Source: Actinomycetes bacterium (GTDB lineage: Bacteria > Actinomycetota > Thermoleophilia > Solirubrobacterales > 70-9). Taken from it: a stretch of DNA of 64,000 bases. Location of the stretch: the NCBI GenBank assembly GCA_016861045.1, contig BOKP01000004.1, positions 310,001 through 374,000 of the forward strand. The letters run 5' to 3'. Of this stretch, positions 1 to 64,000 are shown in pieces (the stretch's first letter is position 1; each line of letters starts with the position of its first letter). Below the pieces are notes generated by a model. The model saw only the letters and a program-made list of their open reading frames with translations. It had not been told where the DNA came from and made no database searches. The position numbers and the translations under genes are program-made.

Positions 1-678
1 TGGGCGAGCCTCGATCCGGACCGGGGGCGGGCGGCGATCAAGTCGTTCGTGGTTCCGCGCTCGAATCCCGGGCTGAAGCTCGACCGGCTCGAGCACAAGC
101 TCGGGATCCGCGCCTCCGACACGGCGGCGTTCATCCTCGACGACTGCCGGGTGCCGAAGGAGAACCTGCTCGGCAGCCCCGAGATCGACACCGAGAAGAG
201 CTTCGGAGGGGCGATGCGGACCTTCGACAGCACGCGGCCGCTCGTCGCGGCGATGGCGGTCGGGTTGACCCGCGCCTGCCTCGAGCGAACGGGCGAGCTG
301 CTCGCCGAGGCCGGCATCGAGCCCGACCCCGACCGCCCGGCGGGCCGGCAGAGCGCCGCCGCGGCGGCGCTGCTCGAGATCGAGGCCGACTACGAGGCGG
401 CGCGCCTGCTGACCATGGAGGCCGCCTGGATGGCCGACAACGGCAAGCCGAACTCGCTCCACGCCTCTTACGCGAAGGCGAAGGCGGGGCGGACCTGCGT
501 CGACGCCGCCCTCCGCTGCGTCGAGCTTTGCGGCGCCGCCGGCCTCGGCGAGGACGAGCTGCTCGAGAAGTGGGCCCGCGATGCGAAGATCCTCGACATC
601 TTCGAGGGCACCCAGAACATCCAGCTCCTGATCATCGCCCGCCAGCTCCTCGGGCTGAGCTCGGCGGAGCTGAAGTAA
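1..678 (+). CDS. acyl-CoA dehydrogenase, C-terminal part (5' end outside window)
   Basis: The reading frame is open from base 1 and ends at TAA 676-678, giving 225 visible residues, so the N-terminal half lies upstream. The visible part is the late beta domain followed by the C-terminal four-helix domain of the acyl-CoA dehydrogenase family. The segment LDIFEGTQNIQLL near the end holds the EGT signature, where medium-chain-type enzymes carry the catalytic glutamate. These flavoenzymes oxidise acyl-CoA to trans-2-enoyl-CoA and pass electrons to electron-transfer flavoprotein. The next genes on the same strand encode a thiolase, a FabG-type reductase and a MaoC dehydratase, so a role in fatty-acyl-CoA turnover is likely. 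Chain length cannot be judged from this fragment. Confidence 0.93.
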   Translation, partial: WASLDPDRGRAAIKSFVVPRSNPGLKLDRLEHKLGIRASDTAAFILDDCRVPKENLLGSPEIDTEKSFGGAMRTFDSTRPLVAAMAVGLTRACLERTGELLAEAGIEPDPDRPAGRQSAAAAALLEIEADYEAARLLTMEAAWMADNGKPNSLHASYAKAKAGRTCVDAALRCVELCGAAGLGEDELLEKWARDAKILDIFEGTQNIQLLIIARQLLGLSSAELK

Positions 679-797
679 CAGGTCCGGGCCCGGATGGGAC
701 CGATGACGGAGCGGCGCGCCGAAGCGGTGGGAGACGGCCGGCCGAGGCCGGTGGACGGCGGACGGATGCCCGTCACGCTCGCCGCGGTTCCCCGGCG

Positions 798-2075
798 ATG
801 AGCCCGTCGCCGCGACAGGCCGTGGTCCTCGCCTCGAACCGGATCCCGTTCGCGCGCCAGAGCGGACCATACGCGCGAGCGTCGAACCAGGACATGCTGA
901 CGGCGGCGCTCGACGGCCTCGTCGATCGCGCCGGGATCGCGGGCGAGCGGCTCGGGGAGGTGGCCGGCGGCGCCGTGCTCAAGCACAGCCGCGACTTCAA
1001 CCTCACGCGCGAGTCCCTGCTGGGGACCCGGATCGCGCCCGAGACGCCGGCCTGCGATGTTGGCCAGGCCTGCGGGACGGGGCTCGAAGCGGCGATCCTC
1101 GTCGCCAACAAGATCGCCCTCGGCCAGGTCGAGAGCGGCATCGCCTGCGGCGTCGACTCCACCTCCGACGCTCCGATCGCGATCAACGAGGGCCTGCGGG
1201 GGGTCCTGCTCGAGATCAACGCGGCGCGGTCGAACCTCGACCGGGTCCGGGCGCTCGGGAAGGTCCGGCCGGGGCAGATCGTGCCGGAGATCCCGCGCAA
1301 CGAGGAGCCGCGCACCGGGATGTCGATGGGCGAGCACGCGGCGATCATGGCCCGCGAGTGGGGGATCGCCCGCGAGCCCCAGGACGAGCTCGCCGCCGTC
1401 AGCCATCGCAACCTCGCCGCCGCCTACGACGGCGGGTTCGAGGACGACCTCGTCACCGCCTACCTCGGCCTCGAGCGCGACCACAACCTCCGTCCCGACT
1501 CGACCCCGGAGCAGCTCGCGAAGCTGGATCCCGTCTTTGGCGGCGCCGAAGGGACGATGACCGCGGGCAACTCGACGCCGCTCAGCGACGGCGCCTCGGC
1601 GGTCCTGCTCGGCACCGAGGAGTGGGGGGCCGAGCGCGGGCTCGCCCCGCTCGCCCGCCTCGTCGACGCCGAGACCGCCGCGATCGACCACGTCGGCGCC
1701 CGCGAGGGCCTGCTGATGGCGCCCGCCTACGCCGTGCCGCGGCTGCTGGCGCGCCGCGGGCTCGAGCTGCAGGACTTCGACCTCTACGAGATCCACGAGG
1801 CCTTCGCCTCGCAGGTCCTCTGCACGCTCGCCGCGTGGGAGGACCCCGTGTTCTGCCGCGAGCGACTCGGGCGTGACGGGCCGCTCGGGCCGATCGACCG
1901 CGACAGGCTCAACGTCCGCGGCGGCTCGCTCGCCGCCGGGCACCCGTTCGCGGCGACCGGCGGCCGGATCGTCGGCAACCTCGCGAAGCTGCTCAGCGCC
2001 CGCGGCGGCGGCCGCGGGCTGATCTCGATCTGCGCCGCCGGCGGCCAGGGCGTCGTCGCGATCCTCGAGAGTTGA
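798..2075 (+). CDS. fadA: thiolase (acetyl-CoA C-acyltransferase, FadA-like)
   Basis: This 425-residue protein is a thiolase, which cleaves 3-ketoacyl-CoA with CoA or condenses acyl-CoAs. The nucleophilic cysteine is C92 in GQACGTGLEA. Later family motifs are YEIHEAFASQ, the AAGHPFAATGG histidine region, and ICAAGGQG at the C-terminus, whose cysteine is the second catalytic one. The frame is open well upstream, but the ATG at 798 begins just before the conserved start region (RQAVVLASNRIPF) and gives a normal family length. It is followed by a FabG-type reductase after 28 bases. The order thiolase, two-domain FabG, MaoC matches the fadA2-fabG4-htdX neighbourhood of mycobacteria, as I know it. 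Confidence 0.93.
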   Translation: MSPSPRQAVVLASNRIPFARQSGPYARASNQDMLTAALDGLVDRAGIAGERLGEVAGGAVLKHSRDFNLTRESLLGTRIAPETPACDVGQACGTGLEAAILVANKIALGQVESGIACGVDSTSDAPIAINEGLRGVLLEINAARSNLDRVRALGKVRPGQIVPEIPRNEEPRTGMSMGEHAAIMAREWGIAREPQDELAAVSHRNLAAAYDGGFEDDLVTAYLGLERDHNLRPDSTPEQLAKLDPVFGGAEGTMTAGNSTPLSDGASAVLLGTEEWGAERGLAPLARLVDAETAAIDHVGAREGLLMAPAYAVPRLLARRGLELQDFDLYEIHEAFASQVLCTLAAWEDPVFCRERLGRDGPLGPIDRDRLNVRGGSLAAGHPFAATGGRIVGNLAKLLSARGGGRGLISICAAGGQGVVAILES

Positions 2076-2103
2076 GCGGGCGGGCGACAGCCGCCGGCGG
2101 GCG

Positions 2104-3513
2104 GTGGCGGTGACCGACGCGTACACGCAGCTCGTCAGCAACCCGTTCGGCGGGTTCGTCGCCCGCAACCTCGGCCTGCCGCGGCCGGTCGAGCTCGACC
2201 GCCACCGGCCCGGAGCCCCGCTGATCGACGGGCGCGTCCTCGTCGGCGCCGCGCCCGGCGGCCGCTGCGCCGCGGCCGTGGCCGCGGTTCTCGCCGAGGC
2301 CGGGACGGCGGTCGACAGCCGCCTCCACGACGAGGTCCGCCAGGCGCTCGGCGCCGCCGCGATCGACGCCGGCGTCTGGAACCCGGAGGCCCCCGGCGCC
2401 CAGCGCTGGAAGGGGCTGGTCCTCGATGCCACCGGGATCGGCTCGAGCGGCGAGCTGCGCGAGCTCTGGTCGTTCTTCCACCCGACGATCCGCCGGCTCG
2501 AGCGCTGCGGGCGGCTGATCGTGATCGGCGCCGAGCCCGGGGAGTGCCCGGCGCCCGCCGCCGCAACCGCGCAGCGGGCGCTCGAGGGCTTCGTTCGCGC
2601 CGCCGGCAAGGAGGTCCGCAACGGATCCACCGCCCAGCTCGTCCGCGTCGCCGCCGGCGCCGAGGGGAGGATCGGCTCGACCCTTCGCTTCCTGCTCTCG
2701 CCGCGATCGGCCTACGTGTCCGGTCAGCTCGTCCGCGTCGGCGCCGGCCGCGACGTGCCCGAGGTCGACCGCGAGCGTCCACTGCGCGGCAAGACGGCGC
2801 TCGTCACCGGGGCTTCGCGCGGCATCGGGGAGGCGATCGCGAACGTCCTCGCCCGCGACGGCGCCGACGTCGTCGGCCTCGACGTGCCGGCGCTCTCCGG
2901 CGACCTCGAGAACGTCGTCGAGCCGATCGGCGGCTCGGCGATCGCCGTCGACATCGCCGCCGCCGATGCGCCCCGGCGGATCTGCGACGCGCTAGCAAAG
3001 CGCGGCGGAGTCGACGTGGTCGTCCACAACGCCGGCGTCACCCGCGACAAGACCCTCGCCGCCATGGACGCCGAGCGCTGGGAGGCGACGATCGCGATCA
3101 ACCTGACCGCAGCGGAGCGGATCAACGACGAGCTGCTCGCGCGCGGGGGTCTGCTCCGCGAGGACGGGCGGATCGTCTGCGTCTCCTCGATGAGCGGGAT
3201 CGCCGGCAACGCCGGCCAGACCAACTACTCGACGTCGAAGGCCGGCGTGATCGGGATGGTCGAGTCGATGGCGCCGATCCTCGCCGAGCGCGCCGCGACG
3301 ATCAACGCGGTCGCGCCGGGCTTCATCGAGACCGCGATGACGGCGGCGATGCCGCTCGGCCCGCGCGAGGCGGGGCGGCGGATGAGCTCGCTCGCCCAGG
3401 GGGGGCTTCCGGTCGACGTGGCCGAGGCGATCGCCTGGCTCGCCGCGCCCGACTCGAGCGGCGTCAACGGCAACGTCGTCCGGGTCTGCGGCCAGAGCCT
3501 GATCGGGGCGTGA
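2104..3513 (+). CDS. fabG: high-molecular-weight 3-oxoacyl-ACP/CoA reductase (FabG4-like)
   Basis: At 469 residues this is nearly twice the length of a normal FabG. Residues 1 to about 225 form a degenerate N-terminal domain with no clear nucleotide motif. From about 228 a full short-chain dehydrogenase domain follows, with TGASRGIG at 235-242, NAG in VHNAGVT, and the catalytic set S362, Y375 and K379 (YSTSK). This architecture is that of the high-molecular-weight FabG reductases, typified by mycobacterial FabG4, which reduce 3-oxoacyl-CoA with NADH. It starts with GTG and ends one base before the MaoC gene, so the two are almost certainly co-translated. Substrate preference is inferred from the family only. 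Confidence 0.9.
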   Translation: MAVTDAYTQLVSNPFGGFVARNLGLPRPVELDRHRPGAPLIDGRVLVGAAPGGRCAAAVAAVLAEAGTAVDSRLHDEVRQALGAAAIDAGVWNPEAPGAQRWKGLVLDATGIGSSGELRELWSFFHPTIRRLERCGRLIVIGAEPGECPAPAAATAQRALEGFVRAAGKEVRNGSTAQLVRVAAGAEGRIGSTLRFLLSPRSAYVSGQLVRVGAGRDVPEVDRERPLRGKTALVTGASRGIGEAIANVLARDGADVVGLDVPALSGDLENVVEPIGGSAIAVDIAAADAPRRICDALAKRGGVDVVVHNAGVTRDKTLAAMDAERWEATIAINLTAAERINDELLARGGLLREDGRIVCVSSMSGIAGNAGQTNYSTSKAGVIGMVESMAPILAERAATINAVAPGFIETAMTAAMPLGPREAGRRMSSLAQGGLPVDVAEAIAWLAAPDSSGVNGNVVRVCGQSLIGA

Positions 3514-3514
3514 C

Positions 3515-4417
3515 GTGGCGCGGGTCCGCGAGCTCGCGACGATGCCGTCGCTCGGCGGGCTCTACGCGCGCGTCGGCCTCGGATCGATCCCGGGCGCGAG
3601 CCTGCTCGGACGCCTGCCGCTGCTGCCCGCGAGCCGCCGGGGCGCCGAGCTGCCGGACGAGCGCCTCCGCCTCGCCGGCGTCGTCGCCGACCGCGACGGG
3701 GTCGCCCGCTACGCCCGCGTCTGCGGCTTCACCCTCCGCGACGAGCTGCCCGGCACCTACCCGCACGTGATGTCGTTCCCGCTCCAGCTCGCGCTGATGG
3801 CGTCGGGGTCGTTCCCGTTCTCCCCGCTCGGGCTCGTCCACATCGCCGACGAGATCACCCAGCACCGCCGCGTCGGGGCCGGTGAGCCGCTCGACCTCGA
3901 GGTCGAGGCCGTCGGCCTGCGCCCGCATCCGAAGGGGCGTGCCTTCACCCTCGTCGTCCGCGCCAGCGCCGGCGGCGAGCCGGTCTGGGAGGAGGCGGGG
4001 ACGATCCTCCGGCGGGGCGGCGGCGGCACCGACGCAGTCCGCGAGCCGGGGCCGCCGGTACCCGAGGAGCTCGGGGCCGGTGCCGAGTGGCGCCTGCCCG
4101 GCGATCTCGGGCGCCGCTACGCGGCGGTCTCCGGCGACCGCAACCCGATTCACCTGCACCCGCTCGGTGCCCGCGCGTTCGGCTTTTCGCGCCCGATCGC
4201 CCACGGCATGTGGACCATGGCGCGCTGTCTCGCCCAGCTCGAGGGCCGGACGGGCGACGCGTTCACCGTCGCGGTGTCGTTCCGCAAGCCGGTGCTCCTT
4301 CCCGGCCGCGTGTGCTTCGCGATGGCGGAGCACGGCGGGAGGATCGCCTTCGCGCTGCGCGGGCCGGGCGCCGGGGAGACGCCCGTGCACCTGCGCGGCG
4401 AGCTGCGGCCGATCTGA
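3515..4417 (+). CDS. MaoC-like (R)-3-hydroxyacyl dehydratase (HtdX-like)
   Basis: This 300-residue protein has two hot-dog halves. The N-terminal half is degenerate. The C-terminal half carries the hydratase-2 motif, with YAAVSGDRNPIHLHP at roughly residues 206-220 and the following FSRPIAHGM; the D and H of this motif are the catalytic pair in the family. The reaction is hydration or dehydration between enoyl- and (R)-3-hydroxyacyl-CoA or -ACP. The GTG start sits one base after the FabG-type stop codon. With the upstream dehydrogenase, thiolase and reductase it supplies a full set of steps for acyl-chain breakdown or elongation. Confidence 0.88.
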   Translation: MARVRELATMPSLGGLYARVGLGSIPGASLLGRLPLLPASRRGAELPDERLRLAGVVADRDGVARYARVCGFTLRDELPGTYPHVMSFPLQLALMASGSFPFSPLGLVHIADEITQHRRVGAGEPLDLEVEAVGLRPHPKGRAFTLVVRASAGGEPVWEEAGTILRRGGGGTDAVREPGPPVPEELGAGAEWRLPGDLGRRYAAVSGDRNPIHLHPLGARAFGFSRPIAHGMWTMARCLAQLEGRTGDAFTVAVSFRKPVLLPGRVCFAMAEHGGRIAFALRGPGAGETPVHLRGELRPI

Positions 4418-4491
4418 GAGCGGCCGGCACCCGGCCCGGGCGCGCCGAGGATCGCCGGGACGCTTGCAGGGAGCTAACAATCGGTCGAAAA

Positions 4492-4530
4492 CCCCCGGAA
4501 ATGCAAGGGATCCTGCGTTTCCCGAGGGGC
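4492..4530 (+). terminator. possible hairpin after the fatty-acyl operon
   Basis: Arms GGAAATGCA (4497-4505) and TGCGTTTCC (4514-4522) pair except for one position, with an 8-nt loop, and are flanked by CCCCC and GAGGGG. It lies about 75 bases after the MaoC stop. There is no T-run, so its action as a terminator is uncertain. The rest of 4418-4714 shows no gene; the motif CGCTTGCA occurs at both ends of this interval with unknown meaning. Confidence 0.35.
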
Positions 4531-4714
4531 GCGGGCGCTGCCATCGTCGCCCCTGCGGGGTGCGATCGCCGCCGTGAAGCCGTCCGGCGGCGTTCCGGGC
4601 CGGCCGCGGCGGGCGCAAGATCCGTTGCAGGTCTGTTAGCGGGCGCTTGCAATCGGCCCGAGCCATCTACCGTGCCGCATCGCGAGTGGGGTCACGGCTC
4701 CCTCGCCGACCGCG

Positions 4715-5983
4715 ATGCGACCGAACCTCTTCCACAGCCGGGCAGGGAATCCTGCCGCGCGCCCGAACACCCTCTTGACGGCCGCGGCGCTGCTGCTTCT
4801 CGCCGCCTGCGCGGCCGCCCTGCTGCTGGGCCCGTCGCCTGCCGCGGCGACGATCGCCGAGCGCCAGGCCGCGCTCGCCGGCGTGCGTGACCAGCAGTCG
4901 TTGCTCTCCGCGCGGCTCGCGGACAGCAACGAGCAGATCAACGCCCTGATCGGCGAGGTCTCGCAGGCGCGGCAGGCCGAGGCCGAGGCCGCGGCCGCGC
5001 TGCGGGCGAAGGAGGAGGAGCTCGACGTCGCGGAGGAGGAGCTGGCCGCAGGGCGCGACCATCTCGCCCGCGTCCGCGAGCGGCTCCGTGCCGCGATCCG
5101 CGAGCTCGAGCGGATCCTCGTCGGCGTCTACAAGTCCGGAGACCCGAACGTCGTCGAGGTCCTGATCGAGTCCTCGAGCTGGGAGGACGCCTCCGTCGAC
5201 GCCACCTACCTCGACCGCGTCCACGACTACCAGGAGGACACGGTCGCCCGCGTAGAAGAGCTGCGCGACGAGGTCGAGAGCACCGTCGCCCGCCTCGCCG
5301 ACGCCAGGGACAGGATCGCCGCCGCCCGCGACGATCTCGCCGCCCGCCATCAGGAGCTCGCCGATCAGCGCGCGGCGCTCGAGGCCCAGGAGCAGCAGCT
5401 CTACGCCGCCCGCGCCGCCCGCCGCCAGACGCTGCAGAGGCTGACCGCCCGCGAGGCGGACCTCGAGGCCGGCATCGCCGACGCGCAGCAGCGCCAGGCC
5501 GAAGCCGCCGCCCCCGACCCAGCCGAGGTCGCGGCGCCGGCCCCGAGCGCGCCGGCCCCGAACGGCGAGACCGCGACGCTCAACCCCGACGGCAGCGCGA
5601 CGGCGCCGGCGAGCGCGCCGCAGCAGGTCAAGGACGTGATCGCGGCCGCGAACGCGATCCGCGACAAGCCGTACCTGTGGGGCGGGGGCCACGGCTCCTT
5701 CGAGGCCTCCGGCTACGACTGCTCCGGTGCCGTCAGCTACGCCCTCCACGGCGGCGGCTTCCTCTCGAGCCCGCTCGACTCGACCGGCTTCATGAGCTGG
5801 GGCGAGCCCGGCGTCGGCAACTGGATCACCGTCTACGCGAACTCCGGCCACGCATACGCGATGATCGCCGGCCTCCGCTGGGACACCTCCGACTCCGGCG
5901 GGGACGGCCCGAGCTGGGCCGACTACTCGAGCTCCTGGGAGCAGTCGCAGAGCTTCACCGCCACGCACCCCGCCGGCTTCTGA
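4715..5983 (+). CDS. secreted NlpC/P60 peptidoglycan endopeptidase with coiled coil
   Basis: This 422-residue protein has a hydrophobic signal or anchor segment at about 20-46. A long Ala/Glu/Arg-rich coiled coil follows to about 265, then a Pro/Ala linker to about 310, then a C-terminal NlpC/P60-type domain. The catalytic cysteine is C336 in YDCSGAVSYAL, and the histidine is H379 in SGHAYAMIAG. The layout resembles RipA-type actinobacterial peptidases, which cut stem peptides of peptidoglycan during cell separation; the coiled coil probably controls access. The gene stands alone between the fatty-acyl operon and a repeat region. Its stop codon is the first base triplet of the tandem array that follows, so its 3' end may vary between strains. 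Confidence 0.9.
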   Translation: MRPNLFHSRAGNPAARPNTLLTAAALLLLAACAAALLLGPSPAAATIAERQAALAGVRDQQSLLSARLADSNEQINALIGEVSQARQAEAEAAAALRAKEEELDVAEEELAAGRDHLARVRERLRAAIRELERILVGVYKSGDPNVVEVLIESSSWEDASVDATYLDRVHDYQEDTVARVEELRDEVESTVARLADARDRIAAARDDLAARHQELADQRAALEAQEQQLYAARAARRQTLQRLTAREADLEAGIADAQQRQAEAAAPDPAEVAAPAPSAPAPNGETATLNPDGSATAPASAPQQVKDVIAAANAIRDKPYLWGGGHGSFEASGYDCSGAVSYALHGGGFLSSPLDSTGFMSWGEPGVGNWITVYANSGHAYAMIAGLRWDTSDSGGDGPSWADYSSSWEQSQSFTATHPAGF

Positions 5984-6263
5984 CCCTCGGCGCGAGAGCG
6001 GCTCCTGACCCGGCGGCGCGAGAGCGGCGACTGACCCGGCGGCGCGAGAGCGGCGACTGACCCGGCGGCGCGAGAGCCGGCGACTGACCCGGCGGCGCGA
6101 GAGCGGCTCCTGACCCGGCGGCGCGAGAGCGGCTCCTGACCCGGCGGCGCGAGAGCGGCTCCTGACCCGGCGGCGCGAGAGCGGCGACTGACCCGGCGGC
6201 GCGAGAGCGGGCGACTGACCCGGCGGCGCGAGAGCCGGCTTCTGACCTCGCGGCGCCGGGTGG
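5981..6263. repeat. 26-27 nt tandem repeat array, about 10 copies
   Basis: The unit begins TGACCCGGCGGCGCG and continues AGAGCGGC plus a variable CTCC, GAC or TTC tail. Units start at 5981 and recur every 26-27 bases to 6242, with a degenerate eleventh copy to about 6263. Two tail variants (CGAC and CTCC) alternate in blocks, which suggests slippage or unequal crossing-over. The first TGA is the stop codon of the NlpC/P60 gene. No long arm symmetry is evident inside a unit. From 5984 to 6504 there is no gene; the array, a unique 90-base stretch and the palindromes at 6353-6464 fill it. Confidence 0.9.
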
Positions 6264-6352
6264 CTAGGTCAGCGATCCTCGTCGGCCCACGTCCCTTTCG
6301 CATGCTTTCCCTCCTGCGTCGCCTGATCCGACCGCTCCCGCACTCGCCAGAT

Positions 6353-6464
6353 CCGACCTGGGGCATTCTCAGCACCGTATGCGGCCGCTAGATGCCCCAC
6401 CCTTGCGGGCCCCTCCGACCTGGGGCATTCTCAGCACCGTATGCGGCCGCTAGATGCCCCACCC
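6353..6464. repeat. two copies of a REP-like palindrome
   Basis: Cores at 6359-6402 and 6421-6464 are identical over about 44 bases, and the preceding CCGACC is also shared. Each begins TGGGGCATTCTCAG and ends ATGCCCCACCC, so the ends can pair (GGGGCAT with ATGCCCC) around the centre CACCGTATGCGGC. A third copy in the opposite orientation lies at 47206-47248. Dispersed, palindromic, intergenic and conserved in the centre, these resemble bacterial REP elements. No transposase gene is seen in the window. Confidence 0.85.
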
Positions 6465-6504
6465 GGGGTGGCGGGGTGGGTCGACCGGTTAGTAAGGTGG
6501 ACCG

Positions 6505-6894
6505 GTGAGCGAGTTGATCCACACCTGCTACCGGATCCTCGACCCGGACGCCTCGGTCGCCTTCTACGAGAAGCTCGGCTTCGAGGTCCTGTGGCGGATG
6601 CCGATCCGCGACGAGGCGACCAACATCTTCATGGGCCTTCCCGGCGACGGGCCGCGCCTCGAGCTCACCCACAACCACGACGTCAGCGAGCCCTACGAGA
6701 TCGGCACCGGCTACGGCCACATCGCGATCACCGTCGACGACCTCGACGGCACCCTCGCCCGCCTGGCCGACCTCGGCATCGAGCCCGAGCGCCCGCCCTA
6801 CACGGTCCGCGAGGGCGGCTCCCGCCTCTGCTTCGTCCGCGACCCCGACGACTACCGGATCGAGCTGATCGAGGCGAACCCGGGCGACGGCTGA
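6505..6894 (+). CDS. VOC-family protein, glyoxalase I-like (lactoylglutathione lyase)
   Basis: This 129-residue protein is made of two beta-alpha-beta-beta-beta units. Likely metal ligands of the glyoxalase I type are present: H in LIHTCYRI, E in RLELTHNH, H in GYGHIAITVDD and E in YRIELIEA. Glyoxalase I isomerises the hemithioacetal of methylglyoxal and a thiol; in actinobacteria the thiol is often not glutathione, so the natural substrate is open. It starts with GTG. The P450 gene follows 44 bases downstream on the same strand, but I see no functional link. The palindromic repeats end about 40 bases before its start. Confidence 0.85.
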   Translation: MSELIHTCYRILDPDASVAFYEKLGFEVLWRMPIRDEATNIFMGLPGDGPRLELTHNHDVSEPYEIGTGYGHIAITVDDLDGTLARLADLGIEPERPPYTVREGGSRLCFVRDPDDYRIELIEANPGDG

Positions 6895-6938
6895 CGATGC
6901 CGGCCCGACCGATCGGCCGGGCCGGTTAGGCTGGACAC

Positions 6939-8267
6939 ATGGCACCCACCGGGGAGCTTCCGCCTGGCCCGCGGGCCCCGAGCGCCTGGCAGTCGTTCGC
7001 TTGGCAGACGCGCCCGATCCCCTACCTGGAACGCTGCCGCGCCCGCTACGGCAAGACGTTCACGCTCGACTTCCTGGGCATCGACCCGTTCGTGATGATG
7101 TCCCGCCCCGGGGACATCAAGGCGATCTTCACGGCTCCCCCCGACGTCCTCCACTCCGGCGAGGGCAGCGCCGTTCTGCTGCCGGTCGTCGGCCCGAACT
7201 CGATCCTGCTGCTCGACGAGGATCGGCACCTGGCCCAGCGCAAGCTGATGCTCCCCGCCTTCCACGGGGAGAAGATGGAGGCGCTGCGCGGCGTCGTGAC
7301 CGACGTCGCCCGCTCCGAGGTCGACGGCTGGACGACCGGCGCCGCGGTGCCGCTCCACCCCTACATGCAGGGGCTCACCCTGGAGGTGATCCTGCGCGCG
7401 ATCTTCGGGCTCGACCGTGGGGCGCGGCTGGAGCGGCTGCGGAAGCTGGTCGGTGAGATGACGAGGTTCGCGATGAGCCCGATCAGCCTGATCCCGCCGC
7501 TGCAGCGCCTCGGTCGCCTGCTGCCTCCGGTCGGCGCCTTCCTCGCGGCCCGCGAGCGGGCCGACGAGGAGATCCAGGGGTTGATCGACGAGCGCCGCGC
7601 CGACCCCGCCGACCGCGACGACGTCCTCTCGCTGCTGCTCCTCGCCCGCCACGAGGACGGCGCGCCGATGTCGAACACGGAGCTCCGCGACGAGCTGATG
7701 ACGCTGCTGGTGGCGGGGCACGAGACGACCGCCACCGAGCTCTCGTGGGCGTTCGAGCGGCTCCTCCGCCACCCCGAGGCCCTCGATCGGCTGGTCGCCG
7801 AGGTCGACGCCGGCGAGGACGCCTACGTCACCGCGGCGATCCGCGAGACCCTGCGCCGCCGCCCGGTGCTCTCGATCGCCGGCCCGCGTCGCGTCGTCTC
7901 CGAGATCGAGGTCGGCGGTCGCACCTACGGACCCGGGTGCCACCTCGTCCCCAACGCCTACCTCGTCCACCACGATGCCGAGATCTACCCCGAGCCCTAC
8001 GCGTTCCGGCCCGAGCGCTATCTCGACGAGGATCCCGGCACCTACACCTGGATCCCGTTCGGCGGCGGCCGCCGCCGCTGCCTCGGCGCCAGCTTCGCGA
8101 TGCTCGAGATGGACATCGTGCTCCGCGCCGTCCTCTCCCGGATGGAGGTCCGGATCGGCGGCGACGGCCACCTCGAGGCGAACCGTCGCCGGATGATCAC
8201 CGTCGTCCCCGCCCGCGGCGCCGAGGCGGTCCTGTCGCAGCGCGGGCGCGCCCCGGTTCCGGCATAA
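6939..8267 (+). CDS. cytochrome P450
   Basis: This 442-residue soluble P450 has no N-terminal membrane anchor. The oxygen-activating I-helix motif is AGHETTATE. The K-helix ExxR is in RETLRRRP. The heme-binding loop is FGGGRRRCLG, with the thiolate cysteine at C381. The family hydroxylates or otherwise oxidises small hydrophobic substrates using electrons from ferredoxin and a reductase; no ferredoxin gene is adjacent. The overall pattern resembles bacterial P450s of the CYP110/CYP135-138 kind, but I cannot assign a family or substrate. ATG start at 6939. The gene converges on the MBL hydrolase gene across about 200 gene-free bases. Confidence 0.94.
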   Translation: MAPTGELPPGPRAPSAWQSFAWQTRPIPYLERCRARYGKTFTLDFLGIDPFVMMSRPGDIKAIFTAPPDVLHSGEGSAVLLPVVGPNSILLLDEDRHLAQRKLMLPAFHGEKMEALRGVVTDVARSEVDGWTTGAAVPLHPYMQGLTLEVILRAIFGLDRGARLERLRKLVGEMTRFAMSPISLIPPLQRLGRLLPPVGAFLAARERADEEIQGLIDERRADPADRDDVLSLLLLARHEDGAPMSNTELRDELMTLLVAGHETTATELSWAFERLLRHPEALDRLVAEVDAGEDAYVTAAIRETLRRRPVLSIAGPRRVVSEIEVGGRTYGPGCHLVPNAYLVHHDAEIYPEPYAFRPERYLDEDPGTYTWIPFGGGRRRCLGASFAMLEMDIVLRAVLSRMEVRIGGDGHLEANRRRMITVVPARGAEAVLSQRGRAPVPA

Positions 8268-8475
8268 CCGCCAACCTGCGCGGGCGGTTTCGTGGCACTC
8301 GGCCGTGAGCCGCCGTCGAGACCCACGAACGGGTCGGCATGGGCCCACTTCGTGACACTCACGGCTTCCACTGCCCCGAGATCCACGTTTCCGCACCGCG
8401 CCGCGGATCGCCCAGGCCCGGACATCCGTGCTCCGGCCGGGCACGCCCTGGGCGGCATGCGACCCGGATGGGGAC

Positions 8476-9531
8476 CTAACCCCGCAGCCGCTCGGCGAGC
8501 TCGCCCATCGCGGCGACCAGCCGGATGCGCTCGAGCGTGCCGATCCCGCCCGGCGCGCCGCTCTCGGTGGCGGCGATCCGGGCGGCGTTGACGAGCGTGC
8601 GCTCGGGGTTCGGCCACTCGCGCCAGGGCTCGTACTCGGCGGAGTGGATCAGCCGCTCGGCCAGCTTCGCCGGATCGGCGTCGGCGCCCTCGGCGCGAAC
8701 GCGCTCGCGCAGCCAAGCCCAGTACTCGCGCAGGGCGCGGACCTCGGCGAGGCCGCCGACGGGGCCGTGGCCGCCGACGACGGCCGCCGGCCCGAGCGCC
8801 GCGATCCGATCGAGCGCCGCGATCCAGTTGCCGACCGGGCCCGCCCACATGATCGGCGTGACCCGGTTGAAGAGGATGTCGCCGGCGTAGGCGATCCGCA
8901 CGTCGGGGACCCAGGCGATCGCGTCCCCGGCGGTGTGCGCCGGCCCGACGAAGCTGAGCTCGACGCGGCGTCCGCCGACGTCGACGGTCGCCTCCCGCTC
9001 GAAGGAGCGCCCGGGGACGCGCGGCTCGAGCCCGCCGAGCTCGTAGGCCGAGAGTTGCGACCCGAACGCGCCGAGCCCGCGCAGGCGCCCGGCTCCGGGC
9101 AGGAGCGGCAGCCGTCCGGCGAGGCCGGCGATCGCCCCGACCGGCGCGAGGCGGGTCAGCATCGACGGCGGCTCCGCGCGCATCTGCGCGATCGCCGGCG
9201 CCGACGCGATCAGCTCGACGCCGGCGCCGAGCAGCCCGTTGCCGTACCAGTGGTCGCCGTCGCCGTGAGTGTTGAACAGGTGCCCGATCGGCGCGCCGGC
9301 GCGCTCGCAGATCGGGACCCACGCGGTCAGCATCGCCTCGGTGAGCAGCTCGTCCCAGAGCGTGTCGACCATCAGCGCCGCGCCGTCGCCGACAACCAGC
9401 CCGGCGTTCGATTCGCCGAGGCCGCCGTTCGGCTGGATCCAGGCCCAGGTCCGCTCTGCGACCTCGATCGCCCCGCCGTCGAAGGCGACCGGGTCCCCGA
9501 GCGGGGTCGTCTCTCCGATGCAGGTGCCCAT
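8476..9531 (-). CDS. MBL-fold metallohydrolase
   Basis: This 351-residue protein has a metallo-beta-lactamase fold. The zinc-binding signature is THGDGDHWYGN, where the second residue of the usual HxHxDH is replaced to give HGDGDH. Further ligands are in GPAHTAGDA (H), AYAGDILFN (D) and VVGGHGPVGG (H). The absence of the first histidine pair partner is seen in several alkylsulfatase- or quinoprotein-associated MBL proteins, so the metal site is likely still active. The C-terminal 100 residues are helical with no known motif. The substrate is unknown. It is divergent from the M20 peptidase gene with about 110 bases between starts. Confidence 0.85.
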   Translation of the reverse strand: MGTCIGETTPLGDPVAFDGGAIEVAERTWAWIQPNGGLGESNAGLVVGDGAALMVDTLWDELLTEAMLTAWVPICERAGAPIGHLFNTHGDGDHWYGNGLLGAGVELIASAPAIAQMRAEPPSMLTRLAPVGAIAGLAGRLPLLPGAGRLRGLGAFGSQLSAYELGGLEPRVPGRSFEREATVDVGGRRVELSFVGPAHTAGDAIAWVPDVRIAYAGDILFNRVTPIMWAGPVGNWIAALDRIAALGPAAVVGGHGPVGGLAEVRALREYWAWLRERVRAEGADADPAKLAERLIHSAEYEPWREWPNPERTLVNAARIAATESGAPGGIGTLERIRLVAAMGELAERLRG

Positions 9532-9642
9532 TGGCGGGGCCGGCGCCGCCGACCCGGGCTCACGTTAGATGATCGCCTCGGACCTGCGCGCGCAGCCCGC
9601 GCGGGCCGCCATCCATCGACGCCTGTAGGTTCCGCTGCCGCG

Positions 9643-10794
9643 ATGCCGGACCAGACCGACAGCGAGTGGCGCTCTCGCTGGGCGAGCGCGATCGCCGCCC
9701 GGGCGCTGCCCGAGATCGAGCAGCTGGTGGCGATCTCGTCGCCCTCGGGCGACCCCCGCGCGGCCGAGGAGATCGTTGCCGCCGTCACCGAGATGGCTCC
9801 CGCGGCGGCGGCGATCGAGCGGATCCCGTGCTCCTCGCCGGCGCACGCGCCCGATCTCGTCGCCCGGCTCGCCGGGGAGGGCGGTGGGAGGCTGCTGCTC
9901 GTCGGCCACCTCGACACGGTCGTCCCCCACCGGGGACACCAGCCGACCCGTCGCGACGGCGACATGCTGATCGGATCGGGGACCATCGACATGAAGGGCG
10001 GGGTGGCGCTGGCGCTCGGCGTCATGCGGGCCCTCGCCGACGCCCCGCACCGGTTCGCCGAGGCGGCGCTCCTGCTCGTCAACGACGAGGAGTTCCGGAC
10101 CGAGCCGTTCGCGCACGGCCCCCGGTTCGAGGGCTTCGACGCCTGCCTCTGCTTCGAGGGCGGCGAGCGGACGGCCGGCGGCGAGGAGGCGGTCGTCGTG
10201 CGCCGCAAGGCCGCGGCGGCGATCAGGGTCGAGGCGAGCGGGGTCGCCGCCCACGCCGGCGCCGATCCCGACGCCGGCAGCAACGCGCTGCTCGCGCTCG
10301 CCGCGGTGGCCGTCGGCCTGGCCGGGCACCATCGTCCCGACGGCTCCGAGGCGCTGAGCGTCGTGCCGACGATGATCGCGGCGGGCGAGGGGATCAACGT
10401 CGTCCCCGGCGGCGGCGAGCTCTCGATCGACATGCGCGCCGACGACGAGGCGAGCTTCGAGCCCGTGATCGATTCGATCCCCTCCCGCTCGGGCGGGGTC
10501 GGCCTGGAGGTCGAGCGCCTCCGCCTCTGGCCCGGGATGGACATGGAGGCCGCGGCCGCGCCGGCGCTCGCTCGCGCCTCGGAGCTGCTCGGCCGGCCGA
10601 TCGTCGGCGCCGCCCGCGGCGGCGCCAGCGACGCTAGCAACCTGGCGCCGCACCTGCCGTTGGCGATCGACGGCCTCGGGCCGCTCGGCGGGGCCGCCCA
10701 CTCGCCGGCCGAGCACGTGCTGGTCGACTCGCTCGCCGAACGCGCCGCCGTCGCGCTGGCGGTCGCGGCCGCGGTCCTCGACGTCCCGGGCTGA
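9643..10794 (+). CDS. M20-family metallopeptidase / deacylase
   Basis: This 383-residue protein belongs to the ArgE/DapE/CPG2 family of zinc amidohydrolases. Metal and catalytic residues are visible: H and D in VGHLDTV, D in GTIDMKGG, the EE pair in VNDEEF, E in CFEGGERT, and the late H in GGAAHSPAEH. The lid domain sits between. Such enzymes release amino acids from N-acyl or peptide substrates. The upstream frame is open for over 1 kb but without a ribosome site or homology, so the ATG at 9643 is preferred and gives the usual length. Exact substrate cannot be told. Confidence 0.9.
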   Translation: MPDQTDSEWRSRWASAIAARALPEIEQLVAISSPSGDPRAAEEIVAAVTEMAPAAAAIERIPCSSPAHAPDLVARLAGEGGGRLLLVGHLDTVVPHRGHQPTRRDGDMLIGSGTIDMKGGVALALGVMRALADAPHRFAEAALLLVNDEEFRTEPFAHGPRFEGFDACLCFEGGERTAGGEEAVVVRRKAAAAIRVEASGVAAHAGADPDAGSNALLALAAVAVGLAGHHRPDGSEALSVVPTMIAAGEGINVVPGGGELSIDMRADDEASFEPVIDSIPSRSGGVGLEVERLRLWPGMDMEAAAAPALARASELLGRPIVGAARGGASDASNLAPHLPLAIDGLGPLGGAAHSPAEHVLVDSLAERAAVALAVAAAVLDVPG

Positions 10795-10822
10795 GCGCGC
10801 CGCCGCCGCGGTTGCGCGATGA

Positions 10823-10839
10823 TTGGTGGTCCAACCACC
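10823..10839. promoter_or_regulatory. short palindrome upstream of an SDR gene
   Basis: GGTGG at 10825-10829 and CCACC at 10835-10839 are separated by 5 bases, and TTGG/CCAA overlap them. It lies about 12 bases before the AAGGAG ribosome site of the next gene, where an operator could act. It may also only be an RNA hairpin. Confidence 0.35.
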
Positions 10840-10863
10840 CGAGTCGAACGTGAAGGAGCCGTC

Positions 10864-11754
10864 ATGGCGCGCAAGCAGGTGAAGTCGGTAGCTGGGAAGG
10901 TCGTGGCGATCACCGGGGGCGCTCGCGGGATCGGCCGTTGCACAGCGCAGGCGCTGGTCCGCCGCGGCGCCCGGGTGGCGATCGGCGACCTCCACGTCGA
11001 GCTTGCCGAGAAGGCCGCGGCCGAGCTCGGCGGCAACGCGGTCGCCTTCGAGCTCGACGTCACCGACCGCGACTCGTTCGCGGCGTTCCTCGACGAGGCC
11101 GAGAAGGAGCTCGGCCCGGTCGACGTCGTCATCAACAACGCCGGGATCATGCCGATCGGCCCGTTCGTCGAGGAGAGCGACGAGACCGCGAAGACGATGA
11201 TCGACATCAACCTCCACGGCGTCATCTTCGGGACCAAGCTGGCGCTCGAGCGGATGCTCCCGCGGGGCGGCGGCCACATCGTCAACATCGCCAGCCAGGC
11301 CGGCAAGGCCGGCCTTCCGGGCGGGGCGACCTACTGCGCCACCAAGCACGCCGTAGTCGGCCTCAGCGAGGCGGTCCGGCTCGAGAACGTCGACACCGGG
11401 ATCGAGGTGTCGTGCGTGATGCCGGCGGTCGTCAACACCGAGCTCGGCGGCGGCCTCACCGAGACCCGCGGGGTCAAGAAGGTGGAGCCGGAGGAGGTGG
11501 CCGAGGCGATCGTCGAGGCGATCGAGACGAACCGCTTCGACGTCTGGGTTCCACGCTCGACCGCCGGGATCTCGGCGATCCTCAGCCTCGTCCCGCGCAG
11601 CGGCCGCGAGGCGATCGCCCGGCTACTGAAGGCCGACAAGGTGCTTTCGGAGGTCGACGAGCAGGAGCGCGCCGCCTACGAGGAGCGCGCCGCCAAGAGC
11701 ACGTCGGAGGCCGCGGCCGCGGCCGACGCCGAGCAGCCGGCGACGAAGGGCTGA
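10864..11754 (+). CDS. short-chain dehydrogenase/reductase
   Basis: This 296-residue SDR carries the nucleotide motif TGGARGIG at 17-24, NNAG in VINNAGIMP, and catalytic S144, Y157 and K161 (YCATK). The N-terminal part is a classical SDR. The last 60 residues are an extra tail that ends in an Ala/Glu-rich stretch. The ATG at 10864 is preceded by AAGGAG 7 bases upstream, which decides it over the upstream in-frame start at 10819. Family members oxidise or reduce alcohols, ketones or 3-oxoacyl groups with NAD(P). A beta-lactamase-fold hydrolase follows within about 20 bases. Confidence 0.92.
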   Translation: MARKQVKSVAGKVVAITGGARGIGRCTAQALVRRGARVAIGDLHVELAEKAAAELGGNAVAFELDVTDRDSFAAFLDEAEKELGPVDVVINNAGIMPIGPFVEESDETAKTMIDINLHGVIFGTKLALERMLPRGGGHIVNIASQAGKAGLPGGATYCATKHAVVGLSEAVRLENVDTGIEVSCVMPAVVNTELGGGLTETRGVKKVEPEEVAEAIVEAIETNRFDVWVPRSTAGISAILSLVPRSGREAIARLLKADKVLSEVDEQERAAYEERAAKSTSEAAAAADAEQPATKG

Positions 11755-11774
11755 CAGCCGACCCCGGTGGCGGC

Positions 11775-13109
11775 TTGATCGCGACGCTGCCGCCGGGGCT
11801 GGCGGCGCTCGACCGCCTGCCGCGGGCTCCCCGGCTTCCGATCGGGCCCGACCCGCTGCGCCGCATCCGCGTCCCCCGTGACCTCGATTCGGTCACCACG
11901 GTGGGACGCGAGGAGGAGCCGGAGGCGGGCGGCGTCAGGCGGCGGAACGTCGAGGCGGTCTGGAAGGCGGTGGCCGACTGGTATCGCAGCGGCGTCCATC
12001 CGGCGTTGCAGGTCTGTGTCCGCCGCAACGGGGCCGTGATCCTCGACCGTGCGATCGGGCACGCCCGCGGCAACGGGCCCGCCGACGGCGCCGACGTCGA
12101 GAAGGTGCCGGTTGGCGTCGACACGCCGTTCTGCGTCTACTCGACGTCGAAGGCGATCACGGCGTTCGTCGTCCACAAGCTCTGCGAGAACGGGCTCCTC
12201 CACCTCGAGGACCCGATCGCCGAGCACATCCCCGGTTACGAGCGGCACGACAAGGGCAACATCACGATCGGCCACGTCCTCGCCCACAAGTCCGGAGTCC
12301 CGAACCTGCCCCGCGAGGCGCTCGACCTCGAGCACATCAACGACCGCGACTACCTCCGCGAGGTGCTCTGCGACGCGCGGCCGGCCTCGCTGCCCGGCCG
12401 CCAACTCGCCTATCACGCCGTCTCCGGCGGGTTCATCCTCGGCGAGGTCGTCCACCGGGTCACCGGCAAGGACATCCGCGCGGTCCTCGCCGAGGAGCTG
12501 CTCGATCCGCTCGGCTTCCGCTGGACCAACTACGGGGTCGATCCGGCCGACGTCGGGCGGGTCGCGATCAACCACCTCACCGGGCCGCCGACCGTGCCGC
12601 CGCTGTCGACCCTGCTCGCGCGGGCGCTCGGGACGGGCCTCGACGACCTCGTCCGGGTCACCAACGATCCCCGCTACCTGACCGGGATCGTCCCCGCCGC
12701 CAACGTGATGACGACCGCGAACGAGCTCTCGCGGTTCTTCGAGGTGATGCGCCGCGGCGGCGAGCTCGACGGCGTCCGCGTGATCGAGCCGGAGACGATC
12801 GAGCGGGCGCTGATCGAGCGCTCCCACCACGAGGTCGATCTCTCGCTGGGCTTTCCCACCCGCTTCTCCTACGGGCTGATGCTCGGCGCCCGCGTCCTCA
12901 GCCTCTACGGGCTCGACACCCAGCACGCGTTCGGCCACCTCGGGTTCACGAACATGCTCGCCTGGGCCGACCCCGAGCGGGCGATCGCGGTCGCCGTCCT
13001 CAACAACGGCAAGCCGATCCTCTACCCGGAGGTCCACCGCTTCCTCGGCACGATGCAGCGGATCACCAGCGAGATGCCGAAGGTCCCGCCGGAGGAGCGC
13101 TTCCCGTAG
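11775..13109 (+). CDS. serine hydrolase of the beta-lactamase/EstB family
   Basis: About 444 residues if TTG 11775 is the start; GTG 11901 is an alternative, and the true start is uncertain because the frame is open far upstream. The SxxK nucleophile motif is S123-T-S-K126 in VYSTSKAIT. The YxN equivalent is in AYHAVSGG, and HLGF near the C-terminus stands where class C enzymes have KTG. This combination is typical of EstB-like esterases and lactone or amide hydrolases, not of true resistance enzymes. No signal peptide is evident, so it is probably cytoplasmic. It follows the SDR gene by about 20 bases. Confidence 0.87.
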   Translation: MIATLPPGLAALDRLPRAPRLPIGPDPLRRIRVPRDLDSVTTVGREEEPEAGGVRRRNVEAVWKAVADWYRSGVHPALQVCVRRNGAVILDRAIGHARGNGPADGADVEKVPVGVDTPFCVYSTSKAITAFVVHKLCENGLLHLEDPIAEHIPGYERHDKGNITIGHVLAHKSGVPNLPREALDLEHINDRDYLREVLCDARPASLPGRQLAYHAVSGGFILGEVVHRVTGKDIRAVLAEELLDPLGFRWTNYGVDPADVGRVAINHLTGPPTVPPLSTLLARALGTGLDDLVRVTNDPRYLTGIVPAANVMTTANELSRFFEVMRRGGELDGVRVIEPETIERALIERSHHEVDLSLGFPTRFSYGLMLGARVLSLYGLDTQHAFGHLGFTNMLAWADPERAIAVAVLNNGKPILYPEVHRFLGTMQRITSEMPKVPPEERFP

Positions 13110-13141
13110 GCATCCAGGCGAGGCGTACCGGTACCGGGGCC

Positions 13142-13170
13142 GATATGAGCATGCTACTGTATGTGCATAT
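13142..13170. promoter_or_regulatory. imperfect palindrome at the vapB start (probable autoregulatory operator)
   Basis: ATATGAGCATG at 13142-13152 and TATGTGCATAT at 13160-13170 are inverted copies, 8 of 11 positions matching. The stretch is far more AT-rich than its surroundings and ends on the ATG of vapB. VapBC-type complexes bind such sites in their own promoters. The ACTGT in the centre could form part of a -10 element for a leaderless or nearly leaderless transcript. Confidence 0.6.
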
Positions 13171-13423
13171 GGGAGGGCTGGACCGACGCCTGCAGGTCCT
13201 GATCGACCAGGATCGCCACGACCGTTTGGCGGCCATCGCCGAGCGGCGCGGCGTCTCGGTGGCGTCCGTCGTCCGTGAGGCCATCGACCGCGGGCTTCCC
13301 GACCTCGCCGACCGCAAGGACCGGGCGGCGCGGAGGCTGCTCGATTCGCCCGACATGCCGGTGCCGGAGCCGCCTGAGCTGCGCGAGGAGCTCGAGCGGC
13401 TGCGCGGACGCCGAACCGGATGA
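13169..13423 (+). CDS. vapB: ribbon-helix-helix antitoxin of a VapBC-type module
   Basis: This 84-residue protein has a CopG-type ribbon-helix-helix N-terminus: a strand RLQVLID, helix [14 protein letters not shown], and helix [11 protein letters not shown]. The C-terminal Pro/Glu/Arg-rich tail is the part that usually wraps the toxin. The ATG at 13169 is chosen because an upstream in-frame ATG (13145) lies within the operator palindrome and would add eight residues of no family match. The toxin gene overlaps its end by four bases. Antitoxins of this kind neutralise the PIN RNase and, together with it, repress their own promoter. Confidence 0.85.
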
Positions 13424-13848
13424 TCGTCCTCGACACGACGGTCCTCGTCTACGCCAAGGGAGCCGACCACCCGCTGCGCGATCCCTGCCGGGACCTGCTC
13501 GCCGCCGTCGCCGAGGGCCGGATCGCCGCCACGACCACGGTCGAGGTGATCCAGGAGTTCGCCCACGTTCGGGCCCGCAGGCAGAGTCCGAGCGAGGCCG
13601 CGGCTCGCGCGCGCGACTACGCCGAGCTGCTCTCGCCGCTGCTCGTCGTCGACCGCGAGCAGCTCGACCGGGGCCTCGTGCTGTTCGGGTCGACGTCCGG
13701 CGTCGGTGCCTTCGACGCCGTCCTCGCCGCGACCGCGCTCGACGCCGGCGCCGCGGCGTTCGTCTCCGCGGATCGTGCCTTCGCCGCGATCTCGGGTCTG
13801 CCGCTGCTCATCCCGGATGAGGCCGGCGTCGAGCGGCTGCTCCGGTAG
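13420..13848 (+). CDS. vapC: PIN-domain ribonuclease toxin (VapC)
   Basis: This 142-residue PIN domain retains the acidic site: D5 in [11 protein letters not shown]42 in [10 protein letters not shown]99 in [11 protein letters not shown] and D118 in SADRAF. These residues bind magnesium and cut RNA, often tRNA or rRNA loops, in known VapC toxins. The start ATGA overlaps the vapB stop, so the pair is translationally coupled. The full set of residues suggests an active toxin. The RNA target cannot be predicted. Confidence 0.9.
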
Positions 13849-13869
13849 AGCCCGCCACCCCGCCTCCCC

Positions 13870-14682
13870 TCAGCGCTCCAGCAGCTGCGCCGCGACGTCG
13901 GGCACGTAGGCGTAGAGGTCCTCGGGCGGGCGCTCGTATCCCGGGTCCTCCTGGACCTCGGGGAGCCCGACCGGCTCCTGCGCGACCGCCTCGTAGGGGA
14001 TCGAGGAGAGCAGGTGGGAGATGCAGTTGATCCGGGCGTTGCGCTTGTGGTCGGACTCGACGACGTGCCAGCGCGCCTCGGGGATGTCGGTGTGCCTGAA
14101 CATCTCGTCCTTCGCCCGCGAGTAGTCGACCCAGCGGCTGCGCGAGTAGAGGTCCGTGGTCGAGAGCTTCCACCGCTTCAGCGGGTCATCGATCCGGGCC
14201 TCGAACCGCTTCGCCTGGACCTCCTCCGAGACCGAGAACCAGTACTTGAGGAGGATGATCCCGTCGTCGACGAGCATCCGCTCGAAGGTCGGGCACTGGC
14301 GCAGGAACCGCTCGTGCTCGTCGGCCGTGCAGAAGCCGAGCACCTTCTCGACGCCCGCGCGGTTGTACCAGGAGCGGTCGAACAGGACGACCTCCCCGGC
14401 CGCCGGCAGGTGGTCGATGTAGCGCTGGAAGTACCACTGCGTCCGCTCGCGATCCGACGGCACAGGCAGCGCGACGGTGCGGACGACGCGGGGGGAGGGG
14501 AACTCGGTGATCCGCTTGATCGTGCCGCCCTTGCCGGCCGCGTCACGGCCCTCGAAGACGACCGCGACGCGAGCGCCCTCGCGGCGGACCCACTCCGCCA
14601 TCCGGACGAGCTCCACCTGCAGGTCGTAGAGCTCGCGCTCGTAGAGGTCGCTCGGCAGCCTCGGGGTTGGCCGCGGCGTCAT
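13870..14682 (-). CDS. ppk2: polyphosphate kinase 2
   Basis: This 270-residue protein has the PPK2 fold. Walker A is GRDAAGKGG at 45-53 and Walker B/lid is LFDRSWYNRAG near 99-109. WYFQRYIDHLP and YSRSRWVDYS are further family signatures. PPK2 enzymes transfer phosphate between polyphosphate and nucleotides; in single-domain members the favoured direction is often NDP or NMP phosphorylation from polyphosphate. The ATG at 14682 lies 8 bases after the stop of the metallophosphoesterase gene, so the two form an operon. A separate ppk1 lies at 41-43 kb, so the organism has both kinase types. Confidence 0.93.
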   Translation of the reverse strand: MTPRPTPRLPSDLYERELYDLQVELVRMAEWVRREGARVAVVFEGRDAAGKGGTIKRITEFPSPRVVRTVALPVPSDRERTQWYFQRYIDHLPAAGEVVLFDRSWYNRAGVEKVLGFCTADEHERFLRQCPTFERMLVDDGIILLKYWFSVSEEVQAKRFEARIDDPLKRWKLSTTDLYSRSRWVDYSRAKDEMFRHTDIPEARWHVVESDHKRNARINCISHLLSSIPYEAVAQEPVGLPEVQEDPGYERPPEDLYAYVPDVAAQLLER

Positions 14683-14690
14683 CGCGCCCC

Positions 14691-15293
14691 TCAGACCTCG
14701 AGCTCGGCGCCGCCGGGACCGAGGTTGGCGACCTTCGAGGGGCCGATCGCGGAGCGGTCGCCCCAGGCCTCGTGAATGTGGCCGCAGACGACCAGCGGCG
14801 GCTCGACGCGCTCGATCGCAGCGAGGATGGCCGTGCTGCCGAGGTGCTCGCCGGCCGACGAGCGGTCGCAGTGGCCGGCCGGCGGCGAGTGGACGATCAT
14901 CACCGCCCCGCGCGGGCACGGCGCGAGCATGGTCGCCGCCTCGTCCTCGGTCAGGTCGAAGCTCCAGTCCCACGGCGTCGTCGGCACCCCGGCGCCGAGC
15001 CCGAAGAAGGCGGTGTCGCCGACCCGGGCGGGCTCGCCGTGCAGGACCGTGGCCGCCTTCCAGCCGGCGTCCGCGACCGCGGACCGAAGCTCGTCCTCGG
15101 TTTCGTTGTTGCCGGGCACGAGCAGCGTCGGCGTGCCGATCCCGGCCAGCGCGGCGATCGTCTCGGCGACCCCGTCGTGGACTGAGCCGAAGTCGCCGGC
15201 GCCGATGACGAGGTCGGCCTCGCCGGAGCGGGCCGCGAGGTCGGCGGCGGCGCCGAGGTCGCGGTGGAGGTCGCTGAACGCGAGCAGCCTCAT
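14691..15293 (-). CDS. calcineurin-like metallophosphoesterase
   Basis: This 200-residue protein shows the five metallophosphoesterase motifs in order: FSDLHRD (D8, H10), GAGDFGS, VPGNNETED, VHSPPAGH and CGHIHEAWG. These bind two metals and hydrolyse phosphomonoesters or diesters. It is the compact class without extra domains. It is transcribed just ahead of ppk2 with an 8-base gap, which makes a role in nucleotide or phosphate metabolism plausible, though the substrate is unknown. The start is ATG, next to the divergent ABC transporter genes. Confidence 0.9.
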   Translation of the reverse strand: MRLLAFSDLHRDLGAAADLAARSGEADLVIGAGDFGSVHDGVAETIAALAGIGTPTLLVPGNNETEDELRSAVADAGWKAATVLHGEPARVGDTAFFGLGAGVPTTPWDWSFDLTEDEAATMLAPCPRGAVMIVHSPPAGHCDRSSAGEHLGSTAILAAIERVEPPLVVCGHIHEAWGDRSAIGPSKVANLGPGGAELEV

Positions 15294-15425
15294 CGCTCCT
15301 CCTCCCCGCCGTACGAAACCAACCCGGGCCCGCCGGCCCGCCCTCTCGACGTCGTTGCAGCCATCTCCGCTCCTTGCCGGGTTCGGCCTGATCCTCGCAC
15401 GTCATCGCCGGTAACCTCGCCCCCG

Positions 15426-16190
15426 GTGAGCGACGACCGAGGCCAAAGTCGGGCTCGGGGAGCCCCGGTCCCGAGCGGCATCGTCTCCTGCCGCGAGCTG
15501 AGGCGCCGCTTCGGCGAGGGCGAGGCGGCCGTGGACGCGCTGCGCGGCGTCACGCTCGACTTCCGGAAGGGCGAGCTGGCCGCGATCGTCGGACCGTCGG
15601 GCTCCGGCAAGTCGACGCTGATGCACCTCCTCGCCGGCCTCGACAAGCCGACGGCCGGGCAGGCCTGGATCGACGGCGTCGAGGTCACCGCGCTCGACGA
15701 CAGGGGGCTGACCGCGCTGCGCCGCGAGAAGCTCGGCTTCATCTTCCAGTTCTTCAACCTGGTGCCGGTCCTCGACGCCGCCGAGAACGTCGAGCTGCCG
15801 CTGAAGATCGCCGGCCGCGAGGTCGACCCGGCCTGGCGCGACCGGCTGCTCGACACGGTCGGCCTCGCCGATCGCGCCACCCACCGTCCCGCCGAGCTCT
15901 CCGGCGGTCAGCAGCAGAGGGTCGCGATCGCGCGGGCGCTGATCACGCGGCCCGCGGTGGTCTTCGCCGACGAGCCGACCGGCAACCTCGACTCGAAGGC
16001 CGGCGGCAGCATCATCGAGCTGCTGCGACGGTCCGCCGAGGAGCTCGGCCAGACGGTCATCATCGTCACCCACGACCCGAGGGTGGCGGGCCATGCCGGC
16101 CGCGTCATCGTCCTCGCCGACGGGCAGGTCGCCGCCGACCGCGAGGTTGCGGGCGAGGACGATGTCATCGGGCTGATGCGGGACATCTGA
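15426..16190 (+). CDS. MacB/LolD-type ABC transporter ATP-binding protein
   Basis: This 254-residue ATPase has Walker A GPSGSGKST, Q-loop FIFQFFNLVP, signature LSGGQQQR, Walker B VVFADEPTGNLD and H-loop VTHDPR. The sequence FQFFNLVPVLDAAENV and DEPTGNLDS are typical of the MacB/LolD/FtsE group. The GTG at 15426 gives the normal length; the frame is open further upstream over the divergent promoter. The FtsX-type permease follows after four bases, so the two form one transporter. Such systems move lipids, peptides or antibiotics, or act as mechanotransmission devices. Confidence 0.92.
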   Translation: MSDDRGQSRARGAPVPSGIVSCRELRRRFGEGEAAVDALRGVTLDFRKGELAAIVGPSGSGKSTLMHLLAGLDKPTAGQAWIDGVEVTALDDRGLTALRREKLGFIFQFFNLVPVLDAAENVELPLKIAGREVDPAWRDRLLDTVGLADRATHRPAELSGGQQQRVAIARALITRPAVVFADEPTGNLDSKAGGSIIELLRRSAEELGQTVIIVTHDPRVAGHAGRVIVLADGQVAADREVAGEDDVIGLMRDI

Positions 16191-16194
16191 GCGG

Positions 16195-18774
16195 ATGCTC
16201 GCGCTCGCACTACGCGGGCTGGCGTCGCGGAAGCTGCGCGCCGCGCTGACGGCGCTGGCGATCATGCTCGGCGTCGCGATGGTCGCCGGCACCTTCATGC
16301 TGAAGGGGTCGGTCGAGAAGGCCTTCGACGACATCTTCGCCGAGGCCAACGCCGGGATCGACGTCACCGTCCAGCCCCGGAGCGAGTTCGACGTCGGCTT
16401 CGACATGCCCGAGTCGGGAGCCGCGCTGCCGCAGTCGCTGGTCTCCCGGGTCGAGGGCGTCGACGGCGTCGAGAAGGCCGCCGGCGGCATCGGCGACTCG
16501 ACCTCGATCGCGATCCTCGACCCCGCCGGCGAGCGGATCGGGCCGCCGGGGGGCGGGCCGCCGCACATCGCCGCCAGCGTCGAGCCGGAGCCGTTCAACC
16601 CCTTCACCTGGATCGAGGGGTCGGCGCCCGACGCGCCGGACGAGGTCGGCATCGACTCGATCACGGCCGGCGAGGAGGGCTGGCAGGTCGGCCAGGAGGT
16701 CACGATCAGCGGGGTCGGCGGCGCCAAGCGCTACACGCTGTCGGGGATCGGCAGGTTCGGCAGCGGCGTCCCCCTCGGCGGGGCGAGCTTCGCGCTGTTC
16801 ACGCTGCCCGAGGCGCAGGCGATCACCGGCAAGCGCGGCGAGCTCGACAGCATCGACGTGCAGGCGGCTGCGGGCGTCGCCCCGGACGAGCTCGCCGCCC
16901 GCCTGAACGCTGCCCTGCCCGGGGACGCCGAGGCGAAGACCGGGGCCGAGGACGCGGCCGAGCAGTCGGCCGACATCGAGGAGGGCTTCGGCTTCCTGAC
17001 GACGTTCCTGCTCGTCTTCGCCGGGATCTCGGTGTTCGTCGGGGCGTTCCTGATCTTCAACACCTTCTCGATCACCGTCGCCCAGCGAACCCGTGAGTTC
17101 GGGATGCTGAGGACGCTGGGCGCCTCCTCGCGGCAGGTCCTTGCGACCGTCGTCGGGGAGGCGCTGGTCGTCGGGATCCTCGCCTCGCTCCTCGGGATCG
17201 TCGTCGGTCTCGGCTTCGTCGAGCTCATCACCGGCGCCTTCAAGGCGATCGGCTCCGAGCTCCCCCAGAGCGGGATCGTGGTGACCGGCGCGTCGATCGT
17301 CGTCCCGCTGATCGTCGGCGTCGTCTCGACCCTGGGATCCGCGATCGTGCCGGCGATCCGGGCTACCAGGGTGACCCCGCTCGAGGCGATCCGCGACGAC
17401 GCGCAGGTGGCCCGCAGGCCGTCGCGACGCCGGGTCTGGATCGCCCGGCTCCTCGTGGTCGCCGGGGTTCTCGCGCTTGCTGCCGGGCTGTTCGCGACGT
17501 CGTCGTTCGGCTCGGCCCTGCCGCTGCTCGGCCTCGGCCTGGTCCTCCTCTTCGTCGGCATCGCGATGCTGGCCGGCACGCTCGTGACGCCGCTGGCCTC
17601 GCTGGTCGGCCGCCCGATCGAGCGCCTCCGCGGCGTCACCGGGCGCCTCGCGCGGGAGAACACGCTCCGCAACGCCACCCGGACGGCGGTCACCTCGTCG
17701 GCGCTGATGATCGGGGTTGCGCTGGTCGTCTTCGCGGCGGTCTTCGCGGCATCGGCCACGAAGTCGGTGGGGGATGCGCTCGATGAGGCGTTCGCCGGCG
17801 ACCTGATCGTCTCCAACAGCGACGGCTTCTCGCCGATCTCGCCCGAGGTCGCCCGCGCGGTCGCGGGCGTCGAGGGCGTCGAGACCGTCTCGCCCCTGAC
17901 CGGCGCGCCGGCCGAGATCGAGCTGGCCACGACCGAGCAGGAGCTGGTCGACGGCCTCGACCCGGCGACCCTGACCCGGGTGGCCAAGCTCGAGTGGGTC
18001 GAGGGGGACGATGCGACGCTGACCGGCCTCGGCGCAGACGAGGCCATCGCCGAGTCGCAGTGGGCCGGGGAGAACGGCGTCGAGGTCGGCGACACCTTGA
18101 CGGTGCGGAGCGTGACCGGCGAGGAGACCCGGGTCCGGGTCGTGGGCAGCGTCCGCGATCGCGTCCAGCTCCTCGTCTCGACCCTGGCGCTGCCGATCGA
18201 CACGGTCCGCCGCCGGCTCGACGCCCGCCAGGACTTCGCCGATCTCGTCGGCTTCGCCGCGGGCGCCGACCCGGACGCGACCGGCGACCGCGTGGAGGAG
18301 CTCCTCGCGGACCGCTTCCCGCAGGCGGAGGCGCGCGATCAGCAGCAGTTCAAGCAGGAGCAGGAGGACCAGATCAACCAGCTCCTGGCGCTGATCTACG
18401 TGCTCCTGGCGCTGTCGGTCCTCGTCAGCCTGTTCGGCGTCGTCAACACCCTCGTCCTGACGATCTACGAGCGCACCCGCGAGATCGGGATGCTGCGCGC
18501 GATCGGCGCCTCGCGCTCGCAGATCCGCAGGATGGTCCGCTACGAGTCGCTGATCACGGCGATGATCGGGGCGTTGATCGGAGCCGTGATCGGGCTCGCG
18601 ATCGCGATCGCCGCAGTCGAGGCGCTCGAGGACGAGGGCCTGGTCCTCGGCGTGCCGGTCGCCGGCATCCTCCTCGTCCTCATCCTCGCCGGCGTCGCCG
18701 GCGTGATCGCCGGCGTCTGGCCTGCCCGCCGCGCCTCGCGGATCGAGGTGATGGAGGCGCTGCAGTACGAGTAG
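16195..18774 (+). CDS. FtsX-family ABC permease (two FtsX domains)
   Basis: This 859-residue membrane protein has an N-terminal helix at about 20-40 (ALTALAIMLGVAMVAG) and a large extracytoplasmic region. The first FtsX domain lies around 265-400 and a central helix pair at about 420-460. After a second external domain, the last FtsX domain covers about 730-850. TREFGMLRTLGAS and TREIGMLRAIGAS are the two copies of the cytoplasmic coupling motif. This is the fused actinobacterial permease form, which pairs with the ATPase encoded four bases upstream. No periplasmic adaptor is encoded nearby, as expected for a monoderm. Cargo is unknown. Confidence 0.92.
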   Translation: MLALALRGLASRKLRAALTALAIMLGVAMVAGTFMLKGSVEKAFDDIFAEANAGIDVTVQPRSEFDVGFDMPESGAALPQSLVSRVEGVDGVEKAAGGIGDSTSIAILDPAGERIGPPGGGPPHIAASVEPEPFNPFTWIEGSAPDAPDEVGIDSITAGEEGWQVGQEVTISGVGGAKRYTLSGIGRFGSGVPLGGASFALFTLPEAQAITGKRGELDSIDVQAAAGVAPDELAARLNAALPGDAEAKTGAEDAAEQSADIEEGFGFLTTFLLVFAGISVFVGAFLIFNTFSITVAQRTREFGMLRTLGASSRQVLATVVGEALVVGILASLLGIVVGLGFVELITGAFKAIGSELPQSGIVVTGASIVVPLIVGVVSTLGSAIVPAIRATRVTPLEAIRDDAQVARRPSRRRVWIARLLVVAGVLALAAGLFATSSFGSALPLLGLGLVLLFVGIAMLAGTLVTPLASLVGRPIERLRGVTGRLARENTLRNATRTAVTSSALMIGVALVVFAAVFAASATKSVGDALDEAFAGDLIVSNSDGFSPISPEVARAVAGVEGVETVSPLTGAPAEIELATTEQELVDGLDPATLTRVAKLEWVEGDDATLTGLGADEAIAESQWAGENGVEVGDTLTVRSVTGEETRVRVVGSVRDRVQLLVSTLALPIDTVRRRLDARQDFADLVGFAAGADPDATGDRVEELLADRFPQAEARDQQQFKQEQEDQINQLLALIYVLLALSVLVSLFGVVNTLVLTIYERTREIGMLRAIGASRSQIRRMVRYESLITAMIGALIGAVIGLAIAIAAVEALEDEGLVLGVPVAGILLVLILAGVAGVIAGVWPARRASRIEVMEALQYE

Positions 18775-18861
18775 GCGCGAGCGCCGCGCGTCGCGGTAGG
18801 CGCCGGCAGCGACGGCGACCGTGCGCAGCAGTGGCCTCCTCCGCGGAACCATCCCGCTTCC

Positions 18862-19215
18862 TCAGGTGGGTGCCTCGGGGAGCGGGAGCCCGAGCGCCAG
18901 CATGACCTCCGGAGCGGCCGCGATCACCCGAGGCATGCCGACCTCGGGCACGACCGCGAGCAACGTCGCGAGGATGTCCTCCGAGGCGATGCCCTCGCCG
19001 ATCGCGGCGGCGATCTGCCGTGCATATGCGGCGGGCGGGGCGTCCAGCGCGATCAGCGCCGCGATCCTGACGAGGGCGTCGGTCCGCCGGTCGAGCGGGG
19101 CGGCGCGGGGCAGCGCTGCCAGCGGCTCCGGGCCGCCCCCGCCCGCTGCAAGCAGGGCCAGAGCCCGCCGCGTCCCGGGGGCGACATCGGCGACCGGACG
19201 GGGCCTGTCAGGCAC
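18862..19215 (-). CDS. carboxymuconolactone decarboxylase/AhpD-like protein
   Basis: This 117-residue all-helical protein resembles the CMD/AhpD fold, with DALVRIAALIALDAPPAAY and EDILATLLAVVPEVG matching the repeated helical core. The CxxC pair of AhpD peroxidases is absent, so thiol chemistry is unlikely and the function is open. It starts with GTG and overlaps the end of the DUF7144 membrane protein gene by eight bases, so both are translated from one message. It converges on the FtsX permease gene. Confidence 0.7.
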   Translation of the reverse strand: MPDRPRPVADVAPGTRRALALLAAGGGGPEPLAALPRAAPLDRRTDALVRIAALIALDAPPAAYARQIAAAIGEGIASEDILATLLAVVPEVGMPRVIAAAPEVMLALGLPLPEAPT

Positions 19216-19603
19216 CCTCTCGACGGCCGCCGTAGGCGACGAGGCCGTAGATCACGAGCAGGTCGACGATGAAGATCATCGACGCCGCGAACGGGAACGC
19301 GTTGACGGTGAACAGGATCGCCAGCGCGTTCGCCGAGGCGGTGATCACTCCGACCCAGCGACCGTATGCATGCCGGTTCCAGATCGAGAACGCGGCGATG
19401 AGCTGGAGGATCCCGATGATCAGGATCACCCATCCCCAGGCGCTCAGGTCGGTGAGGATGACGTACCGCCCCTCATCGGTGAAGAAGTGCGAGTTGTCGA
19501 TCGCGGCGATGCCGAAGATCGTGTTGAGGATGCCGACGATCAGGATCATCACGCCCGCGAACGCGACCCATCCCGAGCCCTCGACCTGCTCGTTGCTGCC
19601 CAT
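19208..19603 (-). CDS. DUF7144-family small membrane protein
   Basis: This 131-residue protein has four predicted membrane helices: about 12-33, 55-72, 80-100 and 103-124. The phrases GWVAFAGVMILIVGILN, AWGWVILIIGILQL and YGRWVGVI match the DUF7144 pattern common in actinobacteria. Its function is unknown. The ATG has a GGGAGG ribosome site about 6 bases upstream. The CMD-like gene overlaps its 3' end. The LuxR regulator gene lies further downstream on the other side, so it could be part of the same stress-response neighbourhood. Confidence 0.8.
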   Translation of the reverse strand: MGSNEQVEGSGWVAFAGVMILIVGILNTIFGIAAIDNSHFFTDEGRYVILTDLSAWGWVILIIGILQLIAAFSIWNRHAYGRWVGVITASANALAILFTVNAFPFAASMIFIVDLLVIYGLVAYGGRREGA

Positions 19604-19660
19604 ACGGACCTCCCTCGTTGCGTTGAGTGCCGTCCGACGGACGGCGGCTACGCCCCGAAG

Positions 19661-21922
19661 CTAGGCGGGCGGGTCCAGGCCGGCATCCCCCGATCGGGGT
19701 GATCCCGGGCTGCCGCCACCGAGCAGCCCGGCCGTCCGGGCGCAGGCGACCGCCTCCGCCCGCGATGAGACGCCGAGCTTGGCGTAGACCGAGCGCGCCT
19801 GGGTCTTGACCGTGTTCGTCGAGACCTGGAGCTCGCGGGCGATTCCGGGGAACGTGAGGTGGGTCGGCAGCATGTGCAGGAGTCGCAGCTCCGCCGGAGT
19901 CAAGGGCCAGCGATCGTCGACGGCGCGCAGCGCGTCGGCGTCGGCCCGGCTGCGATCGAGCCAGCCGGCGAGCACGGGCGCATCCGCCGTCGCTTCGAAC
20001 GCCCGGCCGGCGCTCACCAGCAGCGAGCGCCCGCCGGCGAGGTCGTCGAGCAGCAGCGCCGTCCGGGCGAGGACGATCCTGACCTCAGCCTCGTACCAGG
20101 GGCTGAACGCGACCATGCGGTCGAGCAGGGCGGCGGCGAGCCGGCGGCCGCTGCGCGCCTCCTCGACGCGGCCCTGGATCGCGCGAACGAAGGCTGCCGC
20201 GGCGAAGATGAGGGCGTGGCTCGGGGCAAGGTGGAGCCCGTGCAGGTCGGCATCCGCCATCGCCCTGTCGGCGAGCCCGATCGCGCGTTCCGCCTCGCCC
20301 CGGTCGATCTCCAGCAGCGCGAGCTGCGAGACCGACAACGCCGCGACGCTGGGCGCGTCGATCCGTCCCTCCCGCGCGCATTCCTCGAGTAGGGGCGCCG
20401 CCTGCTCCGGCCTGCCCCCGAGAAAGCGCGCGCTCCCCTCGATCAGAAGGCACAGCGACCACCATTGGCTCGATCTCGGTATCAGCGATCGCGCGCGCTC
20501 GCAGTCCAGGCGGGACCGTTCGAGGCCGTCTCGTGCCGCTCCCGCCGCGCGGATCAGGCGTGCGAAGGCCTCGATCTCGACTCCGCCGCCGACTGCCTCG
20601 TTCCGCTCGAGGACGAGCGCGGTCCAGCGCTCGACGACGGCGCCGTTCGCCTGCCCGAGCGCGAGCGCCGCGGCGGTGAGTCCGAGCGTCGGCTCCGACG
20701 CTGCCGTCCGCTCGCCGAAGGCCTCCATCCACGCCTGCAGCGTCGCCTCGCGTCCGTGGCTCGCGTATTCGCCGGCGACGCCCCAGATCAGCCCGCCGGC
20801 GAGCGCGGGGTTGGCGGCGGCGATCGCGTGTTGGACGGCGCTCTCGACGTCTCCGGCGTCGGCGGTCCACCCGGCGGCCCGTTCGTGCAGGCTCCGCTCC
20901 TCGCGGGTCCCGCGGCGGTGCAGCTCGCCGGCCAGCATCTCCCGGAGTAGCGCGTGGCAGCGGAAATGGCGATCGCGGCGGTCGAGCGGGACCAGGAGCT
21001 GGTTCGCCCGCGCCAGTCGCAGCAATCGCGCGCCCGATCCGTCGCAGTCCAAGACGGCGTCACAGGCCGGTCCCGACAGCTCGTCGAGGACCGAGGCACG
21101 GACGAGGAACTCGCGATCGCCCGCGTCCAGCGAGGTCAGGAGCTGGTCGCGGAGGTAGTCGGCGACGACCCGGTCGTCACCACGGAAACGCTCGACCTCC
21201 GCGCTCGGATCGGCGGCCCGCGCCAGAGCCAGGGTGGAGAGGTAGATGGCCGCCGGCCAGCCTTCGGTGCGCTCCAGAAGTCGCCGCGTCGCCGTGGCAT
21301 CGAGGTCGATGCCGGACTCCCCGAGGAGCTCCCTTGCCTCGCCGCCGGTCATCGCCAGGTCGCCGGCGCCGAGCTCCCTCAGCGCCCGCTCGGCCCGCAG
21401 GCGACCGAGCGGAAGGGCCGGCTCCTCGCGGGAGGCGAGCGCGAGCACCGATCCCGGCGGGATGCCCTCGACGAGGGCTGCCACGACGGTCTCGGCTTCG
21501 CCGTGGACGTGGTGGACGTCGTCGAGCACGAGCACGAACGGCCTCGCGAAATCGGCGATCGCCGCCGTCAGCCGCGGGAGGGCGACGCCAGACAGGTCGG
21601 GCGCGACGCCGTCGAGGGCGGCGAAGACCGCGTCCGGCATCGGGTCGAGCGCGGCGAGCGTCGTGGCGATCGAGGACGCCAGCCGGATCGGGTCGCTGTC
21701 GTGAGCGCTCACGGTCAGCCAGGCGAAAGGGCGGTCGTCGGCGTCCCGCCACTGGCGCAGGAGGGTCGACTTCCCATAGCCGGCGGGGGCGACGATCAAC
21801 GCGATCGGCGGGCCGCCGCCGATCAGCGGGTCGATCAGGCGTCGCCTCGAGACGAGGCCGGAGGCGCGATCGGCCGGGCCGGGTCGGAGCCCGGTGCTGC
21901 GGGCGAGGGCGGTCGGAGTCAT
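19661..21922 (-). CDS. large LuxR-family (MalT-like) transcriptional regulator
   Basis: This 753-residue signal-transduction ATPase has Walker A APAGYGKSTLL at about 46-56 and Walker B FVLVLDDVHH near 129-138. A winged-helix stretch and a long helical-repeat region (about 330-670) follow, then a C-terminal LuxR helix-turn-helix. LTPAELRLLHMLPTHLTFPG and VSTNTVKTQARSVYAKLGVS hold the DNA-binding helices. Such regulators are switched by a ligand bound to the repeat region and activate nearby promoters. It is divergent from the DUF6325 gene with 74 bases between starts, so that promoter is a likely target. The ligand is unknown. Confidence 0.92.
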   Translation of the reverse strand: MTPTALARSTGLRPGPADRASGLVSRRRLIDPLIGGGPPIALIVAPAGYGKSTLLRQWRDADDRPFAWLTVSAHDSDPIRLASSIATTLAALDPMPDAVFAALDGVAPDLSGVALPRLTAAIADFARPFVLVLDDVHHVHGEAETVVAALVEGIPPGSVLALASREEPALPLGRLRAERALRELGAGDLAMTGGEARELLGESGIDLDATATRRLLERTEGWPAAIYLSTLALARAADPSAEVERFRGDDRVVADYLRDQLLTSLDAGDREFLVRASVLDELSGPACDAVLDCDGSGARLLRLARANQLLVPLDRRDRHFRCHALLREMLAGELHRRGTREERSLHERAAGWTADAGDVESAVQHAIAAANPALAGGLIWGVAGEYASHGREATLQAWMEAFGERTAASEPTLGLTAAALALGQANGAVVERWTALVLERNEAVGGGVEIEAFARLIRAAGAARDGLERSRLDCERARSLIPRSSQWWSLCLLIEGSARFLGGRPEQAAPLLEECAREGRIDAPSVAALSVSQLALLEIDRGEAERAIGLADRAMADADLHGLHLAPSHALIFAAAAFVRAIQGRVEEARSGRRLAAALLDRMVAFSPWYEAEVRIVLARTALLLDDLAGGRSLLVSAGRAFEATADAPVLAGWLDRSRADADALRAVDDRWPLTPAELRLLHMLPTHLTFPGIARELQVSTNTVKTQARSVYAKLGVSSRAEAVACARTAGLLGGGSPGSPRSGDAGLDPPA

Positions 21923-21996
21923 CCTGATCGGGTGATGCGTCTCGGCGTTCGCGGGCTAGAGTAGACGAGCAAGCCTCTGCGACCGAAGGAGATCAT

Positions 21997-22443
21997 GTGG
22001 AAGCCGCCGCCGTCGAGGACCTCGGGCCGATCGACTTCGTCCTGATCGAGTGGACCGACTCGGAGCCGACCGGAGAAGCGGCGCCGATCGTGCTCGACCT
22101 GCACGAGCGGGGAGTCATCCGCGTGCTCGACTTCGCCGCGTTCGCCAAGGACGGGGACGGGAACGTCGTCGCGATCGACCTCGGTGAGCTGCCCGAGGGC
22201 GCGGCCGCGTTCGCCGACTTCCGCGGGGCCGGCTCCGGGATCCTCGGCGAGGAGGACCTCGCCGCGGCCGCGGCGACGATCACGCCCGGCGCGCTGGCGG
22301 CGCTGATCGTCTACGAGAACTCCTGGGCCGGGCCGTTCGCGAGCGCCATCCGGCGCTCTGGCGGCCAGCTCGTCGCCACGGAGCGGATCCCCGTGCAGGC
22401 GTTCCTGGCGGCGCTCGAGGCCGCCGAGGCCGCCGAGGCCTGA
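21997..22443 (+). CDS. DUF6325-family protein
   Basis: This 148-residue soluble protein with high Ala/Glu content matches the actinobacterial DUF6325 pattern: a start around GPIDFVLIEW, then ERGVIRVLDFAAFAKD and IVYENSWAGPFASAIRRSGG. The GTG at 21997 has AAGGAG ending 6 bases upstream; an ATG two bases earlier is out of frame. The function is unknown. These proteins often sit beside a short SHOCT protein, as here (32 bases downstream). The LuxR regulator gene is divergent and could control this pair. Confidence 0.78.
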   Translation: MEAAAVEDLGPIDFVLIEWTDSEPTGEAAPIVLDLHERGVIRVLDFAAFAKDGDGNVVAIDLGELPEGAAAFADFRGAGSGILGEEDLAAAAATITPGALAALIVYENSWAGPFASAIRRSGGQLVATERIPVQAFLAALEAAEAAEA

Positions 22444-22474
22444 GACCCGAGTCCAAGACAGAGAGGAGCCGAAC

Positions 22475-22729
22475 ATGCCAGGACTGCTCAGAGGGGTCGC
22501 GAGGACGGCGGTCGTCGCCGGCACCGCGACCGCCGTCAGCAACCGCGTCTCGCGCCGCCAGGCCGAGCGCTGGGCGCAGGAGGCCCCGCCGCAGCAGTAC
22601 GTGGAGCCCGCGCCGGCAGGGGCCGCGGATCCGATCGAGCAGCTCAAGGAGCTCGGCGAGCTCCGTGACAGCGGCGTCCTCACCGACGAGGAGTTCGCGG
22701 CGCAGAAGGCGAAGATCCTCGGGAGCTGA
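22475..22729 (+). CDS. small SHOCT-domain protein
   Basis: This 84-residue protein has an N-terminal segment rich in Ala and Val (about 8-22) that may contact the membrane. A Pro/Gln linker follows, then a C-terminal SHOCT motif, IEQLKELGELRDSGVLTDEEF. SHOCT domains mediate oligomerisation in many bacteria. It is preceded by GAGAGGAG and follows the DUF6325 gene. The two gene products are likely used together. It converges on the LLM oxidoreductase gene, with 17 bases between stops. Confidence 0.85.
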   Translation: MPGLLRGVARTAVVAGTATAVSNRVSRRQAERWAQEAPPQQYVEPAPAGAADPIEQLKELGELRDSGVLTDEEFAAQKAKILGS

Positions 22730-22746
22730 CCCGGGACCCGCGCCGC

Positions 22747-23724
22747 TCAGACCAGCTCGGCGCCGGCCTCGAGCGTCGCCTCGAACTCGGCGGTCGGGAC
22801 CGGGCTGACGCCGGGGGAAACGGCGCCGGCGTCGAGGTAGCGGCGGACGGCGGCACGGACGGCGTCGCCGTCGCCGAAGCCGCCGAGCGAGTCGAGCATC
22901 GCCTCCGACATCGCCGCCTTGGCGCGCTCGACGTCGCCGGCCGCGATCCCCTCGTCGAAGCCGGTGATCTCGGCCTCGAACCCGGACCGTTCGAGCATCG
23001 AGCGGTAGAACGGCAGCGACAGGTAGGTGACCAGGTCGGCACGGACGCGGTCGAGCGTGGCGGCGCGGTCACGCGTCACCGCTGCGGGGACGGCGGGGAC
23101 GACATCGAAGCCGTCGAGGTCCTTGCCGACCCGCTCGCGGCCCTTCCTCACCTCCGGGATCACCACGTCGCGGACGTATGGCGGGTCGCAGAGCCAGAGA
23201 AGGACGCCGTCGCCGATCTCGCCGGCGAGGCGGAGCATGTTCGGCGACAGCGCGGCGACGTAGATCGGCAGCTCGGAGCGGGGCCCGTAACCCATGAAGC
23301 GGAAGCCGGTCGGCCACTTCCGGCCCGGCGGCGGATCCTCGCCGCGGAGCATGGCGCGGACCGCGCCGACGTACTCGCGCATCTCGGCCACGGGCTTGTC
23401 GATCGTCTGCCCGTACCAGTTCTCGACCGTGACCCGGTGGGAGACGCCGAGGCCGAGGATCATCCGGCCGCCCGAGAGCTCGTCGATCGTCGCCGCCGCC
23501 TGCGCGGTCGCCACCGGGGTCCGCGAGTAGATCGGCAGCACCCCGGTGCCGAGGCCGATCCGCTCGCTGCCGGCCGCGTAGGCGGCGAGCAGGGTCAGCG
23601 AGTCGCGGCCGGCGATGTGGGTGACCCAGGCCGAGTCGTACCCGAGTGACTCGGCGAGCCGTACCCGCTCGACGGCGGCGTCGAGCGAGCGGCCCGCGGA
23701 GATGAAGGTGCCGATGCCGGGCAT
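22747..23724 (-). CDS. LLM-class F420-dependent oxidoreductase
   Basis: This 325-residue luciferase-like monooxygenase has a TIM barrel with LGYDSAWVTHIAGRD, ERIGLGTGVLPIYSRTP and GGRMILGLGVSHRV, which are flavin/F420-binding signatures of actinobacterial LLM proteins. Such enzymes use F420 (or FMN) to oxidise or reduce diverse substrates. The N-terminus MPGIGTFISAG is normal for the group. The CYTH-domain gene lies 70 bases upstream on the same strand. Substrate unknown. Confidence 0.88.
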   Translation of the reverse strand: MPGIGTFISAGRSLDAAVERVRLAESLGYDSAWVTHIAGRDSLTLLAAYAAGSERIGLGTGVLPIYSRTPVATAQAAATIDELSGGRMILGLGVSHRVTVENWYGQTIDKPVAEMREYVGAVRAMLRGEDPPPGRKWPTGFRFMGYGPRSELPIYVAALSPNMLRLAGEIGDGVLLWLCDPPYVRDVVIPEVRKGRERVGKDLDGFDVVPAVPAAVTRDRAATLDRVRADLVTYLSLPFYRSMLERSGFEAEITGFDEGIAAGDVERAKAAMSEAMLDSLGGFGDGDAVRAAVRRYLDAGAVSPGVSPVPTAEFEATLEAGAELV

Positions 23725-23794
23725 GGCGGACTCGTTCTATCCGATCGGCGCGATCCCCGGGAAACGGGCTCATTGCTCGGCGGGCCGTGGTCGG

Positions 23795-24553
23795 TCAGCG
23801 CAGCTCGCCGGCGAAGAACTCCAGCGCAGTCCTGGTCTTCGTCCGTTGCTCTCCCGACAGCTCGACGCTGCGCTCGGCGAGGAAGGCGCGGGACCTCGCC
23901 GCGACGTCGAAGGCTTCCTCCGGCGCGCACTTCGTCGAGAGCTCGAGGATCTGCGATCCGTCCGGGTAGAGCCAGAGCTCGACGACGAGCCGCCGGTCGT
24001 ACCCCTCCGGTGATGACTTGAGCTTCAGCACGTGCACCGGACCCAGCACAGCCAGGCCGTCGAGCTCGATCCCGTCGGGTGCGTGCTCGGCGTAGAAGGC
24101 CCGCTGGCCCTTCGTGAACAACTTCCGCAGTGGGCCACCCGCGAGGACCGTGTCCCGCACGGGGCGGCTCTTCACCGCGCCCTTGAACGACCCGGAGCAG
24201 ACGAAGCCGCCCGGCATCGCGTCGACCTCGATGCCGAACCTCTTTCCGGCACGGACTCGTTCCGGTAGCTCCTGCGGGACGACCGGACGCAGCTTGACGA
24301 CCGAGTCGTCGGGCTTGCCCTGGGTCCGGCGGGCTCGGACGACCAACCCGGCGCTCTCGAGGGCCAGATCAGGGGTGTCGAAGAAGTAGACCTGCCGCAG
24401 GAGCGCATCGAGCGGGTCGAGGCCGAGCGCCGCGACGGTCGCGCGGCGGTTCTCGTCGGGCACGGTGAGCTTCAGCTCGACGCTGTCCGCGAATTCGATC
24501 AGTCCGACCAGTTCGGCGAGTCGTGCATCATCCATCGTCGGGGCGGCTTCCAA
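23795..24553 (-). CDS. CYTH-like domain protein
   Basis: This 252-residue protein appears to be a triphosphate tunnel metalloenzyme relative. The N-terminal acidic/basic strand is VELKLTVPD, similar to the ExExK motif. VVRARRTQG, SVVKLRPV, VLKLKSS and VVELWLYPDGSQILELS supply the alternating charged strands of the tunnel. Such proteins hydrolyse or cyclise triphosphate compounds. The TTG start at 24551-24553 is preferred because AAGGAG lies 6 bases upstream; an internal ATG would lose six residues. Divergent from the FGE gene. The activity is inferred from residue patterns, not certain. Confidence 0.65.
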   Translation of the reverse strand: MEAAPTMDDARLAELVGLIEFADSVELKLTVPDENRRATVAALGLDPLDALLRQVYFFDTPDLALESAGLVVRARRTQGKPDDSVVKLRPVVPQELPERVRAGKRFGIEVDAMPGGFVCSGSFKGAVKSRPVRDTVLAGGPLRKLFTKGQRAFYAEHAPDGIELDGLAVLGPVHVLKLKSSPEGYDRRLVVELWLYPDGSQILELSTKCAPEEAFDVAARSRAFLAERSVELSGEQRTKTRTALEFFAGELR

Positions 24554-24695
24554 TCCTGTCTCCTTGGATTCCGTGTCGCTTCTCCACCTGCCTCACAGGC
24601 ACCGAGCCTCCCCGAATCGAACCGTGAAGCGCGCCTGCCCGCATCACCCGTTCCGCATGATGTCGCGATGCGCGTGGTGACCTACGCTTGCGGCG

Positions 24696-25517
24696 ATGGC
24701 GGACGGGCGCAACCCGGGCGCGGGTGACGGGATGGTCGCGCTCGTCGGTGGCAGGTTCGCGATGGGCAGCGACGATCGCTGGGCCTATCCGGACGACGGC
24801 GAGTCGCCGGTGCGGAACGTGTCGGTCGGACCGTTCGCGATCGATCCCCTCGCGGTTTCGAACGATTCGTTCGCCGCGTTCGCCGGTGTGACCGGCTACG
24901 TCAGCGAGGCCGAGCGGTTCGGCTGGTCGTTCGTCTTCGCCGGTCTTCTTCCCGACGAGTTCCCACCGACCCAGGGGGTCGCCGCGGCCCCGTGGTGGCG
25001 CCGCGTCGAGGGCGCCGATTGGCGCCACCCCGAGGGGCCGCGATCGTCGATCGAGCGTCGCGGGAGCCATCCGGTCGTCCACGTTTCCTGGAACGACGCG
25101 TCCGCCTACTGCGACTGGGCCGGCGTTCGCTTGCCCACCGAGGCCGAATGGGAGTTCGCGGCCCGCGGCGGGCTCAACGGCAGGACGTTCCCCTGGGGCG
25201 ACGAGCTCGAGCCCGATGGCGAGCACCGGATGAACGTCTGGCAGGGATCGTTTCCGGCCGACAACACCGTCGCCGACGGGTATTACGGGACCTGTCCGGT
25301 GGACGCGTTCCCGCCGAACGGCTACGGGCTCCACAACGCCACCGGGAACGTCTGGGAATGGACCGCCGACGCCTTCGGGCCGGGCCTGCGGGTTCAGAAG
25401 GGCGGGTCGTACCTCTGTCACGGCTCCTACTGCCGCCGCTACCGCGTCGCCGCGCGGCAGGGCTCGACGCCGGACAGCGCGACCGGAAACCTCGGCTTCC
25501 GCGTCGCGGCCGGGTGA
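24696..25517 (+). CDS. formylglycine-generating enzyme (sulfatase-activating)
   Basis: This 273-residue FGE/SUMF1-type protein matches the family from [15 protein letters not shown] to [10 protein letters not shown]. The copper-binding, substrate-binding cysteine pair is C241 and C246 in [15 protein letters not shown], the spacing seen in true FGE. Other motifs are [14 protein letters not shown] and GNVWEWTAD. The enzyme oxidises a cysteine in a CxPxR motif to formylglycine, which is the active residue of sulfatases. The next gene, tail to tail, is a sulfatase with such a cysteine. The ATG at 24696 has no strong ribosome site. Confidence 0.95.
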
Positions 25518-25546
25518 GGCCCGCTCACCCGGCCGCTACTGCCGGG
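25512..25546. terminator. paired hairpins in the FGE/sulfatase convergent junction
   Basis: GGGTGAG (25512-25518) pairs perfectly with CTCACCC (25524-25530) around a 5-base loop and includes the FGE stop codon. CCCGGC (25528-25533) pairs with GCCGGG (25541-25546) and spans the sulfatase stop. Both genes end inside these structures with only 18 bases between their stops, so they could act as a bidirectional terminator. No T-run is present. Confidence 0.5.
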
Positions 25547-27917
25547 CCATCGCGATTCGCAGTCGCTCCTCCGGCGTGATCATGTGGTCGAGGTCCTCGG
25601 CCGCCTCGTCGATGTCGATCTGGACCCACTCGACTCGGCCGTCGAACGCGTTGTCGGCAGCGGGGTAGTCGTCGGAGACGGGAGTCCCGCCATCCGAGCC
25701 GACGTCCGCCGTCTCGTCGGCCGAGAAGATCATCGGCTGCGTTGCATCGACCCGGCCCGTGCCCGCCTTGCTTCCGTCGACGTAGAGGGTGACGTCGCCG
25801 CCCTTGCCGAGGCCACCGCCGTCGTAGTCGAACTCGACCCGCACCTGGTGCTCGCCGACCTCGAGGCCGGCATCGCCCGCTACCTTGAACCGCTGAACCC
25901 CGAAGAGGTTGTAGCAGTAGACGGGCACGCCGTCGCGAAGGTAGACCGACCATCCGCCGAACGCCCCGCCCTGAGCGATCAGGACCCCCTCGCCGCCGCC
26001 CTCGGGGACGACGATCTGGGCGGTGATCGAGTGGGACTTGTTCTTGATCTGGATCAGCGAGTTCTCGCTGAGGCGCCCCATGCCGCCGAAGAGGAGCTGC
26101 GACCTTCCGCGCACGAGTTGCGGCCTGCCGGCGAGATCCGGGTTGATCCGCTCGACGCGACGGTCGTCGAGCGGCAGGACGTTGTACTTGACCGCCTCGA
26201 TCAGGAACAGCCTCTGGAGCTCGTGGAGCATGTCGGGGTGCTCGGCCGAGACATCGTGCGCCTGTGTCCAGTCACCGGGCTCGTAGAGCTCCCAGACGTC
26301 GTCGTCGAGCGCGGGCAGCTCGCCGCCGCCCAGATCCCACGGGATCGAGTGGCGGGTGACCGCCGTCCAGCCCTTGTGGTAGATGCCCCGGTTGACGAAC
26401 ATCTCGAAGTACTGCGTCTCGCGGCGCTCGGCCGCATCCGGATCATCGAACGAGTACGCCATGCTCCTGCCGTGGAGGGGCATCTGCTGGACCCCGTTCA
26501 CGAACGACGGTTCCGGCAGGCCCGCCGCCTCGAGCACGGTCGGGGCGATGTCGATCACGTGATGGAACTGCGAGCGGACCTCGCCCTTCGCGGCGATCCC
26601 GCGCGGCCAGTGGACGATCGTTCCGTTGCGGGTTCCGCCCCAATGGGACGCGACCTGCTTCGTCCACTGATATGGCGTGTCCATCGCATGGGCCCAGCCG
26701 ACGGCGTAGTGGTTGTAGGCCTCGGGGGTGCCGAACTTCTCGATCTGCGACGCCATGAACTCGGGCGTCTCGACGTCCAGCGCTCCGTTCAGGGTGAAGT
26801 ACTCGTTGAAGCTGCCATGCAGGGTCCCCTCGGCGGAGGCGCCGTTGTCGCCGACGACGTAGTAGATCAGCGTGTCGTCGAGGATCTCGAGGTCGTCGAG
26901 CAGGTCGATGATGCGGCCGACCTGGTGGTCGGTGTGCTCCATGAAGCCGGCGTAGATCTCCATCTGTCGCGCGAGCACCGGCTTGAGCTCGTCGGGCATC
27001 TCCTCCCATCCCGGGATCTCGTCGGGGCGCGCGGTCAGCTCCGCGTCTTCGGGGATGACTCCGAGCTCCTTCTGGCGGGCGAAGGTCTCCTCGCGAAGAA
27101 CGTCCCAGCCCTGGTCGAACCCGCCCGCGTACTTGGCCGACCATTCCGCGGGGACGTGATGGGGGGCGTGCGTGGCGCCGGGCGCCCAGTAGACGAAGAA
27201 CGGCTTGTCCGGCATCAGCGCCTTCTGCTGGTGGATCCAGGCGATCGTCCGGTCGGTCATGTCCTCGGTGAAGTGGTAGCCCTCCTCGGGGGTGCGATCG
27301 GGCTCGACCGGCGTCGTCCCGGAGTAGATCGCGGGCGCGTACTGGTTGGCCTCGCCGCCGATGAACCCGTAGAAGTGCTCGAATCCGCCGCCCTTGCTCG
27401 GCCAGGCGTCGAACGGGCCCATCGGGCTCGACTCCCAGACGGGCACCTCGTGGCATTTCCCGAACTGCGCCGTCGAGTAGCCGTTGAGCCGCAGCGTCTC
27501 GGCGAGCGGGGCCGCCGTGTTCGGACGCACCGAGTTGTAGCCGGGCGCGGCCGAGGCCATCTCGGCGATCGTGCCCATCCCGACCGAGTGGTGGTTGCGG
27601 CCGGTCAGCAGCGCCTGCCGGGTCGGCGCGCAGAGCGCGGTGGTGTGAAAGCGGTTGTAGCGAAGCCCGCCGGCCGCGAGGCGCTCGGCGACCGGCGTCC
27701 GGCAGGGCCCGCCGAAGGCGCTCGAGGAGCCGAAGCCGGCGTCGTCGAGCAGGATGACCAGCACGTTCGGCGCCCCCTCCGGCGGACGCAACGGGACGAT
27801 CGGCGGGTAGGCGGTGTCCGGGTCCTTGGCGTCATAGGTGGTCAGGCCGACGTGGCCGCGGTCGGGGATCGGCAACACGGAACGCGCGTCGGTGCTGTTG
27901 GGCGGCTCTTGCGTCAT
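25536..27917 (-). CDS. arylsulfatase (type I, formylglycine-dependent)
   Basis: This 793-residue sulfatase has metal ligands D58/D59 in VILLDDAGFG. The formylglycine precursor is C96 in LCAPTRQALLTGR, then NHHSVGMG. The middle contains YWAPGATHAPHH and VVGDNGASAEG, with metal ligands D and N. A C-terminal beta-sandwich-like part follows (about 620-793). The length fits the large actinobacterial arylsulfatases of about 780-790 residues. No signal peptide is present, so it is probably cytoplasmic, releasing sulfate from sulfate esters. The convergent neighbour encodes the FGE that would activate C96. The ATG is at 27917. Confidence 0.95.
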   Translation of the reverse strand: MTQEPPNSTDARSVLPIPDRGHVGLTTYDAKDPDTAYPPIVPLRPPEGAPNVLVILLDDAGFGSSSAFGGPCRTPVAERLAAGGLRYNRFHTTALCAPTRQALLTGRNHHSVGMGTIAEMASAAPGYNSVRPNTAAPLAETLRLNGYSTAQFGKCHEVPVWESSPMGPFDAWPSKGGGFEHFYGFIGGEANQYAPAIYSGTTPVEPDRTPEEGYHFTEDMTDRTIAWIHQQKALMPDKPFFVYWAPGATHAPHHVPAEWSAKYAGGFDQGWDVLREETFARQKELGVIPEDAELTARPDEIPGWEEMPDELKPVLARQMEIYAGFMEHTDHQVGRIIDLLDDLEILDDTLIYYVVGDNGASAEGTLHGSFNEYFTLNGALDVETPEFMASQIEKFGTPEAYNHYAVGWAHAMDTPYQWTKQVASHWGGTRNGTIVHWPRGIAAKGEVRSQFHHVIDIAPTVLEAAGLPEPSFVNGVQQMPLHGRSMAYSFDDPDAAERRETQYFEMFVNRGIYHKGWTAVTRHSIPWDLGGGELPALDDDVWELYEPGDWTQAHDVSAEHPDMLHELQRLFLIEAVKYNVLPLDDRRVERINPDLAGRPQLVRGRSQLLFGGMGRLSENSLIQIKNKSHSITAQIVVPEGGGEGVLIAQGGAFGGWSVYLRDGVPVYCYNLFGVQRFKVAGDAGLEVGEHQVRVEFDYDGGGLGKGGDVTLYVDGSKAGTGRVDATQPMIFSADETADVGSDGGTPVSDDYPAADNAFDGRVEWVQIDIDEAAEDLDHMITPEERLRIAMARQ

Positions 27918-28051
27918 TCATGACTCCTCGAGGTTCGGTGGCCGATCGGTGCTCGCGGTGAGCCTCTCAGCGCGGCAATACAGGTGCGTCATCCGGTTCG
28001 GGTGAACCGTACCCGCGTTGGGATCGAGGCCGGCCCCTCGGGTCTGCGTGG

Positions 28052-28858
28052 TCAACGCGGGCGGTAGTCGTCCTTGGTCCGTTCCGCCAGCTCGAGCGTG
28101 GAGGGGGAGGGGTCGCCGGGCTCGAGGTCGAGGTCGCGTGCGAGCCCGGCGCGCAGTGCGGCGATCACCGCGTCGATCAGCGGGTCGGGCTCCTCCGGCG
28201 ACCGCGGGCGGTCGTCCTCGCCGAGCTCGCGGGCGATGCTGCCCGTTGCGGCGGGGTCCCAGTCGAGCTCGAGCGCCGCGTTGACCGGGCCGAGGACGTC
28301 GTTGATCGCCGCGGCGCCACGGACGACGATCACCGCGCCGACGTGGGCGCCGCCCGCGACGACGCGCTGGCCGATCCCGGCGAGCTTGACCGCGCCGCGG
28401 GCGTTGACGCTGAAGTCGCCGGGGCAGTACTCGCCCGGCGCCGCACCGATGCGGGCATCGATGCCGACCGCGGCCAGAGCGTCCGTGATCAGGCCGGCCA
28501 GCGACGCGAACCGGTCGCGGGTACCCGGGTAGGCGCCCGCCGCGCCCGGCGTCCTGACCGCCCGCGAGAGCGAGACCGTCCCCGGGTGAAAGACGGCGGC
28601 GTGGCCGCCCGCGATCCGCTCGAGCGGCGCGTAGCCGGCGGCGCCGGCGAGTTCGACGGCGCGCCGGTATCCCGGTCGGAGCCGATCGAGCTTGCCGAAG
28701 GCGAGGATCGGCCCGGTTCGGTTGAGGCGCACGGTCGGCGGCAGCTCACCGCGGGCCACCTGGCGCAGCAGCGCCGCCGACACGGCGGTATCCAGGTAGG
28801 GGTCGGCGGCAAACGACGCGCTGATCAGGCTGGTCGGGGCGCCCGCGGCCGCGTTCAA
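28052..28858 (-). CDS. lipoate-protein ligase A-like protein (BPL/LplA/LipB fold)
   Basis: This 268-residue protein resembles lipoate ligases and octanoyltransferases: RIAGGHAAVFHPGTVSLSRA matches the R-(R/A)-x-GG-x-A-VFH substrate loop, and ARGAVKLAGIGQRVV contains the family lysine that contacts the acyl-adenylate. It would attach lipoate or octanoate to E2/GcvH domains, or may have diverged. The only plausible start is TTG at 28856-28858 or a later codon; no ribosome site is seen. The CRP-like box lies 36-51 bases upstream, in the shared region with the Rpf-like gene. Confidence 0.8.
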   Translation of the reverse strand: MNAAAGAPTSLISASFAADPYLDTAVSAALLRQVARGELPPTVRLNRTGPILAFGKLDRLRPGYRRAVELAGAAGYAPLERIAGGHAAVFHPGTVSLSRAVRTPGAAGAYPGTRDRFASLAGLITDALAAVGIDARIGAAPGEYCPGDFSVNARGAVKLAGIGQRVVAGGAHVGAVIVVRGAAAINDVLGPVNAALELDWDPAATGSIARELGEDDRPRSPEEPDPLIDAVIAALRAGLARDLDLEPGDPSPSTLELAERTKDDYRPR

Positions 28859-28893
28859 GCGTCGTGTGGGTTATGTGAGGGAAGCATTGCAAC

Positions 28894-28909
28894 TGTGACG
28901 GGCCTCACA
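28894..28909. promoter_or_regulatory. CRP/GlxR-type palindrome upstream of the Rpf-like gene
   Basis: TGTGACGGGCCTCACA fits the CRP-family consensus TGTGA-N6-TCACA exactly. It lies in the 164-base divergent region between the lipoate-ligase-like gene and the Rpf-like gene, about 120 bases before the latter's ATG. A candidate -10 (ATAGAT, 28911-28916) is directly adjacent, so binding could either repress that promoter or serve another one. In Mycobacterium and Corynebacterium, CRP/GlxR proteins control rpf genes. Confidence 0.65.
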
Positions 28910-29022
28910 CATAGATAGGCGGTGACCCGGGATCGTTCGTCCCGTCAACCGAATCCGGTCGCTGCCGGCCCGATGCCCGCAACCTACTCGCCCGATTCGG
29001 ATCACGCAGATGGATTGGATCG

Positions 29023-29646
29023 ATGCTGCCCAGACAACCACTTGAACCCGCACGCCGCCGCTCCCGCCGCGACGGGATCGCCGTGCTCGCCGCCGCCGCC
29101 ACGCTGGCGATCGGCGGCGCCGGCGCCGCGCTCGCCGCCGCGGGGCCCGACTCCTCCGCCGGACCGGACGAGCCCGCCGCCCACCTCCCCGCGCTCGACC
29201 GCGCCAGCCAGCTCGAGCGCTCGCTGAACGTCGGCATCGCCCGCCTCGGCTACACGAAGCTCTACGAGCAGGCCGACCGCCTCGGCATCGCCCCGAAGCG
29301 CGACCTGGCGCGTACCGAAGCCGGGAAGGTCAGGCTCGCCGATGGTTCCGCGGAGCTTCGCAAGGAGATCGCCGCCGAGCGCCGGAAGCCCGACTACGCC
29401 ACTCCCGAGTCGGTCGGCATCGACCAGTCGACGCTCGACGCGATCGCCGCCTGCGAGTCCGGGGGTGACCCGACCGCGGTCGACGCCTCCGGCACCTACC
29501 GCGGCAAGTACCAGTTCGATCTCCAGACCTGGGCGTCGGTCGGCGGCAGCGGCGACCCCGCCGCCGCCCCCGAGGCCGAGCAGGACTACCGGGCCGCGCT
29601 GCTGATGTCGCGTTCGGGCTCGAGCCCCTGGCCCGTCTGCGGCTGA
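29023..29646 (+). CDS. secreted transglycosylase, resuscitation-promoting-factor-like
   Basis: This 207-residue protein has a basic N-terminus and a hydrophobic segment at 17-40, a probable signal peptide. A charged central part follows, then a C-terminal Rpf-type lysozyme-like domain from about 135 to 207. The catalytic glutamate is E145 in IAACESGGDPTAV, and the domain closes with SPWPVCG. Rpf domains cut glycan strands of peptidoglycan and promote regrowth of dormant actinobacteria. The gene is followed by an HD protein on the same strand. The CRP-type box upstream suggests nutrient-linked control, as for rpfA in mycobacteria. Confidence 0.92.
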   Translation: MLPRQPLEPARRRSRRDGIAVLAAAATLAIGGAGAALAAAGPDSSAGPDEPAAHLPALDRASQLERSLNVGIARLGYTKLYEQADRLGIAPKRDLARTEAGKVRLADGSAELRKEIAAERRKPDYATPESVGIDQSTLDAIAACESGGDPTAVDASGTYRGKYQFDLQTWASVGGSGDPAAAPEAEQDYRAALLMSRSGSSPWPVCG

Positions 29647-29734
29647 ACCCCGGTCGACCGTCCCCGGCCCGGCGCGGGCCGGGGCCAGAGGTCGTGGTCC
29701 GGCGAGAGCCCGACCGCCTGCCAGACTGCCTGCG

Positions 29735-30571
29735 ATGAGTGACGGGCCTCGAACCGATGAGGGCGCCGCCGGATCGCCGCTGGCGGAGCGCATCGATGCC
29801 GTGCGCTTCGGGGTCCCGACCCGGGGCAACCGGCGGCTCGAGCGATTCGTCGAGCGCGCCGCGGCCGATCCGCAGGTCCGCGCCTGGTGGCATCTGCAGC
29901 AGGTCGGCTCCGAGCGGCTCGGGATGTCGGATCACTCGTGGGTCCACATCCAGATCGTCGCCAACATCGCGCTGCGGATGCTGCGGCTCGCGTCCCGCGC
30001 CGGGATCAGCCCGGCGCTGGTCGCCGACCACGGGATGGACGAGCGCGACGCCGAGGTCGTCGTCACCGCCGGCGCGATGCTGCACGACACCGGCATGTCG
30101 ATCCACCGGACCGACCACGAGGCCTTCAGCCTGTTTCTCGCCGAGCCGAAGCTGCGCGAGCTCCTCGACGGCGTCTACTCCGAGCCCGAGCTCACGGTCG
30201 TCGTCTCCGAGGCGCTGCACTGCATCATCGGCCACCGCCGGCGTGGCCATCCCTACACGCTCGAGGCCGGCGTCGTCCGCGTCGCCGACGCGCTCGACAT
30301 GGCCCAGGGCCGCTCGAGGCTGCCGGTCGAGCGCGGCGACATCGGCATCCACTCGCTGTCGGCGGCGGCGATCGACGACGTCACGATCGAGCGCGGCGAG
30401 GACCGGCCGATCAGGGTCGAGATCAAGATGAACAACTCGGCCGGGATCTTCCAGGTCGACGACCTGCTCGCGACGAAGATCCGCGACTCGCCGCTCGAGG
30501 ACCACATCGAGGTGATCGCCACGGTCGAGGGGGAGACGGAGAAGCGCCTCCTCCGCGAGTTCAGGATCTGA
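29735..30571 (+). CDS. HD-domain metal-dependent phosphohydrolase
   Basis: This 278-residue protein carries an HD signature in two parts: H in SDHSWVHIQIV and HD in GAMLHDTGMSIH, with later H in IIGHRRRGHP and D in VVRVADALDM. HD proteins bind two metals and hydrolyse phosphate esters or nucleotides. No output or sensor domain is seen. The C-terminal 80 residues are strand-rich. It starts 88 bases after the Rpf-like gene. Substrate unknown. Confidence 0.85.
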   Translation: MSDGPRTDEGAAGSPLAERIDAVRFGVPTRGNRRLERFVERAAADPQVRAWWHLQQVGSERLGMSDHSWVHIQIVANIALRMLRLASRAGISPALVADHGMDERDAEVVVTAGAMLHDTGMSIHRTDHEAFSLFLAEPKLRELLDGVYSEPELTVVVSEALHCIIGHRRRGHPYTLEAGVVRVADALDMAQGRSRLPVERGDIGIHSLSAAAIDDVTIERGEDRPIRVEIKMNNSAGIFQVDDLLATKIRDSPLEDHIEVIATVEGETEKRLLREFRI

Positions 30572-30590
30572 CGGCGCGGGATCGAGTGGG

Positions 30591-31376
30591 TCAGACGCCG
30601 GTGCCGCCGCGGCCCTCGCCCGCGGCGAAGCGCGCGGCGCCCTCGATGCCGGCGCGGACCGACTCGAGGCCGAGCCGCTTCTCGAGCTCGAGCCCCTCGG
30701 CGAGTGGCAAGGTCGACCCCTCGATCGCCGAGCGGCGATCGGAGAGCATCGTCTCCTGCGGGAATCCGGCGAGGCGATCGGCCAGCTCGAGCGCCCGCTC
30801 GAGGTGGCGGCCGTCGTCGACGACCGCGGTCAGCATGCCCCAGCCGAGTGCCTGCTCGGCGTCGATTATGCGGCCGGTGAGGATCAGGTCGAGGGCGCGC
30901 CCGAGCCCGACGATCCGCGGCAGTCGCAGCGTGCCGCCGTCGATCAGCGGGACTCCCCAGCGACGCTCCGGGTAGCCGAGGCGCGAGCTGCGCCCGGCGA
31001 TCCGCAAATCGCACCAGAGGGCGAGCTCGAGCCCGCCGGCGAGACACCAGCCGCTGATCGCGGCGATCACCGGCTTCGCCGCCGTCAGCCGCGTGAAACC
31101 CATCGGGCCCTCGGGGCGGCCGGCCACCTGCTCGACGACGTCGTCGGAGATCCCCGGCCCGGCCTCCGCCAGCGCCTTCAGGTCGGCCCCGGCACAGAAC
31201 GCCTCCTCGCCGGCCCCGGTCAGGACCATCACCCGCGCCCCGTCGTCGCCCTCGAAGCGGCGCAGCCCGGCGAGCAGCTCGGCCGCCGTCGCGGCATCGA
31301 CGGCGTTGCGGCGCTCCGGCCGGTCGATCGTCAGGATCGCCGTCGTGCCACGGGTCTCGTAGGTGACGAGCGCCAC
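30591..31376 (-). CDS. enoyl-CoA hydratase/isomerase family protein
   Basis: This 261-residue crotonase-fold protein retains both catalytic glutamates of enoyl-CoA hydratases: one in LAGGLELALWCD and one in YPERRWGVPL. The oxyanion-hole strands are FCAGADLKAL and ISGWCLAGG. The IDGGTLRLPRIVG loop is close to the family pattern. It would hydrate trans-2-enoyl-CoA to 3-hydroxyacyl-CoA. Start GTG at 31376. It ends 20 bases after the convergent HD gene stop. It is followed, on the other side, by the M23 peptidase gene in the same direction. Confidence 0.9.
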   Translation of the reverse strand: MALVTYETRGTTAILTIDRPERRNAVDAATAAELLAGLRRFEGDDGARVMVLTGAGEEAFCAGADLKALAEAGPGISDDVVEQVAGRPEGPMGFTRLTAAKPVIAAISGWCLAGGLELALWCDLRIAGRSSRLGYPERRWGVPLIDGGTLRLPRIVGLGRALDLILTGRIIDAEQALGWGMLTAVVDDGRHLERALELADRLAGFPQETMLSDRRSAIEGSTLPLAEGLELEKRLGLESVRAGIEGAARFAAGEGRGGTGV

Positions 31377-31416
31377 TGGGCCGTGATCGTAGCCGCGCGG
31401 CGGCGGTCGGGACCGG

Positions 31417-32037
31417 TCAGCGCGCCGGCTGCCAGCGCCGCAGGAGCGGCAGGGGATCGATCGCCGTTCCGTAGGGCCCGCGGCCGGTGCGGACCTCGAA
31501 GTGGAGGTGGGCGCCGTCGCAGGAGCCGGTGCAGCCGAGCAGGCCGACCCGGTCGCCGGGCTCGAGCCGATCGCCGGCGGCGACCCCGGCGGGGCCGCTC
31601 ATGTGCATGTAGACGTAGGTCCGATCGGCCGTCCGGTCGTAGACGGCGGCCCAGTTGCCGCGGCCGGAGTCGGAGCCGGTCTCGACCACCTCGGTCGTGG
31701 CCGGCGAGAGCACCGGCGTCCCCTCCGGGGCGAACATGTCCTGGCCCTCGTGCGGGCGACCGCGCTCGTTGCCGAAGCCGTTGATCGCGGTCCCGTAGTC
31801 GACCGGGGCGGCAACCGGGTTGACCGATGCCGACGGGGCTGCGTCGCGGCCCGCCTGCAGGCCGATGATCAGCGCCGCGAGATCGGGCGCCGAGACGCCC
31901 TCCCCGCCGCGCCCGCCGCCGCCTCCGCCCGCCGGAGCGGCGGCCAGGGCGCCTGCCGGCAGCAGCAGCGCGAGCGCGGCGACGCCGCGAACGGCGGCAC
32001 GCCGCAACGGGCTCTTGTGTGTCGAAAGGCTTCGCAT
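31417..32037 (-). CDS. secreted M23 (LytM-type) peptidase
   Basis: This 206-residue protein has a signal peptide of about 34 residues (RRAAVRGVAALALLLPAG), a Gly-rich stretch, and a LytM domain. Zinc ligands are H and D in HEGQDMF and H in AHLHFEVRTG. LytM enzymes are peptidoglycan endopeptidases. ATG 32037 starts directly before the signal sequence; an upstream start at 32064 would add nine residues without benefit. A CRP-type palindrome lies about 95 bases upstream, as for the Rpf-like gene 2 kb away, so both wall hydrolases may share control. Confidence 0.88.
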   Translation of the reverse strand: MRSLSTHKSPLRRAAVRGVAALALLLPAGALAAAPAGGGGGGRGGEGVSAPDLAALIIGLQAGRDAAPSASVNPVAAPVDYGTAINGFGNERGRPHEGQDMFAPEGTPVLSPATTEVVETGSDSGRGNWAAVYDRTADRTYVYMHMSGPAGVAAGDRLEPGDRVGLLGCTGSCDGAHLHFEVRTGRGPYGTAIDPLPLLRRWQPAR

Positions 32038-32124
32038 GGGGATCGCCCGGGGCCGCGACGGCACGGTCGGCGGGAGGCCGGGCTCGACGGGATCTACCCG
32101 TGACCCTGCGAATGATTAAGGAAG

Positions 32125-32140
32125 TGTGAGCGGAATCACG
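32125..32140. promoter_or_regulatory. CRP/GlxR-type palindrome upstream of the M23 peptidase gene
   Basis: TGTGAGCGGAATCACG differs from the TGTGA-N6-TCACA consensus only at the last base. It lies about 95 bases upstream of the M23 start on the minus strand. In the direction of the gene it is followed by CACTTCCTTAATCATT, with TTAATC a possible -10. The layout is similar to the site near the Rpf-like gene. Confidence 0.6.
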
Positions 32141-32205
32141 CGCAACCTGTGAGCGCCGCAAGCGCCCTTGCACGTGCCCCGGATCGCAGCCGGGGCCGGC
32201 CCTGC

Positions 32206-32472
32206 CTACGGCTGGCGGACCCGTTCGAGCTGCTCGCGCATGCGCTCCTTGCGGCCCTCGAAGTGCGACTGGATCAGCGTCAGGACGACCGGGAGGATCA
32301 TGAACAGGGCGATCACCCCGAAGCAGAAGAAGGTGACGCTCTTGTCGGTCGTGCGACCGCCCGTGCCGACCCCGTCGGCGGCCATCGCGGTCGGCGCGAG
32401 GGCCAGGACGACGACGGCGATCGCGGCCAGACCCAGCCCGATCAGGGCGCGGTTGCGGCGTGCGGTGGGCAC
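32206..32472 (-). CDS. small two-helix membrane protein, unrecognised
   Basis: This 88-residue protein has a hydrophobic segment at about 8-31 that may be a helix or signal, a short polar loop, and a second helix at about 45-67 (FFCFGVIALFMILPVVLTLI). A charged C-terminus follows (HFEGRKERMREQLERVR). I do not recognise the family. GTG 32472 is chosen because a longer frame would run into uppP on the other strand. The gene is divergent from uppP with about 45 bases between starts. Confidence 0.65.
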   Translation of the reverse strand: MPTARRNRALIGLGLAAIAVVVLALAPTAMAADGVGTGGRTTDKSVTFFCFGVIALFMILPVVLTLIQSHFEGRKERMREQLERVRQP

Positions 32473-32518
32473 GGGCGGCACTCTAGCGGAGGTCCCGATC
32501 CCTAGGATGGCGCGGCCG

Positions 32519-33340
32519 ATGTCGGTCCTGCAAGCAATCGTGCTGGGGCTGGTGCAGGGGCTCACGGAGTTCCTCCCGATCTCCTCCAGCGGCCACCTGC
32601 TGATCGTTCCGGCGTTCGCCGGCTGGGAGGACCCCGGCGCCGCCTTCACGGCCGTCATCCAGCTCGGCACGATGGCGGCGGTCCTGCTCTATTTCCGCCG
32701 CGACCTGATCCAGATCGCCCGCGCCTGGTGGCGGGAGCTCCGGATCCCCTTCGCGGGCCGCAGCACCGATGCCAACCTGGGCTGGTTCATCATCCTCGGC
32801 ACGATCCCGATCGCGATCTTCGGGTTCATCTTCCGCAACCAGATCGAGTCCGGCGCGCGCAGCCTCTACCTGGTCGGGGCGATGCTGATCGGCTTCTCGT
32901 TCGTGATGCTGGCCGCCGAGCGCTACGGCTCCCGCGAGCGGCCGATCGAGGAGATCGACGGCCGCGACGGCGCCTTCATCGGGCTCTGGCAGGCGTTCGC
33001 GCTGATCCCCGGCGTCTCGCGCTCGGGCGCGACGATCTCCGCCGGCCTGTTCCGCAACTTCAACCGCACCGCGGCGGCCCGCTACTCGTTCCTGCTCTCC
33101 GTCCCCGCCGTGGTCCTGAGCGGCCTGTTCGAGCTCAGGGACATCGGCGGCGAGGGCAGCGTCGGGTTCGCTCCGACCGCGATCGCGACCCTGGTCGCGT
33201 TCGCCTCCGGTTACGCGGCGATCGCCTGGCTCCTGCGCTACCTCGCCAACCACTCGCTCAACGTCTTCGTCGCCTACCGGATCCCGCTCGGCATCCTGGT
33301 CATCGCCCTGGCCGCCACGGGGGCGATCACGAGCCCGTAG
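32519..33340 (+). CDS. uppP: undecaprenyl-diphosphatase (UppP/BacA)
   Basis: This 273-residue membrane protein has the two family signatures: EFLPISSSGHLL near the start and LIPGVSRSGATISAG in the middle, each placing catalytic residues in the membrane. About eight membrane helices are expected. It dephosphorylates undecaprenyl diphosphate to recycle the peptidoglycan lipid carrier. ATG 32519 gives the usual start (MSVLQAIVLGLVQG); an in-frame ATG at 32507 would add four residues. The cell-wall hydrolase genes lie just upstream on the other strand. Confidence 0.95.
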   Translation: MSVLQAIVLGLVQGLTEFLPISSSGHLLIVPAFAGWEDPGAAFTAVIQLGTMAAVLLYFRRDLIQIARAWWRELRIPFAGRSTDANLGWFIILGTIPIAIFGFIFRNQIESGARSLYLVGAMLIGFSFVMLAAERYGSRERPIEEIDGRDGAFIGLWQAFALIPGVSRSGATISAGLFRNFNRTAAARYSFLLSVPAVVLSGLFELRDIGGEGSVGFAPTAIATLVAFASGYAAIAWLLRYLANHSLNVFVAYRIPLGILVIALAATGAITSP

Positions 33341-33390
33341 CACCCGACGGAGACAGCGACCCAAGCCCCCGACTGGGCCCAACACACATG

Positions 33391-33538
33391 TCTTCCCGTC
33401 CCGTAACTGCGCGCCGACCGACCGGACCGGACGCGCAGCGGAGGATCCGGTCGGGGTCATCTCTCTTCCCGTCAAGTAGCTGCGCGCCGGCCGACCGAAG
33501 CGGACGGCGAAGCCGGAGCATTCGGTCGGGGTTACATG
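33391..33538. repeat. two degenerate 73-base tandem repeats with internal inverted arms
   Basis: Units begin TCTTCCCGTC at 33391 and at 33464. Each continues with an ACTGCGCGCC- or GCTGCGCGCC-like stretch and ends with CGGTCGGGGT. Each unit contains a hairpin: CCGACCGAA with TTCGGTCGG is a perfect 9-base stem in the second unit, and GACCGACCGGA with TCCGGTCGGGGTC is close in the first. They lie between uppP and the response-regulator gene. They could be terminators of uppP or a small repeat family. No gene occurs from 33341 to 33631. Confidence 0.7.
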
Positions 33539-33631
33539 TGAAAATCCCGTTACCGGGACCGGGATGCGCCGGAGTTGCGCTGCGGCGTCACTACGATGGA
33601 TCGTGGCCGCGCCGATCGGCGGCTGCCTGAG

Positions 33632-34411
33632 ATGGCCTCGTCCACGGGAACACTCCGAGTCGCGGTGATCGACCGCGACGGCGCCTTCACCAAGGTCCTC
33701 GCCACCCGGCTCGAAGCCGCCGGCTGGCAGTACCGGGTGCTCGGCTCCGCCGTTCCCGTCGACGAGCTCGTGGCGTTGAAGCTGAACGCGCTCGTCGTCG
33801 ACCTCTCCGTGCTGCCGGCGGGGGAGGCGTGGCCGTTTCTGGAGCGGGTCGCCGGGATGCTGCCGAGCCTCGGCGTGATCGTCTGCACGAACGGGTCGAC
33901 CGTCGCCCAGCGGGTTCGCGGGCTGCGGCTCGGCGCCGACGACTGGATCGTCAAGCCCTCCCACCCCGAGGAGGTGATGGCGCGGATCGAGGCCGTGGTC
34001 CGGCGTCGCCGGCGTCGCTCCGGCTCCGGCCCCGAGCGCGGGCCGCTCGTCGTCGGCGAGCTCGAGATCCGCGCCGACCGCTACCAGGCGTTCGTGGCCG
34101 GCCGCAGCGCCGACCTCACGCGGCGCGAGTTCGAGCTGCTGCAGGCGCTCGCCGACGCGCACGGCAGCGTCATCGAGCGCGGCGAGATCTACCGTCGCGT
34201 CTGGGGCTACGAGATGGCCCACGGCGACCGCTCCGTCGACGTCTTCATCCGCAAGCTCCGGATCAAGCTCGAGCGCCTGTCGCCCGGGTGGACCTACATC
34301 CACACCCACTTCGGGGTCGGCTACCGCTTCGATCCCGAGCCGCACGACGCGAGCGCCGCCGCACCGGTGGCCGCGGCCGCGTCGCCCGACCGGACGCCGG
34401 TCGACGCCTGA
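33632..34411 (+). CDS. OmpR/PhoB-type response regulator (orphan)
   Basis: This 259-residue protein has a receiver domain (about 8-125) and a winged-helix DNA-binding domain (about 145-240). The phosphoacceptor is probably D57 in ALVVDLSVL. The acidic pocket is D14 and D16 in VIDRDG, T in VICTNGS, and K in WIVKPSHPEE. The C-terminal domain has LTRREFELLQALA and HFGVGYRF. Start uncertain: ATG 33596 or 33632; the second gives the usual leader before the first strand. No histidine kinase gene is adjacent. It stands directly before a PHO box and pstS, so a PhoP/RegX3-like role is likely. Confidence 0.85.
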   Translation: MASSTGTLRVAVIDRDGAFTKVLATRLEAAGWQYRVLGSAVPVDELVALKLNALVVDLSVLPAGEAWPFLERVAGMLPSLGVIVCTNGSTVAQRVRGLRLGADDWIVKPSHPEEVMARIEAVVRRRRRRSGSGPERGPLVVGELEIRADRYQAFVAGRSADLTRREFELLQALADAHGSVIERGEIYRRVWGYEMAHGDRSVDVFIRKLRIKLERLSPGWTYIHTHFGVGYRFDPEPHDASAAAPVAAAASPDRTPVDA

Positions 34412-34422
34412 GCCGTCGCCGC

Positions 34423-34444
34423 GTTCACACCCTTTTCACAGCCG
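34423..34444 (+). promoter_or_regulatory. PHO box (two 11-base direct repeats) before pstS
   Basis: GTTCACACCCT at 34423-34433 and TTTCACAGCCG at 34434-34444 are direct repeats with exactly 11-base period. They match the actinobacterial PHO box consensus of repeated GTTCAC-type units bound by PhoP. The site ends about 52 bases before the pstS ATG. This supports phosphate-starvation control of pst by the regulator gene immediately upstream. Confidence 0.8.
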
Positions 34445-34496
34445 GGGAACAGGGCCGTAACAACGGTCCGCCGGCCGGCTGCCACGGTGGGCCCAG

Positions 34497-35492
34497 ATGC
34501 AATCCGAAGAAGGAGTCAAGCCCAAATTGAGCTCGCCAAGGTTCATCCTGACCGGCGCCTGCGCCGGCCTGCTTGCGCTCGCCGCGTCGGCGTGCGGAGG
34601 CGACGACAGCACCGGATCGGAGGGCTCGGGCCCGACGTCCGCCGGCCCGTCCGGATCGCTCCACATCGATGGTTCGAGCACGGTCGGCCCGCTCACCCAG
34701 GCGGTCGCCGAGCAGTTCAACGCCGCCAACCCGGACGTCGAGATCTCGGTCGGGGAGTCCGGCACCGGCGGCGGCTTCGAGAAGTTCTGTGCCGGCGAGA
34801 CCGTGATCAACGACGCCTCGCGCCCGATCGAGTCCGAGGAGAAGGCGCTCTGCAAGAAGGGCGGCATCGACTACGCGCAGGTCCAGGTCGCCAACGACGC
34901 GCTGACCGTCGTCCTCAACAACGCCAACCCGGTCAGCTGTCTGACCGTCGATCAGCTCGCTGAGATCTGGAGGCCGGACGACCCGGTCGGGAGCTGGTCC
35001 GAGATCGCGGGCCTGGACCCGCCGTTCGATGCGGAGGTCGAGCGATTCGGGCCGGGGACAGACTCCGGCACGTTCGACTACTTCACCGACGCGATCAACG
35101 GTGAGGAGGGGGTCCAGACCAAGGACTACAACAACGTCGGCGAGGACGACAACCAGACCGTCACCGGGGTCGAGGGATCGGAAGGGGGAATCGGCTACTT
35201 CGGCTACTCGTACTTCAAGGAGAACGAAGGCAACCTGAAGGCCGCCGAGATCGACGGAGGGGACGGCTGCGTCGCCCCCTCCGAGGCGGCCGTCCAGGAC
35301 GGGACCTACGCCCCGCTCGGCCGGCCGCTGTTCATCTACGTGAACAGGGACGAGCTGAACGGCGACGAGGCCCTCGGCCCGTTCGTCCAGTACTACGTCG
35401 ACAACGTCAACGAGATCTCCCCCCAGGTCGGGTTCATCCCGATGACCGGGGAGCAGCAGTCGATGGCGAAGTCGGCGGTCGCGGGAAGCTAG
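34497..35492 (+). CDS. pstS: phosphate ABC transporter substrate-binding lipoprotein
   Basis: This 331-residue protein has a signal peptide with a lipobox (LALAASAC), so it is anchored by lipidation at about C33. [18 protein letters not shown] and [13 protein letters not shown] are phosphate-binding loops of PstS. It captures phosphate outside the membrane. ATG 34497 gives an unusual acidic leader ([10 protein letters not shown]). A TTG at 34527 preceded by AAGGAG could be the real start and would give a cleaner signal peptide. It is the first gene of the pst operon, after a PHO box. Confidence 0.95.
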
Positions 35493-35510
35493 GCAGGTAG
35501 GGACGAGTCG

Positions 35511-36470
35511 ATGGCGGCGGGCGGCATCGTGGCTCCCCGTTCCGCGGCTCGCGCGAGGCCGCGGTTGGTGGCCGCGAGTCCCCGTTACGGGGAGAGGCTG
35601 ATCGTCGCGGGGCTCGCGGCCTGCGCGGCGATCTCCGTCCTCACGACGACGGCGATCGTCGTCTCGCTGATCATCCCGTCGGTCGAGTTCTTCGGCGAAG
35701 TGCCGATCACGGACTTCCTGTTCGGCACCGATTGGGGGCCGACCTTCACCCCGCCGACCTTCGGCGTCCTCCCGATCGTCGTCGGCACGCTCAGCATCAC
35801 GCTCTGGTCGCTGGTCTTCGCGATCCCGATCGGAATCGGGTCGGCGCTGTACCTGTCCGAGTACGCGAGCCGGCGCACGCGACGGATCGTCAAGCCGGTG
35901 CTCGAGGTCCTCGCCGGGGTGCCGACGGTGGCCTTCGGATTCTTCGCGCTCGTCTTCATCACGCCCCAGATCCAGAGGATCTGGCCCGGCTTCCTCGGCG
36001 ACGGCCCCGGCATCTTCAGCGCCCTCGCCGGCGGCCTCGCGATCGGGCTGCTGATCGTGCCGATCGTCGCCACGGTCTCCGAGGACGCGATGAGCGCCGT
36101 CCCGGGCGTGCTCCGTGAGGGCGCCTACGCGCTCGGCGCGACCAGGGCGAAGGTGTCGACCCGGGTCGTCCTCCCGGCCGCGCTGTCGGGGGCCGTCGCG
36201 GCGGTGATCCTCGCGACCTCGCGGGCGATCGGCGAGACGATGGTGGTCCTGCTGGCCGCCGGCAACACGCCGAACCTGACCTTCAACCCGATCGAGCCGA
36301 TCCAGGCGATGACCGCGTTCATCGCGACGACGGCCACCGGGGACATCGCGACCGGAACGATCGCCTACGAGGCGGTCTTCGCGGTGGCCCTGCTGCTGTT
36401 CGCGTTGACGCTGCTGATGAACGTCCTCTCGGTCAAGCTCGTGCGCAGGTACCGCGAGGTCTACGAGTGA
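35511..36470 (+). CDS. pstC: phosphate ABC transporter permease PstC
   Basis: This 319-residue protein has six membrane helices and an ABC permease domain. The cytoplasmic coupling motif is EGAYALGATRAKVSTRVVLP. Pore-lining and PstC-type features include IPIGIGSALYLSEYA and VPTVAFGFFALV. It forms the phosphate channel with PstA. ATG 35511 lies 18 bases after the pstS stop. It overlaps pstA by four bases. Confidence 0.95.
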   Translation: MAAGGIVAPRSAARARPRLVAASPRYGERLIVAGLAACAAISVLTTTAIVVSLIIPSVEFFGEVPITDFLFGTDWGPTFTPPTFGVLPIVVGTLSITLWSLVFAIPIGIGSALYLSEYASRRTRRIVKPVLEVLAGVPTVAFGFFALVFITPQIQRIWPGFLGDGPGIFSALAGGLAIGLLIVPIVATVSEDAMSAVPGVLREGAYALGATRAKVSTRVVLPAALSGAVAAVILATSRAIGETMVVLLAAGNTPNLTFNPIEPIQAMTAFIATTATGDIATGTIAYEAVFAVALLLFALTLLMNVLSVKLVRRYREVYE

Positions 36471-37402
36471 GCAGCTTCGAGCCCCGCACCGGCCGGGCGC
36501 AGGTGGCGCTCGCGGGGGCCCGCGGGGTCACTGCCGACGTCCTCAGCGGTCAGCCGCGCAGGGACGTCGTCCGCAACTCGATCTTCGGGGCGCTCCTCTT
36601 CCTCGCGGTCATCATCGCGCTCGCCGGCCTGGCGCTGCTCGTCGGCGACAACCTCGTCAAGGGCTGGCCGCGGCTCACTCCGGAGCTGCTCGGCAACGGG
36701 ACCTCGTCGCTGCCGGACAACGCCGGGCTCCACTCGGCGATCATCGGGACGCTCTGGATCATGGCCTTCGTGATCCTCTTCATCGTTCCGATCGGCATCG
36801 GGTCGGCGCTCTACCTCGAGGAGTACGCGAGCGGTGAGAGCAGGCTCGCGCGGGCGGTCGAGGTCAACATCCAGAACCTCGCCGCCGTGCCGTCGATCAT
36901 CTACGGCCTGCTGGGGCTCGCGTTCATCGCGAGGGGCCCGCTCAGCCTCGGGTTCACCGTGCTGACGGCTTCGATCACGCTGGCGCTCCTGGTGCTGCCG
37001 GTCGTGGTCCTCGTCGCCCGCGAGGCGATCCGGGCCGTCCCGCCCTCGATCCGCGAGGGCTCGCTGGCGCTCGGCGCGACGCGCTGGCAGACGACGCGCA
37101 AGCAGGTCCTGCCGGCGGCGATCCCGGGCATCGCGACCGGCGTGATCCTCGCGATCTCGCGGGCGATCGGCGAGACGGCGCCGCTGATCCCGCTCGGCGC
37201 GGCGACGTTCGTCACCTACGACCCGAGCGGCCCGATGAGCGGCTTCACGGCGATGCCGCTGGTCATCTTCAACTGGGTCAAGCAGCCGCAGCCGGAGTTT
37301 CAGGTCCTGGCGGCCGCCGGCATCGTGGTCCTGCTCGCCGTCCTGATCGCGATGAACTCGTTCGCGATCTGGCTGCGCAATCGATACGAGCAACGCTGGT
37401 AG
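36467..37402 (+). CDS. pstA: phosphate ABC transporter permease PstA
   Basis: This 311-residue protein has six helices with the same pattern as PstC: IPIGIGSALYLEEYA, VPSIIYGLLGLA and the coupling loop EGSLALGATRWQTTRKQVLP. The GTG start overlaps the pstC stop (GTGA), so translation is coupled. It pairs with PstC in the membrane part of the importer. PstB follows after nine bases. Confidence 0.95.
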   Translation: MSSFEPRTGRAQVALAGARGVTADVLSGQPRRDVVRNSIFGALLFLAVIIALAGLALLVGDNLVKGWPRLTPELLGNGTSSLPDNAGLHSAIIGTLWIMAFVILFIVPIGIGSALYLEEYASGESRLARAVEVNIQNLAAVPSIIYGLLGLAFIARGPLSLGFTVLTASITLALLVLPVVVLVAREAIRAVPPSIREGSLALGATRWQTTRKQVLPAAIPGIATGVILAISRAIGETAPLIPLGAATFVTYDPSGPMSGFTAMPLVIFNWVKQPQPEFQVLAAAGIVVLLAVLIAMNSFAIWLRNRYEQRW

Positions 37403-37411
37403 GAGAATGGG

Positions 37412-38320
37412 GTGAATGAACTGACCGAGGAGGGCTTCGGCCGGGAGGTGGCGAGCGGCGAGGACGGCTTGGTCCGCGGGAGCGAGGCTGCGATCGCCGT
37501 GCGGCCGACCCGATTCCGCAGCGCGGGCGAGGTCGAGGATCTCGAGACGGTCTTCGAGCTCGACGACATCTCCGTCTCCTACGCCGGGGTGCCGGCGGTC
37601 AAGAACGTCTCGCTCGATGTCTTCAGGAACGAGGTGACCGCGCTGATCGGGCCCTCGGGGTGTGGCAAGAGCACGCTGATCCGCTGCCTGAACCGGATGA
37701 ACGACCTGGTGCCCACCGCCGAGGTCACGGGCAGGCTCCTCTACCGCGGCGAGGACCTCTACGGGCCGAGGGTCGATCCGGTTCAGGTCAGGAAGCTGAT
37801 CGGGATGGTCTTCCAGAAGCCGAACCCGTTCCCGAAGTCGATCTACGACAACGTCGCCTTCGGGCCACGCATCCTCAGGATGAAGGGCGACCTGGACGAG
37901 ATCGTCGAGAATGCCCTGCGGAGCGCCGCGCTCTGGGACGAGGCCAAGGACCGGCTCGACGGCAACGCGTTCGGCATGTCGGGTGGCCAGCAGCAGCGAC
38001 TCTGCATCGCCCGCTGCATCGCCGTCGAGCCCGACGTGATCCTGATGGACGAGCCCTGCTCGGCCCTCGACCCGATCTCGACCGCCAGGATCGAGGACCT
38101 GATGATGGAGCTCAAGCGGGACTTCTCGATCGTCATCGTCACCCACAACATGCAGCAGGCCGCCCGGGTCTCGGACCGCACCGCGCTCCTGATGGTCGAG
38201 CTCGATGCGACCGAGCAGAACCGGTGGGGGAGGATCGTCGAGCACGACTCGACCGAGAGGATCTTCACGAACCCGTCCGATCCCCGGACCGAGGACTACG
38301 TGAGCGGGAAGGTCGGCTGA
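37412..38320 (+). CDS. pstB: phosphate ABC transporter ATPase PstB
   Basis: This 302-residue ATPase has Walker [11 protein letters not shown]-loop [12 protein letters not shown], signature [13 protein letters not shown], Walker [14 protein letters not shown] and H-loop [24 protein letters not shown] and [10 protein letters not shown] are PstB-specific. It has an N-terminal extension of about 45 residues over E. coli PstB. It uses ATP to drive phosphate import. It starts with GTG and is followed by phoU after two bases. Confidence 0.96.
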
Positions 38321-38322
38321 CG

Positions 38323-39018
38323 ATGGCCGAGCGCGCGACCCGGCTCCACTACCAGGACGAGCTCGCCGACCTCGAGGGACGGGCGCTCGGCGGGCTCGAT
38401 CTCGTCACCGAGACGCTGACGCGGACGCTCGAGGCGATCGAGAGCTCCGACGTCGCGCTCGCCGCGCTGGTGGTCGCCGACGACGACCGGATCGACGGCC
38501 GCTACCTCGAGGTCCATCAATCGATCCTGACGCTGCTCGCAACCCAGCAGCCGGTCGCGACCGACCTGCGGCTGATCTCCGCCCTCCTCCACGTCATGAA
38601 GTCGATCGAGCGGATGGGCGATCAGTGCGTGAACATCGCCAAGGTGATCCCGCTGACCGGCAACGAGGCGCCGCGCGACGCCGAGATGATTCGCGACATC
38701 GTCACGATGGGCCGGCAGGCCGGTTCGCTGGTCATGCAGGCGAAGGTGGGCTTCGCCGAGCGAGACGTCGAGCTCTGCCGCGATCTCGTACGCCGGGACG
38801 ACGTCATCGACGACCTGAACCGGCGCTGCTTCGCGAGGGCGATCGAGATCGGCGACGAATTCGATGCCCGCGAGTGGGGGATCACGATGATGCTGGTCGC
38901 CCGGGCGCTCGAGCGGATCGGCGACAACGCCGTCGACATCGGCGAGCAGACCGCGTTCGTGGTCACCGGGCTGTTCCGGGAGTTCGAGGACGCGTCGCGT
39001 CCCGGGCCGATCGGCTGA
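38323..39018 (+). CDS. phoU: phosphate transport regulator PhoU
   Basis: This 231-residue all-helical protein has two three-helix bundles with metal-binding motifs ERMGDQCVNIAK and ERIGDNAVDIGE, as in PhoU. PhoU connects Pst transporter activity to the two-component phosphate sensor and prevents excessive uptake. The ATG at 38323 follows the pstB stop by two bases. The frame is open upstream within pstB. The next gene is ppx. Confidence 0.95.
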   Translation: MAERATRLHYQDELADLEGRALGGLDLVTETLTRTLEAIESSDVALAALVVADDDRIDGRYLEVHQSILTLLATQQPVATDLRLISALLHVMKSIERMGDQCVNIAKVIPLTGNEAPRDAEMIRDIVTMGRQAGSLVMQAKVGFAERDVELCRDLVRRDDVIDDLNRRCFARAIEIGDEFDAREWGITMMLVARALERIGDNAVDIGEQTAFVVTGLFREFEDASRPGPIG

Positions 39019-39064
39019 TCCGCCCGTTCCCGCCTGCGGCCTCTGGGATGATCAGCCGAGGTTG

Positions 39065-39970
39065 ATGCTCTGCGCGGCGATCGACATCGGGTCCAACACG
39101 ACGCGGGTGCTCGTCGCCGAGCCCGAGGCGGAGACGCTGCGGACGGTGATGGAGCAGCGCGCCTACACGCGGATCGGCAAGGACGCGACGAGGGGCGGCG
39201 GGGCGATCTCGGACGAGAAGATCGGCGAGGTCGCAGACGTCGTCTGCACCCAGGTCCGCCTCGCGCACGAGCTCGGCGCGGAGTTGATCCGCATCGTCGC
39301 CACGGCAGCGATCCGCGAGGCCGCGAACGGGGCCGAGGTCGCGGCCGAGATCGGCGCGGCCGCCGGCGTGCCGGTCGAGGTCCTCGGCGACCACGAGGAG
39401 GGCCGTCTGTCGTTCATCGGCGCGACCAAGGCACTGGGGCATCCGGTCGCCGGGGAGATCGCGGTCGTGGACGTCGGCGGGGGCTCCTCGGAGGTGACGG
39501 TGGGGACGATCGACGCCGGCGTCGACGCGGTGCATTCGTTCGCGATCGGCTCGGGGGTGCTCAGCGAGGACCTGATCGTCGGCGACCCGCCCGGGCCGGC
39601 CGAGGTCCGCAAGCTGCGGGAGCGGATCGAGGACTTCTTCGCGGAGGTCGAGCTCGACCGTCCCGACCAGGCGGTCGCGGTCGGCGGCAGCGCGACCTCG
39701 CTGCGGCGGCTCGTCGGCGCCGTGCTCGAGTACGAGACGCTGGAGCGAGGCGTGCGGGTCCTGACCAGCGACCCGGCGGCGGCGGTCGCGAAGCGGTTCG
39801 AGCTCGACCCGCGGCGGGTCGAGGTGCTGACCGCGGGCATCCTGCTGCTCGAGCAGTTCGCGCAGATGCTCGGCCGGCCGCTTCAGATCGGCAAGGGCGG
39901 CCTCCGCGAGGGCGTGATCCTGGAGATGCTGAACGACGGCGGCAGCGCGGCCGGCAGCCGCGCCGCCTGA
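39065..39970 (+). CDS. ppx: exopolyphosphatase, Ppx/GppA family
   Basis: This 301-residue protein has the actin-like ATPase fold. The P-loop is AIDIGSNTTRVLVAE; the second phosphate-binding motif is VVDVGGGSSEVTVG; and EEGRLSFIGATKAL fits the Ppx/GppA pattern. It hydrolyses terminal phosphate from polyphosphate or pppGpp. It is the short form of about 300 residues that occurs in actinobacteria. TTG 39062 directly before ATG 39065 is an alternative. It is 46 bases after phoU. Confidence 0.93.
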   Translation: MLCAAIDIGSNTTRVLVAEPEAETLRTVMEQRAYTRIGKDATRGGGAISDEKIGEVADVVCTQVRLAHELGAELIRIVATAAIREAANGAEVAAEIGAAAGVPVEVLGDHEEGRLSFIGATKALGHPVAGEIAVVDVGGGSSEVTVGTIDAGVDAVHSFAIGSGVLSEDLIVGDPPGPAEVRKLRERIEDFFAEVELDRPDQAVAVGGSATSLRRLVGAVLEYETLERGVRVLTSDPAAAVAKRFELDPRRVEVLTAGILLLEQFAQMLGRPLQIGKGGLREGVILEMLNDGGSAAGSRAA

Positions 39971-39990
39971 CGCCGGGAGCGGGCGGGACG

Positions 39991-40491
39991 GTGGCAAAGG
40001 CGCGGGAGGTCCCCGGCCTCGACCGCGACCTGCCCTTCGGCGAGGTCGCCGCCCGGGTGCTCGAGGTCCGCTGCCGCGAGCTCATCGACTCGTCCGCGGG
40101 CGTTCTCGACACGGCCGACGTCGAGCGGGTCCACGACATGCGCGTCGCCACGCGGCGCCTCCGGGCTGCGCTCGAGATCTTCCGGCCCTGCCTGCCCGCC
40201 GCCGCCGCGGCGACGTTGAAGGAGGTCAAGGGCCTTGCCGACGCGCTCGGCCGGCGCCGCGATGCCGACGTCGCGATCGCGATGCTCACCGACTTCGCCG
40301 CCGCGATGCCCTACCCCGACCGGCGCGGGATCGCGTCGCTGATCGACGAGTTGAGCGAGGACCAGCGGGTCGCCAACGGGGCGCTCGCCGCGCCCGCCGA
40401 TCCCCGGCACCTCGCCGGGCTCGAGGCCGCGATCGGCGGGCTGGCCGCTGCGGCCCGGGCCGCCGCGGCCGGCGGCGGGGAGCCGTCGTGA
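39991..40491 (+). CDS. half-length CHAD-domain protein (first of a pair)
   Basis: This 166-residue helical protein has the CHAD signature VHDMRVATRRLRAALEIF at about 49-66, with the basic residues that bind polyphosphate in known CHAD domains, and GRRRDADVAIAML. A usual CHAD domain has about 280 residues built from two such helical halves. Here the first half ends after 166 residues in an Ala-rich tail. The next gene begins at the stop (GTGA overlap) and holds the second half. Start GTG 39991, 20 bases after ppx. Confidence 0.85.
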   Translation: MAKAREVPGLDRDLPFGEVAARVLEVRCRELIDSSAGVLDTADVERVHDMRVATRRLRAALEIFRPCLPAAAAATLKEVKGLADALGRRRDADVAIAMLTDFAAAMPYPDRRGIASLIDELSEDQRVANGALAAPADPRHLAGLEAAIGGLAAAARAAAAGGGEPS

Positions 40492-41063
40492 AGGCGCGCG
40501 ACGTCGCCGGTCTCGACCCGGCCGGGCCCCTGTCCGCGAACGCGGCGCGGATCGTGCGGGTCCGCATCGACGAGCTGCGCTCGCTGGCCGCCGGGGCGCT
40601 CGAGCCGGGCGCCGCGCGGAGCCAGCACGACATGCGGATCGCCGCCAAGCGCCTCCGCTACGTGCTCGAGGCGACCGGGGGGTGCCTCGGCGCGCCGGCG
40701 GAGGCCGCCCGGCGGCGAGCGAGGGAGCTTCAGGACGCGCTCGGCGAGATCCACGACTGCGATGTCCTGCTGCCGCGAGTCGCCCGGCACCGCCGCGCCC
40801 TGCGCACGATCGACGCCGAGGCCGTGCGCGCCAGGGCCGGCGATGATCCCGACCTCGACCCGAAGCTCGCCGCGCGCGCGCCGCACCGGACCAGCTACCA
40901 CGGCCTCGACGTCCTCGAGGTCTACCTGCGGGCCCGCCGCGCCGTGCTCTTCGATCGCTTCGTCGCGCTCTGGGCCGAGATCGAGGAGCACGGTACCTGG
41001 GCCGATCTCATCGCCGTTGCGGAGCGTCCCGGCGGCGGCTCCGCCGCCGAGCGCGGTGTCTAG
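40488..41063 (+). CDS. half-length CHAD-domain protein (second of a pair)
   Basis: This 191-residue protein again contains the CHAD core, SQHDMRIAAKRLRYVLEAT, and ELQDALGEIHDCDVLL. Its start KARDVAGLDPAGPLSANAAR resembles the start of the upstream protein (KAREVPGLDRDLPFGEVAAR), which suggests that one arose from the other by duplication. Together the two would make a complete CHAD unit, perhaps as a heterodimer. CHAD proteins bind polyphosphate, which fits the location between ppx and ppk1. The ribosome couples the two genes through a four-base overlap. Confidence 0.85.
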   Translation: MKARDVAGLDPAGPLSANAARIVRVRIDELRSLAAGALEPGAARSQHDMRIAAKRLRYVLEATGGCLGAPAEAARRRARELQDALGEIHDCDVLLPRVARHRRALRTIDAEAVRARAGDDPDLDPKLAARAPHRTSYHGLDVLEVYLRARRAVLFDRFVALWAEIEEHGTWADLIAVAERPGGGSAAERGV

Positions 41064-41065
41064 AG

Positions 41066-43240
41066 TTGGCCGCGGTGCGCGAGCTCGAGATCGAACGCGA
41101 GGCGGCCGCCGGGAATGGTGCGCCGTTCGGCGCTGCGGCCGGGGCGGCGGCGGTCGAGCCGGTCGACCTCGAGGACTCCTGGCTGTACTTCAACCGTGAG
41201 CTTTCGTGGATGGACTTCAACGACCGCGTCCTGCAGCTCGCCGAGGACGCCAGCTTGCCGCTGCTCGAGCGGCTCAAGTTCTGCGCGATCTACGAGAGCA
41301 ACCTCGACGAGTTCTACATGGTGCGGGTGGCCGGGGTTCACGACAAGATCGTCGCCTCGCTGAGCGCCGGCGGGGCCGACGGGTTCCCGCCCGCGGAGGT
41401 CCTCGCGGCGATCCGCGAGCGCGCGATCGGTCAGCGCGCCCGATTGGAGGGCTGCCTGAGCGGCGAGCTGCTGCCGTCGCTCGGCGCCGCCGGGATCCGG
41501 ATCATCGACTACCACGACGCGAGCGCCGGAGAGCTGGCCGAGATCGACGCGCTCTTCAACGAGCGGGTCTTCCCGGCGCTGACGCCGCTCGTGTTCGGGG
41601 TCGGACGCCCGTTTCCCTACATCTCGAACCTGTCGCTGAGCCTGCTCGTGGCGCTGCGCGACCCGGTCCAGGACACGGAGGTGATGGCCCGGGTCAAGGT
41701 GCCGAAGGAGCTGATGCGGCGCTACCTGCCGATCGGCGACGGCAACACGTTCGTCCCGCTCGAGGACGTGATCTCGCACAACCTCGAGGCCCTCTTCCCG
41801 GGCATGGAGGTGATCGGGCACACGCTCTTCCGGGTCACCCGCGACACCGACTACGACGTCTCCGACGAGGCCGATGACGTGCGCCGCGCCGTCGAGGAGG
41901 AGATCCGCCGTCGCCGCTTCGGCGAGGTGATCCGGCTCGAGCTCCAGGGCCGGCTCGAGCCGCGTTTGCGCGAGCGCCTCGTCTCGCTGCTCGGGATCGG
42001 GGCCGACCAGGTCTACGAGGTGGGCTGGGCCGGCATGGACGATCTCTTCGACGTCGCCGGGATCGCCGGCTTCGACGAGCTTCGCTACCCGGCGTTCTCG
42101 CCGGTCACGCAGACGCGGCTGCAGGCTCCGGAGGGGCAGGAGCCGGATCTGTTCGCGGCGATCCGCGAGGGCGACATCCTCGTCCATCACCCCTACGACT
42201 CCTTCCAGACCTCGGTCGAGGCGTTCGTGAGCCAGGCGGTCAACGACCCCGACGTGCTCGCGATCAAGCAGACCGTCTACAGGACCAGCGACGACTCGCC
42301 GCTGGTGCCGGCGCTGATCACCGCCTCGGAGGCCGGCAAGCAGGCGGTCTGCATGGTCGAGCTGAAGGCGCGCTTCGACGAGCAGGCGAACATCCGCTGG
42401 GCGAAGAAGCTCGAGCAGGCCGGGGTCCACGTCGTCTACGGCATCCCGGCCCTGAAGACGCACGCGAAGTGCATCCTCGTCGCCCGCCGCGAGGGTGACG
42501 GCGTCCGTCACTACGCCCATGTCGGCACCGGCAACTACAACCCGCGGACCGCGCGGCTCTACACCGACCTCGGCCTGTTCACGGTCGACCCCGGGATCTG
42601 CTCCGACATCGCCGAGATGTTCAACTACCTGACCGGCTACGCGCGCCCGCAGAACTACCGCAAGGCGCTGATCGCGCCGTTCAACCTCGCCGAGGACCTG
42701 ATCGCCGAGATCGACCGGACGATCGCCGCCCACTCGCCCGGGCGCCCGGCGCGGATCCGGATGAAGATGAACTCGCTGCTCGACCCGAGGACGATCAGGG
42801 CCCTCTACCGGGCCTCGCAGGCCGGCGTCGAGGTCCAGCTCAACGTCCGCGGCATCTGCGCGCTGCGGCCCGGCGTCGAGGGCGTGTCGGAGAACATCGA
42901 GGTGGTCTCGGTCCTCGGCCGCTTCCTCGAGCACTCGCGGATCTACTGCTTCGAGCGTCCCGACGGAACCAGCATCTACACTGGCTCCGCCGACCTGATG
43001 CCGCGCAACCTCTACAACCGCGTGGAGCTCGTGATCCCGGTCGAGGACGAGGCGGTCCGCCAGGAGCTGATCGCGATCCTCGACCTCAGCCTCGGCGACC
43101 AGAGCGGCGCCTGGACGCTCGACGCCGAGGGCGAGTGGATACGGCGGCGCCCGCCGGCGGGCGGCGCCGCCGCCGACGTGCAGGCGACGATGATCGAGCG
43201 CAGCTCCGCCCGCGCCGCCGAGGCGCCGCAGACTCTCTAG
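41066..43240 (+). CDS. ppk1: polyphosphate kinase 1
   Basis: This 724-residue protein has the full PPK1 architecture: an N-terminal helical domain (YFNRELSWMDFNDRVLQLA), a head domain, and two phospholipase-D-like C-terminal domains. The phosphorylated histidine is H466 in LKTHAKCILVARR; H623 in LEHSRIYCF is the second conserved histidine. HVGTGNYNPRTARLYTDLGL is another signature. It builds polyphosphate from ATP. Start TTG at 41066 or GTG at 41075; no ribosome site decides. It follows the CHAD pair by two bases, so polyphosphate synthesis, binding and hydrolysis are in one transcription unit. Confidence 0.96.
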   Translation: MAAVRELEIEREAAAGNGAPFGAAAGAAAVEPVDLEDSWLYFNRELSWMDFNDRVLQLAEDASLPLLERLKFCAIYESNLDEFYMVRVAGVHDKIVASLSAGGADGFPPAEVLAAIRERAIGQRARLEGCLSGELLPSLGAAGIRIIDYHDASAGELAEIDALFNERVFPALTPLVFGVGRPFPYISNLSLSLLVALRDPVQDTEVMARVKVPKELMRRYLPIGDGNTFVPLEDVISHNLEALFPGMEVIGHTLFRVTRDTDYDVSDEADDVRRAVEEEIRRRRFGEVIRLELQGRLEPRLRERLVSLLGIGADQVYEVGWAGMDDLFDVAGIAGFDELRYPAFSPVTQTRLQAPEGQEPDLFAAIREGDILVHHPYDSFQTSVEAFVSQAVNDPDVLAIKQTVYRTSDDSPLVPALITASEAGKQAVCMVELKARFDEQANIRWAKKLEQAGVHVVYGIPALKTHAKCILVARREGDGVRHYAHVGTGNYNPRTARLYTDLGLFTVDPGICSDIAEMFNYLTGYARPQNYRKALIAPFNLAEDLIAEIDRTIAAHSPGRPARIRMKMNSLLDPRTIRALYRASQAGVEVQLNVRGICALRPGVEGVSENIEVVSVLGRFLEHSRIYCFERPDGTSIYTGSADLMPRNLYNRVELVIPVEDEAVRQELIAILDLSLGDQSGAWTLDAEGEWIRRRPPAGGAAADVQATMIERSSARAAEAPQTL

Positions 43241-43261
43241 GCAGCCGCAGCGAAGCCCCGG

Positions 43262-44659
43262 ATGCGACACGACGCGCACGGATACTGGATCGAGGAGGCC
43301 GGTCTCGAGGGCTCGCCGTCGCTGCCCGCGCTCGCCGCCGACGCGAGCGCCGACGTCGTCGTCGTCGGCGGCGGCTACACGGGGCTGTGGGCGGCGTGGT
43401 GGCTGAAGCGGCAGGAGCCGGACGTCAGGGTCGTCCTGCTCGAGACCGATCGCTGCGGCTTCGGCCCCAGCGGCCGCAACGGCGGCTTCGTCAACTCGAT
43501 GTCGTTCAGCCTGCCGACCCTGCGGCAGCGCTTCGGCGACCGCGCCGCGATCGCGATGGCCCATGCCGGCGACGAGTCGGTGCTCGCGATCAGGGACTTC
43601 TGCTGCGAGCAGGAGGTCGACGCGTGGTTCGTCCACGGCGGCTACCTGCAGGCCTCGACGGCGCCCCACTTCGACGGCGCCTGGGACCCCGTCGCCGCCG
43701 CCTGCTCCGAGCTCGGCGAGGAGGGGCGCATCGAGGTCCTCGACCGCGCGGCGGTGCGCGCCCGCTGCGACTCGCCGCTGTTCCGCTGCGGGGCCTTCTA
43801 TCCGATGGGGGCCACCGTGCAGCCGGCGCGCCTCGCGGCCGGCCTCCGCGATCGCGTCCTCGCCGCCGGGGTCGAGATCCACGAGCACACCCGGGTCGAC
43901 TCGCTGAGCGAGCGGGACGGCGGGGTGGTCGTCGAGACTCCCGGCGGGCGCGTCCGGGCCGGCGCCGCCGTCCTCGGCGCCGGCGGCTCGCTGCTCCGCT
44001 TCCGGCCGCTGCGGCGGTCGCTGACCGTTACCTCGAGCCACATGGTGATCACCGAGCCGGTGCCCGACCTGCTCGAGGAGCTCGGCTGGACCGGCGGCGA
44101 GTGCATCACCGACTCCCGGCACATGATCCACTACTTCCGGACGACCCGGGACGGCCGCATCGCGTTCGGCTGGGGCGGCGGCCGGATCGTCCGCGGCGCC
44201 AACGTCCACGGCCGCGCCGAGATCGACCCGGACGTGACCACCGCGGTGCTCGAGCACCTCCACCGCTTCTTCCCGCAGCTCGAAGGCCGCCCGCCCGCGC
44301 ACGCGTGGGGCGGCCCGATCGACGTCTCCCCGACGCACCTGCCGGTCGTGCGCACGGTCGGCGACCGCAGCTTCGCCGGCTTCGGCTACACCGGCCACGG
44401 GGTCGGCCCCTCGCAGATGGTCGGGCACGCGCTCGCGTCGATGGCGCTCGACCGCCGCGACGACTTCACCGCGCTGCCGATCGTCGATCCGCCCACGGTC
44501 AACGTCCCGCCGGAGCCGTTCCGCGTCGCGGGCGGGGCGATCATCCGTCGCGCGATCATCAGCAAGGAGACGGCGGAGGAGCGGGACCGCGCTCCCGGGG
44601 CGATCGCCAGGATCCTGAGCGGGATCCCGGAGCGGATCGGCATCCACGTCGGCCGCTGA
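43262..44659 (+). CDS. FAD-dependent amine oxidase (PuuB-like, DAO family)
   Basis: This 465-residue flavoprotein has the Rossmann motif VVVVGGGYTGLWAAWWL at about 33-49 and the DAO-family GPSGRNGGFVNS. The C-terminal GFGYTGHGVGPSQMVGH closes the FAD site. It is closest in pattern to gamma-glutamylputrescine oxidase and related amine oxidases, which make an aldehyde, ammonia and hydrogen peroxide. The neighbouring polyamine-type transporter and aldehyde dehydrogenases support an amine substrate. A hairpin follows its stop. No gamma-glutamylputrescine synthetase is in the window, so the true substrate is open. Confidence 0.88.
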   Translation: MRHDAHGYWIEEAGLEGSPSLPALAADASADVVVVGGGYTGLWAAWWLKRQEPDVRVVLLETDRCGFGPSGRNGGFVNSMSFSLPTLRQRFGDRAAIAMAHAGDESVLAIRDFCCEQEVDAWFVHGGYLQASTAPHFDGAWDPVAAACSELGEEGRIEVLDRAAVRARCDSPLFRCGAFYPMGATVQPARLAAGLRDRVLAAGVEIHEHTRVDSLSERDGGVVVETPGGRVRAGAAVLGAGGSLLRFRPLRRSLTVTSSHMVITEPVPDLLEELGWTGGECITDSRHMIHYFRTTRDGRIAFGWGGGRIVRGANVHGRAEIDPDVTTAVLEHLHRFFPQLEGRPPAHAWGGPIDVSPTHLPVVRTVGDRSFAGFGYTGHGVGPSQMVGHALASMALDRRDDFTALPIVDPPTVNVPPEPFRVAGGAIIRRAIISKETAEERDRAPGAIARILSGIPERIGIHVGR

Positions 44660-44680
44660 CCGGTCGGCAAGGGATCGGCG

Positions 44681-44709
44681 TCCCGGCGGCGAAGAGGGCG
44701 CCGCCGGGA
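44681..44709 (+). terminator. perfect 11-base-stem hairpin after the amine oxidase gene
   Basis: TCCCGGCGGCG at 44681-44691 pairs perfectly with CGCCGCCGGGA at 44699-44709 around a seven-base loop. It begins 22 bases after the oxidase stop. There is no T-run, but stems of this strength are common as terminators in high-GC actinobacteria. Confidence 0.6.
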
Positions 44710-44732
44710 ACGATTCGACCGAGGAGTTGATG

Positions 44733-45305
44733 ATGGAAGGAAGTCCGATGAGCACGCCAGAGGGACGCGCGGTCCTGCGCGGGCTCTCCAGGTTCTGGTG
44801 GCTGTGGCTGGTGTTCGGGATCGGCTGGGTCGTGATCGCGCTCGTGATCCTCCAGTTCGACGACGCCTCGATCACGACCGTCGGCGTCCTGATCGGGCTG
44901 ATGTTCTTCGTCAGCGGCATCCAGCAGTTCGCGATCGCGGGGATGGTGGAGCGGGGCGGATGGCTGTTCGCCCTCTTCGGCGTCCTCTTCGTGATCGCCG
45001 GCGTGATCGCGTTCATATCGCCCGAGGACACGTTCGCGGCGATCGCCGACATCCTCGGCTTCCTGTTCCTGATCGTCGGGATCTTCTGGATCGTCCAGGC
45101 CTTCACCGAGCGCGAGGAGAACGACGTCTGGTGGCTCGGCCTCGGCGCGGGGATCCTGATGGTCATCCTCGCCTTCTGGACCGGCGGCCAGTTCTTCATC
45201 GAGAAGCAGTACACGCTGCTCGTCTTCGCGGGCATCTGGGCGCTGATGTCGGGAGTGACCGACATCGTCCGCGCCTTCCAGGTCCGCAAGCTCAAGGACC
45301 TCTGA
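44733..45305 (+). CDS. DUF308/HdeD-like membrane protein
   Basis: This protein of about 190 residues has six predicted membrane helices arranged as three helical pairs (FWWLWLVFGIGWVVIALVIL, then FFVSGIQQFAIAG, LFALFGVLFVIAGVIAF and others). The pattern matches DUF308/HdeD. HdeD is linked to acid resistance in E. coli; the role here is unknown. ATG 44733 is six bases after GAGGAG; ATG 44730 and ATG 44748 are alternatives. It sits between the oxidase and the convergent MmsA gene with no evident link to either. Confidence 0.8.
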   Translation: MEGSPMSTPEGRAVLRGLSRFWWLWLVFGIGWVVIALVILQFDDASITTVGVLIGLMFFVSGIQQFAIAGMVERGGWLFALFGVLFVIAGVIAFISPEDTFAAIADILGFLFLIVGIFWIVQAFTEREENDVWWLGLGAGILMVILAFWTGGQFFIEKQYTLLVFAGIWALMSGVTDIVRAFQVRKLKDL

Positions 45306-45416
45306 CAGCCCGGGCGAGATGCTCCCCCCGCGTCCGCTTGCGGCGGGGGTGCGGCGGGGGTGCGGCGGCGCTCAGACGGCTGCGAGGGAATGCTCCGCTT
45401 CGCGTCCGCCGCGCCC

Positions 45417-45473
45417 CGGCCGGCCGGTCACGTGCGGCGGCGCCCGGATCCCGGCGCCGCCTGACGGCCGGCC
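45417..45473. terminator. long double-arm hairpin between convergent DUF308 and mmsA genes
   Basis: Inner arms GGCGGCGCC (45436-45444) and GGCGCCGCC (45453-45461) pair, and outer arms GGCCGGCCG-TCA and TGACGGCCGGCC extend the structure to about 55 bases. It ends just before the mmsA stop at 45477. A bidirectional terminator is likely. Upstream, 45325-45370 contains a GCGGCGGGGGT direct repeat. Confidence 0.6.
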
Positions 45474-45476
45474 CGG

Positions 45477-46979
45477 CTACCAGCGCGTCGTCAGGACCTT
45501 CTTGCGGGTGTAGAACTCGATCGCGTCGTGGCCGTTGGCATGGAGGTCGCCGACCATCGAGTCCTTCCAGCCGGCGAACGGGAACCAGGCGACCGGGGCG
45601 GGGACGCCGACGTTGATCCCGATCATTCCCGCCTCGACCTCGTTGCGGTAGCGGCGGACCGCCGCGCCCGACTCGGTGAAGATCACCGACGCGTTCCCGT
45701 AGCGGGATGCGTTGACGAACTCGAGGGCCTCGTCGAGGCTCCCGACCTCGAGCAGCCCGAGCAGCGGCCCGAACAGCTCCTCGCGCGCCAGGTCCGACTC
45801 GCGGTCGGCGATCGTCAGGATCGTCGGCCCCATCAGGGCGCCGGCGGCGTTGGTCCGGTCGCGGCCGTCGACCACGACCTCGGAGCCGTCCTCGTCGATC
45901 GCGCGGCCGGCCGCCGTGGCGAGGCGGTCGCGGGCATCGGCGCCGACCATCGGCGGGCAGACGACGCCCTCGTCGGCTCCGTTGCCGGTCGGCAGGTTCG
46001 CGGCCGCCTCGGCGAGGGCCGAGCGCACCTCTCGGTGCCGCTCCCCGTCGCCGACGACGACGGCGACCGATCCGGCCAGGCAGCGCTGGCCGGCGTTGCC
46101 GAACGCCGACTGCATCATCGCCGGGATCGCCTTCCCGAGGTCGGCGTCGTCCATCACGACCATCGAGTTCTTGGCGCCGCCGAGCGCCTGCACGCGCTTG
46201 CCGGAGCGTGTGCCCCGGTCCATCACGTGCAGCGCCGTCGATGCCTGCCCGACGAAGCTGATCGCGTCGATCTCGGGATGGTCGAGAAGGCCGTTGACGG
46301 CGTCATGTGCCCCGTGGACGATGTTGACGACGCCGTCGGGGATCTCGTCGATCCCGGCGACGAGCTCGACGATCCGCTGCGGCGTCCGCGGATCGCGCTC
46401 CGACGGCTTCAGGATGAAGGTGTTGCCGCAGGCGATCGCGTAGGGGAGGAACCAGAGCGGGATCATCGCCGGGAAGTTGAACGGGGTGATCGCGGCGACG
46501 ACGCCGACCGGCTGCCGCCACATCTCGACGTCGATGCCGGTCGCCACGGCCTCCAGGTTCTCGCCCTTCATCAGGGTCGGCACGCCACAGGCCACCTCGG
46601 TCGACTCGATCCCGCGCCCGACCTCGCCGCGGGCGTCGTCGAGCGCCTTCCCCATGTCCTCGGTGACGAGCCGGGTGAGCTCGTCGCGGTGGGCCACCAG
46701 CGCCTCGCGCAGCGCGAAGACGGCTCGCGCCCGCTTCGTGACCGGCACCGCCGCCCAGGCGGGCTGGGCGGCGCGGGCGGCGCGGGCGGCCGCGTCGACG
46801 TCGGCCGTCGTCGACAGCGGCACCCGGGCGAGCACGGCGCCGGTCGCGGGATCGACGTCGTCGATCGCGTCGGTCGCGGCGGACTCGACCCACTCGCCGC
46901 CGATGAAGTTCTTCAGGGTCTCGGGCCCGCTCGCGGTCTCCCGCTTGCTGCCCGCTGCTGCCAGCGTCTCCGGCTCCAT
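45477..46979 (-). CDS. mmsA: CoA-acylating methylmalonate-semialdehyde dehydrogenase
   Basis: This 500-residue aldehyde dehydrogenase belongs to the MmsA group. It has ITPFNFPAMIPLWFLPYAIA, ILKPSERDP, and the catalytic cysteine in FGNAGQRCLAGSVAV. The group oxidises malonate or methylmalonate semialdehyde with CoA and NAD, releasing CO2, to give acetyl- or propionyl-CoA. The ATG at 46979 has AGGAG five bases upstream, which favours it over the in-frame start at 47018. With the aminotransferase at 53-54 kb it fits beta-alanine or valine breakdown. Confidence 0.92.
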   Translation of the reverse strand: MEPETLAAAGSKRETASGPETLKNFIGGEWVESAATDAIDDVDPATGAVLARVPLSTTADVDAAARAARAAQPAWAAVPVTKRARAVFALREALVAHRDELTRLVTEDMGKALDDARGEVGRGIESTEVACGVPTLMKGENLEAVATGIDVEMWRQPVGVVAAITPFNFPAMIPLWFLPYAIACGNTFILKPSERDPRTPQRIVELVAGIDEIPDGVVNIVHGAHDAVNGLLDHPEIDAISFVGQASTALHVMDRGTRSGKRVQALGGAKNSMVVMDDADLGKAIPAMMQSAFGNAGQRCLAGSVAVVVGDGERHREVRSALAEAAANLPTGNGADEGVVCPPMVGADARDRLATAAGRAIDEDGSEVVVDGRDRTNAAGALMGPTILTIADRESDLAREELFGPLLGLLEVGSLDEALEFVNASRYGNASVIFTESGAAVRRYRNEVEAGMIGINVGVPAPVAWFPFAGWKDSMVGDLHANGHDAIEFYTRKKVLTTRW

Positions 46980-47205
46980 GGCTTCTCCTAGCGCTTCTGT
47001 TTCCTTGAAGTGAGCCACCGATGGTACCCGTGCGGCCCAGGCGGTCGTCGAGCAATTTCGCGGCGGCGCTTGTACGAATCGGAGTACGCCCCCGGACGCC
47101 GCGGCGCACGCCCGCCGGGCGGATGCCCGGACGCCGTGCTGGGGAGGGGATATTTCCTTTCCCCGCTCCGCGGTCCGGGCGCCCCACCCCCCTCGGCGCG
47201 AGGAT

Positions 47206-47248
47206 GTGGGGCATTCTCAGGCCGCATACGGTGCTCAGAATGCCCCAC
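47206..47248. repeat. third REP-like palindrome, nearly perfect arms
   Basis: GTGGGGCATTCTCAG (47206-47220) and CTCAGAATGCCCCAC (47234-47248) are inverted, 14 of 15 matching. The centre GCCGCATACGGTG is the reverse complement of the centre of the copies at 6.36 and 6.42 kb. It is flanked by a direct repeat of CCCCACCCCCCTCGGCGCGA at 47183 and 47244. The gap 46980-47405 holds this element and the hairpin at 47295-47376, but no gene. Confidence 0.8.
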
Positions 47249-47294
47249 CCCCCTCGGCGCGAGGGCGACGAGTCGGACGGCAAGCGCGGACCAA

Positions 47295-47376
47295 GGCCGG
47301 GGGACGGGGCAGGTGCCGCCGACACTCAGCGTGAGCGCAGTGAGTCGCGGAGGGGCGCCTGCCCCGTCACCCGGCC
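47295..47376 (-). terminator. 23-base-arm hairpin after an aldehyde dehydrogenase gene, conserved loop
   Basis: Arms at 47295-47317 and 47354-47376 pair at 21 of 23 positions (for example GACGGGGCAGG with CCTGCCCCGTC). The 36-base loop contains TCAGCGTGAGCGCAGTGA at 47326-47343. It begins 29 bases after the stop of the dehydrogenase on the minus strand. A similar hairpin with a related loop follows the kgd gene at 63.2 kb. Likely a terminator or 3' stability structure. Confidence 0.7.
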
Positions 47377-47405
47377 CGGCGGCGCCTGAGGAGCGCCGGC
47401 GCCGG

Positions 47406-48881
47406 CTACGAGGCCCCGTACTCCGAGTACGGGTACCACCAGGACTTGCGCTCGATCTCCGTCTCCATGTGGACGTGCTTGGTCTCCTGGAAGGCCTCGA
47501 GGCCCTCGCGGCCGAGCTCGCGCCCGATCCCCGACTGCTTGAAGCCGCCGAAGGGGCCGGCGTCGTTGTCGGTCAGCGGGTCGTTGATCCAGACGGTCCC
47601 GGCGCGGAGCTCGCGCATGCAGCGGACGGCGCTCCCGAGGTCGCGCGTGTAGACGTTGGCGCCGAGGCCGAAGCGGGTGCCGTTGGCGAGCTCGATCGCC
47701 TCGTCGAGGTCCTTCACGCGGACGATCGGCGCCACCGGCCCGAACGTCTCCTCGCGGAGCAGGTCGGTCTCGGCGGCGGCCCCGGTGACGACGGCGGGGG
47801 CGAGGAAGTGGCCGCGCCCTTGACCGCCGTCGCCGCCGCCGGTCACGACTTCGGCCCCGGCGGCGACGGCGGCGTCGAGCTGGTCGATCACCTTCTGCCG
47901 CTGCGGCGCCGACACCATCGGGCCGATGTCGGTGCCGACGTCGAACGGATCGCCGAGGACGAGGCTCTCGGTGTGGTCGACGAAAGCGGACACGTAGTCG
48001 TCGTAGACGTCCTCCATGACGTAGAAGCGCTCGGCCGAGGTGCAGACCTGGCCGGCGTTCAGGTAGGCGGCCCAGGCGCCGCCGCGGGCGGCGATCTCGA
48101 TCTCGGCGGCGACGTCGGAGCAGACGATGAACGGGTCCTTGCCGCCCATCTCGAGGTTCACCCTCGCGAGCCGGTCGGCGCAGGCGAGCGCGACCGCGCG
48201 CCCGGTCGCGACCGAGCCGGTGAACGCGATGCAGTCGATCCGCGCGTCCGCCGACATCGCGGCGCCGACGTCGCCGGCGCCGGCGATCAGGTTGACGACG
48301 CCGTCCGGCAGGTGGTCGAGGCACGGCGCGAGCTCGAGCGTCGAAAGCGGCGTGATCTCCGACGGCTTCGCGACGACCGTGCAGCCGGCGGCCAGGGCCG
48401 GCGCGACCTTCCAGGTGAGAAGCAGCAGCGGGTAGTTCCACGGGACGATGCAGCCGACGACCCCGAGCGGGTCCTTGACGACCATCGCGAGCTGGCTCGA
48501 CTCGATCGGCGGGATCACCCGGCCGGCCGAGTCGCGCCCGATCTCGGCGTAGTAGTCGAACGCGGCCGCGCACCAGTCGATCTCGTCCCGGTTCTCGACC
48601 AACGGCTTGCCGCCCTCGCGGGTCATCGTCGCCGCGAGCCGCTCCTGGCGATCGCGGAGCCGGCGGGCGATCTCGTGCAGCATCTCGCCCCGCTCCAGCG
48701 CCGGCGTCCGCGACCAGGCCTCGAACGCCTCCCGCGCGGCGTCGGCGGCGGCACCGACCTGGGCGGCCGAGGCGGTCCCGACCGAGGCGAGCGTCTCCTC
48801 CGTGAACGGGTTCTCGACCGCGACCGGCCCGCCCTCGCCGGCGATCGCCTCGCCGCCGATCAGCAGCCGATGCCCGCTCAC
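47406..48881 (-). CDS. NAD-dependent aldehyde dehydrogenase (aminobutyraldehyde/betaine-aldehyde type)
   Basis: This 491-residue ALDH has GCIVPWNYPLLLLTWKVAP, VVAKPSEITPLSTL, the NAD site FTGSVATG, the catalytic glutamate in LEMGGKDPF and the cysteine in NAGQVCTSAERFYV. It would oxidise an aminoaldehyde, for example 4-aminobutanal to GABA, though the group is broad. It starts with GTG at 48881 and overlaps the potC-like stop by four bases, so it is the last gene of the transporter operon. This coupling of uptake and oxidation is the main argument for an amine-derived substrate. Confidence 0.9.
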   Translation of the reverse strand: MSGHRLLIGGEAIAGEGGPVAVENPFTEETLASVGTASAAQVGAAADAAREAFEAWSRTPALERGEMLHEIARRLRDRQERLAATMTREGGKPLVENRDEIDWCAAAFDYYAEIGRDSAGRVIPPIESSQLAMVVKDPLGVVGCIVPWNYPLLLLTWKVAPALAAGCTVVAKPSEITPLSTLELAPCLDHLPDGVVNLIAGAGDVGAAMSADARIDCIAFTGSVATGRAVALACADRLARVNLEMGGKDPFIVCSDVAAEIEIAARGGAWAAYLNAGQVCTSAERFYVMEDVYDDYVSAFVDHTESLVLGDPFDVGTDIGPMVSAPQRQKVIDQLDAAVAAGAEVVTGGGDGGQGRGHFLAPAVVTGAAAETDLLREETFGPVAPIVRVKDLDEAIELANGTRFGLGANVYTRDLGSAVRCMRELRAGTVWINDPLTDNDAGPFGGFKQSGIGRELGREGLEAFQETKHVHMETEIERKSWWYPYSEYGAS

Positions 48882-49765
48882 GCGGGCGAGCCGGCGCTCG
48901 AGACCGCGTCGCGCCCGGAGGCCAGCGCGCCGGCCCCGGACTCGTCGGTGTCGTCGGGCCGTACCTCGGCCATCTTCTCGGCCCGGCGCTGCTGCCAGGT
49001 GACGAAGACCATCGCCGCCACCGTGACCGCGAACAGCAGCGTCGCGATCGAGTAGACCTCGACCGGGATCCCGCGCTGCGCGGCGCCGAAGATGTAGAGC
49101 GGGAACGTGACCGTGGTTCCGGAGGTGAAGTTCGAGATCACGAAGTCGTCGATCGAGAGCGCGAACGCGAGCAGGGCGGCGCCGATCAGGCCCGGCATGA
49201 GCAGCGGCAGCGTCACCGTCCGGAAGGTCGTCAGCGGCGTCGCGCCGAGGTCGCGGGCGGCCTCCTCGAGCCGGCGGTCGAAGCCGATCAGCCGCGAGCG
49301 GACGACGATCACGACGAACGAGATCGAGAACATCACGTGCGCGAGGAAGAGGCTGAAGAACCCGAGCGAGATCCCGTAGATCAGGAACATCGAGAGCAGC
49401 GAGGCGCCGATCACGACCTCCGGGGTCGCCATCGGGATCACGATCAGGAAGTTGGCGACGCGGCGGCCATGGAACTGGTGGCGGACGAGGGCCAGGGCGA
49501 TCATCGTCCCGAGGATCGTCGCGGCGAGCGTCGACAGGGCCGCCAGCCTGAGGCTGGTCAGGAACGCGTCGGTCAGCTCCTCGACACCGAACACGTTGGT
49601 CCAGGCGTCGATGCTGAACCCCTCCCACGTGTAGTTGAACTTGCCCGAGGGGTCGTTGAACGAGAAGACCGCGATCAGCGCGATCGGGATCAACAGGTAG
49701 GCGATCGCGCCCGCCGCCCAGATGTTGACGGCGTTGTGGCGCAGCCACCTCCAGGCTCCGCTCAT
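48878..49765 (-). CDS. potC: polyamine-type ABC transporter permease (PotC-like)
   Basis: This 295-residue permease has six helices with a typical coupling loop, EEAARDLGATPLTTFRTVTL, and a C-terminal Ala/Ser-rich tail. It pairs with the permease encoded upstream, overlapping it by four bases. The family imports spermidine or putrescine. The ALDH gene overlaps its end. The symbol is given by position and similarity of pattern; specificity is not proven. Confidence 0.88.
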   Translation of the reverse strand: MSGAWRWLRHNAVNIWAAGAIAYLLIPIALIAVFSFNDPSGKFNYTWEGFSIDAWTNVFGVEELTDAFLTSLRLAALSTLAATILGTMIALALVRHQFHGRRVANFLIVIPMATPEVVIGASLLSMFLIYGISLGFFSLFLAHVMFSISFVVIVVRSRLIGFDRRLEEAARDLGATPLTTFRTVTLPLLMPGLIGAALLAFALSIDDFVISNFTSGTTVTFPLYIFGAAQRGIPVEVYSIATLLFAVTVAAMVFVTWQQRRAEKMAEVRPDDTDESGAGALASGRDAVSSAGSPA

Positions 49766-50643
49766 CGCGCCTCCTCCTCCTCGCCCATCAGCGCCTCGGA
49801 GCCGGCGAAGCGGATGTAGATCACGACCATCAGCATGATCACGGCCATCAGGATGAACGAGAGCGCCGCCGCCATCGGGTAGTCGCGCAGGTTCAGATAC
49901 AGGCCCTGGATCACGTTGCCGACCATGTGCTGGTTGGTCGAGCCGAGGAAGATCGCGTTGATGTAGTCGCCGGCGGCGGGGATGAAGGTGAGCAGCGTGC
50001 CGGCGACGATGCCCGGCGCCGACAGCGGCAGAGTCACCTTCAGGAACGCCGTCCGCGAGGACGAGTAGAGGTCCTTGGCCGCCTCGATCAGCCGCGGGTC
50101 GAGGCGCTCGAGGCTGGCGTAGATCGGCAGCACCATGAACGGCAGGAAGTTGTAGGTGATGCCCGCGATCACGGCCGTTCCCGTCGCCAGCAGGCGGCCG
50201 TCGTCACCGAGGATCCCGACGGCCTTCAGGACGTCGACGACGACGCCGTCGTCGGAGAGGATCGTCGTCCAGGCGATCGTCCGGATCAGGTAGGTGGTGA
50301 AGAACGGGGCGACGACCGCGAACAGCAGCGCGTTCTTCCAGCGGCCGCCGCGGAAGGCGATCGCGTAGGCGAGCGGGTAGGCGATGACGAGCGCGATCAG
50401 CGTCGCGACGCCGGCGTAGATGAACGAGCGGATGAACTGCTCGTCGTAGGTGGTGATCGCGTCGGAGAAGTTCGACCACTCCCAGGTGAACTGGAAGCCG
50501 GTCTCCAGGGTGCCCGACTCGAGCGAGAGCCGGGCCATGAAGTAGAGCGGGATGACGAAGAACAGGGTCAGCCAGAGCAGGCCCGGACCCAGCAGCCCGT
50601 ACGGCAGGAGGCGGCGGCCGAGCGGCTTCGATGCGCCGTTCAT
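49762..50643 (-). CDS. potB: polyamine-type ABC transporter permease (PotB-like)
   Basis: This 293-residue permease has six helices. PFFTTYLIRTIAWTTILSDDG and NFLPFMVLPIYASLERLD are typical of PotB. The coupling loop is EAAKDLYSSSRTAFLKVTLP. It begins 41 bases after the binding-protein gene and overlaps the PotC-like gene by four bases. Together these form the membrane part of one importer. Confidence 0.9.
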   Translation of the reverse strand: MNGASKPLGRRLLPYGLLGPGLLWLTLFFVIPLYFMARLSLESGTLETGFQFTWEWSNFSDAITTYDEQFIRSFIYAGVATLIALVIAYPLAYAIAFRGGRWKNALLFAVVAPFFTTYLIRTIAWTTILSDDGVVVDVLKAVGILGDDGRLLATGTAVIAGITYNFLPFMVLPIYASLERLDPRLIEAAKDLYSSSRTAFLKVTLPLSAPGIVAGTLLTFIPAAGDYINAIFLGSTNQHMVGNVIQGLYLNLRDYPMAAALSFILMAVIMLMVVIYIRFAGSEALMGEEEEAR

Positions 50644-50684
50644 CGCGTTCCGCTCAACCGCCGCCCGTCGTCCTCAGTCGGCGC

Positions 50685-51845
50685 TCAGCCGGTGACGACC
50701 GCCTGCCAGGCCTGCTCGACCTCGGCGACGTCCTCCGGGCTCCCCGGCGGGTCGGTCTGCGTCGCGCAGTCGGCCGTGTACTCCTCGGTCGGGAAGATCA
50801 GCGGGCTCTTCGCCGCCTGCGGGTTGATCTTCTCGAGGTACGGCTTCACGCCCTCGACCGGCGAGAAGTAGTAGTTGTAGTCGGTGATCTGGGCCTGGTT
50901 CTTGGGCTCGTACACGTAGTTCATCCACGCGTACGCAGCGGTCGGGTTCGGCGCCCCGACCGGGATCACCATGTTGTCCGACCACAGCGAGCAGCCCTCG
51001 GCCGGCATCACGAACTGGATGTCGGGGTTGTCGGCCTGGAGCTGGATCGCGTCGCCGGACCAGCCGATCACCGCGACGACGTCGCCGTTGGCCATGTCAG
51101 CCGTGTAGTTGTTGCCGGTGAAGCGGCGGATCTGCCCCGACTCGGAGGCCTCCTTGAGCTTGTCGATCGTGTTCAGCCAGTCCTCCTTGGTCGCGTCCTC
51201 GGGGCGGATGCCGTCGGCCATCATCACGATCGGGACCGTGTCGCGCATCTCGCTCACCATCTCGACCTGGCCCTTGTACTTCGGGTCGAAGAGGTCGTTG
51301 GCCGATTTGATGTCGGGTGCCTGTGCCGTGTTGACGACGAGCCCGGTCATGCCGCTCTGCCACGGCAACGAGAACTTCCGGTCGGGGTCGAACGAGGGGC
51401 TCTGCAGGCTCGGGACGAGGTTGTCCATCGCCGGCTTGACGGCCTCCTGGTCGAAGTCCTGCAGGTAGCCGAGCTTGTACATCTTGTTCGCCATCCAGTC
51501 GGTGACGACCATGATCGAGCGGCCGCCCGACTCGCCCTGGTCGAGGAGCGGCTGCATCTTGCCGAAGAACTCGGCGTTGTCGTTGACGTCCTCGGTGTAC
51601 TTGACCGTGACGCCGGTCGCCTTCTCGAAGTCCGGCACGGTGTTGTCGTCGATGTAGAACGGCCAGTTCGAGATCGACAGCGTGCCGCTCGGCTCACCCT
51701 CCGCCATCGCCGTCGAAACGGCCGCGGTGTCGTCGCCGCCCTCGATCCCGCCGCCGCCGCCGCCGCACGCCGCCACCAGCAGCGCCGCCGCCAGCACCAA
51801 GACCGCGGCCAGCGGCCGCATCCATCCCCTTGCCCCGTTGGTCAT
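50685..51845 (-). CDS. potD: polyamine-type ABC transporter substrate-binding lipoprotein (PotD-like)
   Basis: This 386-residue protein has a lipobox signal (VLAAALLVAACGGGG). The mature domain starts with LSISNWPFYIDDNTVPDFEK, the PotD/PotF-type pattern, and contains NPTAAYAWMNYVYEPKNQAQ. ATG 51845 lies directly before a suitable signal peptide; the frame is open 26 codons further upstream. It captures the substrate outside the cell. Position between ATPase and permease genes completes the operon. Confidence 0.9.
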   Translation of the reverse strand: MTNGARGWMRPLAAVLVLAAALLVAACGGGGGGIEGGDDTAAVSTAMAEGEPSGTLSISNWPFYIDDNTVPDFEKATGVTVKYTEDVNDNAEFFGKMQPLLDQGESGGRSIMVVTDWMANKMYKLGYLQDFDQEAVKPAMDNLVPSLQSPSFDPDRKFSLPWQSGMTGLVVNTAQAPDIKSANDLFDPKYKGQVEMVSEMRDTVPIVMMADGIRPEDATKEDWLNTIDKLKEASESGQIRRFTGNNYTADMANGDVVAVIGWSGDAIQLQADNPDIQFVMPAEGCSLWSDNMVIPVGAPNPTAAYAWMNYVYEPKNQAQITDYNYYFSPVEGVKPYLEKINPQAAKSPLIFPTEEYTADCATQTDPPGSPEDVAEVEQAWQAVVTG

Positions 51846-51912
51846 CGTCCCTCTGCCTCCTCGGCCGGTTTGCTGTCGGTTGTCGTCTCGTTCCTCAAAG
51901 GTCATCGGCGGC

Positions 51913-53064
51913 TCAGGCCGCATCGGCGCGCTCGCGGGCGAGCGCCTCGTGGTCGGCGGTGGCCCGCTCGGTGCCGGACTCGCGGACCAGGTGGATGTGC
52001 TCGGGCGTCCACGACAGGGTCACGTCGGCGCCGCCGCCGGGCAGCTCCTGGCGCTTCGCCTCGTCGGTGTTCAGGTAGAGCACCGTCATCCGCGCCCCGC
52101 CGCGAAGCTCGACGACGAGCTGGGTCGCGGTCCCGAGGAAGACCGAGCTGGTGACGACTCCGTCGACGCTCTGGGCGTCGGCCGCCAGCTCGGGGGCGGG
52201 CATGCCCTTCGGCGCGACGTAGAGCTTCTCGGGACGGACGACGGCGTGGCAGCGCTCGCCGGTGCCGAGGCCGTTGGCGTCGGCGCTGATCGTGACCCCG
52301 GCCTCGAGCTCGACCTCCGCCTTCTCGCCCGACAGCGAGCGGACGACGCCGGGCATCAGGTTCGAGACGCCGATGAAGCCGGCGACGAAGGTCGTGGTCG
52401 GGCGCTCGTAGATCTCGACCGGGTTGTCGACCTGCTCGACGACGCCGCGGTTCATGACCGCGATCCGGTCCGACATCGTCAGCGCCTCCTCCTGGTCGTG
52501 GGTGACATAGACGAACGTGATCCCGATCTCCTGCTGGATCCGCTTGAGCTCGAGCTGCAGGCCCTTGCGGAGCTTCAGGTCGAGGGCGCCGAGCGGCTCG
52601 TCGAGCAGCAGCACCTTCGGCAGGTTCACAACCGCGCGGGCCAGCGCCACGCGCTGCTGCTGGCCGCCGGAGAGCTGGTTCGGCTTCCGGTTCGCCTCGT
52701 TGGCGAGGCCGACCCGCTCGAGCTCCGCCTTGACGCGCTCGTCGATCTCCGCCTTGTCGACCCGCTTGCGCTTGAGCCCGTACGCGACGTTGTCGCGCAC
52801 GGTCAGGTGCGGGAACAGCGCGTAGCTCTGAAAGACGGTGTTCGTCGGCCGCTTGTGAGCCGGCAGTCCGGCGACGTCCTCGCCGCCGACGAGGATCTCG
52901 CCCGCGTTCGGCTCCTCGAAGCCGGCGATCATCCGCAGCGTCGTCGTCTTGCCGCAGCCGCTCGGCCCGAGCAGCGTGAAGAACTCGCCCTCCCTGATGT
53001 CGAGGTCGATCGAATCGACCGCGGTGAACTCGCCGAACCGCTTGGTGACCCCGCGCAGGCTCAC
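51913..53064 (-). CDS. potA: polyamine-type ABC transporter ATPase (PotA-like)
   Basis: This 383-residue ATPase has Walker [17 protein letters not shown], signature [14 protein letters not shown], Walker [13 protein letters not shown], and the C-terminal TOBE domain of the PotA/MalK group from about 250 on. It starts with GTG 53064. It is the first gene of the minus-strand operon; the 272-base gap to the divergent aminotransferase gene probably holds both promoters. The substrate is inferred from the binding-protein and downstream genes. Confidence 0.92.
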
Positions 53065-53185
53065 CCCGGATCGAGCGTTGCCGTTCGATGTCGGTGCTGC
53101 TTCCGTAACTCCTCCTCACCCAGGCCCCGGAACTTGACTCGGGAAACCTAGCCTACTAGGGACCCTCTCCGATGGCTCGGCTTCC

Positions 53186-53274
53186 GGCAATCTCCGGTTG
53201 CCTCAATCTCGAACCCGTGAGTTGTACATCGCGTATAATCATCGCGTCGGGGGTTGAACCAAATCTCGGTTGCC
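53186..53274 (+). promoter_or_regulatory. promoter region with TATAAT flanked by a direct repeat
   Basis: A perfect TATAAT lies at 53234-53239, about 100 bases before the aminotransferase start, though no good -35 is at 17 bases. AATCTCCGGTTGCC (53189-53202) and AATCTCGGTTGCC (53262-53274) bracket it as direct repeats. The first copy also forms a palindrome GGCAA-N7-TTGCC (53186-53202). Paired sites around a -10 suggest control by a regulator, perhaps the PucR protein encoded downstream. Confidence 0.5.
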
Positions 53275-53336
53275 GGCCCCGGTCCGACGCTCTACCTTTG
53301 TTCAAAGCGTCGAGTCGACCCGAAAGGCGGGAAATC

Positions 53337-54734
53337 GTGGCTGTCAGCACCCCCCAGGCGATCCAGACCGTGACCGCGGGCGCGAGCCTGCAGGAGACGG
53401 CGCGCAAGCACCTCTGGATGCACTTCTCGCGGATGGGCGGCTACGACGCCGACCACGAGATCCCGATCATCACCCGGGGCGAGGGTGCCTACGTCTGGGA
53501 CGAGCACGGCAACCGCTACCTCGACGGCCTCAGCGCGCTCTTCTGCTGCAACGCCGGCCACGGCCGCGAGGCGTACGCCGAGGCCGCCGCCGCGCAGATC
53601 AAGGAGCTCGACTTCTACACGAACTGGAGCTACGCGCATCCGCGGGCGATCGAGCTCGCGGAGCGGGTCGCGGAGCTGACCCCGGGCGACCTCAACCGGG
53701 TCTTCTTCACGAACTCGGGCTCGGAGGCGGTCGAGGCGGCGATCAAGGTCGCCCGCAACTACTTCCGCGCCCACGGCAAGGGCCAGAAGCACAAGATCGT
53801 CGCCCGCGAGGTCGCCTACCACGGCACCACGATGGGGGCGCTGGCGGCCACCGGGCTGACCCCGCTCAAGACCCAGTTCGAGCCGTACATGCCGGGCGGG
53901 ATCCACGCGCCGAACACGAACGAGTACCACTGGCCGGCCGACCGCGATCCGCTTTGGGCGGCGGAGGAGCTGGGCCGGCTGGTCGAGTTCCACGGCCCGG
54001 AGACGATCGCCGCCGTGATCCTCGAGCCGCTCCAGAACGCCGGTGGCTGCATCCCGCCGCAGGAGGGCTACTTCCAGCGCGTCCGCGAGATCTGCGACGA
54101 GCACGACATCCTCCTGATCAGCGACGAGGTGATCTGCTCGTGGGGCCGGCTCGGCCACTACTTCGGCTGCCAGCGCTACGGCTTCCAGCCCGACATCATC
54201 ACGACCGCGAAGGCGCTCACCGGCGCCTACATCCCGATGGGGGCGATGATCGCCTCCGAGGAGGTCTACGAGCCGTTCTCGAGCGGGACCGCGTCGTTCG
54301 CCCACGGCTCGACCTTCGGCGGCCACCCGGTGGCAGCCGCGGTCGGGCTCGCCAACCTCGACGCCTTCGCCGAGGAGGACCTCTGCGGCCACGTGCTCCG
54401 CAAGGAGGACGAGTTCCGTCGGACGCTCGAGGACCTGCGCGACATCCCGATCGTCGGTGACGTCCGCGGCGCCGGCTTCTTCCACGCGATCGAGCTCGTC
54501 AAGGATCGCGACACCAAGCAGGGGTTCGACTCCGAGGAGAGCGAGTGGCTGCTGCGCGGCTTCCTCTCCGGTGAGCTCTACCGCCGCGGCCTGATCTGCC
54601 GCGCCGACGATCGCGGCGACCCCGTGATCCAGCTCTCGCCACCGCTCGTCTGCGACACCGAGCACTTCGAGGAGATCGGCGCGGTGCTGCGGCCGGTGCT
54701 CGAGGAGGCCTGGGACCGGGTCCGGTCGCGCTAG
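53337..54734 (+). CDS. class III aminotransferase (omega-amino acid or polyamine: pyruvate type)
   Basis: This 465-residue PLP enzyme has FFTNSGSEAVEAAIKVARNY, AYHGTTMGALAATG, LISDEVICSWGRLG (the D that binds the pyridine nitrogen) and the lysine in IITTAKALTGAYIPMGA. FLSGELYRRGLICR lies in the C-terminal domain. The pattern matches putrescine or beta-alanine transaminases using pyruvate. GTG 53337 has AAAGGCGG upstream. Alanine formed would be recycled by the alanine dehydrogenase encoded two genes downstream. Confidence 0.9.
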   Translation: MAVSTPQAIQTVTAGASLQETARKHLWMHFSRMGGYDADHEIPIITRGEGAYVWDEHGNRYLDGLSALFCCNAGHGREAYAEAAAAQIKELDFYTNWSYAHPRAIELAERVAELTPGDLNRVFFTNSGSEAVEAAIKVARNYFRAHGKGQKHKIVAREVAYHGTTMGALAATGLTPLKTQFEPYMPGGIHAPNTNEYHWPADRDPLWAAEELGRLVEFHGPETIAAVILEPLQNAGGCIPPQEGYFQRVREICDEHDILLISDEVICSWGRLGHYFGCQRYGFQPDIITTAKALTGAYIPMGAMIASEEVYEPFSSGTASFAHGSTFGGHPVAAAVGLANLDAFAEEDLCGHVLRKEDEFRRTLEDLRDIPIVGDVRGAGFFHAIELVKDRDTKQGFDSEESEWLLRGFLSGELYRRGLICRADDRGDPVIQLSPPLVCDTEHFEEIGAVLRPVLEEAWDRVRSR

Positions 54735-54769
54735 GCCCCCGGCCGGGCGTTCGAACGCGTCCCGGGGCC

Positions 54770-56323
54770 GTGCTCTCCGTCCGCAGCCTGCTCGACGAGT
54801 TCGGCCTCGAACTCGCGGTCGGGGGCGCCTCGGGGCGGAGCCCGATCCGCTGGGTCCACATCTCCGAGCTCGAGGACCCGACGCCGTTCCTCTCGGGGGG
54901 CGAGCTGCTGCTCACCACCGGGATCAACCTGAAGACGGCCGCGCGGCAGCGCCGGTTCGTGCGGCTGCTCGCCGGCAAGGGCGCCGCCGGCCTCGGCCTC
55001 GCCGTCGGCCACGACCACCCGGCGCTGCCGCCGGCGCTGGTCGAGGAGGCGGAGGCACGGGGCCTGCCGCTGTTCGAGCTGCCGTTCGAGCTCCCGTTCA
55101 TCGCGATCACGGAGTGGGCCTCCACCCGGCTGATCAACGAGGGCTATGCCGCTCTCGAGCGCTCGGTCGAGGTCCACGCCCGCCTCGAGGCCATGGTGCT
55201 CGCCGAGCGCGGGCTGCCCGAGATCATGCGCGTGATCGCCGAGTCGGTCTCGGGTGCGGCGCTGCTGCTCGACGACCGCGGCCTCGAGCTCGGCCGCCAT
55301 CCGCGCGAGCGCGGCTTCTCGCGCCGGGCCGCCGCGGAGATCACCGCCGAGGTGAACGAGCGCGCGCAGGCGGGGCGCCAGGCGGCCTTCGTCGCCGAGC
55401 GCGGATCGCTGGCCGGCCGCGCCGTCGCCGTGCCCGTGCCGCTCGGCGACAGCGGCAATCGCGGCCACTGGCTCGTCCTCGCTCGCCGCGGCGGCGAGAT
55501 CGGCGACCTCGAGCGCCTGCTCGCCCGCCAGGCGGCGACCGCGATCGCGCTCGAGATGATGCGCGAGCGCGCCGTCCGCGAGACCGAGCGCCGGCTCGCC
55601 GGCGACGTCCTCGCCGAGGCGCTGGGCGGCAACCTCGACGACGAGGACGTGCGCGGGCGCCTGCAGCCCTTCGGCATCGGCGACCGGGTCGCCGTCCTCC
55701 TCTTCGAGCTCGAGGAGTCGGCCGACGACGCGGCCGTGCTGGCCGGATCGCTCGCCGTGCCCGCGGTGGCCGCCGTCAACGCCGCCGCCGGCCGCCCGCT
55801 GCTCTGCGCGATCGTCGACCCCGGCGACCGCGACCCGGTCGAGCTGGCGCGCGAGGGCAGGGCGGCGCTGGCGGCCTCCGGGCGCGCGGTACGCGCCGCC
55901 GCCAGCCGCGCGACCGGCGTCGCGTCGCTCCGCCGGGCCTTCCACGAGGCGCGCTGCGCGCTCGAGGCGACGGCGATGGCCAACGGCGGGGCGCCCGATG
56001 TCGCGTCCCACAGGGACCTCGGCGCCTTCACGCTGCTGCTCTCGCTCCATGACGACGAGGCCCTGCGGACCTACGCCGACGAGCTGCTGGGGCCGATCGC
56101 CGACGGCGAGGGCGAGTACGGCGCCGAGCTGCTGCGATCGCTGGAGGCGTTCATCGAGCGCAACGGGCAGTGGGAGCGGGCGGCCCGCGACCTCTACTGC
56201 CACCGCCACACCCTGCGCTACCGGATCCGCCGGATCGAGGAGCTGACCGGGCGTGACCTCGGGCAGGCCCAGGACAGGATCGAGCTCTGGCTCGCGCTGC
56301 GCGCCCGGGAGCTGGTCCGGTAG
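54770..56323 (+). CDS. PucR-family transcriptional regulator
   Basis: This 517-residue protein has an N-terminal PucR domain (about 8-125, with VHISELEDPTPFLSGGELLL), a central GGDEF-like region and a C-terminal helix-turn-helix of the PucR type (about 455-512, ERAARDLYCHRHTLRYRIRR). PucR proteins activate catabolic genes in response to substrate or intermediate. It is placed between the aminotransferase and alanine dehydrogenase genes, and is the natural candidate to bind the direct repeats upstream of the former. Start GTG 54770. Confidence 0.92.
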   Translation: MLSVRSLLDEFGLELAVGGASGRSPIRWVHISELEDPTPFLSGGELLLTTGINLKTAARQRRFVRLLAGKGAAGLGLAVGHDHPALPPALVEEAEARGLPLFELPFELPFIAITEWASTRLINEGYAALERSVEVHARLEAMVLAERGLPEIMRVIAESVSGAALLLDDRGLELGRHPRERGFSRRAAAEITAEVNERAQAGRQAAFVAERGSLAGRAVAVPVPLGDSGNRGHWLVLARRGGEIGDLERLLARQAATAIALEMMRERAVRETERRLAGDVLAEALGGNLDDEDVRGRLQPFGIGDRVAVLLFELEESADDAAVLAGSLAVPAVAAVNAAAGRPLLCAIVDPGDRDPVELAREGRAALAASGRAVRAAASRATGVASLRRAFHEARCALEATAMANGGAPDVASHRDLGAFTLLLSLHDDEALRTYADELLGPIADGEGEYGAELLRSLEAFIERNGQWERAARDLYCHRHTLRYRIRRIEELTGRDLGQAQDRIELWLALRARELVR

Positions 56324-56365
56324 AAGAGCTGACGGATCGTTCGCCAATCGAGAAGAGGAGAGTCG

Positions 56366-57487
56366 ATGAAGGTTGGAGTCCCCACCGAGATCAAGGAGGA
56401 GGAGTACCGGGTCGCCCTGACCGCGGTCGGCGCGCGCGAGCTCGCCGAGCACGGGCATGAGGTGCTGGTCCAGAAGGGAGCCGGGGAGGGCAGCGCGATC
56501 GCCGACGCCGACTACGAGGCGCAGGGCGCGCGGATCGTCGACTCCGCCGCCGCGATCTTCGCCGAGGCGGACATGATCCTCGGGGTCAAGGAGCCGCAGC
56601 CGGTCGAGGTCGAGATGCTGCAGCCCGAGCAGACCCTGTTCACCTACCTCCACCTCGCCCCGGCGCCGGATCTGACCCGGGGGCTCTGCGGGACCGGCGC
56701 GACCTGCATCGCCTACGAGACGGTCGAGGACGCGGCCGGGCGGCTGCCGCTGCTCGCGCCGATGAGCGAGATCGCGGGCCGGATCGCGACCCAGGCCGGG
56801 GCCTTCTTCCTCGAGAAGCCGATGGGCGGGCGCGGCATCCTGCTCGGCGGCGTCCCGGGCGTGGCCGCCGCCAACGTGATGGTGATCGGCGCCGGCGCCG
56901 TCGGCATCAACGCCGCCCAGATGGCGGTAGGGATGGCCGCCGACGTGTTCCTGTTCGATCTCAGCATCGACGCGCTCCGTCGCGCCGACCTGCAGTTCGC
57001 GGGCTCGCTCTCGACCGTGTTCAGCTCGACCCTGTCGATCGAGGAGATGCTGCCGCGCGTCGACCTCGTGATCGGTGCGGTGCTCGTCCAGGGCGCCCGC
57101 GCCCCGCACGTGATCAAGCGCGAGCAGCTCGCCCTGATGAAGCCCGGCGCGGTGCTCGTCGATGTCGCGATCGACCAGGGCGGCTGCTTCGAGACCTCGA
57201 AGCCGACGACCCACACCGACCCGGTCTACGAGGTCGACGGGGTAACCCACTACTGCGTCGCCAACATGCCCGGCGCGGTCCCGATCACCTCGACGCAGGC
57301 GCTAACGAACGCGACGCTGCCCTACGTGCTCTCGCTCGCCGACAACGGCGTCGAGGGGGCGCTCGAGCGCGACCCGGGCCTGGTTCCCGGCGTCAACGTC
57401 GCCGCCGGGAAGGTCACCCATCCCGGCGTCGCCGAGGGCGTCGGCACCGACCACGTCCCGGTCGCCGACGCGCTCGGGATCGGCTGA
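56366..57487 (+). CDS. ald: alanine dehydrogenase
   Basis: This 373-residue protein matches the family end to end: MKVGVPTEIKEEEYRVALT, the catalytic lysine in LGVKEPQP, the histidine in FTYLHLAPAP, and the NAD site VIGAGAVGINAAQMA. The enzyme deaminates L-alanine to pyruvate, giving NADH and ammonium. AGAGGAG lies six bases before the ATG. In this locus it could remove the alanine made by the pyruvate-dependent aminotransferase, closing the cycle. Confidence 0.96.
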   Translation: MKVGVPTEIKEEEYRVALTAVGARELAEHGHEVLVQKGAGEGSAIADADYEAQGARIVDSAAAIFAEADMILGVKEPQPVEVEMLQPEQTLFTYLHLAPAPDLTRGLCGTGATCIAYETVEDAAGRLPLLAPMSEIAGRIATQAGAFFLEKPMGGRGILLGGVPGVAAANVMVIGAGAVGINAAQMAVGMAADVFLFDLSIDALRRADLQFAGSLSTVFSSTLSIEEMLPRVDLVIGAVLVQGARAPHVIKREQLALMKPGAVLVDVAIDQGGCFETSKPTTHTDPVYEVDGVTHYCVANMPGAVPITSTQALTNATLPYVLSLADNGVEGALERDPGLVPGVNVAAGKVTHPGVAEGVGTDHVPVADALGIG

Positions 57488-57650
57488 GCAGTCCGGCAGG
57501 GGCGGCCCAGCCGGTCGAGCGGGTCGAGACCGGCCATATGGACACGTTTCGTCCCGCTCGGCGCACCAAGGCCAAGAAGGAGGTCCGCCGGGGGGGCGTG
57601 TCGGATCGCGGCACTGTAGCGAATCGGTGAGCGATCTGCAAGCAAACGTT

Positions 57651-57656
57651 CATAAT
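57651..57656 (+). promoter_or_regulatory. possible -10 element before an SDR gene
   Basis: CATAAT at 57651-57656 is within an AT-rich stretch that is unusual here and lies about 55 bases before the GTG start. No good -35 is seen at the right distance. The rest of 57488-57712 shows no gene. Confidence 0.35.
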
Positions 57657-57712
57657 TACCGCCGCCGACGACGGCGGGGACGCGCCGCACCTCGCCGCTG
57701 TAGGTTGGGCGC

Positions 57713-58525
57713 GTGGAGATCGCGGGCAAGCGGGCGCTGTTGACGGGGGCCACGGGCGGGATCGGCCGCGCGATCGCGACCGCCCTCGCCGAGCGCGGGG
57801 CCGAGCTGGCCTTGAGCTCGCGCAAGGGCGAGGAGCTCGCCGCGCTGGCGACCGCGCTTCCGGGCGGCGGTCACGCGACCCTCGTCGCCGACCTCGCCGA
57901 GCCCGGCGCCGCCGAGCGCCTCGCCGCCGACGCGGCGGCGGCGGGCGAGGTCGACCTGCTCGTCGCCAACGCCGGCCTCCCCGGCTCTGGACGCCTGACC
58001 GGCTTCAGCGTCGAGGAGGTGTCGCGCGCGGTCCGGGTCAACCTCGAGGCGCCGATGCTGCTCGCCCGCGCGCTGCTGCCGGCGATGATCGAGCGCGGCG
58101 GCGGCCACCTGCTCTTCGTCTCCTCGCTCGCCGGCAAGGCCGCCTCGCCGCGCGCCTCCGTCTACAACGCGACCAAGTTCGGCCTCCGCGGCTTCGCCCT
58201 GGCGCTGCGGGAGGACCTCGCCGGCGACCGCGCCGGCGTCGGCGTCTCCGTCGTCCTGCCGGGCTTCATCCGCGACGCCGGCATGTTCGCCGACGCCGGC
58301 GCGAAGCTGCCGCCGGGGATGGGCACCTCGACGCCGGAGGAGGTCGCCGCCGGCGTCGTCAAGGCGATCGAGCAGGACCGGGCGGAGGTCGCGGTGGCGC
58401 CCGTCCAGCAGCGCCTCCTCGTCGGCTTCGCCCATGTGCTCCCGGGCCTCGCCGCGCGGGTGCAGCGCCGCGGCGGCGCGAAGATCGCCGACGACGTCGC
58501 GCGCGGCCAGACGGACAAGCGCTGA
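57713..58525 (+). CDS. short-chain dehydrogenase/reductase
   Basis: This 270-residue SDR has TGATGGIG at 11-18, NAG in VANAGLPG and catalytic S138, Y151 and K155 (YNATK). Classical SDR without extra domains; the C-terminal 40 residues are basic. Reaction is NAD(P)-linked oxidoreduction; substrate unknown. GTG start at 57713. It is separated from ald by 225 bases and is probably a separate unit. Confidence 0.9.
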   Translation: MEIAGKRALLTGATGGIGRAIATALAERGAELALSSRKGEELAALATALPGGGHATLVADLAEPGAAERLAADAAAAGEVDLLVANAGLPGSGRLTGFSVEEVSRAVRVNLEAPMLLARALLPAMIERGGGHLLFVSSLAGKAASPRASVYNATKFGLRGFALALREDLAGDRAGVGVSVVLPGFIRDAGMFADAGAKLPPGMGTSTPEEVAAGVVKAIEQDRAEVAVAPVQQRLLVGFAHVLPGLAARVQRRGGAKIADDVARGQTDKR

Positions 58526-58594
58526 TCCGCTCCCACCCGGCTGCATCCAGCGGGTAGCTTTATCCCGTACCCGCGAAGGAGGCGAGCAGGAGCG

Positions 58595-58921
58595 ATGAGC
58601 AGCAAGCGCGACGACCGCGACCGCGACCTGGTCGCCAGGGAGGAGGCGGCGGCGGCGGCCGAGGCGGCCGACATCGGCGGGCGCACCGACAGCCAGCGGC
58701 TGCCCGAGGCCGAGCGGCCGCTCGCCGAGGCCGGGGAGGGGGTCGCCGAGGGCTTCGAGCTGGCCGAGGAGCAGCTCATCCAGTCCGCCTCCCACGGGAC
58801 AAAGCGCGGCCACCCGCTCGGGGATCGCTTCCCCGGCGAGGACGGGCGGTCGCAGGGTCTTACGATCCACGGGGAGGCCGACCACGAGAAGGCCTCGGAG
58901 AAGGAAGACAGCGACGAGTAG
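58595..58921 (+). CDS. small acidic hypothetical protein
   Basis: This 108-residue polar protein contains many Asp, Glu, Lys and Ala residues and no membrane segment. The middle holds GFELAEEQLIQSASHG. It looks partly disordered with one helix. I do not recognise a function, though similar short proteins are known to me in actinobacteria. A GGAGG and AGGAG stretch precedes the ATG at 58595. The aconitase gene follows after 27 bases, with which it may be co-transcribed. Confidence 0.65.
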   Translation: MSSKRDDRDRDLVAREEAAAAAEAADIGGRTDSQRLPEAERPLAEAGEGVAEGFELAEEQLIQSASHGTKRGHPLGDRFPGEDGRSQGLTIHGEADHEKASEKEDSDE

Positions 58922-58948
58922 CGCCGGCGGGCGCGTGAAGGAGGCAGG

Positions 58949-61753
58949 ATGACGGACAGCTTCGGCTCCCGCTCCACCCTCGAGGTGGCGGGACGCGAGT
59001 ACGAGATCCACCGCCTCGACGCGTTGCAGGCGCGCTTCGACGTCGCCCGCCTTCCCTACTCGCTGAAGGTCCTGCTTGAGAACTGCCTGCGGCTCGAGGA
59101 CGGCGTCGCCGTCACCGCCGCCGAGGTCGAGGCGATCGCGACCTGGGACGCCAGCGCGGAGCCTTCGAAGGAGATCCCGTTCCAGCCCGCGCGGGTGCTG
59201 ATGCAGGACTTCACCGGGGTCCCCGCGATCGTCGATCTCGCCGCGATGCGCGATGCGATGGAGGAGCTCGGCGCCGACCCGGCGCGAATCAACCCGCTGG
59301 TCCCGGTCGACCTGATCATCGACCACTCGGTCCAGGTCGATGCGTTCGGCAACCCGCGCGCCTTCGCGATCAACGCCGAGCGCGAGTTCGAGCGCAACGG
59401 GGAGCGCTACGAGTTCCTGCGCTGGGGTCAGACCGCGTTCGACAACTTCCGCGTCGTCCCGCCCGCGACCGGCATCTGCCACCAGGTCAACCTCGAGCAC
59501 CTCGGCCGCGTCGTCTGGTCGGATGCGAGGGACGGCATCGACCGCGCCTTCCCCGACACGCTCGTCGGCACCGACTCGCACACGACGATGATCAACGGGC
59601 TCGGCGTCCTCGGCTGGGGGGTCGGCGGGATCGAGGCCGAGGCGGCGATGCTCGGCCAGCCGGTGTCGATGCTGCTCCCCCAGGTGATCGGCTTCCGGCT
59701 CGAGGGCGAGTTGCGCGAGGCCACCACCGCGACCGACCTCGTCCTTCGCGTCACCGAGATGCTGCGCGAGCGGGGCGTCGTCGGCAGCTTCGTCGAGTTC
59801 TACGGTCCGGGCCTGCCGGCGCTGGGCCTCGCCGACCGGGCGACGCTCGGGAACATGTCCCCCGAGTTCGGGTCCACCTGCGCGATCTTCCCGCCCGACG
59901 CCGAGACCCTGCGCTACCTCGAGTTCACCGGCCGCGACGGCAAGGTGATCGAGCTCGTCGACGCCTACACGCGCGAGCAGGGGATGTTCCACACGGCCGA
60001 GTCCGAGGAGCCGACGTTCACCGACACGCTCGAGCTCGACCTCGGCGACGTCGTTCCCTCGATCGCCGGCCCGAAGCGGCCGCAGGACCGGATCGCGCTC
60101 AGCGATGCCAAGGCGGCGTTCTTCGCGACGCTCGCCGGCTTCGACCACGAGGCCGCCGGCGCCCTCGGCGGCGAGCCCGACAGCGGCTCGTTCCCGGCCT
60201 CCGACCCCCCCGGCAACGGCAGCGGCACCGCGACCGGCTCGCCGATCACCGATCCGGGCGCGGCACCGACCGCGGCCGCCGTCGGCGCCGAGCGTCGCAG
60301 CGGCGACTGCGTCGAGGTGACCGACGCCGAAGGGCGCAGCTTCACCCTCGACCACGGCCGGGTCGTGATCGCCGCGATCACGAGCTGCACGAACACGTCG
60401 AACCCGTCGGTGATGGTCGGGGCCGGGCTGCTCGCAAAGAGGGCGGTCGAGGCCGGCCTCGACGCCAAGCCCTGGGTGAAGACGTCGCTGGCGCCGGGGT
60501 CGACAGTGGTCACCGACTACCTCGCCCGGTCGGGCCTCGACGAGCATCTGAACGCGCTCGGGTTCGACCTCGTCGGCTACGGGTGCACGACCTGCATCGG
60601 CAACTCCGGGCCGCTCGCGGACGAGATCTCGAAGGCGGTCAACGACAACGACCTCGTCGTCTGCGCGGTGCTCTCCGGCAACCGCAACTTCGAGGGCCGA
60701 ATCCAGCAGGACGTCAAGGCCAACTACCTGGCCTCGCCGCCGCTCTGCGTCGCCTACGCGCTCGTCGGCCGCATGGACTTCGACTTCGAGGCGGAGCCGA
60801 TCGGCCCCGGACGCGACGGCGAGCCCGTGTACCTGCGCGACATCTGGCCCGCCGCGGAGGAGATCCGCGACACGGTCGCCGCGGCCGTCCGGGCCGACAT
60901 GTTCGCGAAGGGCTACGCCGACGTCTTCGAGGGTGACGAGCGCTGGCGGGCGATCGAGGTGCCCGAGGGCGATCGCTACACGTGGCCCGACTCGACCTAC
61001 GTGCGCCGGCCGCCGTTCTTCGCGGGGATGGGCGCCGAGCCGGCGGGCTCGACCGCGCCGATCGCCGGCGCCCGGGTCCTGGCCAAGCTCGGCGACTCGA
61101 TCACGACCGATCACATCTCGCCCGCCGGCGCGATCAAGCGGGACAGCCCCGCCGGCCGCTGGCTGATCGAGCAGGGGGTCGAGGTCCGCGACTTCAACTC
61201 CTACGGGTCCCGCCGCGGCAACCACGAGGTGATGATGAGGGGGACGTTCGCGAACGTCCGTCTCCGCAACGAGCTCGTCGAGCGCGAGGGCGGCTGGACC
61301 CGCCATCTGCCCGACGGCGAGGAGATGCCGATCTACGACGCGGCGATGAAGTACGCGGAGGAGGGGGTGCCGCTGGTCGTCCTCGCCGGCAAGGAGTACG
61401 GCTCGGGGTCCTCACGCGACTGGGCCGCCAAGGGCACGCTGCTGCTCGGCGTGCGGGCGGTGATCGCGGAGAGCTACGAGCGCATCCACCGCTCCAACCT
61501 GATCGGGATGGGCGTGCTGCCGCTGCAGTTCGCCGACGGGGACAGCGCCGCCTCGCTCGGGCTCGGCGGCGAGGAGGCGATCACGGTGTCGGAGGTCGAT
61601 CCCGCGGAGACGGACGAGGTCGAGGTGACCGCCGAGCGCGACGGCCGCGACCCGGTGCGGTTCACTGCCCGCGTCCGCCTCGACACCGCGAATGAGCGGG
61701 AGTACTTCCGCCACGGCGGCATCCTCCACCGGGTCCTGCGCGATCTCCGCTGA
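58949..61753 (+). CDS. acnA: aconitate hydratase
   Basis: This 934-residue aconitase of the AcnA/IRP type has the iron-sulfur cysteines C480 ([10 protein letters not shown]), C546 and C549 ([11 protein letters not shown]), with the 66 and 3 spacing of IRP1. [19 protein letters not shown] and GVGGIEAEA belong to domain 1, and [20 protein letters not shown] to domain 4. It isomerises citrate and isocitrate in the TCA cycle. An Ala/Gly/Pro/Ser-rich insert (about residues 410-450) lies just before the first cluster cysteine; it is probably a flexible loop. Start ATG after GGAGG. Confidence 0.97.
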
Positions 61754-62147
61754 CCGGAGGAAGACGCGTTGCAGAACCCGCCCCGATGTAGCAGAATGCA
61801 AGTGCAGGTTTCATAAGGCTCGTCCCCGGTCAGTCCCGCCTCCGGGGGCGATCGCGTCGGCATCCCTCCCTGGCTACCGACGCGCGGGCTGGGGTGCGGG
61901 CCGCGTGGACCCCCTGCCTCCCGCGGCCCAAACCCCAGCCCATCCTTCTGGCGGCGCGGGAGCGCCCTGGCCGGCGTCCCCGTCGCCTTGCGGCCCTCTT
62001 CGGCCGCGGCGGCTCCCGGGTCCTTGGCCAGAACGCTCCCGCGCTCGCCAGAAGCGGGGCCGGTCGGCCGCGGCGGCTCCCGGGTCGCCTGACGCCTCCC
62101 GGCGGGGCGCTTTCCCCCCGGTCGATCGCTGCCGCTGTCCGCTGCCG
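61754..62147. other. gene-free stretch with nested inverted repeats
   Basis: No gene is seen between the convergent acnA and SRPBCC genes. Arms A at 61886-61905 and 61922-61941 pair at 18 of 20 positions. Arms B at 61946-61972 and 62026-62053 pair almost completely with one bulge and two mismatches. A 21-base direct repeat (starting CGGCCGCGGCGGCTCCCGGG) occurs at 62001 and 62065, the first copy inside loop B. This could be a bidirectional terminator, a structured RNA or a repeat remnant. Confidence 0.65.
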
Positions 62148-62570
62148 CTACGCCGCGCTCTCGACGCTCGCCAGCCCCTTGGCGACGTTGCGCTTCAGGC
62201 CCTGGGCGACGATGAAGTCGACGCCCGGGAGCTTCGAGGAGAAGGCGATCTCGTAGTGGAGGTGGGTGCCCTCGCCCTCGGGCGTGAAGCGCATCTCGCC
62301 GTGATGGCCCTTCAGCGGCGATCCCTTCGTGATCTCGTAGGCGATCAGCTCGTTGGGGACGAACTCCGTCACCGTCTCCTCGAACGGAGGCGCCGGGCCG
62401 ACCTTGAGCTCGCGCGCCGAGCCGACGCCGTTGCGGTGCCCGTCGGTGCCGTCGCGGAGCCGCAGGATCCTGGCGCCGAACAGGGGGCCCAGGTTCTCGT
62501 GCTCGGACAGGTAGGCGAAGACCCGCTCCGGCGGCAGGGAGTAGTCGTGGTCGAAGATCAGTCGCTGCAT
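62148..62570 (-). CDS. SRPBCC (START-like) family protein
   Basis: This 140-residue protein has the helix-grip pattern of SRPBCC proteins, beginning MQRLIFDHDYSLPPERVFAYL and continuing with NELIAYEITKGSPLKGHHGE and GTHLHYEIAFSSKLPG. It ends in a long amphipathic helix. The fold binds lipids or other hydrophobic ligands. ATG 62570 is the first codon before the conserved start. The DUF3817 gene lies just upstream on the same strand. Function unknown. Confidence 0.85.
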   Translation of the reverse strand: MQRLIFDHDYSLPPERVFAYLSEHENLGPLFGARILRLRDGTDGHRNGVGSARELKVGPAPPFEETVTEFVPNELIAYEITKGSPLKGHHGEMRFTPEGEGTHLHYEIAFSSKLPGVDFIVAQGLKRNVAKGLASVESAA

Positions 62571-62620
62571 GGCGCGCAATCCAATCAGGTCGCGCCGGGC
62601 GGCGTCTCGGACGGTGGGTA

Positions 62621-62995
62621 TCACGCCTCGTTGGTCGGCGCCGGGGCCGGCGGCGGCATCGCGTGCTCCGGGCCCGATCCCCGCCGCTCGATCCACTCGA
62701 TGCCGACCACGCTGCCGACCGGCCCGGCCGGGGTCAGCGTCGCGGCGAACAGCCAGAACGGCGCCTCGCGCCGCATGATCGCGACCCAGAGCAGAAGGCA
62801 GAGGGCGATGTAGCCGATCCCGTGCGCCATCCCGAAGGCGAAGGTCGGCCCCTCGAGCCCGGGCGCGATCCAGACGACGAGCAGGCAGGCGAACACCGCG
62901 AGCTCGACGAACGATGCCCGCTTCACCCATACCCACATCGCCCCCGGCGCCCGCGCCCGGAACTCCCGCTCGCCTTCGAGGGCCGTGTCGCTCAC
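62621..62995 (-). CDS. DUF3817-family membrane protein
   Basis: This 124-residue protein has three predicted membrane helices. VKRASFVELAVFACLLVVW and FAFGMAHGIGYIALCLLLW match the DUF3817 pattern, which includes the HG pair. GTG 62995 is favoured because the longer upstream frame runs through repeats. Function unknown. It is probably co-transcribed with the SRPBCC gene 50 bases downstream. Confidence 0.82.
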   Translation of the reverse strand: MSDTALEGEREFRARAPGAMWVWVKRASFVELAVFACLLVVWIAPGLEGPTFAFGMAHGIGYIALCLLLWVAIMRREAPFWLFAATLTPAGPVGSVVGIEWIERRGSGPEHAMPPPAPAPTNEA

Positions 62996-63126
62996 CTCCG
63001 GGAGGCTAGATGACGCGAGGCTCGTGCCGAGGAGCGGAGATCGCCGGCCCGCCCACGTCCTCGAACGCGGGGTGAGATGCAGATCAGGTACCTGACAGGG
63101 ACCCGATTCGCACCTCACCCGGGCAG

Positions 63127-63144
63127 TCAGCGTTAGCGAAGCGA
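63127..63144. repeat. copy of the conserved hairpin-loop core
   Basis: TCAGCGTTAGCGAAGCGA is the same 18-base core that fills the loop of the hairpin at 63197-63277 (TCAGCGTTCGCGAAGCGA), with one difference. It stands next to, not inside, short inverted arms (about 63069-63080 and 63110-63121). The same core in a more divergent form lies at 47326-47343. Confidence 0.6.
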
Positions 63145-63196
63145 TCCCCTCCCTCAACACCCCGACGGCCCGGAGCGGATCCGAGGGAACGTGGCA

Positions 63197-63277
63197 GGGG
63201 CGGCCGGGGGTGCGGCTCAGCGGCAGTCAGCGTTCGCGAAGCGAATCGCGCCGCTGAGTCGTGCCCCCGGCCGCCCC
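63197..63277 (-). terminator. 28-base-arm hairpin after kgd, conserved loop
   Basis: Arms at 63197-63224 and 63250-63277 pair at 25 of 28 positions (for example GGGGCGGCCGGGGG with CCCCCGGCCGCCCC). The 25-base loop holds the core TCAGCGTTCGCGAAGCGA at 63227-63244. On the minus strand it begins 12 bases after the kgd stop, so it is a probable terminator or 3' stabiliser. Its arms differ from those of the 47.3 kb hairpin while the loop is related. Confidence 0.75.
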
Positions 63278-63289
63278 CACCCCGGGACC

Positions 63290-64000
63290 TCAACCGGTCA
63301 GGGCCGTCAGCACGATCCGCTCCTGCTCGGTGCGGTGGGCCGCCGGGTAGCCCTCCGAGGGGCTCGCCCGCTCGGGCCGGCCGACGTAGCGGATCGGGGT
63401 CTCATCGCCGACCGCGTCCGGCAGGCGCCAGCGCATCGCCGGCCAGCAACCCATGTTCGCCGGCTCCTCCTGGACCCAGACGATCTCCTCGAGGTTCGGG
63501 TAGCCGGCGGCGAGCTCGGCGATGTAGGTCTTCGGGAACGGGTAGACGAGCTCGGTCCGGGCGATCGCCACGCCGGCGGCGTCGGCGCGGCGGTCGTGAC
63601 CTTGGAGGTCGTAGTAGATCCGCCCCGAGCAGAGGATCAGCCGCGTGATCTCGTCGGGGCGTCGCGAGGCCTCGGGGTCGTCGAGGACGTACTTGAAGGT
63701 GCCCTCGGTGAGGTCGTCGAGCCTCGAAGCCGCGTCGGCTAGCCGCAGGAGGCCCTTCGGGGTGAAGACGACCATCGGCCGCGCCTTCTTGATCCGCGCC
63801 TGGCGCCGCAAGAGGTGGAAGTACTGGGCGGCGGTCGTCGGGTTGGCGAGCCGCATGTTGCCCTCGGCGCCGAGCTGCATGAAGCGCTCGATCCGGGCGC
63901 TGGAGTGCTCGGGGCCGGCGCCCTCGTAGCCGTGGGGGAGGAGCAGCGTCAAGCGGGTCGTCTGTCCCCACTTCGACTCGCCGGCGGCGATGAACTGGTC
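63290..64000 (-). CDS. kgd: 2-oxoglutarate dehydrogenase E1, C-terminal part (5' end outside window)
   Basis: The frame is open to base 64000 and 236 residues are visible. FIAAGESKWGQTTRLTLLLP, the thiamine-enzyme motif HGYEGAGPEHSSARIERF, ANPTTAAQYFHLLRRQ and VWVQEEPANMGCWPAM are all typical of the OdhA/Kgd group. In actinobacteria this protein often carries an extra succinyltransferase domain at its N-terminus, which would lie outside. It decarboxylates 2-oxoglutarate in the TCA cycle; acnA lies 2 kb away. Confidence 0.95.
   Translation of the reverse strand, partial: DQFIAAGESKWGQTTRLTLLLPHGYEGAGPEHSSARIERFMQLGAEGNMRLANPTTAAQYFHLLRRQARIKKARPMVVFTPKGLLRLADAASRLDDLTEGTFKYVLDDPEASRRPDEITRLILCSGRIYYDLQGHDRRADAAGVAIARTELVYPFPKTYIAELAAGYPNLEEIVWVQEEPANMGCWPAMRWRLPDAVGDETPIRYVGRPERASPSEGYPAAHRTEQERIVLTALTG

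What the first reader, a model, noticed from the sequence alone, without database searches (positions are those of the whole stretch)
39991..41063. CHAD domain split into two overlapping genes beside ppx and ppk1
Two successive genes each hold one CHAD half-domain with a similar start and the same basic core motif. They overlap by four bases. Normal CHAD proteins are single chains, so this could be a natural heterodimer or a gene-fission intermediate.
Basis: partly seen in the sequence, partly recalled or inferred. Interest (0 to 1): 0.55.

Follow-up and report, generated by a model that had tools for sequence, protein, structure and literature searches.

The report
Polyphosphate-binding CHAD protein made in halves
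A polyphosphate-binding protein that is normally one chain is encoded here, and in many related bacteria, as two overlapping genes that each make one half, so the two products probably have to pair up to hold polyphosphate.

Summary
Gene 1 (39991-40491) is the N-terminal and gene 2 (40488-41063) the C-terminal half of a CHAD domain (Pfam PF05235), overlapping by GTGA between ppx and ppk1 in a pst-phoU-ppx-ppk1 cluster. It is neither a sequencing error nor a fission caught in the act: all 13 split pairs checked in the window's family keep a 4-base overlap, and 77 of 80 named loci found with the split C half carry a separate N half just upstream, including the complete Svornostia abyssi chromosome. 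The cut falls between CHAD's two four-helix bundles. The polyP-contacting residues known from single-chain Chlorobium CHAD are divided between the chains and kept in 77-78 of 78 pairs. A sister genus has one fused gene at the same place; it nests inside the split clades and has lost key polyP residues, so it looks like a re-fusion. Best reading: a co-translated heterodimer that rebuilds the CHAD polyP site. Heterodimer and polyP binding are inferred, not shown. New variant of a known kind; seven full-text searches listed no report of it.

The parts
39991..40491 (+). CHAD-N gene: N-terminal four-helix bundle of CHAD, 166 aa, GTG start
   Evidence: ORF; Pfam CHAD profile 6-135, 86 bits; AlphaFold2 model of this protein pLDDT 96.3, pTM 0.89, aligned to residues 207-370 of CtCHAD 6qv7
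40488..41063 (+). CHAD-C gene: C-terminal four-helix bundle of CHAD, 191 aa, GTG start
   Evidence: ORF; Pfam CHAD profile 141-224, 62.8 bits; ends 2 bases before the listed ppk1 ORF
40488..40491 (+). GTGA overlap: start codon of CHAD-C and stop codon of CHAD-N
   Evidence: sequence; 4-base overlap in 13 of 13 split pairs of the family and 56 of 77 pairs in named loci
40477..40482 (+). GGGGAG, Shine-Dalgarno-like, before the CHAD-C start
   Evidence: sequence; 48 of 77 pairs have GGAG, GAGG or AGGA shortly before the C start, against 17% background inside N genes
40132..40155 (+). stretch with the codons of CHAD-N H48, R51 and R55, equivalent to CtCHAD His253, Arg256 and Arg260
   Evidence: alignment; H 77/78, R 78/78, R 78/78 in split N halves; effect of mutation in CtCHAD from PMC6537752
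40258..40260 (+). codon of CHAD-N R90, equivalent to CtCHAD Arg296
   Evidence: alignment; R in 78 of 78 split N halves
40656..40661 (+). codons of CHAD-C R57-Y58, equivalent to CtCHAD Arg418-Tyr419
   Evidence: alignments; R and Y in 78 of 78 split C halves
39062..39970 (+). ppx (exopolyphosphatase, Ppx/GppA)
   Evidence: Pfam PF02541, 4e-34
41066..43240 (+). ppk1 (polyphosphate kinase 1)
   Evidence: Pfam PF17941, PF13090, PF02503, PF13089
38323..39018 (+). phoU
   Evidence: TIGR02135 over cut-off; start
34497..38320 (+). pstS-pstC-pstA-pstB phosphate importer
   Evidence: TIGR02136, TIGR02138, TIGR00974, TIGR00972, each over its cut-off
33575..34411 (+). OmpR/PhoB-type response regulator at the head of the cluster
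   Evidence: NCBIfam RpaB/PhoB-like matches, all below the models' cut-offs

Best explanation
The two genes encode the two four-helix bundles of one CHAD polyphosphate-binding module as separate chains. They are translated together (stop and start overlap in GTGA, with a ribosome-binding-site-like GGGGAG inside gene 1). They associate as a pseudo-twofold heterodimer that rebuilds the basic cleft or pore of single-chain CHAD proteins: gene 1 supplies His48, Arg51, Arg55 and Arg90, gene 2 supplies Arg57 and Tyr58. Sitting in a pst-phoU-ppx-ppk1 cluster, the heterodimer most likely acts as a phosin: it binds polyP made by PPK1, holds or organises it, and presents it to PPX or PPK1 when phosphate supply changes. 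Shown here: gene structure, homology, conservation, the split point, operon context, and a predicted joined fold of a relative. Inferred: heterodimer formation, polyP binding, translational coupling, and the role in polyP turnover.
For: Complementary Pfam halves above cut-off. No other CHAD in the genome. In the family search (50 genomes) 13 genomes have the pair as adjacent separate frames, and 13 of 13 overlap by 4 bases. 77 of 80 named loci have the pair, also where no ppx or ppk was detected in the fetched stretch (12 of 77). dN is below dS for both genes (window against L053: N 0.25/0.71, C 0.26/0.54). The model of the window's N protein aligns to CtCHAD 207-370, and a joined model of a relative (L107 read-through, pLDDT 92.0, pTM 0.87) aligns to CtCHAD 207-522 with Z 27.3 over 313 residues; the paper gives the bundles as 207-373 and 374-522. 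Residues whose mutation weakens polyP binding in CtCHAD are kept in 77-78 of 78 pairs, on both chains. In the half-domain tree all 142 rows separate into N and C sides, support 98/96. Sister genus g2 has one fused ORF at the same ppx-ppk1 site.
Against: No binding or interaction data. The joined model was folded as one chain with fused homologues in its alignment, so it cannot show that two free chains associate. A 4-base overlap is ordinary in compact operons (pstC/pstA here overlap the same way), so it argues for co-translation at most. 21 of 77 pairs have another spacing, from an 8-base overlap to an 18-base gap. Each half carries its own H-x-x-R-x-x-x-R/K motif, so homodimers are not excluded. 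The g2 fusion lost part of the site, so it is no proof that fused N-C binds polyP in this lineage.
Confidence: 0.8

Rival explanations
1. Each half works alone: CHAD-N and CHAD-C each form a homodimer with a symmetric polyP site, and they are co-transcribed only because both act on polyP.
For: Both halves keep their own H-x-x-R-x-x-x-R/K-R-L-R motif, and N alone is predicted as a confident compact bundle. The bundles of CHAD superpose at 2.2-2.7 A (paper), so a symmetric homodimer is geometrically plausible.
Against: N and C each stay faithful to their own half of single-chain CHAD (98/96 N|C split), and the Tyr58 position is specific to C. In the 13 split genomes of the family no unpaired half passed Pfam's cut-off (one weak unread hit in G022, 19.9 bits, lies below it). 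A sister genus fuses N to C.
Confidence: 0.12
2. Sequencing frameshift or recent gene decay: the two ORFs are one broken CHAD gene.
For: The halves lie in different frames and end-to-end, and single-chain CHAD is the rule in the rest of the phylum sample.
Against: Same split in independent assemblies: 13 of 13 in the family, 77 of 80 named loci, among them a complete chromosome (L070, CP088295.1) and three Patulibacter isolates (L074, L092, L094). Gene 2 has its own recurrent start peptide. dN is below dS in both genes.
Confidence: 0.01
3. The two-gene form is the older state, a relic from before the N and C bundles fused into ordinary CHAD.
For: With the root between N and C halves, fused N halves fall inside a series of split N halves. 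The start peptides of both genes are alike, as after duplication of a half-sized gene.
Against: The nesting is not firm: split N halves (with g2) held as one clade are not rejected (AU p 0.174), and split C with g2 is one clade (95/82). Single-chain CHAD is known from bacteria, archaea and a plant (paper), which favours an early fusion.
Confidence: 0.07
4. The fused gene of sister genus g2 is the retained ancestral state, and the split arose many times.
For: g2 has one ORF at the same place in the operon.
Against: g2 halves are single clades inside the split clades, next to the window's family, for N (100/99; with the window row 88/87) and C (100/99; 99/93 with seven split rows of the family). 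The g2 linker appears, by eye, to keep a relic of the second gene's start peptide. Otherwise many independent fissions with the same overlap would be needed.
Confidence: 0.08

Closest known systems
Single-chain CHAD polyP-binding domain, CtCHAD of Chlorobium tepidum (PDB 6qv7, 6qva, 3e0s; PMC6537752)
   Same: Both four-helix bundles, the fold over the whole length (joined model of a relative, Z 27.3 over 313 residues), and the mutagenised polyP residues His253, Arg256, Arg260, Arg296, Arg418 and Tyr419 have equivalents
   Different: There one chain; here two chains from two overlapping genes, cut at the boundary between the bundles
Phosin PptA of Streptomyces (PDB 6rn5; PMC8003754, passages)
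   Same: CHAD gene next to ppk in a phosphate-regulated operon; fold match Z 19.0
   Different: Single chain downstream of ppk with a nudix gene; here split, upstream of ppk1, behind pst-phoU-ppx
E. coli ygiF (CYTH-CHAD; PDB 5a60)
   Same: CHAD fold (Z 14.6)
   Different: Fused to a CYTH/TTM domain; no CYTH match in either half here
Fused CHAD of the sister genus g2 (L004, L049, L052 and others)
   Same: Same place between ppx and ppk1 in the three loci read with flanks (L048, L049, L052); its halves nest beside the window's family
   Different: One ORF; His48 and Arg51 equivalents lost in 14 of 14, C Lys54 lost in 14 of 14 (13 Glu, 1 Ala)

Membership tests
CHAD domain (PF05235) | Sequence match above the curated cut-off | tested here: met
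   86.0 and 62.8 bits against a cut-off of 25.6
CHAD domain (PF05235) | Two four-helix bundles related by pseudo-twofold symmetry in one polypeptide | tested here: not met
   Each bundle is a separate gene product; the pair together has both bundles (joined stand-in from L107)
CHAD domain (PF05235) | Conserved basic and His residues of the polyP site | tested here: met
   Kept in 77-78 of 78 split pairs, divided over the two chains
CHAD domain (PF05235) | Fold of solved CHAD structures | tested here: met
   Joined model of a relative Z 27.3 with 6qv7 and 23.6 with 6qv5; window N alone Z 14.9 with 6qv5 and 11.4 with 6qv7, generic helical bundles reaching 11.1. The window's C protein was not folded
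CHAD domain (PF05235) | Binding of inorganic polyphosphate | not testable with these tools
   Needs a binding assay
Phosin (polyP-granule-associated CHAD protein) | Localisation to polyP granules | not testable with these tools
   Only operon context with ppx, ppk1 and pst
CYTH-CHAD (ygiF type) | N-terminal CYTH/TTM domain | tested here: not met
   CHAD is the only Pfam match in either protein at E up to 1

The most novel reading that the evidence does not exclude
The split is functional: the two chains form a reversible clamp that closes around a polyP chain. In single-chain CtCHAD the polymer runs through a central pore; as two chains the module could load onto the middle of a long polymer without a free end, with assembly itself depending on polyP. 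It would then act as a polyP-responsive switch inside the pst-ppx-ppk1 operon.
Probability: 0.15. Interest if true: 0.75.

Novelty: new variant of a known kind. Interest (0 to 1): 0.5.

Why it matters
CHAD is a structurally characterised polyP-binding module, yet how its two pseudo-symmetric bundles cooperate, and what CHAD proteins do in vivo, is open (PMC6537752, Discussion). A naturally split CHAD, kept through much of a bacterial order, separates the two half-sites so that each can be tested alone and together, and may yield a two-part polyP sensor. The sister genus with a re-fused and degraded site is a natural control.

Tried and rejected
Frameshift error or pseudogene: rejected by conservation and by dN below dS. 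Two copies of one half: rejected, since Pfam positions are complementary and N and C separate in the tree. Further fused forms in genus g27: seven loci read (L213-L219); six have two half hits in one ORF, L218 one half hit, and none has a detected ppx, ppk or phoU, so I count them as a different CHAD. First tree had long-branch trouble: 12 fused N halves joined fused C halves. In one search I dropped those 12 pairs plus L121, L199 and L003 (15 of 86 pairs; the 86 were a sample of the 156 pairs). Alignment A3 was discarded because MAFFT laid C halves on the N half; A6 was used instead. In one search my phoU query was in a wrong frame, so its PHOU rows are void; corrected. In one search the ppk test missed genes whose ORF opens early; recounted. 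In one search only the five commonest residues were printed; one search gives the full counts. Co-variation between N and C was not run: too few pairs and no model coordinates. No plasmid record matches CHAD-C at the default limit.

The class-wide C-half search and the order search were cut in their listings; I used them for leads, not counts. In one search the pair of hits in G198 and weak, partial or fragmentary hits outside the class (G434, G448, G453, G529, G532, G554, G593, G600 and others) were not read. Start codons were chosen by a script that prefers an overlap start, so single junction values can be off.

Full report
What is there. Two + strand ORFs, 39991-40491 and 40488-41063, overlap by GTGA. 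Pfam assigns both to CHAD (PF05235), the first to profile positions 6-135 and the second to 141-224 of 228, both far above the cut-off. They lie between ppx (39062-39970) and ppk1 (41066-43240). Upstream, on the same strand, are a PhoB-like response regulator (below the models' cut-offs), pstS, pstC, pstA, pstB and phoU. The genome (2.70 Mb in 5 contigs) has no other CHAD match.

It is not an error. In the family search (50 genomes, 43 with CHAD), 13 genomes, the window's included, have the N and C halves as adjacent separate frames; all 13 overlap by four bases, NTGA. One scan of named genomes with the split C half kept the best 80 of 511 loci. Of these 80, 77 have a separate N half just upstream, one is fused (L129), and two (L067, L106) gave no full pair; in both the match lies at a contig end, and for L106 one search found a partial N half. 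The 77 junctions are: overlaps of 4 (56), 8 (3) and 1 (4); gaps of 1 (4), 3 (1), 4 (8) and 18 (1). Because the loci were picked by similarity to a split C half, this does not measure how common the split is. They include the complete Svornostia abyssi chromosome (L070) and Patulibacter medicamentivorans, minatonensis and americanus (L074, L092, L094). Many titles name Solirubrobacterales, Solirubrobacteraceae, Patulibacter or Thermoleophilaceae; others are broad (Actinomycetota) or doubtful (Bifidobacterium breve, Chlamydiae). L130-L132 are titled Ktedonobacteraceae or Thermomicrobiales, L126-L128 Armatimonadetes or Chthonomonadaceae. Twelve further loci from other families of the order and class are split too (L220-L231).

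How wide it is. In a phylum-wide sample (198 genomes, 87 with CHAD, 11 of these in the window's class) N and C appear as separate hits in G000, G078, G191, G196, G203 and G216 and as one hit across a TGA in G211 (two ORFs in L228), all of the window's class. Outside the class the strong hits are single frames over most of the profile; partial and weak hits there, and G198 inside the class, I did not read.

Both halves are under selection. Between the window and L053, dN/dS values are 0.25/0.71 for N and 0.26/0.54 for C (Nei-Gojobori, possibly saturated). A GGAG, GAGG or AGGA lies shortly before the C start in 48 of 77 pairs, against 17% inside N genes.

Where the cut falls. The paper on CtCHAD gives the two bundles as residues 207-373 and 374-522 (PMC6537752; Results parts 1 and 2 of 3 and Discussion read). 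The AlphaFold2 model of the window's N protein (59-row alignment, pLDDT 96.3, pTM 0.89) aligns to RcCHAD 10-167 (Z 14.9) and CtCHAD 207-370 (Z 11.4); generic helical bundles reach 11.1, so the range matters more than the score. For the pair I used a relative, L107, whose halves share a frame with one TGA between them. The read-through chain folded with pLDDT 92.0 and pTM 0.87, residues 165-168 at the junction being under pLDDT 50. It aligns to CtCHAD 207-522 with Z 27.3 over 313 residues; the best non-CHAD row has Z 7.5. Fused homologues were in that alignment, so this shows a compatible fold, not binding between free chains. The window's C protein was not folded.

The polyP site is divided. 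Mutating His253, Arg256, Arg260, then also Arg296 and Arg418/Tyr419, weakens polyP binding of CtCHAD. The alignments place the first four on gene 1 (H48, R51, R55, R90) and the last two on gene 2 (R57, Y58). Over 78 split pairs (77 loci and the window) H48 is kept in 77 (L127 has K) and each of the others in 78. Among 64 fused pairs used for comparison H48, R51, R90 and Y58 are kept in 64, R57 in 42. So each chain carries part of one site.

Context. Of the 77 pairs, 56 have ppk downstream and 2 upstream, and 37 have ppx within 2 kb upstream; 65 have one or the other somewhere in the fetched stretch (a phmmer count for ppx gave 41). Some contigs end too soon to tell. In the 12 without either, the halves are still neighbours.

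History. In a tree of half-domains (142 rows, 83 columns) every N half, split or fused, lies on one side and every C half on the other (98/96). Split C plus g2 C is one clade (95/82). Split N is not resolved, and one clade is not rejected (AU p 0.174). In sister genus g2 the same operon position holds one fused ORF (L048, L049, L052). Its halves form single clades inside the split clades beside the window's family, and its linker seems, by eye, to retain a remnant of the second gene's start peptide. The simplest history is one old split followed by a re-fusion in g2. In g2 the His48 and Arg51 equivalents are gone in 14 of 14, and C Lys54 is Glu in 13 and Ala in 1, while R57 and Y58 are kept in 14: the re-fused protein may no longer bind polyP in the usual way. 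Whether the split itself came from a fused ancestor is not settled by these 83 columns; the wide spread of single-chain CHAD makes that likelier.

Similar starts. The first 12 residues of the two chains are as alike (mean 32%) as their cores (34%) in the 68 of 78 pairs that could be anchored; random 12-mers 8%. The C-half profile aligns part of this peptide to the N-terminus of CtCHAD, not to its linker. This fits an origin by tandem duplication and reciprocal loss, but is not proof.

How it probably works. An obligate N:C heterodimer, made together from one message, rebuilds the CHAD site and holds polyP next to the enzymes that make and degrade it. The phosin PptA of Streptomyces, in a Pho-regulated ppk operon, is the nearest studied analogue (PMC8003754, passages).

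Literature. Searches for CHAD domain with polyphosphate, split, Thermoleophilia genera, gene fission, heterodimer/phosin terms, PptA, and ppx plus ppk1 listed no paper on a two-gene CHAD, judged from titles and abstract starts. A word search of PMC6544083 finds no CHAD; passages of PMC8233210 and PMC10892726 treat CHAD as one domain. Only open-licence papers were searched.

Noticed in passing
L004, L006-L008, L010-L012, L014, L016, L026, L049, L052, L209, L212 (sister genus g2): Re-fused CHAD of g2 has lost the His48 and Arg51 equivalents (14 of 14) and swapped C Lys54 for Glu in 13 of 14: a polyP site decaying after fusion?
   Followed up: partly
L107:4500-5627; L228:3959-5074: Split pairs whose halves share one reading frame with a single TGA between them, so rare read-through would give a fused CHAD.
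   Followed up: partly
L033, L034, L035, L039, L043, L044 CHAD-C C-termini: CHAD-C of relatives carries a long Ala/Glu/Arg-rich, probably helical tail that the window's CHAD-C lacks.
   Followed up: no
window 35511-37402: pstC and pstA also overlap by four bases, so such overlaps are ordinary in this operon.
   Followed up: no
window 43262-44659: FAD oxidoreductase next to ppk1, best match to a putative aminophosphonate oxidoreductase model (TIGR03329) but well below its cut-off (345.8 against 632.8 bits).
   Followed up: no
L104, L109: Split pair placed downstream of ppk instead of upstream, the order reported for Streptomyces pptA.
   Followed up: no
L057, L058, L059, L096 between CHAD-C and ppk1: About 1.7 to 2.6 kb between CHAD-C and the ppk ORF, with an MFS transporter (L059) and an M1-like peptidase (L057) among the ORFs there.
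   Followed up: partly

What the first reader, a model, noticed from the sequence alone, without database searches (positions are those of the whole stretch)
47295..47376. Post-stop hairpins with different arms but a conserved loop (47.3 and 63.2 kb)
Two hairpins directly downstream of unrelated minus-strand genes (aldehyde dehydrogenase, kgd) have 23- and 28-base arms unlike each other. Their loops share the core TCAGCGTnnGCGnAGnGA. A conserved loop on variable stems is unusual for simple terminators and hints at a factor that reads the loop, or a mobile piece that inserts at gene ends. A third core copy lies at 63127.
Basis: partly seen in the sequence, partly recalled or inferred. Interest (0 to 1): 0.6.

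Follow-up and report, generated by a model that had tools for sequence, protein, structure and literature searches.

The report
Gene-end hairpins sharing one bulged head
The two hairpins belong to a previously unlisted family of short palindromic DNA elements, found only in one family of actinobacteria, in which a small bulged tip is conserved while the roughly 26-base-pair stem keeps its length but freely changes its letters, which suggests that some unknown factor recognises the tip.

Summary
Two long hairpins follow the ALDH and kgd stop codons (47295-47376, 63197-63277), with unrelated arms and a shared apical core. The exact 18-base core occurs four times in the 2.7 Mb genome. Three copies are in hairpins 15-36 nt behind stop codons (ALDH, kgd, Lon); the fourth (63127) is a hairpin-less remnant. 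In 464 kb sampled (176 post-stop regions) those three are the most stable, so they are not the genome's ordinary terminators.

Covariance models found 47 copies. All strong hits lie in the window's own family within Solirubrobacterales (14 of 232 genomes of the order); none in 395 other genomes sampled across the phylum. What is conserved is not the 18-mer but a head: a capping stem-loop set off from the stem by a 3' bulge, U(C)GAGU. The lower stem is always 24-32 bp and co-varies (27 of 29 pairs change on both sides). Heads can be identical between copies within a genome; arms are about half identical. 24 of 47 copies sit in sense 6-63 nt behind a stop codon. Others lie in promoter regions or are read in frame in linkers of NuoG, DnaX, PDH-E2 and FO synthase.

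Best reading: a dispersed, once-mobile palindromic element recognised at its head and retained as a 3'-end hairpin. No mobilising enzyme is known.

The parts
47295..47376 (-). Hairpin element copy 1 behind the ALDH stop codon (36 nt from the stop to the modelled element 47302-47369); long arms 47295-47317 and 47354-47376
   Evidence: model R1 match 57.4 bits
47324..47328 (-). 3' bulge of copy 1 (UGAGU on the transcribed strand), the most conserved part of the family
47329..47348 (-).
47406..48881 (-). Aldehyde dehydrogenase gene upstream of copy 1 (PF00171)
63183..63291 (-). Hairpin element copy 2, directly behind the kgd stop codon; 28 pairs within 63197-63277
   Evidence: model R1 match 86.9 bits at 63203-63271
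63225..63229 (-). 3' bulge of copy 2 (UGACU, a variant of UGAGU)
63230..63249 (-). Capping stem-loop (P2) of copy 2, GCGAUUCGC-UUC-GCGAACGC; same letters in the Lon copy
63290..64000 (-). 3' part of the 2-oxoglutarate dehydrogenase/decarboxylase gene (kgd) upstream of copy 2
63122..63144 (-). Remnant: one half of a head (96% identical over 23 nt), no hairpin

Best explanation
Each hairpin is a copy of a short dispersed palindromic element (about 75-110 bp) specific to one family of Solirubrobacterales. Anatomy, on the transcribed strand: a lower stem P1 of about 26 bp, free in sequence but constant in length; then an asymmetric 3' bulge U(C)GAGU; then a small capping stem-loop P2. Shown: the anatomy, the covariation, the lineage restriction, the identity of heads within a genome, the sense placement just behind stop codons, and copies open in frame inside coding linkers. 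Inferred: a trans-acting factor recognises the bulged head on a stem of fixed length, and copies have spread (or been homogenised) in the past through it. Also inferred: copies behind a stop codon are transcribed as a very stable 3'-end hairpin that stops RNA polymerase without a U-tract or protects the mRNA 3' end, which would explain the sense orientation and the retention at kgd, malate dehydrogenase and acyl-CoA ligase genes across species.
For: Covariation: 26 of 29 pairs change on both sides in 16 copies (score 0.559 vs 0.139 shuffled), 27 of 29 in 42 copies (0.659 vs 0.155); sliding the partner by one column abolishes it. Bulge: A 42/42, G 41/42, T 41/42. P1 length 24-32 bp in 47 copies. 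Heads 100% identical between G000 kgd and lon, and between three G001 copies, with outer arms only 48-64% identical. Five G012 copies share one head. Sense within 63 nt after a stop: 24 of 47 copies, 5 of 5 in this genome. Orthologous retention: kgd in 3 species, malate dehydrogenase in 4, acyl-CoA ligase in 3 species of 2 genera. In-frame copies in NuoG, DnaX, E2 and FO synthase. Missing at orthologous sites: ALDH in two relatives, lon in G001. Half-copies beside full copies. Found without the motif: the 3 most stable post-stop regions of 176 sampled all carry the head, as do the kgd 3' ends of both congeners.
Against: Copy number is low (2-10 per genome), unusual for a spreading element. No transposase or binding protein was identified, and Y1/RAYT transposases are absent from the carriers tested. 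No clean empty site with target duplication was shown. Orientation is not absolute: about a dozen copies are in promoter regions or antisense. Models were seeded with the motif, so the conservation counts lean towards it. Arm pairing could be kept by DNA-level correction between arms, without selection.
Confidence: 0.55

Rival explanations
1. They are transcription terminators of a lineage-specific kind: stable U-less hairpins whose head binds a termination or 3'-end factor. Spread and in-frame copies are side issues.
For: Sense orientation and tight 6-63 nt distance behind stop codons; retention at the same genes across species; extreme stability.
Against: No U-tract: at most 5 T in the 10 nt after the stem, no TTTT. 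Only 5 copies exist in this genome, so nearly all genes end without one. Copies inside NuoG, DnaX and E2 genes and between divergent genes do not fit a terminator.
Confidence: 0.25
2. A selfish palindromic element only (like Rickettsia palindromic elements or MITEs), with no function at gene ends. Placement reflects where insertion is harmless, and arms stay paired by template correction between the two arms.
For: In-frame copies in domain linkers, identical heads within a genome, half-copies, patchy presence among family genomes.
Against: Strand bias behind stop codons is not expected of a neutral insertion. Orthologous retention across genera with constant stem length points to constraint.
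Confidence: 0.2
3. A conserved head inserted itself into the tips of pre-existing, locus-specific terminator hairpins, which is why arms differ.
For: Arms differ strongly while heads are identical within a genome.
Against: Copies share a fixed stem length, a conserved G-C pair 17 bp below the bulge (41 of 42) and alignable inner arms. In G001 the lon and glycosyltransferase genes abut with no hairpin at all.
Confidence: 0.05
4. Chance: GC-rich DNA with common stable-loop sequences such as GCGAAGC.
For: Weak model matches (E 0.01-0.5) are spread over the order as chance would give; exact core matches in relatives show no hairpin.
Against: Strong matches (E below 1e-4) are confined to one family of the order and absent from 395 other genomes of the phylum; the covariation score beats all 500 shuffles.
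Confidence: 0.01

Closest known systems
Rickettsia palindromic elements (RPE)
   Same: Short palindromic elements dispersed in the genome and also read in frame inside unrelated metabolic genes (PMC10969869).
   Different: About 150 bp with a conserved peptide reading frame; here the palindrome is shorter, the peptide is not conserved, and it is the bulged head plus stem length that is kept.
REP/BIME repeats with RAYT transposases (GTAG and CGTC families)
   Same: Dispersed palindromes, often downstream of genes, some intragenic (PMC3733652).
   Different: Reported stems are 5-13 bp with a GTAG or CGTC foot. Here stems are 24-32 bp, GTAG is near the foot of 6 of 47 copies only, and Y1/RAYT genes are absent in carriers tested.
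DUF3800-IV RNA (Rfam RF02963)
   Same: Long GC-rich stem of variable sequence under a conserved head; aligns along the arms of one copy.
   Different: 32.9 bits against a gathering score of 60.7; the head does not align. The 16 flanking or host proteins scanned against Pfam are other families.
Intrinsic (Rho-independent) terminators
   Same: Stable GC hairpin just behind a stop codon.
   Different: No U-tract; a conserved bulged head; also present inside genes.
SPRITE / RUP / BOX elements of pneumococcus
   Same: Dispersed short elements, SPRITE being terminator-like (PMC10969869).
   Different: Relation by sequence was not tested; different phylum.

Membership tests
REP/RAYT system | Y1/RAYT transposase in the genome | tested here: not met
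   PF01797: no match in G000, G001, G002, G012, G021, G029, all carriers
REP/RAYT system | GTAG or CGTC tetranucleotide at the foot | tested here: not met
   GTAG/CTAC near the foot in 6 of 47, CGTC/GACG in 1 of 47
REP/RAYT system | Stem of 5-13 bp with family-specific sequence | tested here: not met
   24-32 bp, variable sequence
RPE-like palindromic element | Palindrome dispersed in unrelated loci, some in frame in genes | tested here: met
RPE-like palindromic element | Conserved encoded peptide | tested here: not met
   Peptides differ between the FO synthase, NuoG (G041) and DnaX/E2 copies, though copies of one genus resemble each other
Intrinsic terminator | U-tract after the stem | tested here: not met
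   Mean 2.1 T in 10 nt, maximum 5, no TTTT in 47 copies
Intrinsic terminator | Transcript 3' ends at the hairpin | not testable with these tools
   needs term-seq
DUF3800-IV RNA | Score above the Rfam gathering threshold | tested here: not met
   32.9 vs 60.7 bits; nothing at gathering in the window
Integron attC site | Paired R boxes (RYYYAAC / GTTRRRY) at the foot of the folded strand | tested here: not met
   0 of 47 copies

The most novel reading that the evidence does not exclude
A protein of these bacteria, not related to Y1/RAYT transposases, recognises a U(C)GAGU-bulged hairpin on a roughly 26-bp stem of any sequence, measuring the stem. It both spreads the element, as single-stranded DNA or RNA, and acts on the mRNA 3' ends of central-metabolism genes: a new pairing of structured repeat and recogniser.
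Probability: 0.2. Interest if true: 0.75.

Novelty: new variant of a known kind. Interest (0 to 1): 0.55.

Why it matters
Known palindromic repeats largely keep their stem sequence; this one keeps stem length and a bulged head and lets the stem letters drift in pairs. That is the signature expected of shape reading with one sequence-read spot, so it gives a clean handle on an unknown recogniser. It also links a dispersed element to the 3' ends of kgd, malate dehydrogenase, acyl-CoA ligase and other core genes, and to in-frame protein linker insertions, in a poorly studied actinobacterial lineage.

Tried and rejected
The 18-base core as a search key: outside this genome it returns matches without hairpins, mostly coding. 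REP/RAYT origin: no Y1 transposase in carriers. General terminator of the organism: in 176 post-stop regions sampled only the element copies have such stems. Known RNA family: nothing at Rfam gathering; with loose limits only microRNA-like hairpin matches and a sub-threshold DUF3800-IV match. Virus, phage or plasmid carriage: no exact head in viral contigs, no plasmid match, one weak 34-nt match in a Caulobacter phage gene. attC sites: no R boxes. The extra-stable d(GCGNAGC) mini-hairpin (from memory) would explain the GCGAAGC letters of some caps but not the bulge, and not caps such as that of G012.

Full report
Observation. The window holds two long hairpins on the minus strand, immediately behind the aldehyde dehydrogenase stop (47406) and the kgd stop (63290). 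The core at 63127 is a half-copy without a hairpin. In the whole genome (2.70 Mb, 5 contigs) the exact core occurs four times, against none for the backwards control. The fourth copy sits in a third long hairpin, between convergent lon and a glycosyltransferase gene, with a 27-nt apex identical to the kgd one.

These hairpins are outliers. A blind search for strong stems in 464 kb of this genome found eight, and three of them are these. Of 176 post-stop regions sampled, the three most stable are the three element copies. So they are not how this organism usually ends genes.

Relatives. The kgd 3' ends of both congeners, looked up by gene and not by motif, also carry long hairpins with different arms and a related head; a capping helix TTCGC/GCGAA in G000 is CCCGC/GCGGG in G002. 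A covariance model of five copies found more: two further copies in this genome, behind an acyl-CoA ligase and a LuxR-type response regulator, and many in relatives. A second model of 16 copies, searched over all 232 genomes held for the order, gave strong matches in 14 genomes, all of the window's own family. A third, searched over 396 genomes sampled across the phylum, matched only the window's genome. The best named relative of the window's ALDH is from a Conexibacter MAG, placing the organism in Solirubrobacterales.

Anatomy. In 47 copies the lower stem is 24-32 bp long, mostly 25-28. Its letters vary and co-vary: 27 of 29 modelled pairs have changes on both sides, covariation score 0.659 against 0.155 in shuffles, collapsing when partners are slid by one column. 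Above it lies an asymmetric 3' bulge, U(C)GAGU (A 42/42, G 41/42, T 41/42), under a small capping hairpin of variable sequence and size. A G-C pair 17 bp below the bulge is kept in 41 of 42. The models were seeded with this motif, so those counts lean towards it; the congener kgd copies and the blind stem search are the unbiased support.

Head against arms. Within a genome heads can be letter-for-letter identical while outer arms are about half identical: G000 kgd and lon 1.00 head, 0.48 arms; G001 kgd, SRPBCC and copy 135 1.00 head, 0.56-0.64 arms. G012 has five copies with one head.

Placement. By a simple codon-usage gene finder, 24 of 47 copies lie 6-63 nt behind a stop codon in the sense direction, including all five of this genome. 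Retained examples: kgd in three species, malate dehydrogenase in four, acyl-CoA ligase in G000, G001 and, at 61% protein identity, G047 of another genus. Others lie between divergent genes (ALAD and an ABC ATPase in four genomes). In two other genera some are open in frame inside genes, in linkers between domains: NuoG (hairpin residues about 670-695 between the Molybdopterin domain ending at 619 and Molydop_binding starting at 714), DnaX, PDH E2 (between lipoyl and E3-binding domains) and FO synthase. ALDH orthologues of relatives lack a hairpin, and in G001 lon abuts its convergent neighbour with nothing between. Half-copies lie beside full ones at 63122-63144, before the G002 kgd hairpin and before G001 copy 95.

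Mechanism. The pattern fits an element recognised by shape (stem length, bulge position) and a few letters (the bulge). In-frame copies, patchy presence and identical heads point to past spread or homogenisation; the sense bias behind stop codons and the retention at core genes point to a retained role as a transcript 3'-end hairpin. Neither step was shown. There is no U-tract in any copy, so if it terminates transcription it does so in an uncommon way.

Known families. It is not a REP/RAYT element by stem length, foot and transposase. It resembles Rickettsia palindromic elements in having in-frame copies (PMC10969869), without a conserved peptide. Rfam has nothing at threshold; the sub-threshold DUF3800-IV alignment covers only the arms. 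No viral, phage or plasmid carrier was found.

Noticed in passing
window 47206-47248, 6359-6400, 6421-6462: A second, unrelated palindromic repeat (about 44 nt, GTGGGGCATTCTnAG..CCGCATACGGTGCTnAGAATGCCCCAC) with about 17 copies in the genome, mostly as tandem direct pairs 61-75 bp apart. One copy lies just downstream of the ALDH hairpin.
   Followed up: partly
window 5962-6261: Tandem array of about 26-bp units, eight overlapping copies in register (family D1), shortly before two copies of the 44-nt palindrome.
   Followed up: no
L177 and L275, upstream of the G002 kgd and G001_95 hairpins: Tandem duplication of the 5' half of the hairpin directly before the full copy, as if replication slipped at the structure; the 63127 remnant is a comparable half-copy.
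   Followed up: partly
L185, L292, L191, L295, L298, L278, L289: Hairpin copies open in frame in NuoG, DnaX, NuoF, PDH E2 and FO synthase genes of related genera, adding about 25 residues to linkers.
   Followed up: yes
L292 (G044 dnaX): Two hairpin copies in opposite orientation about 70 bp apart inside one dnaX linker.
   Followed up: no
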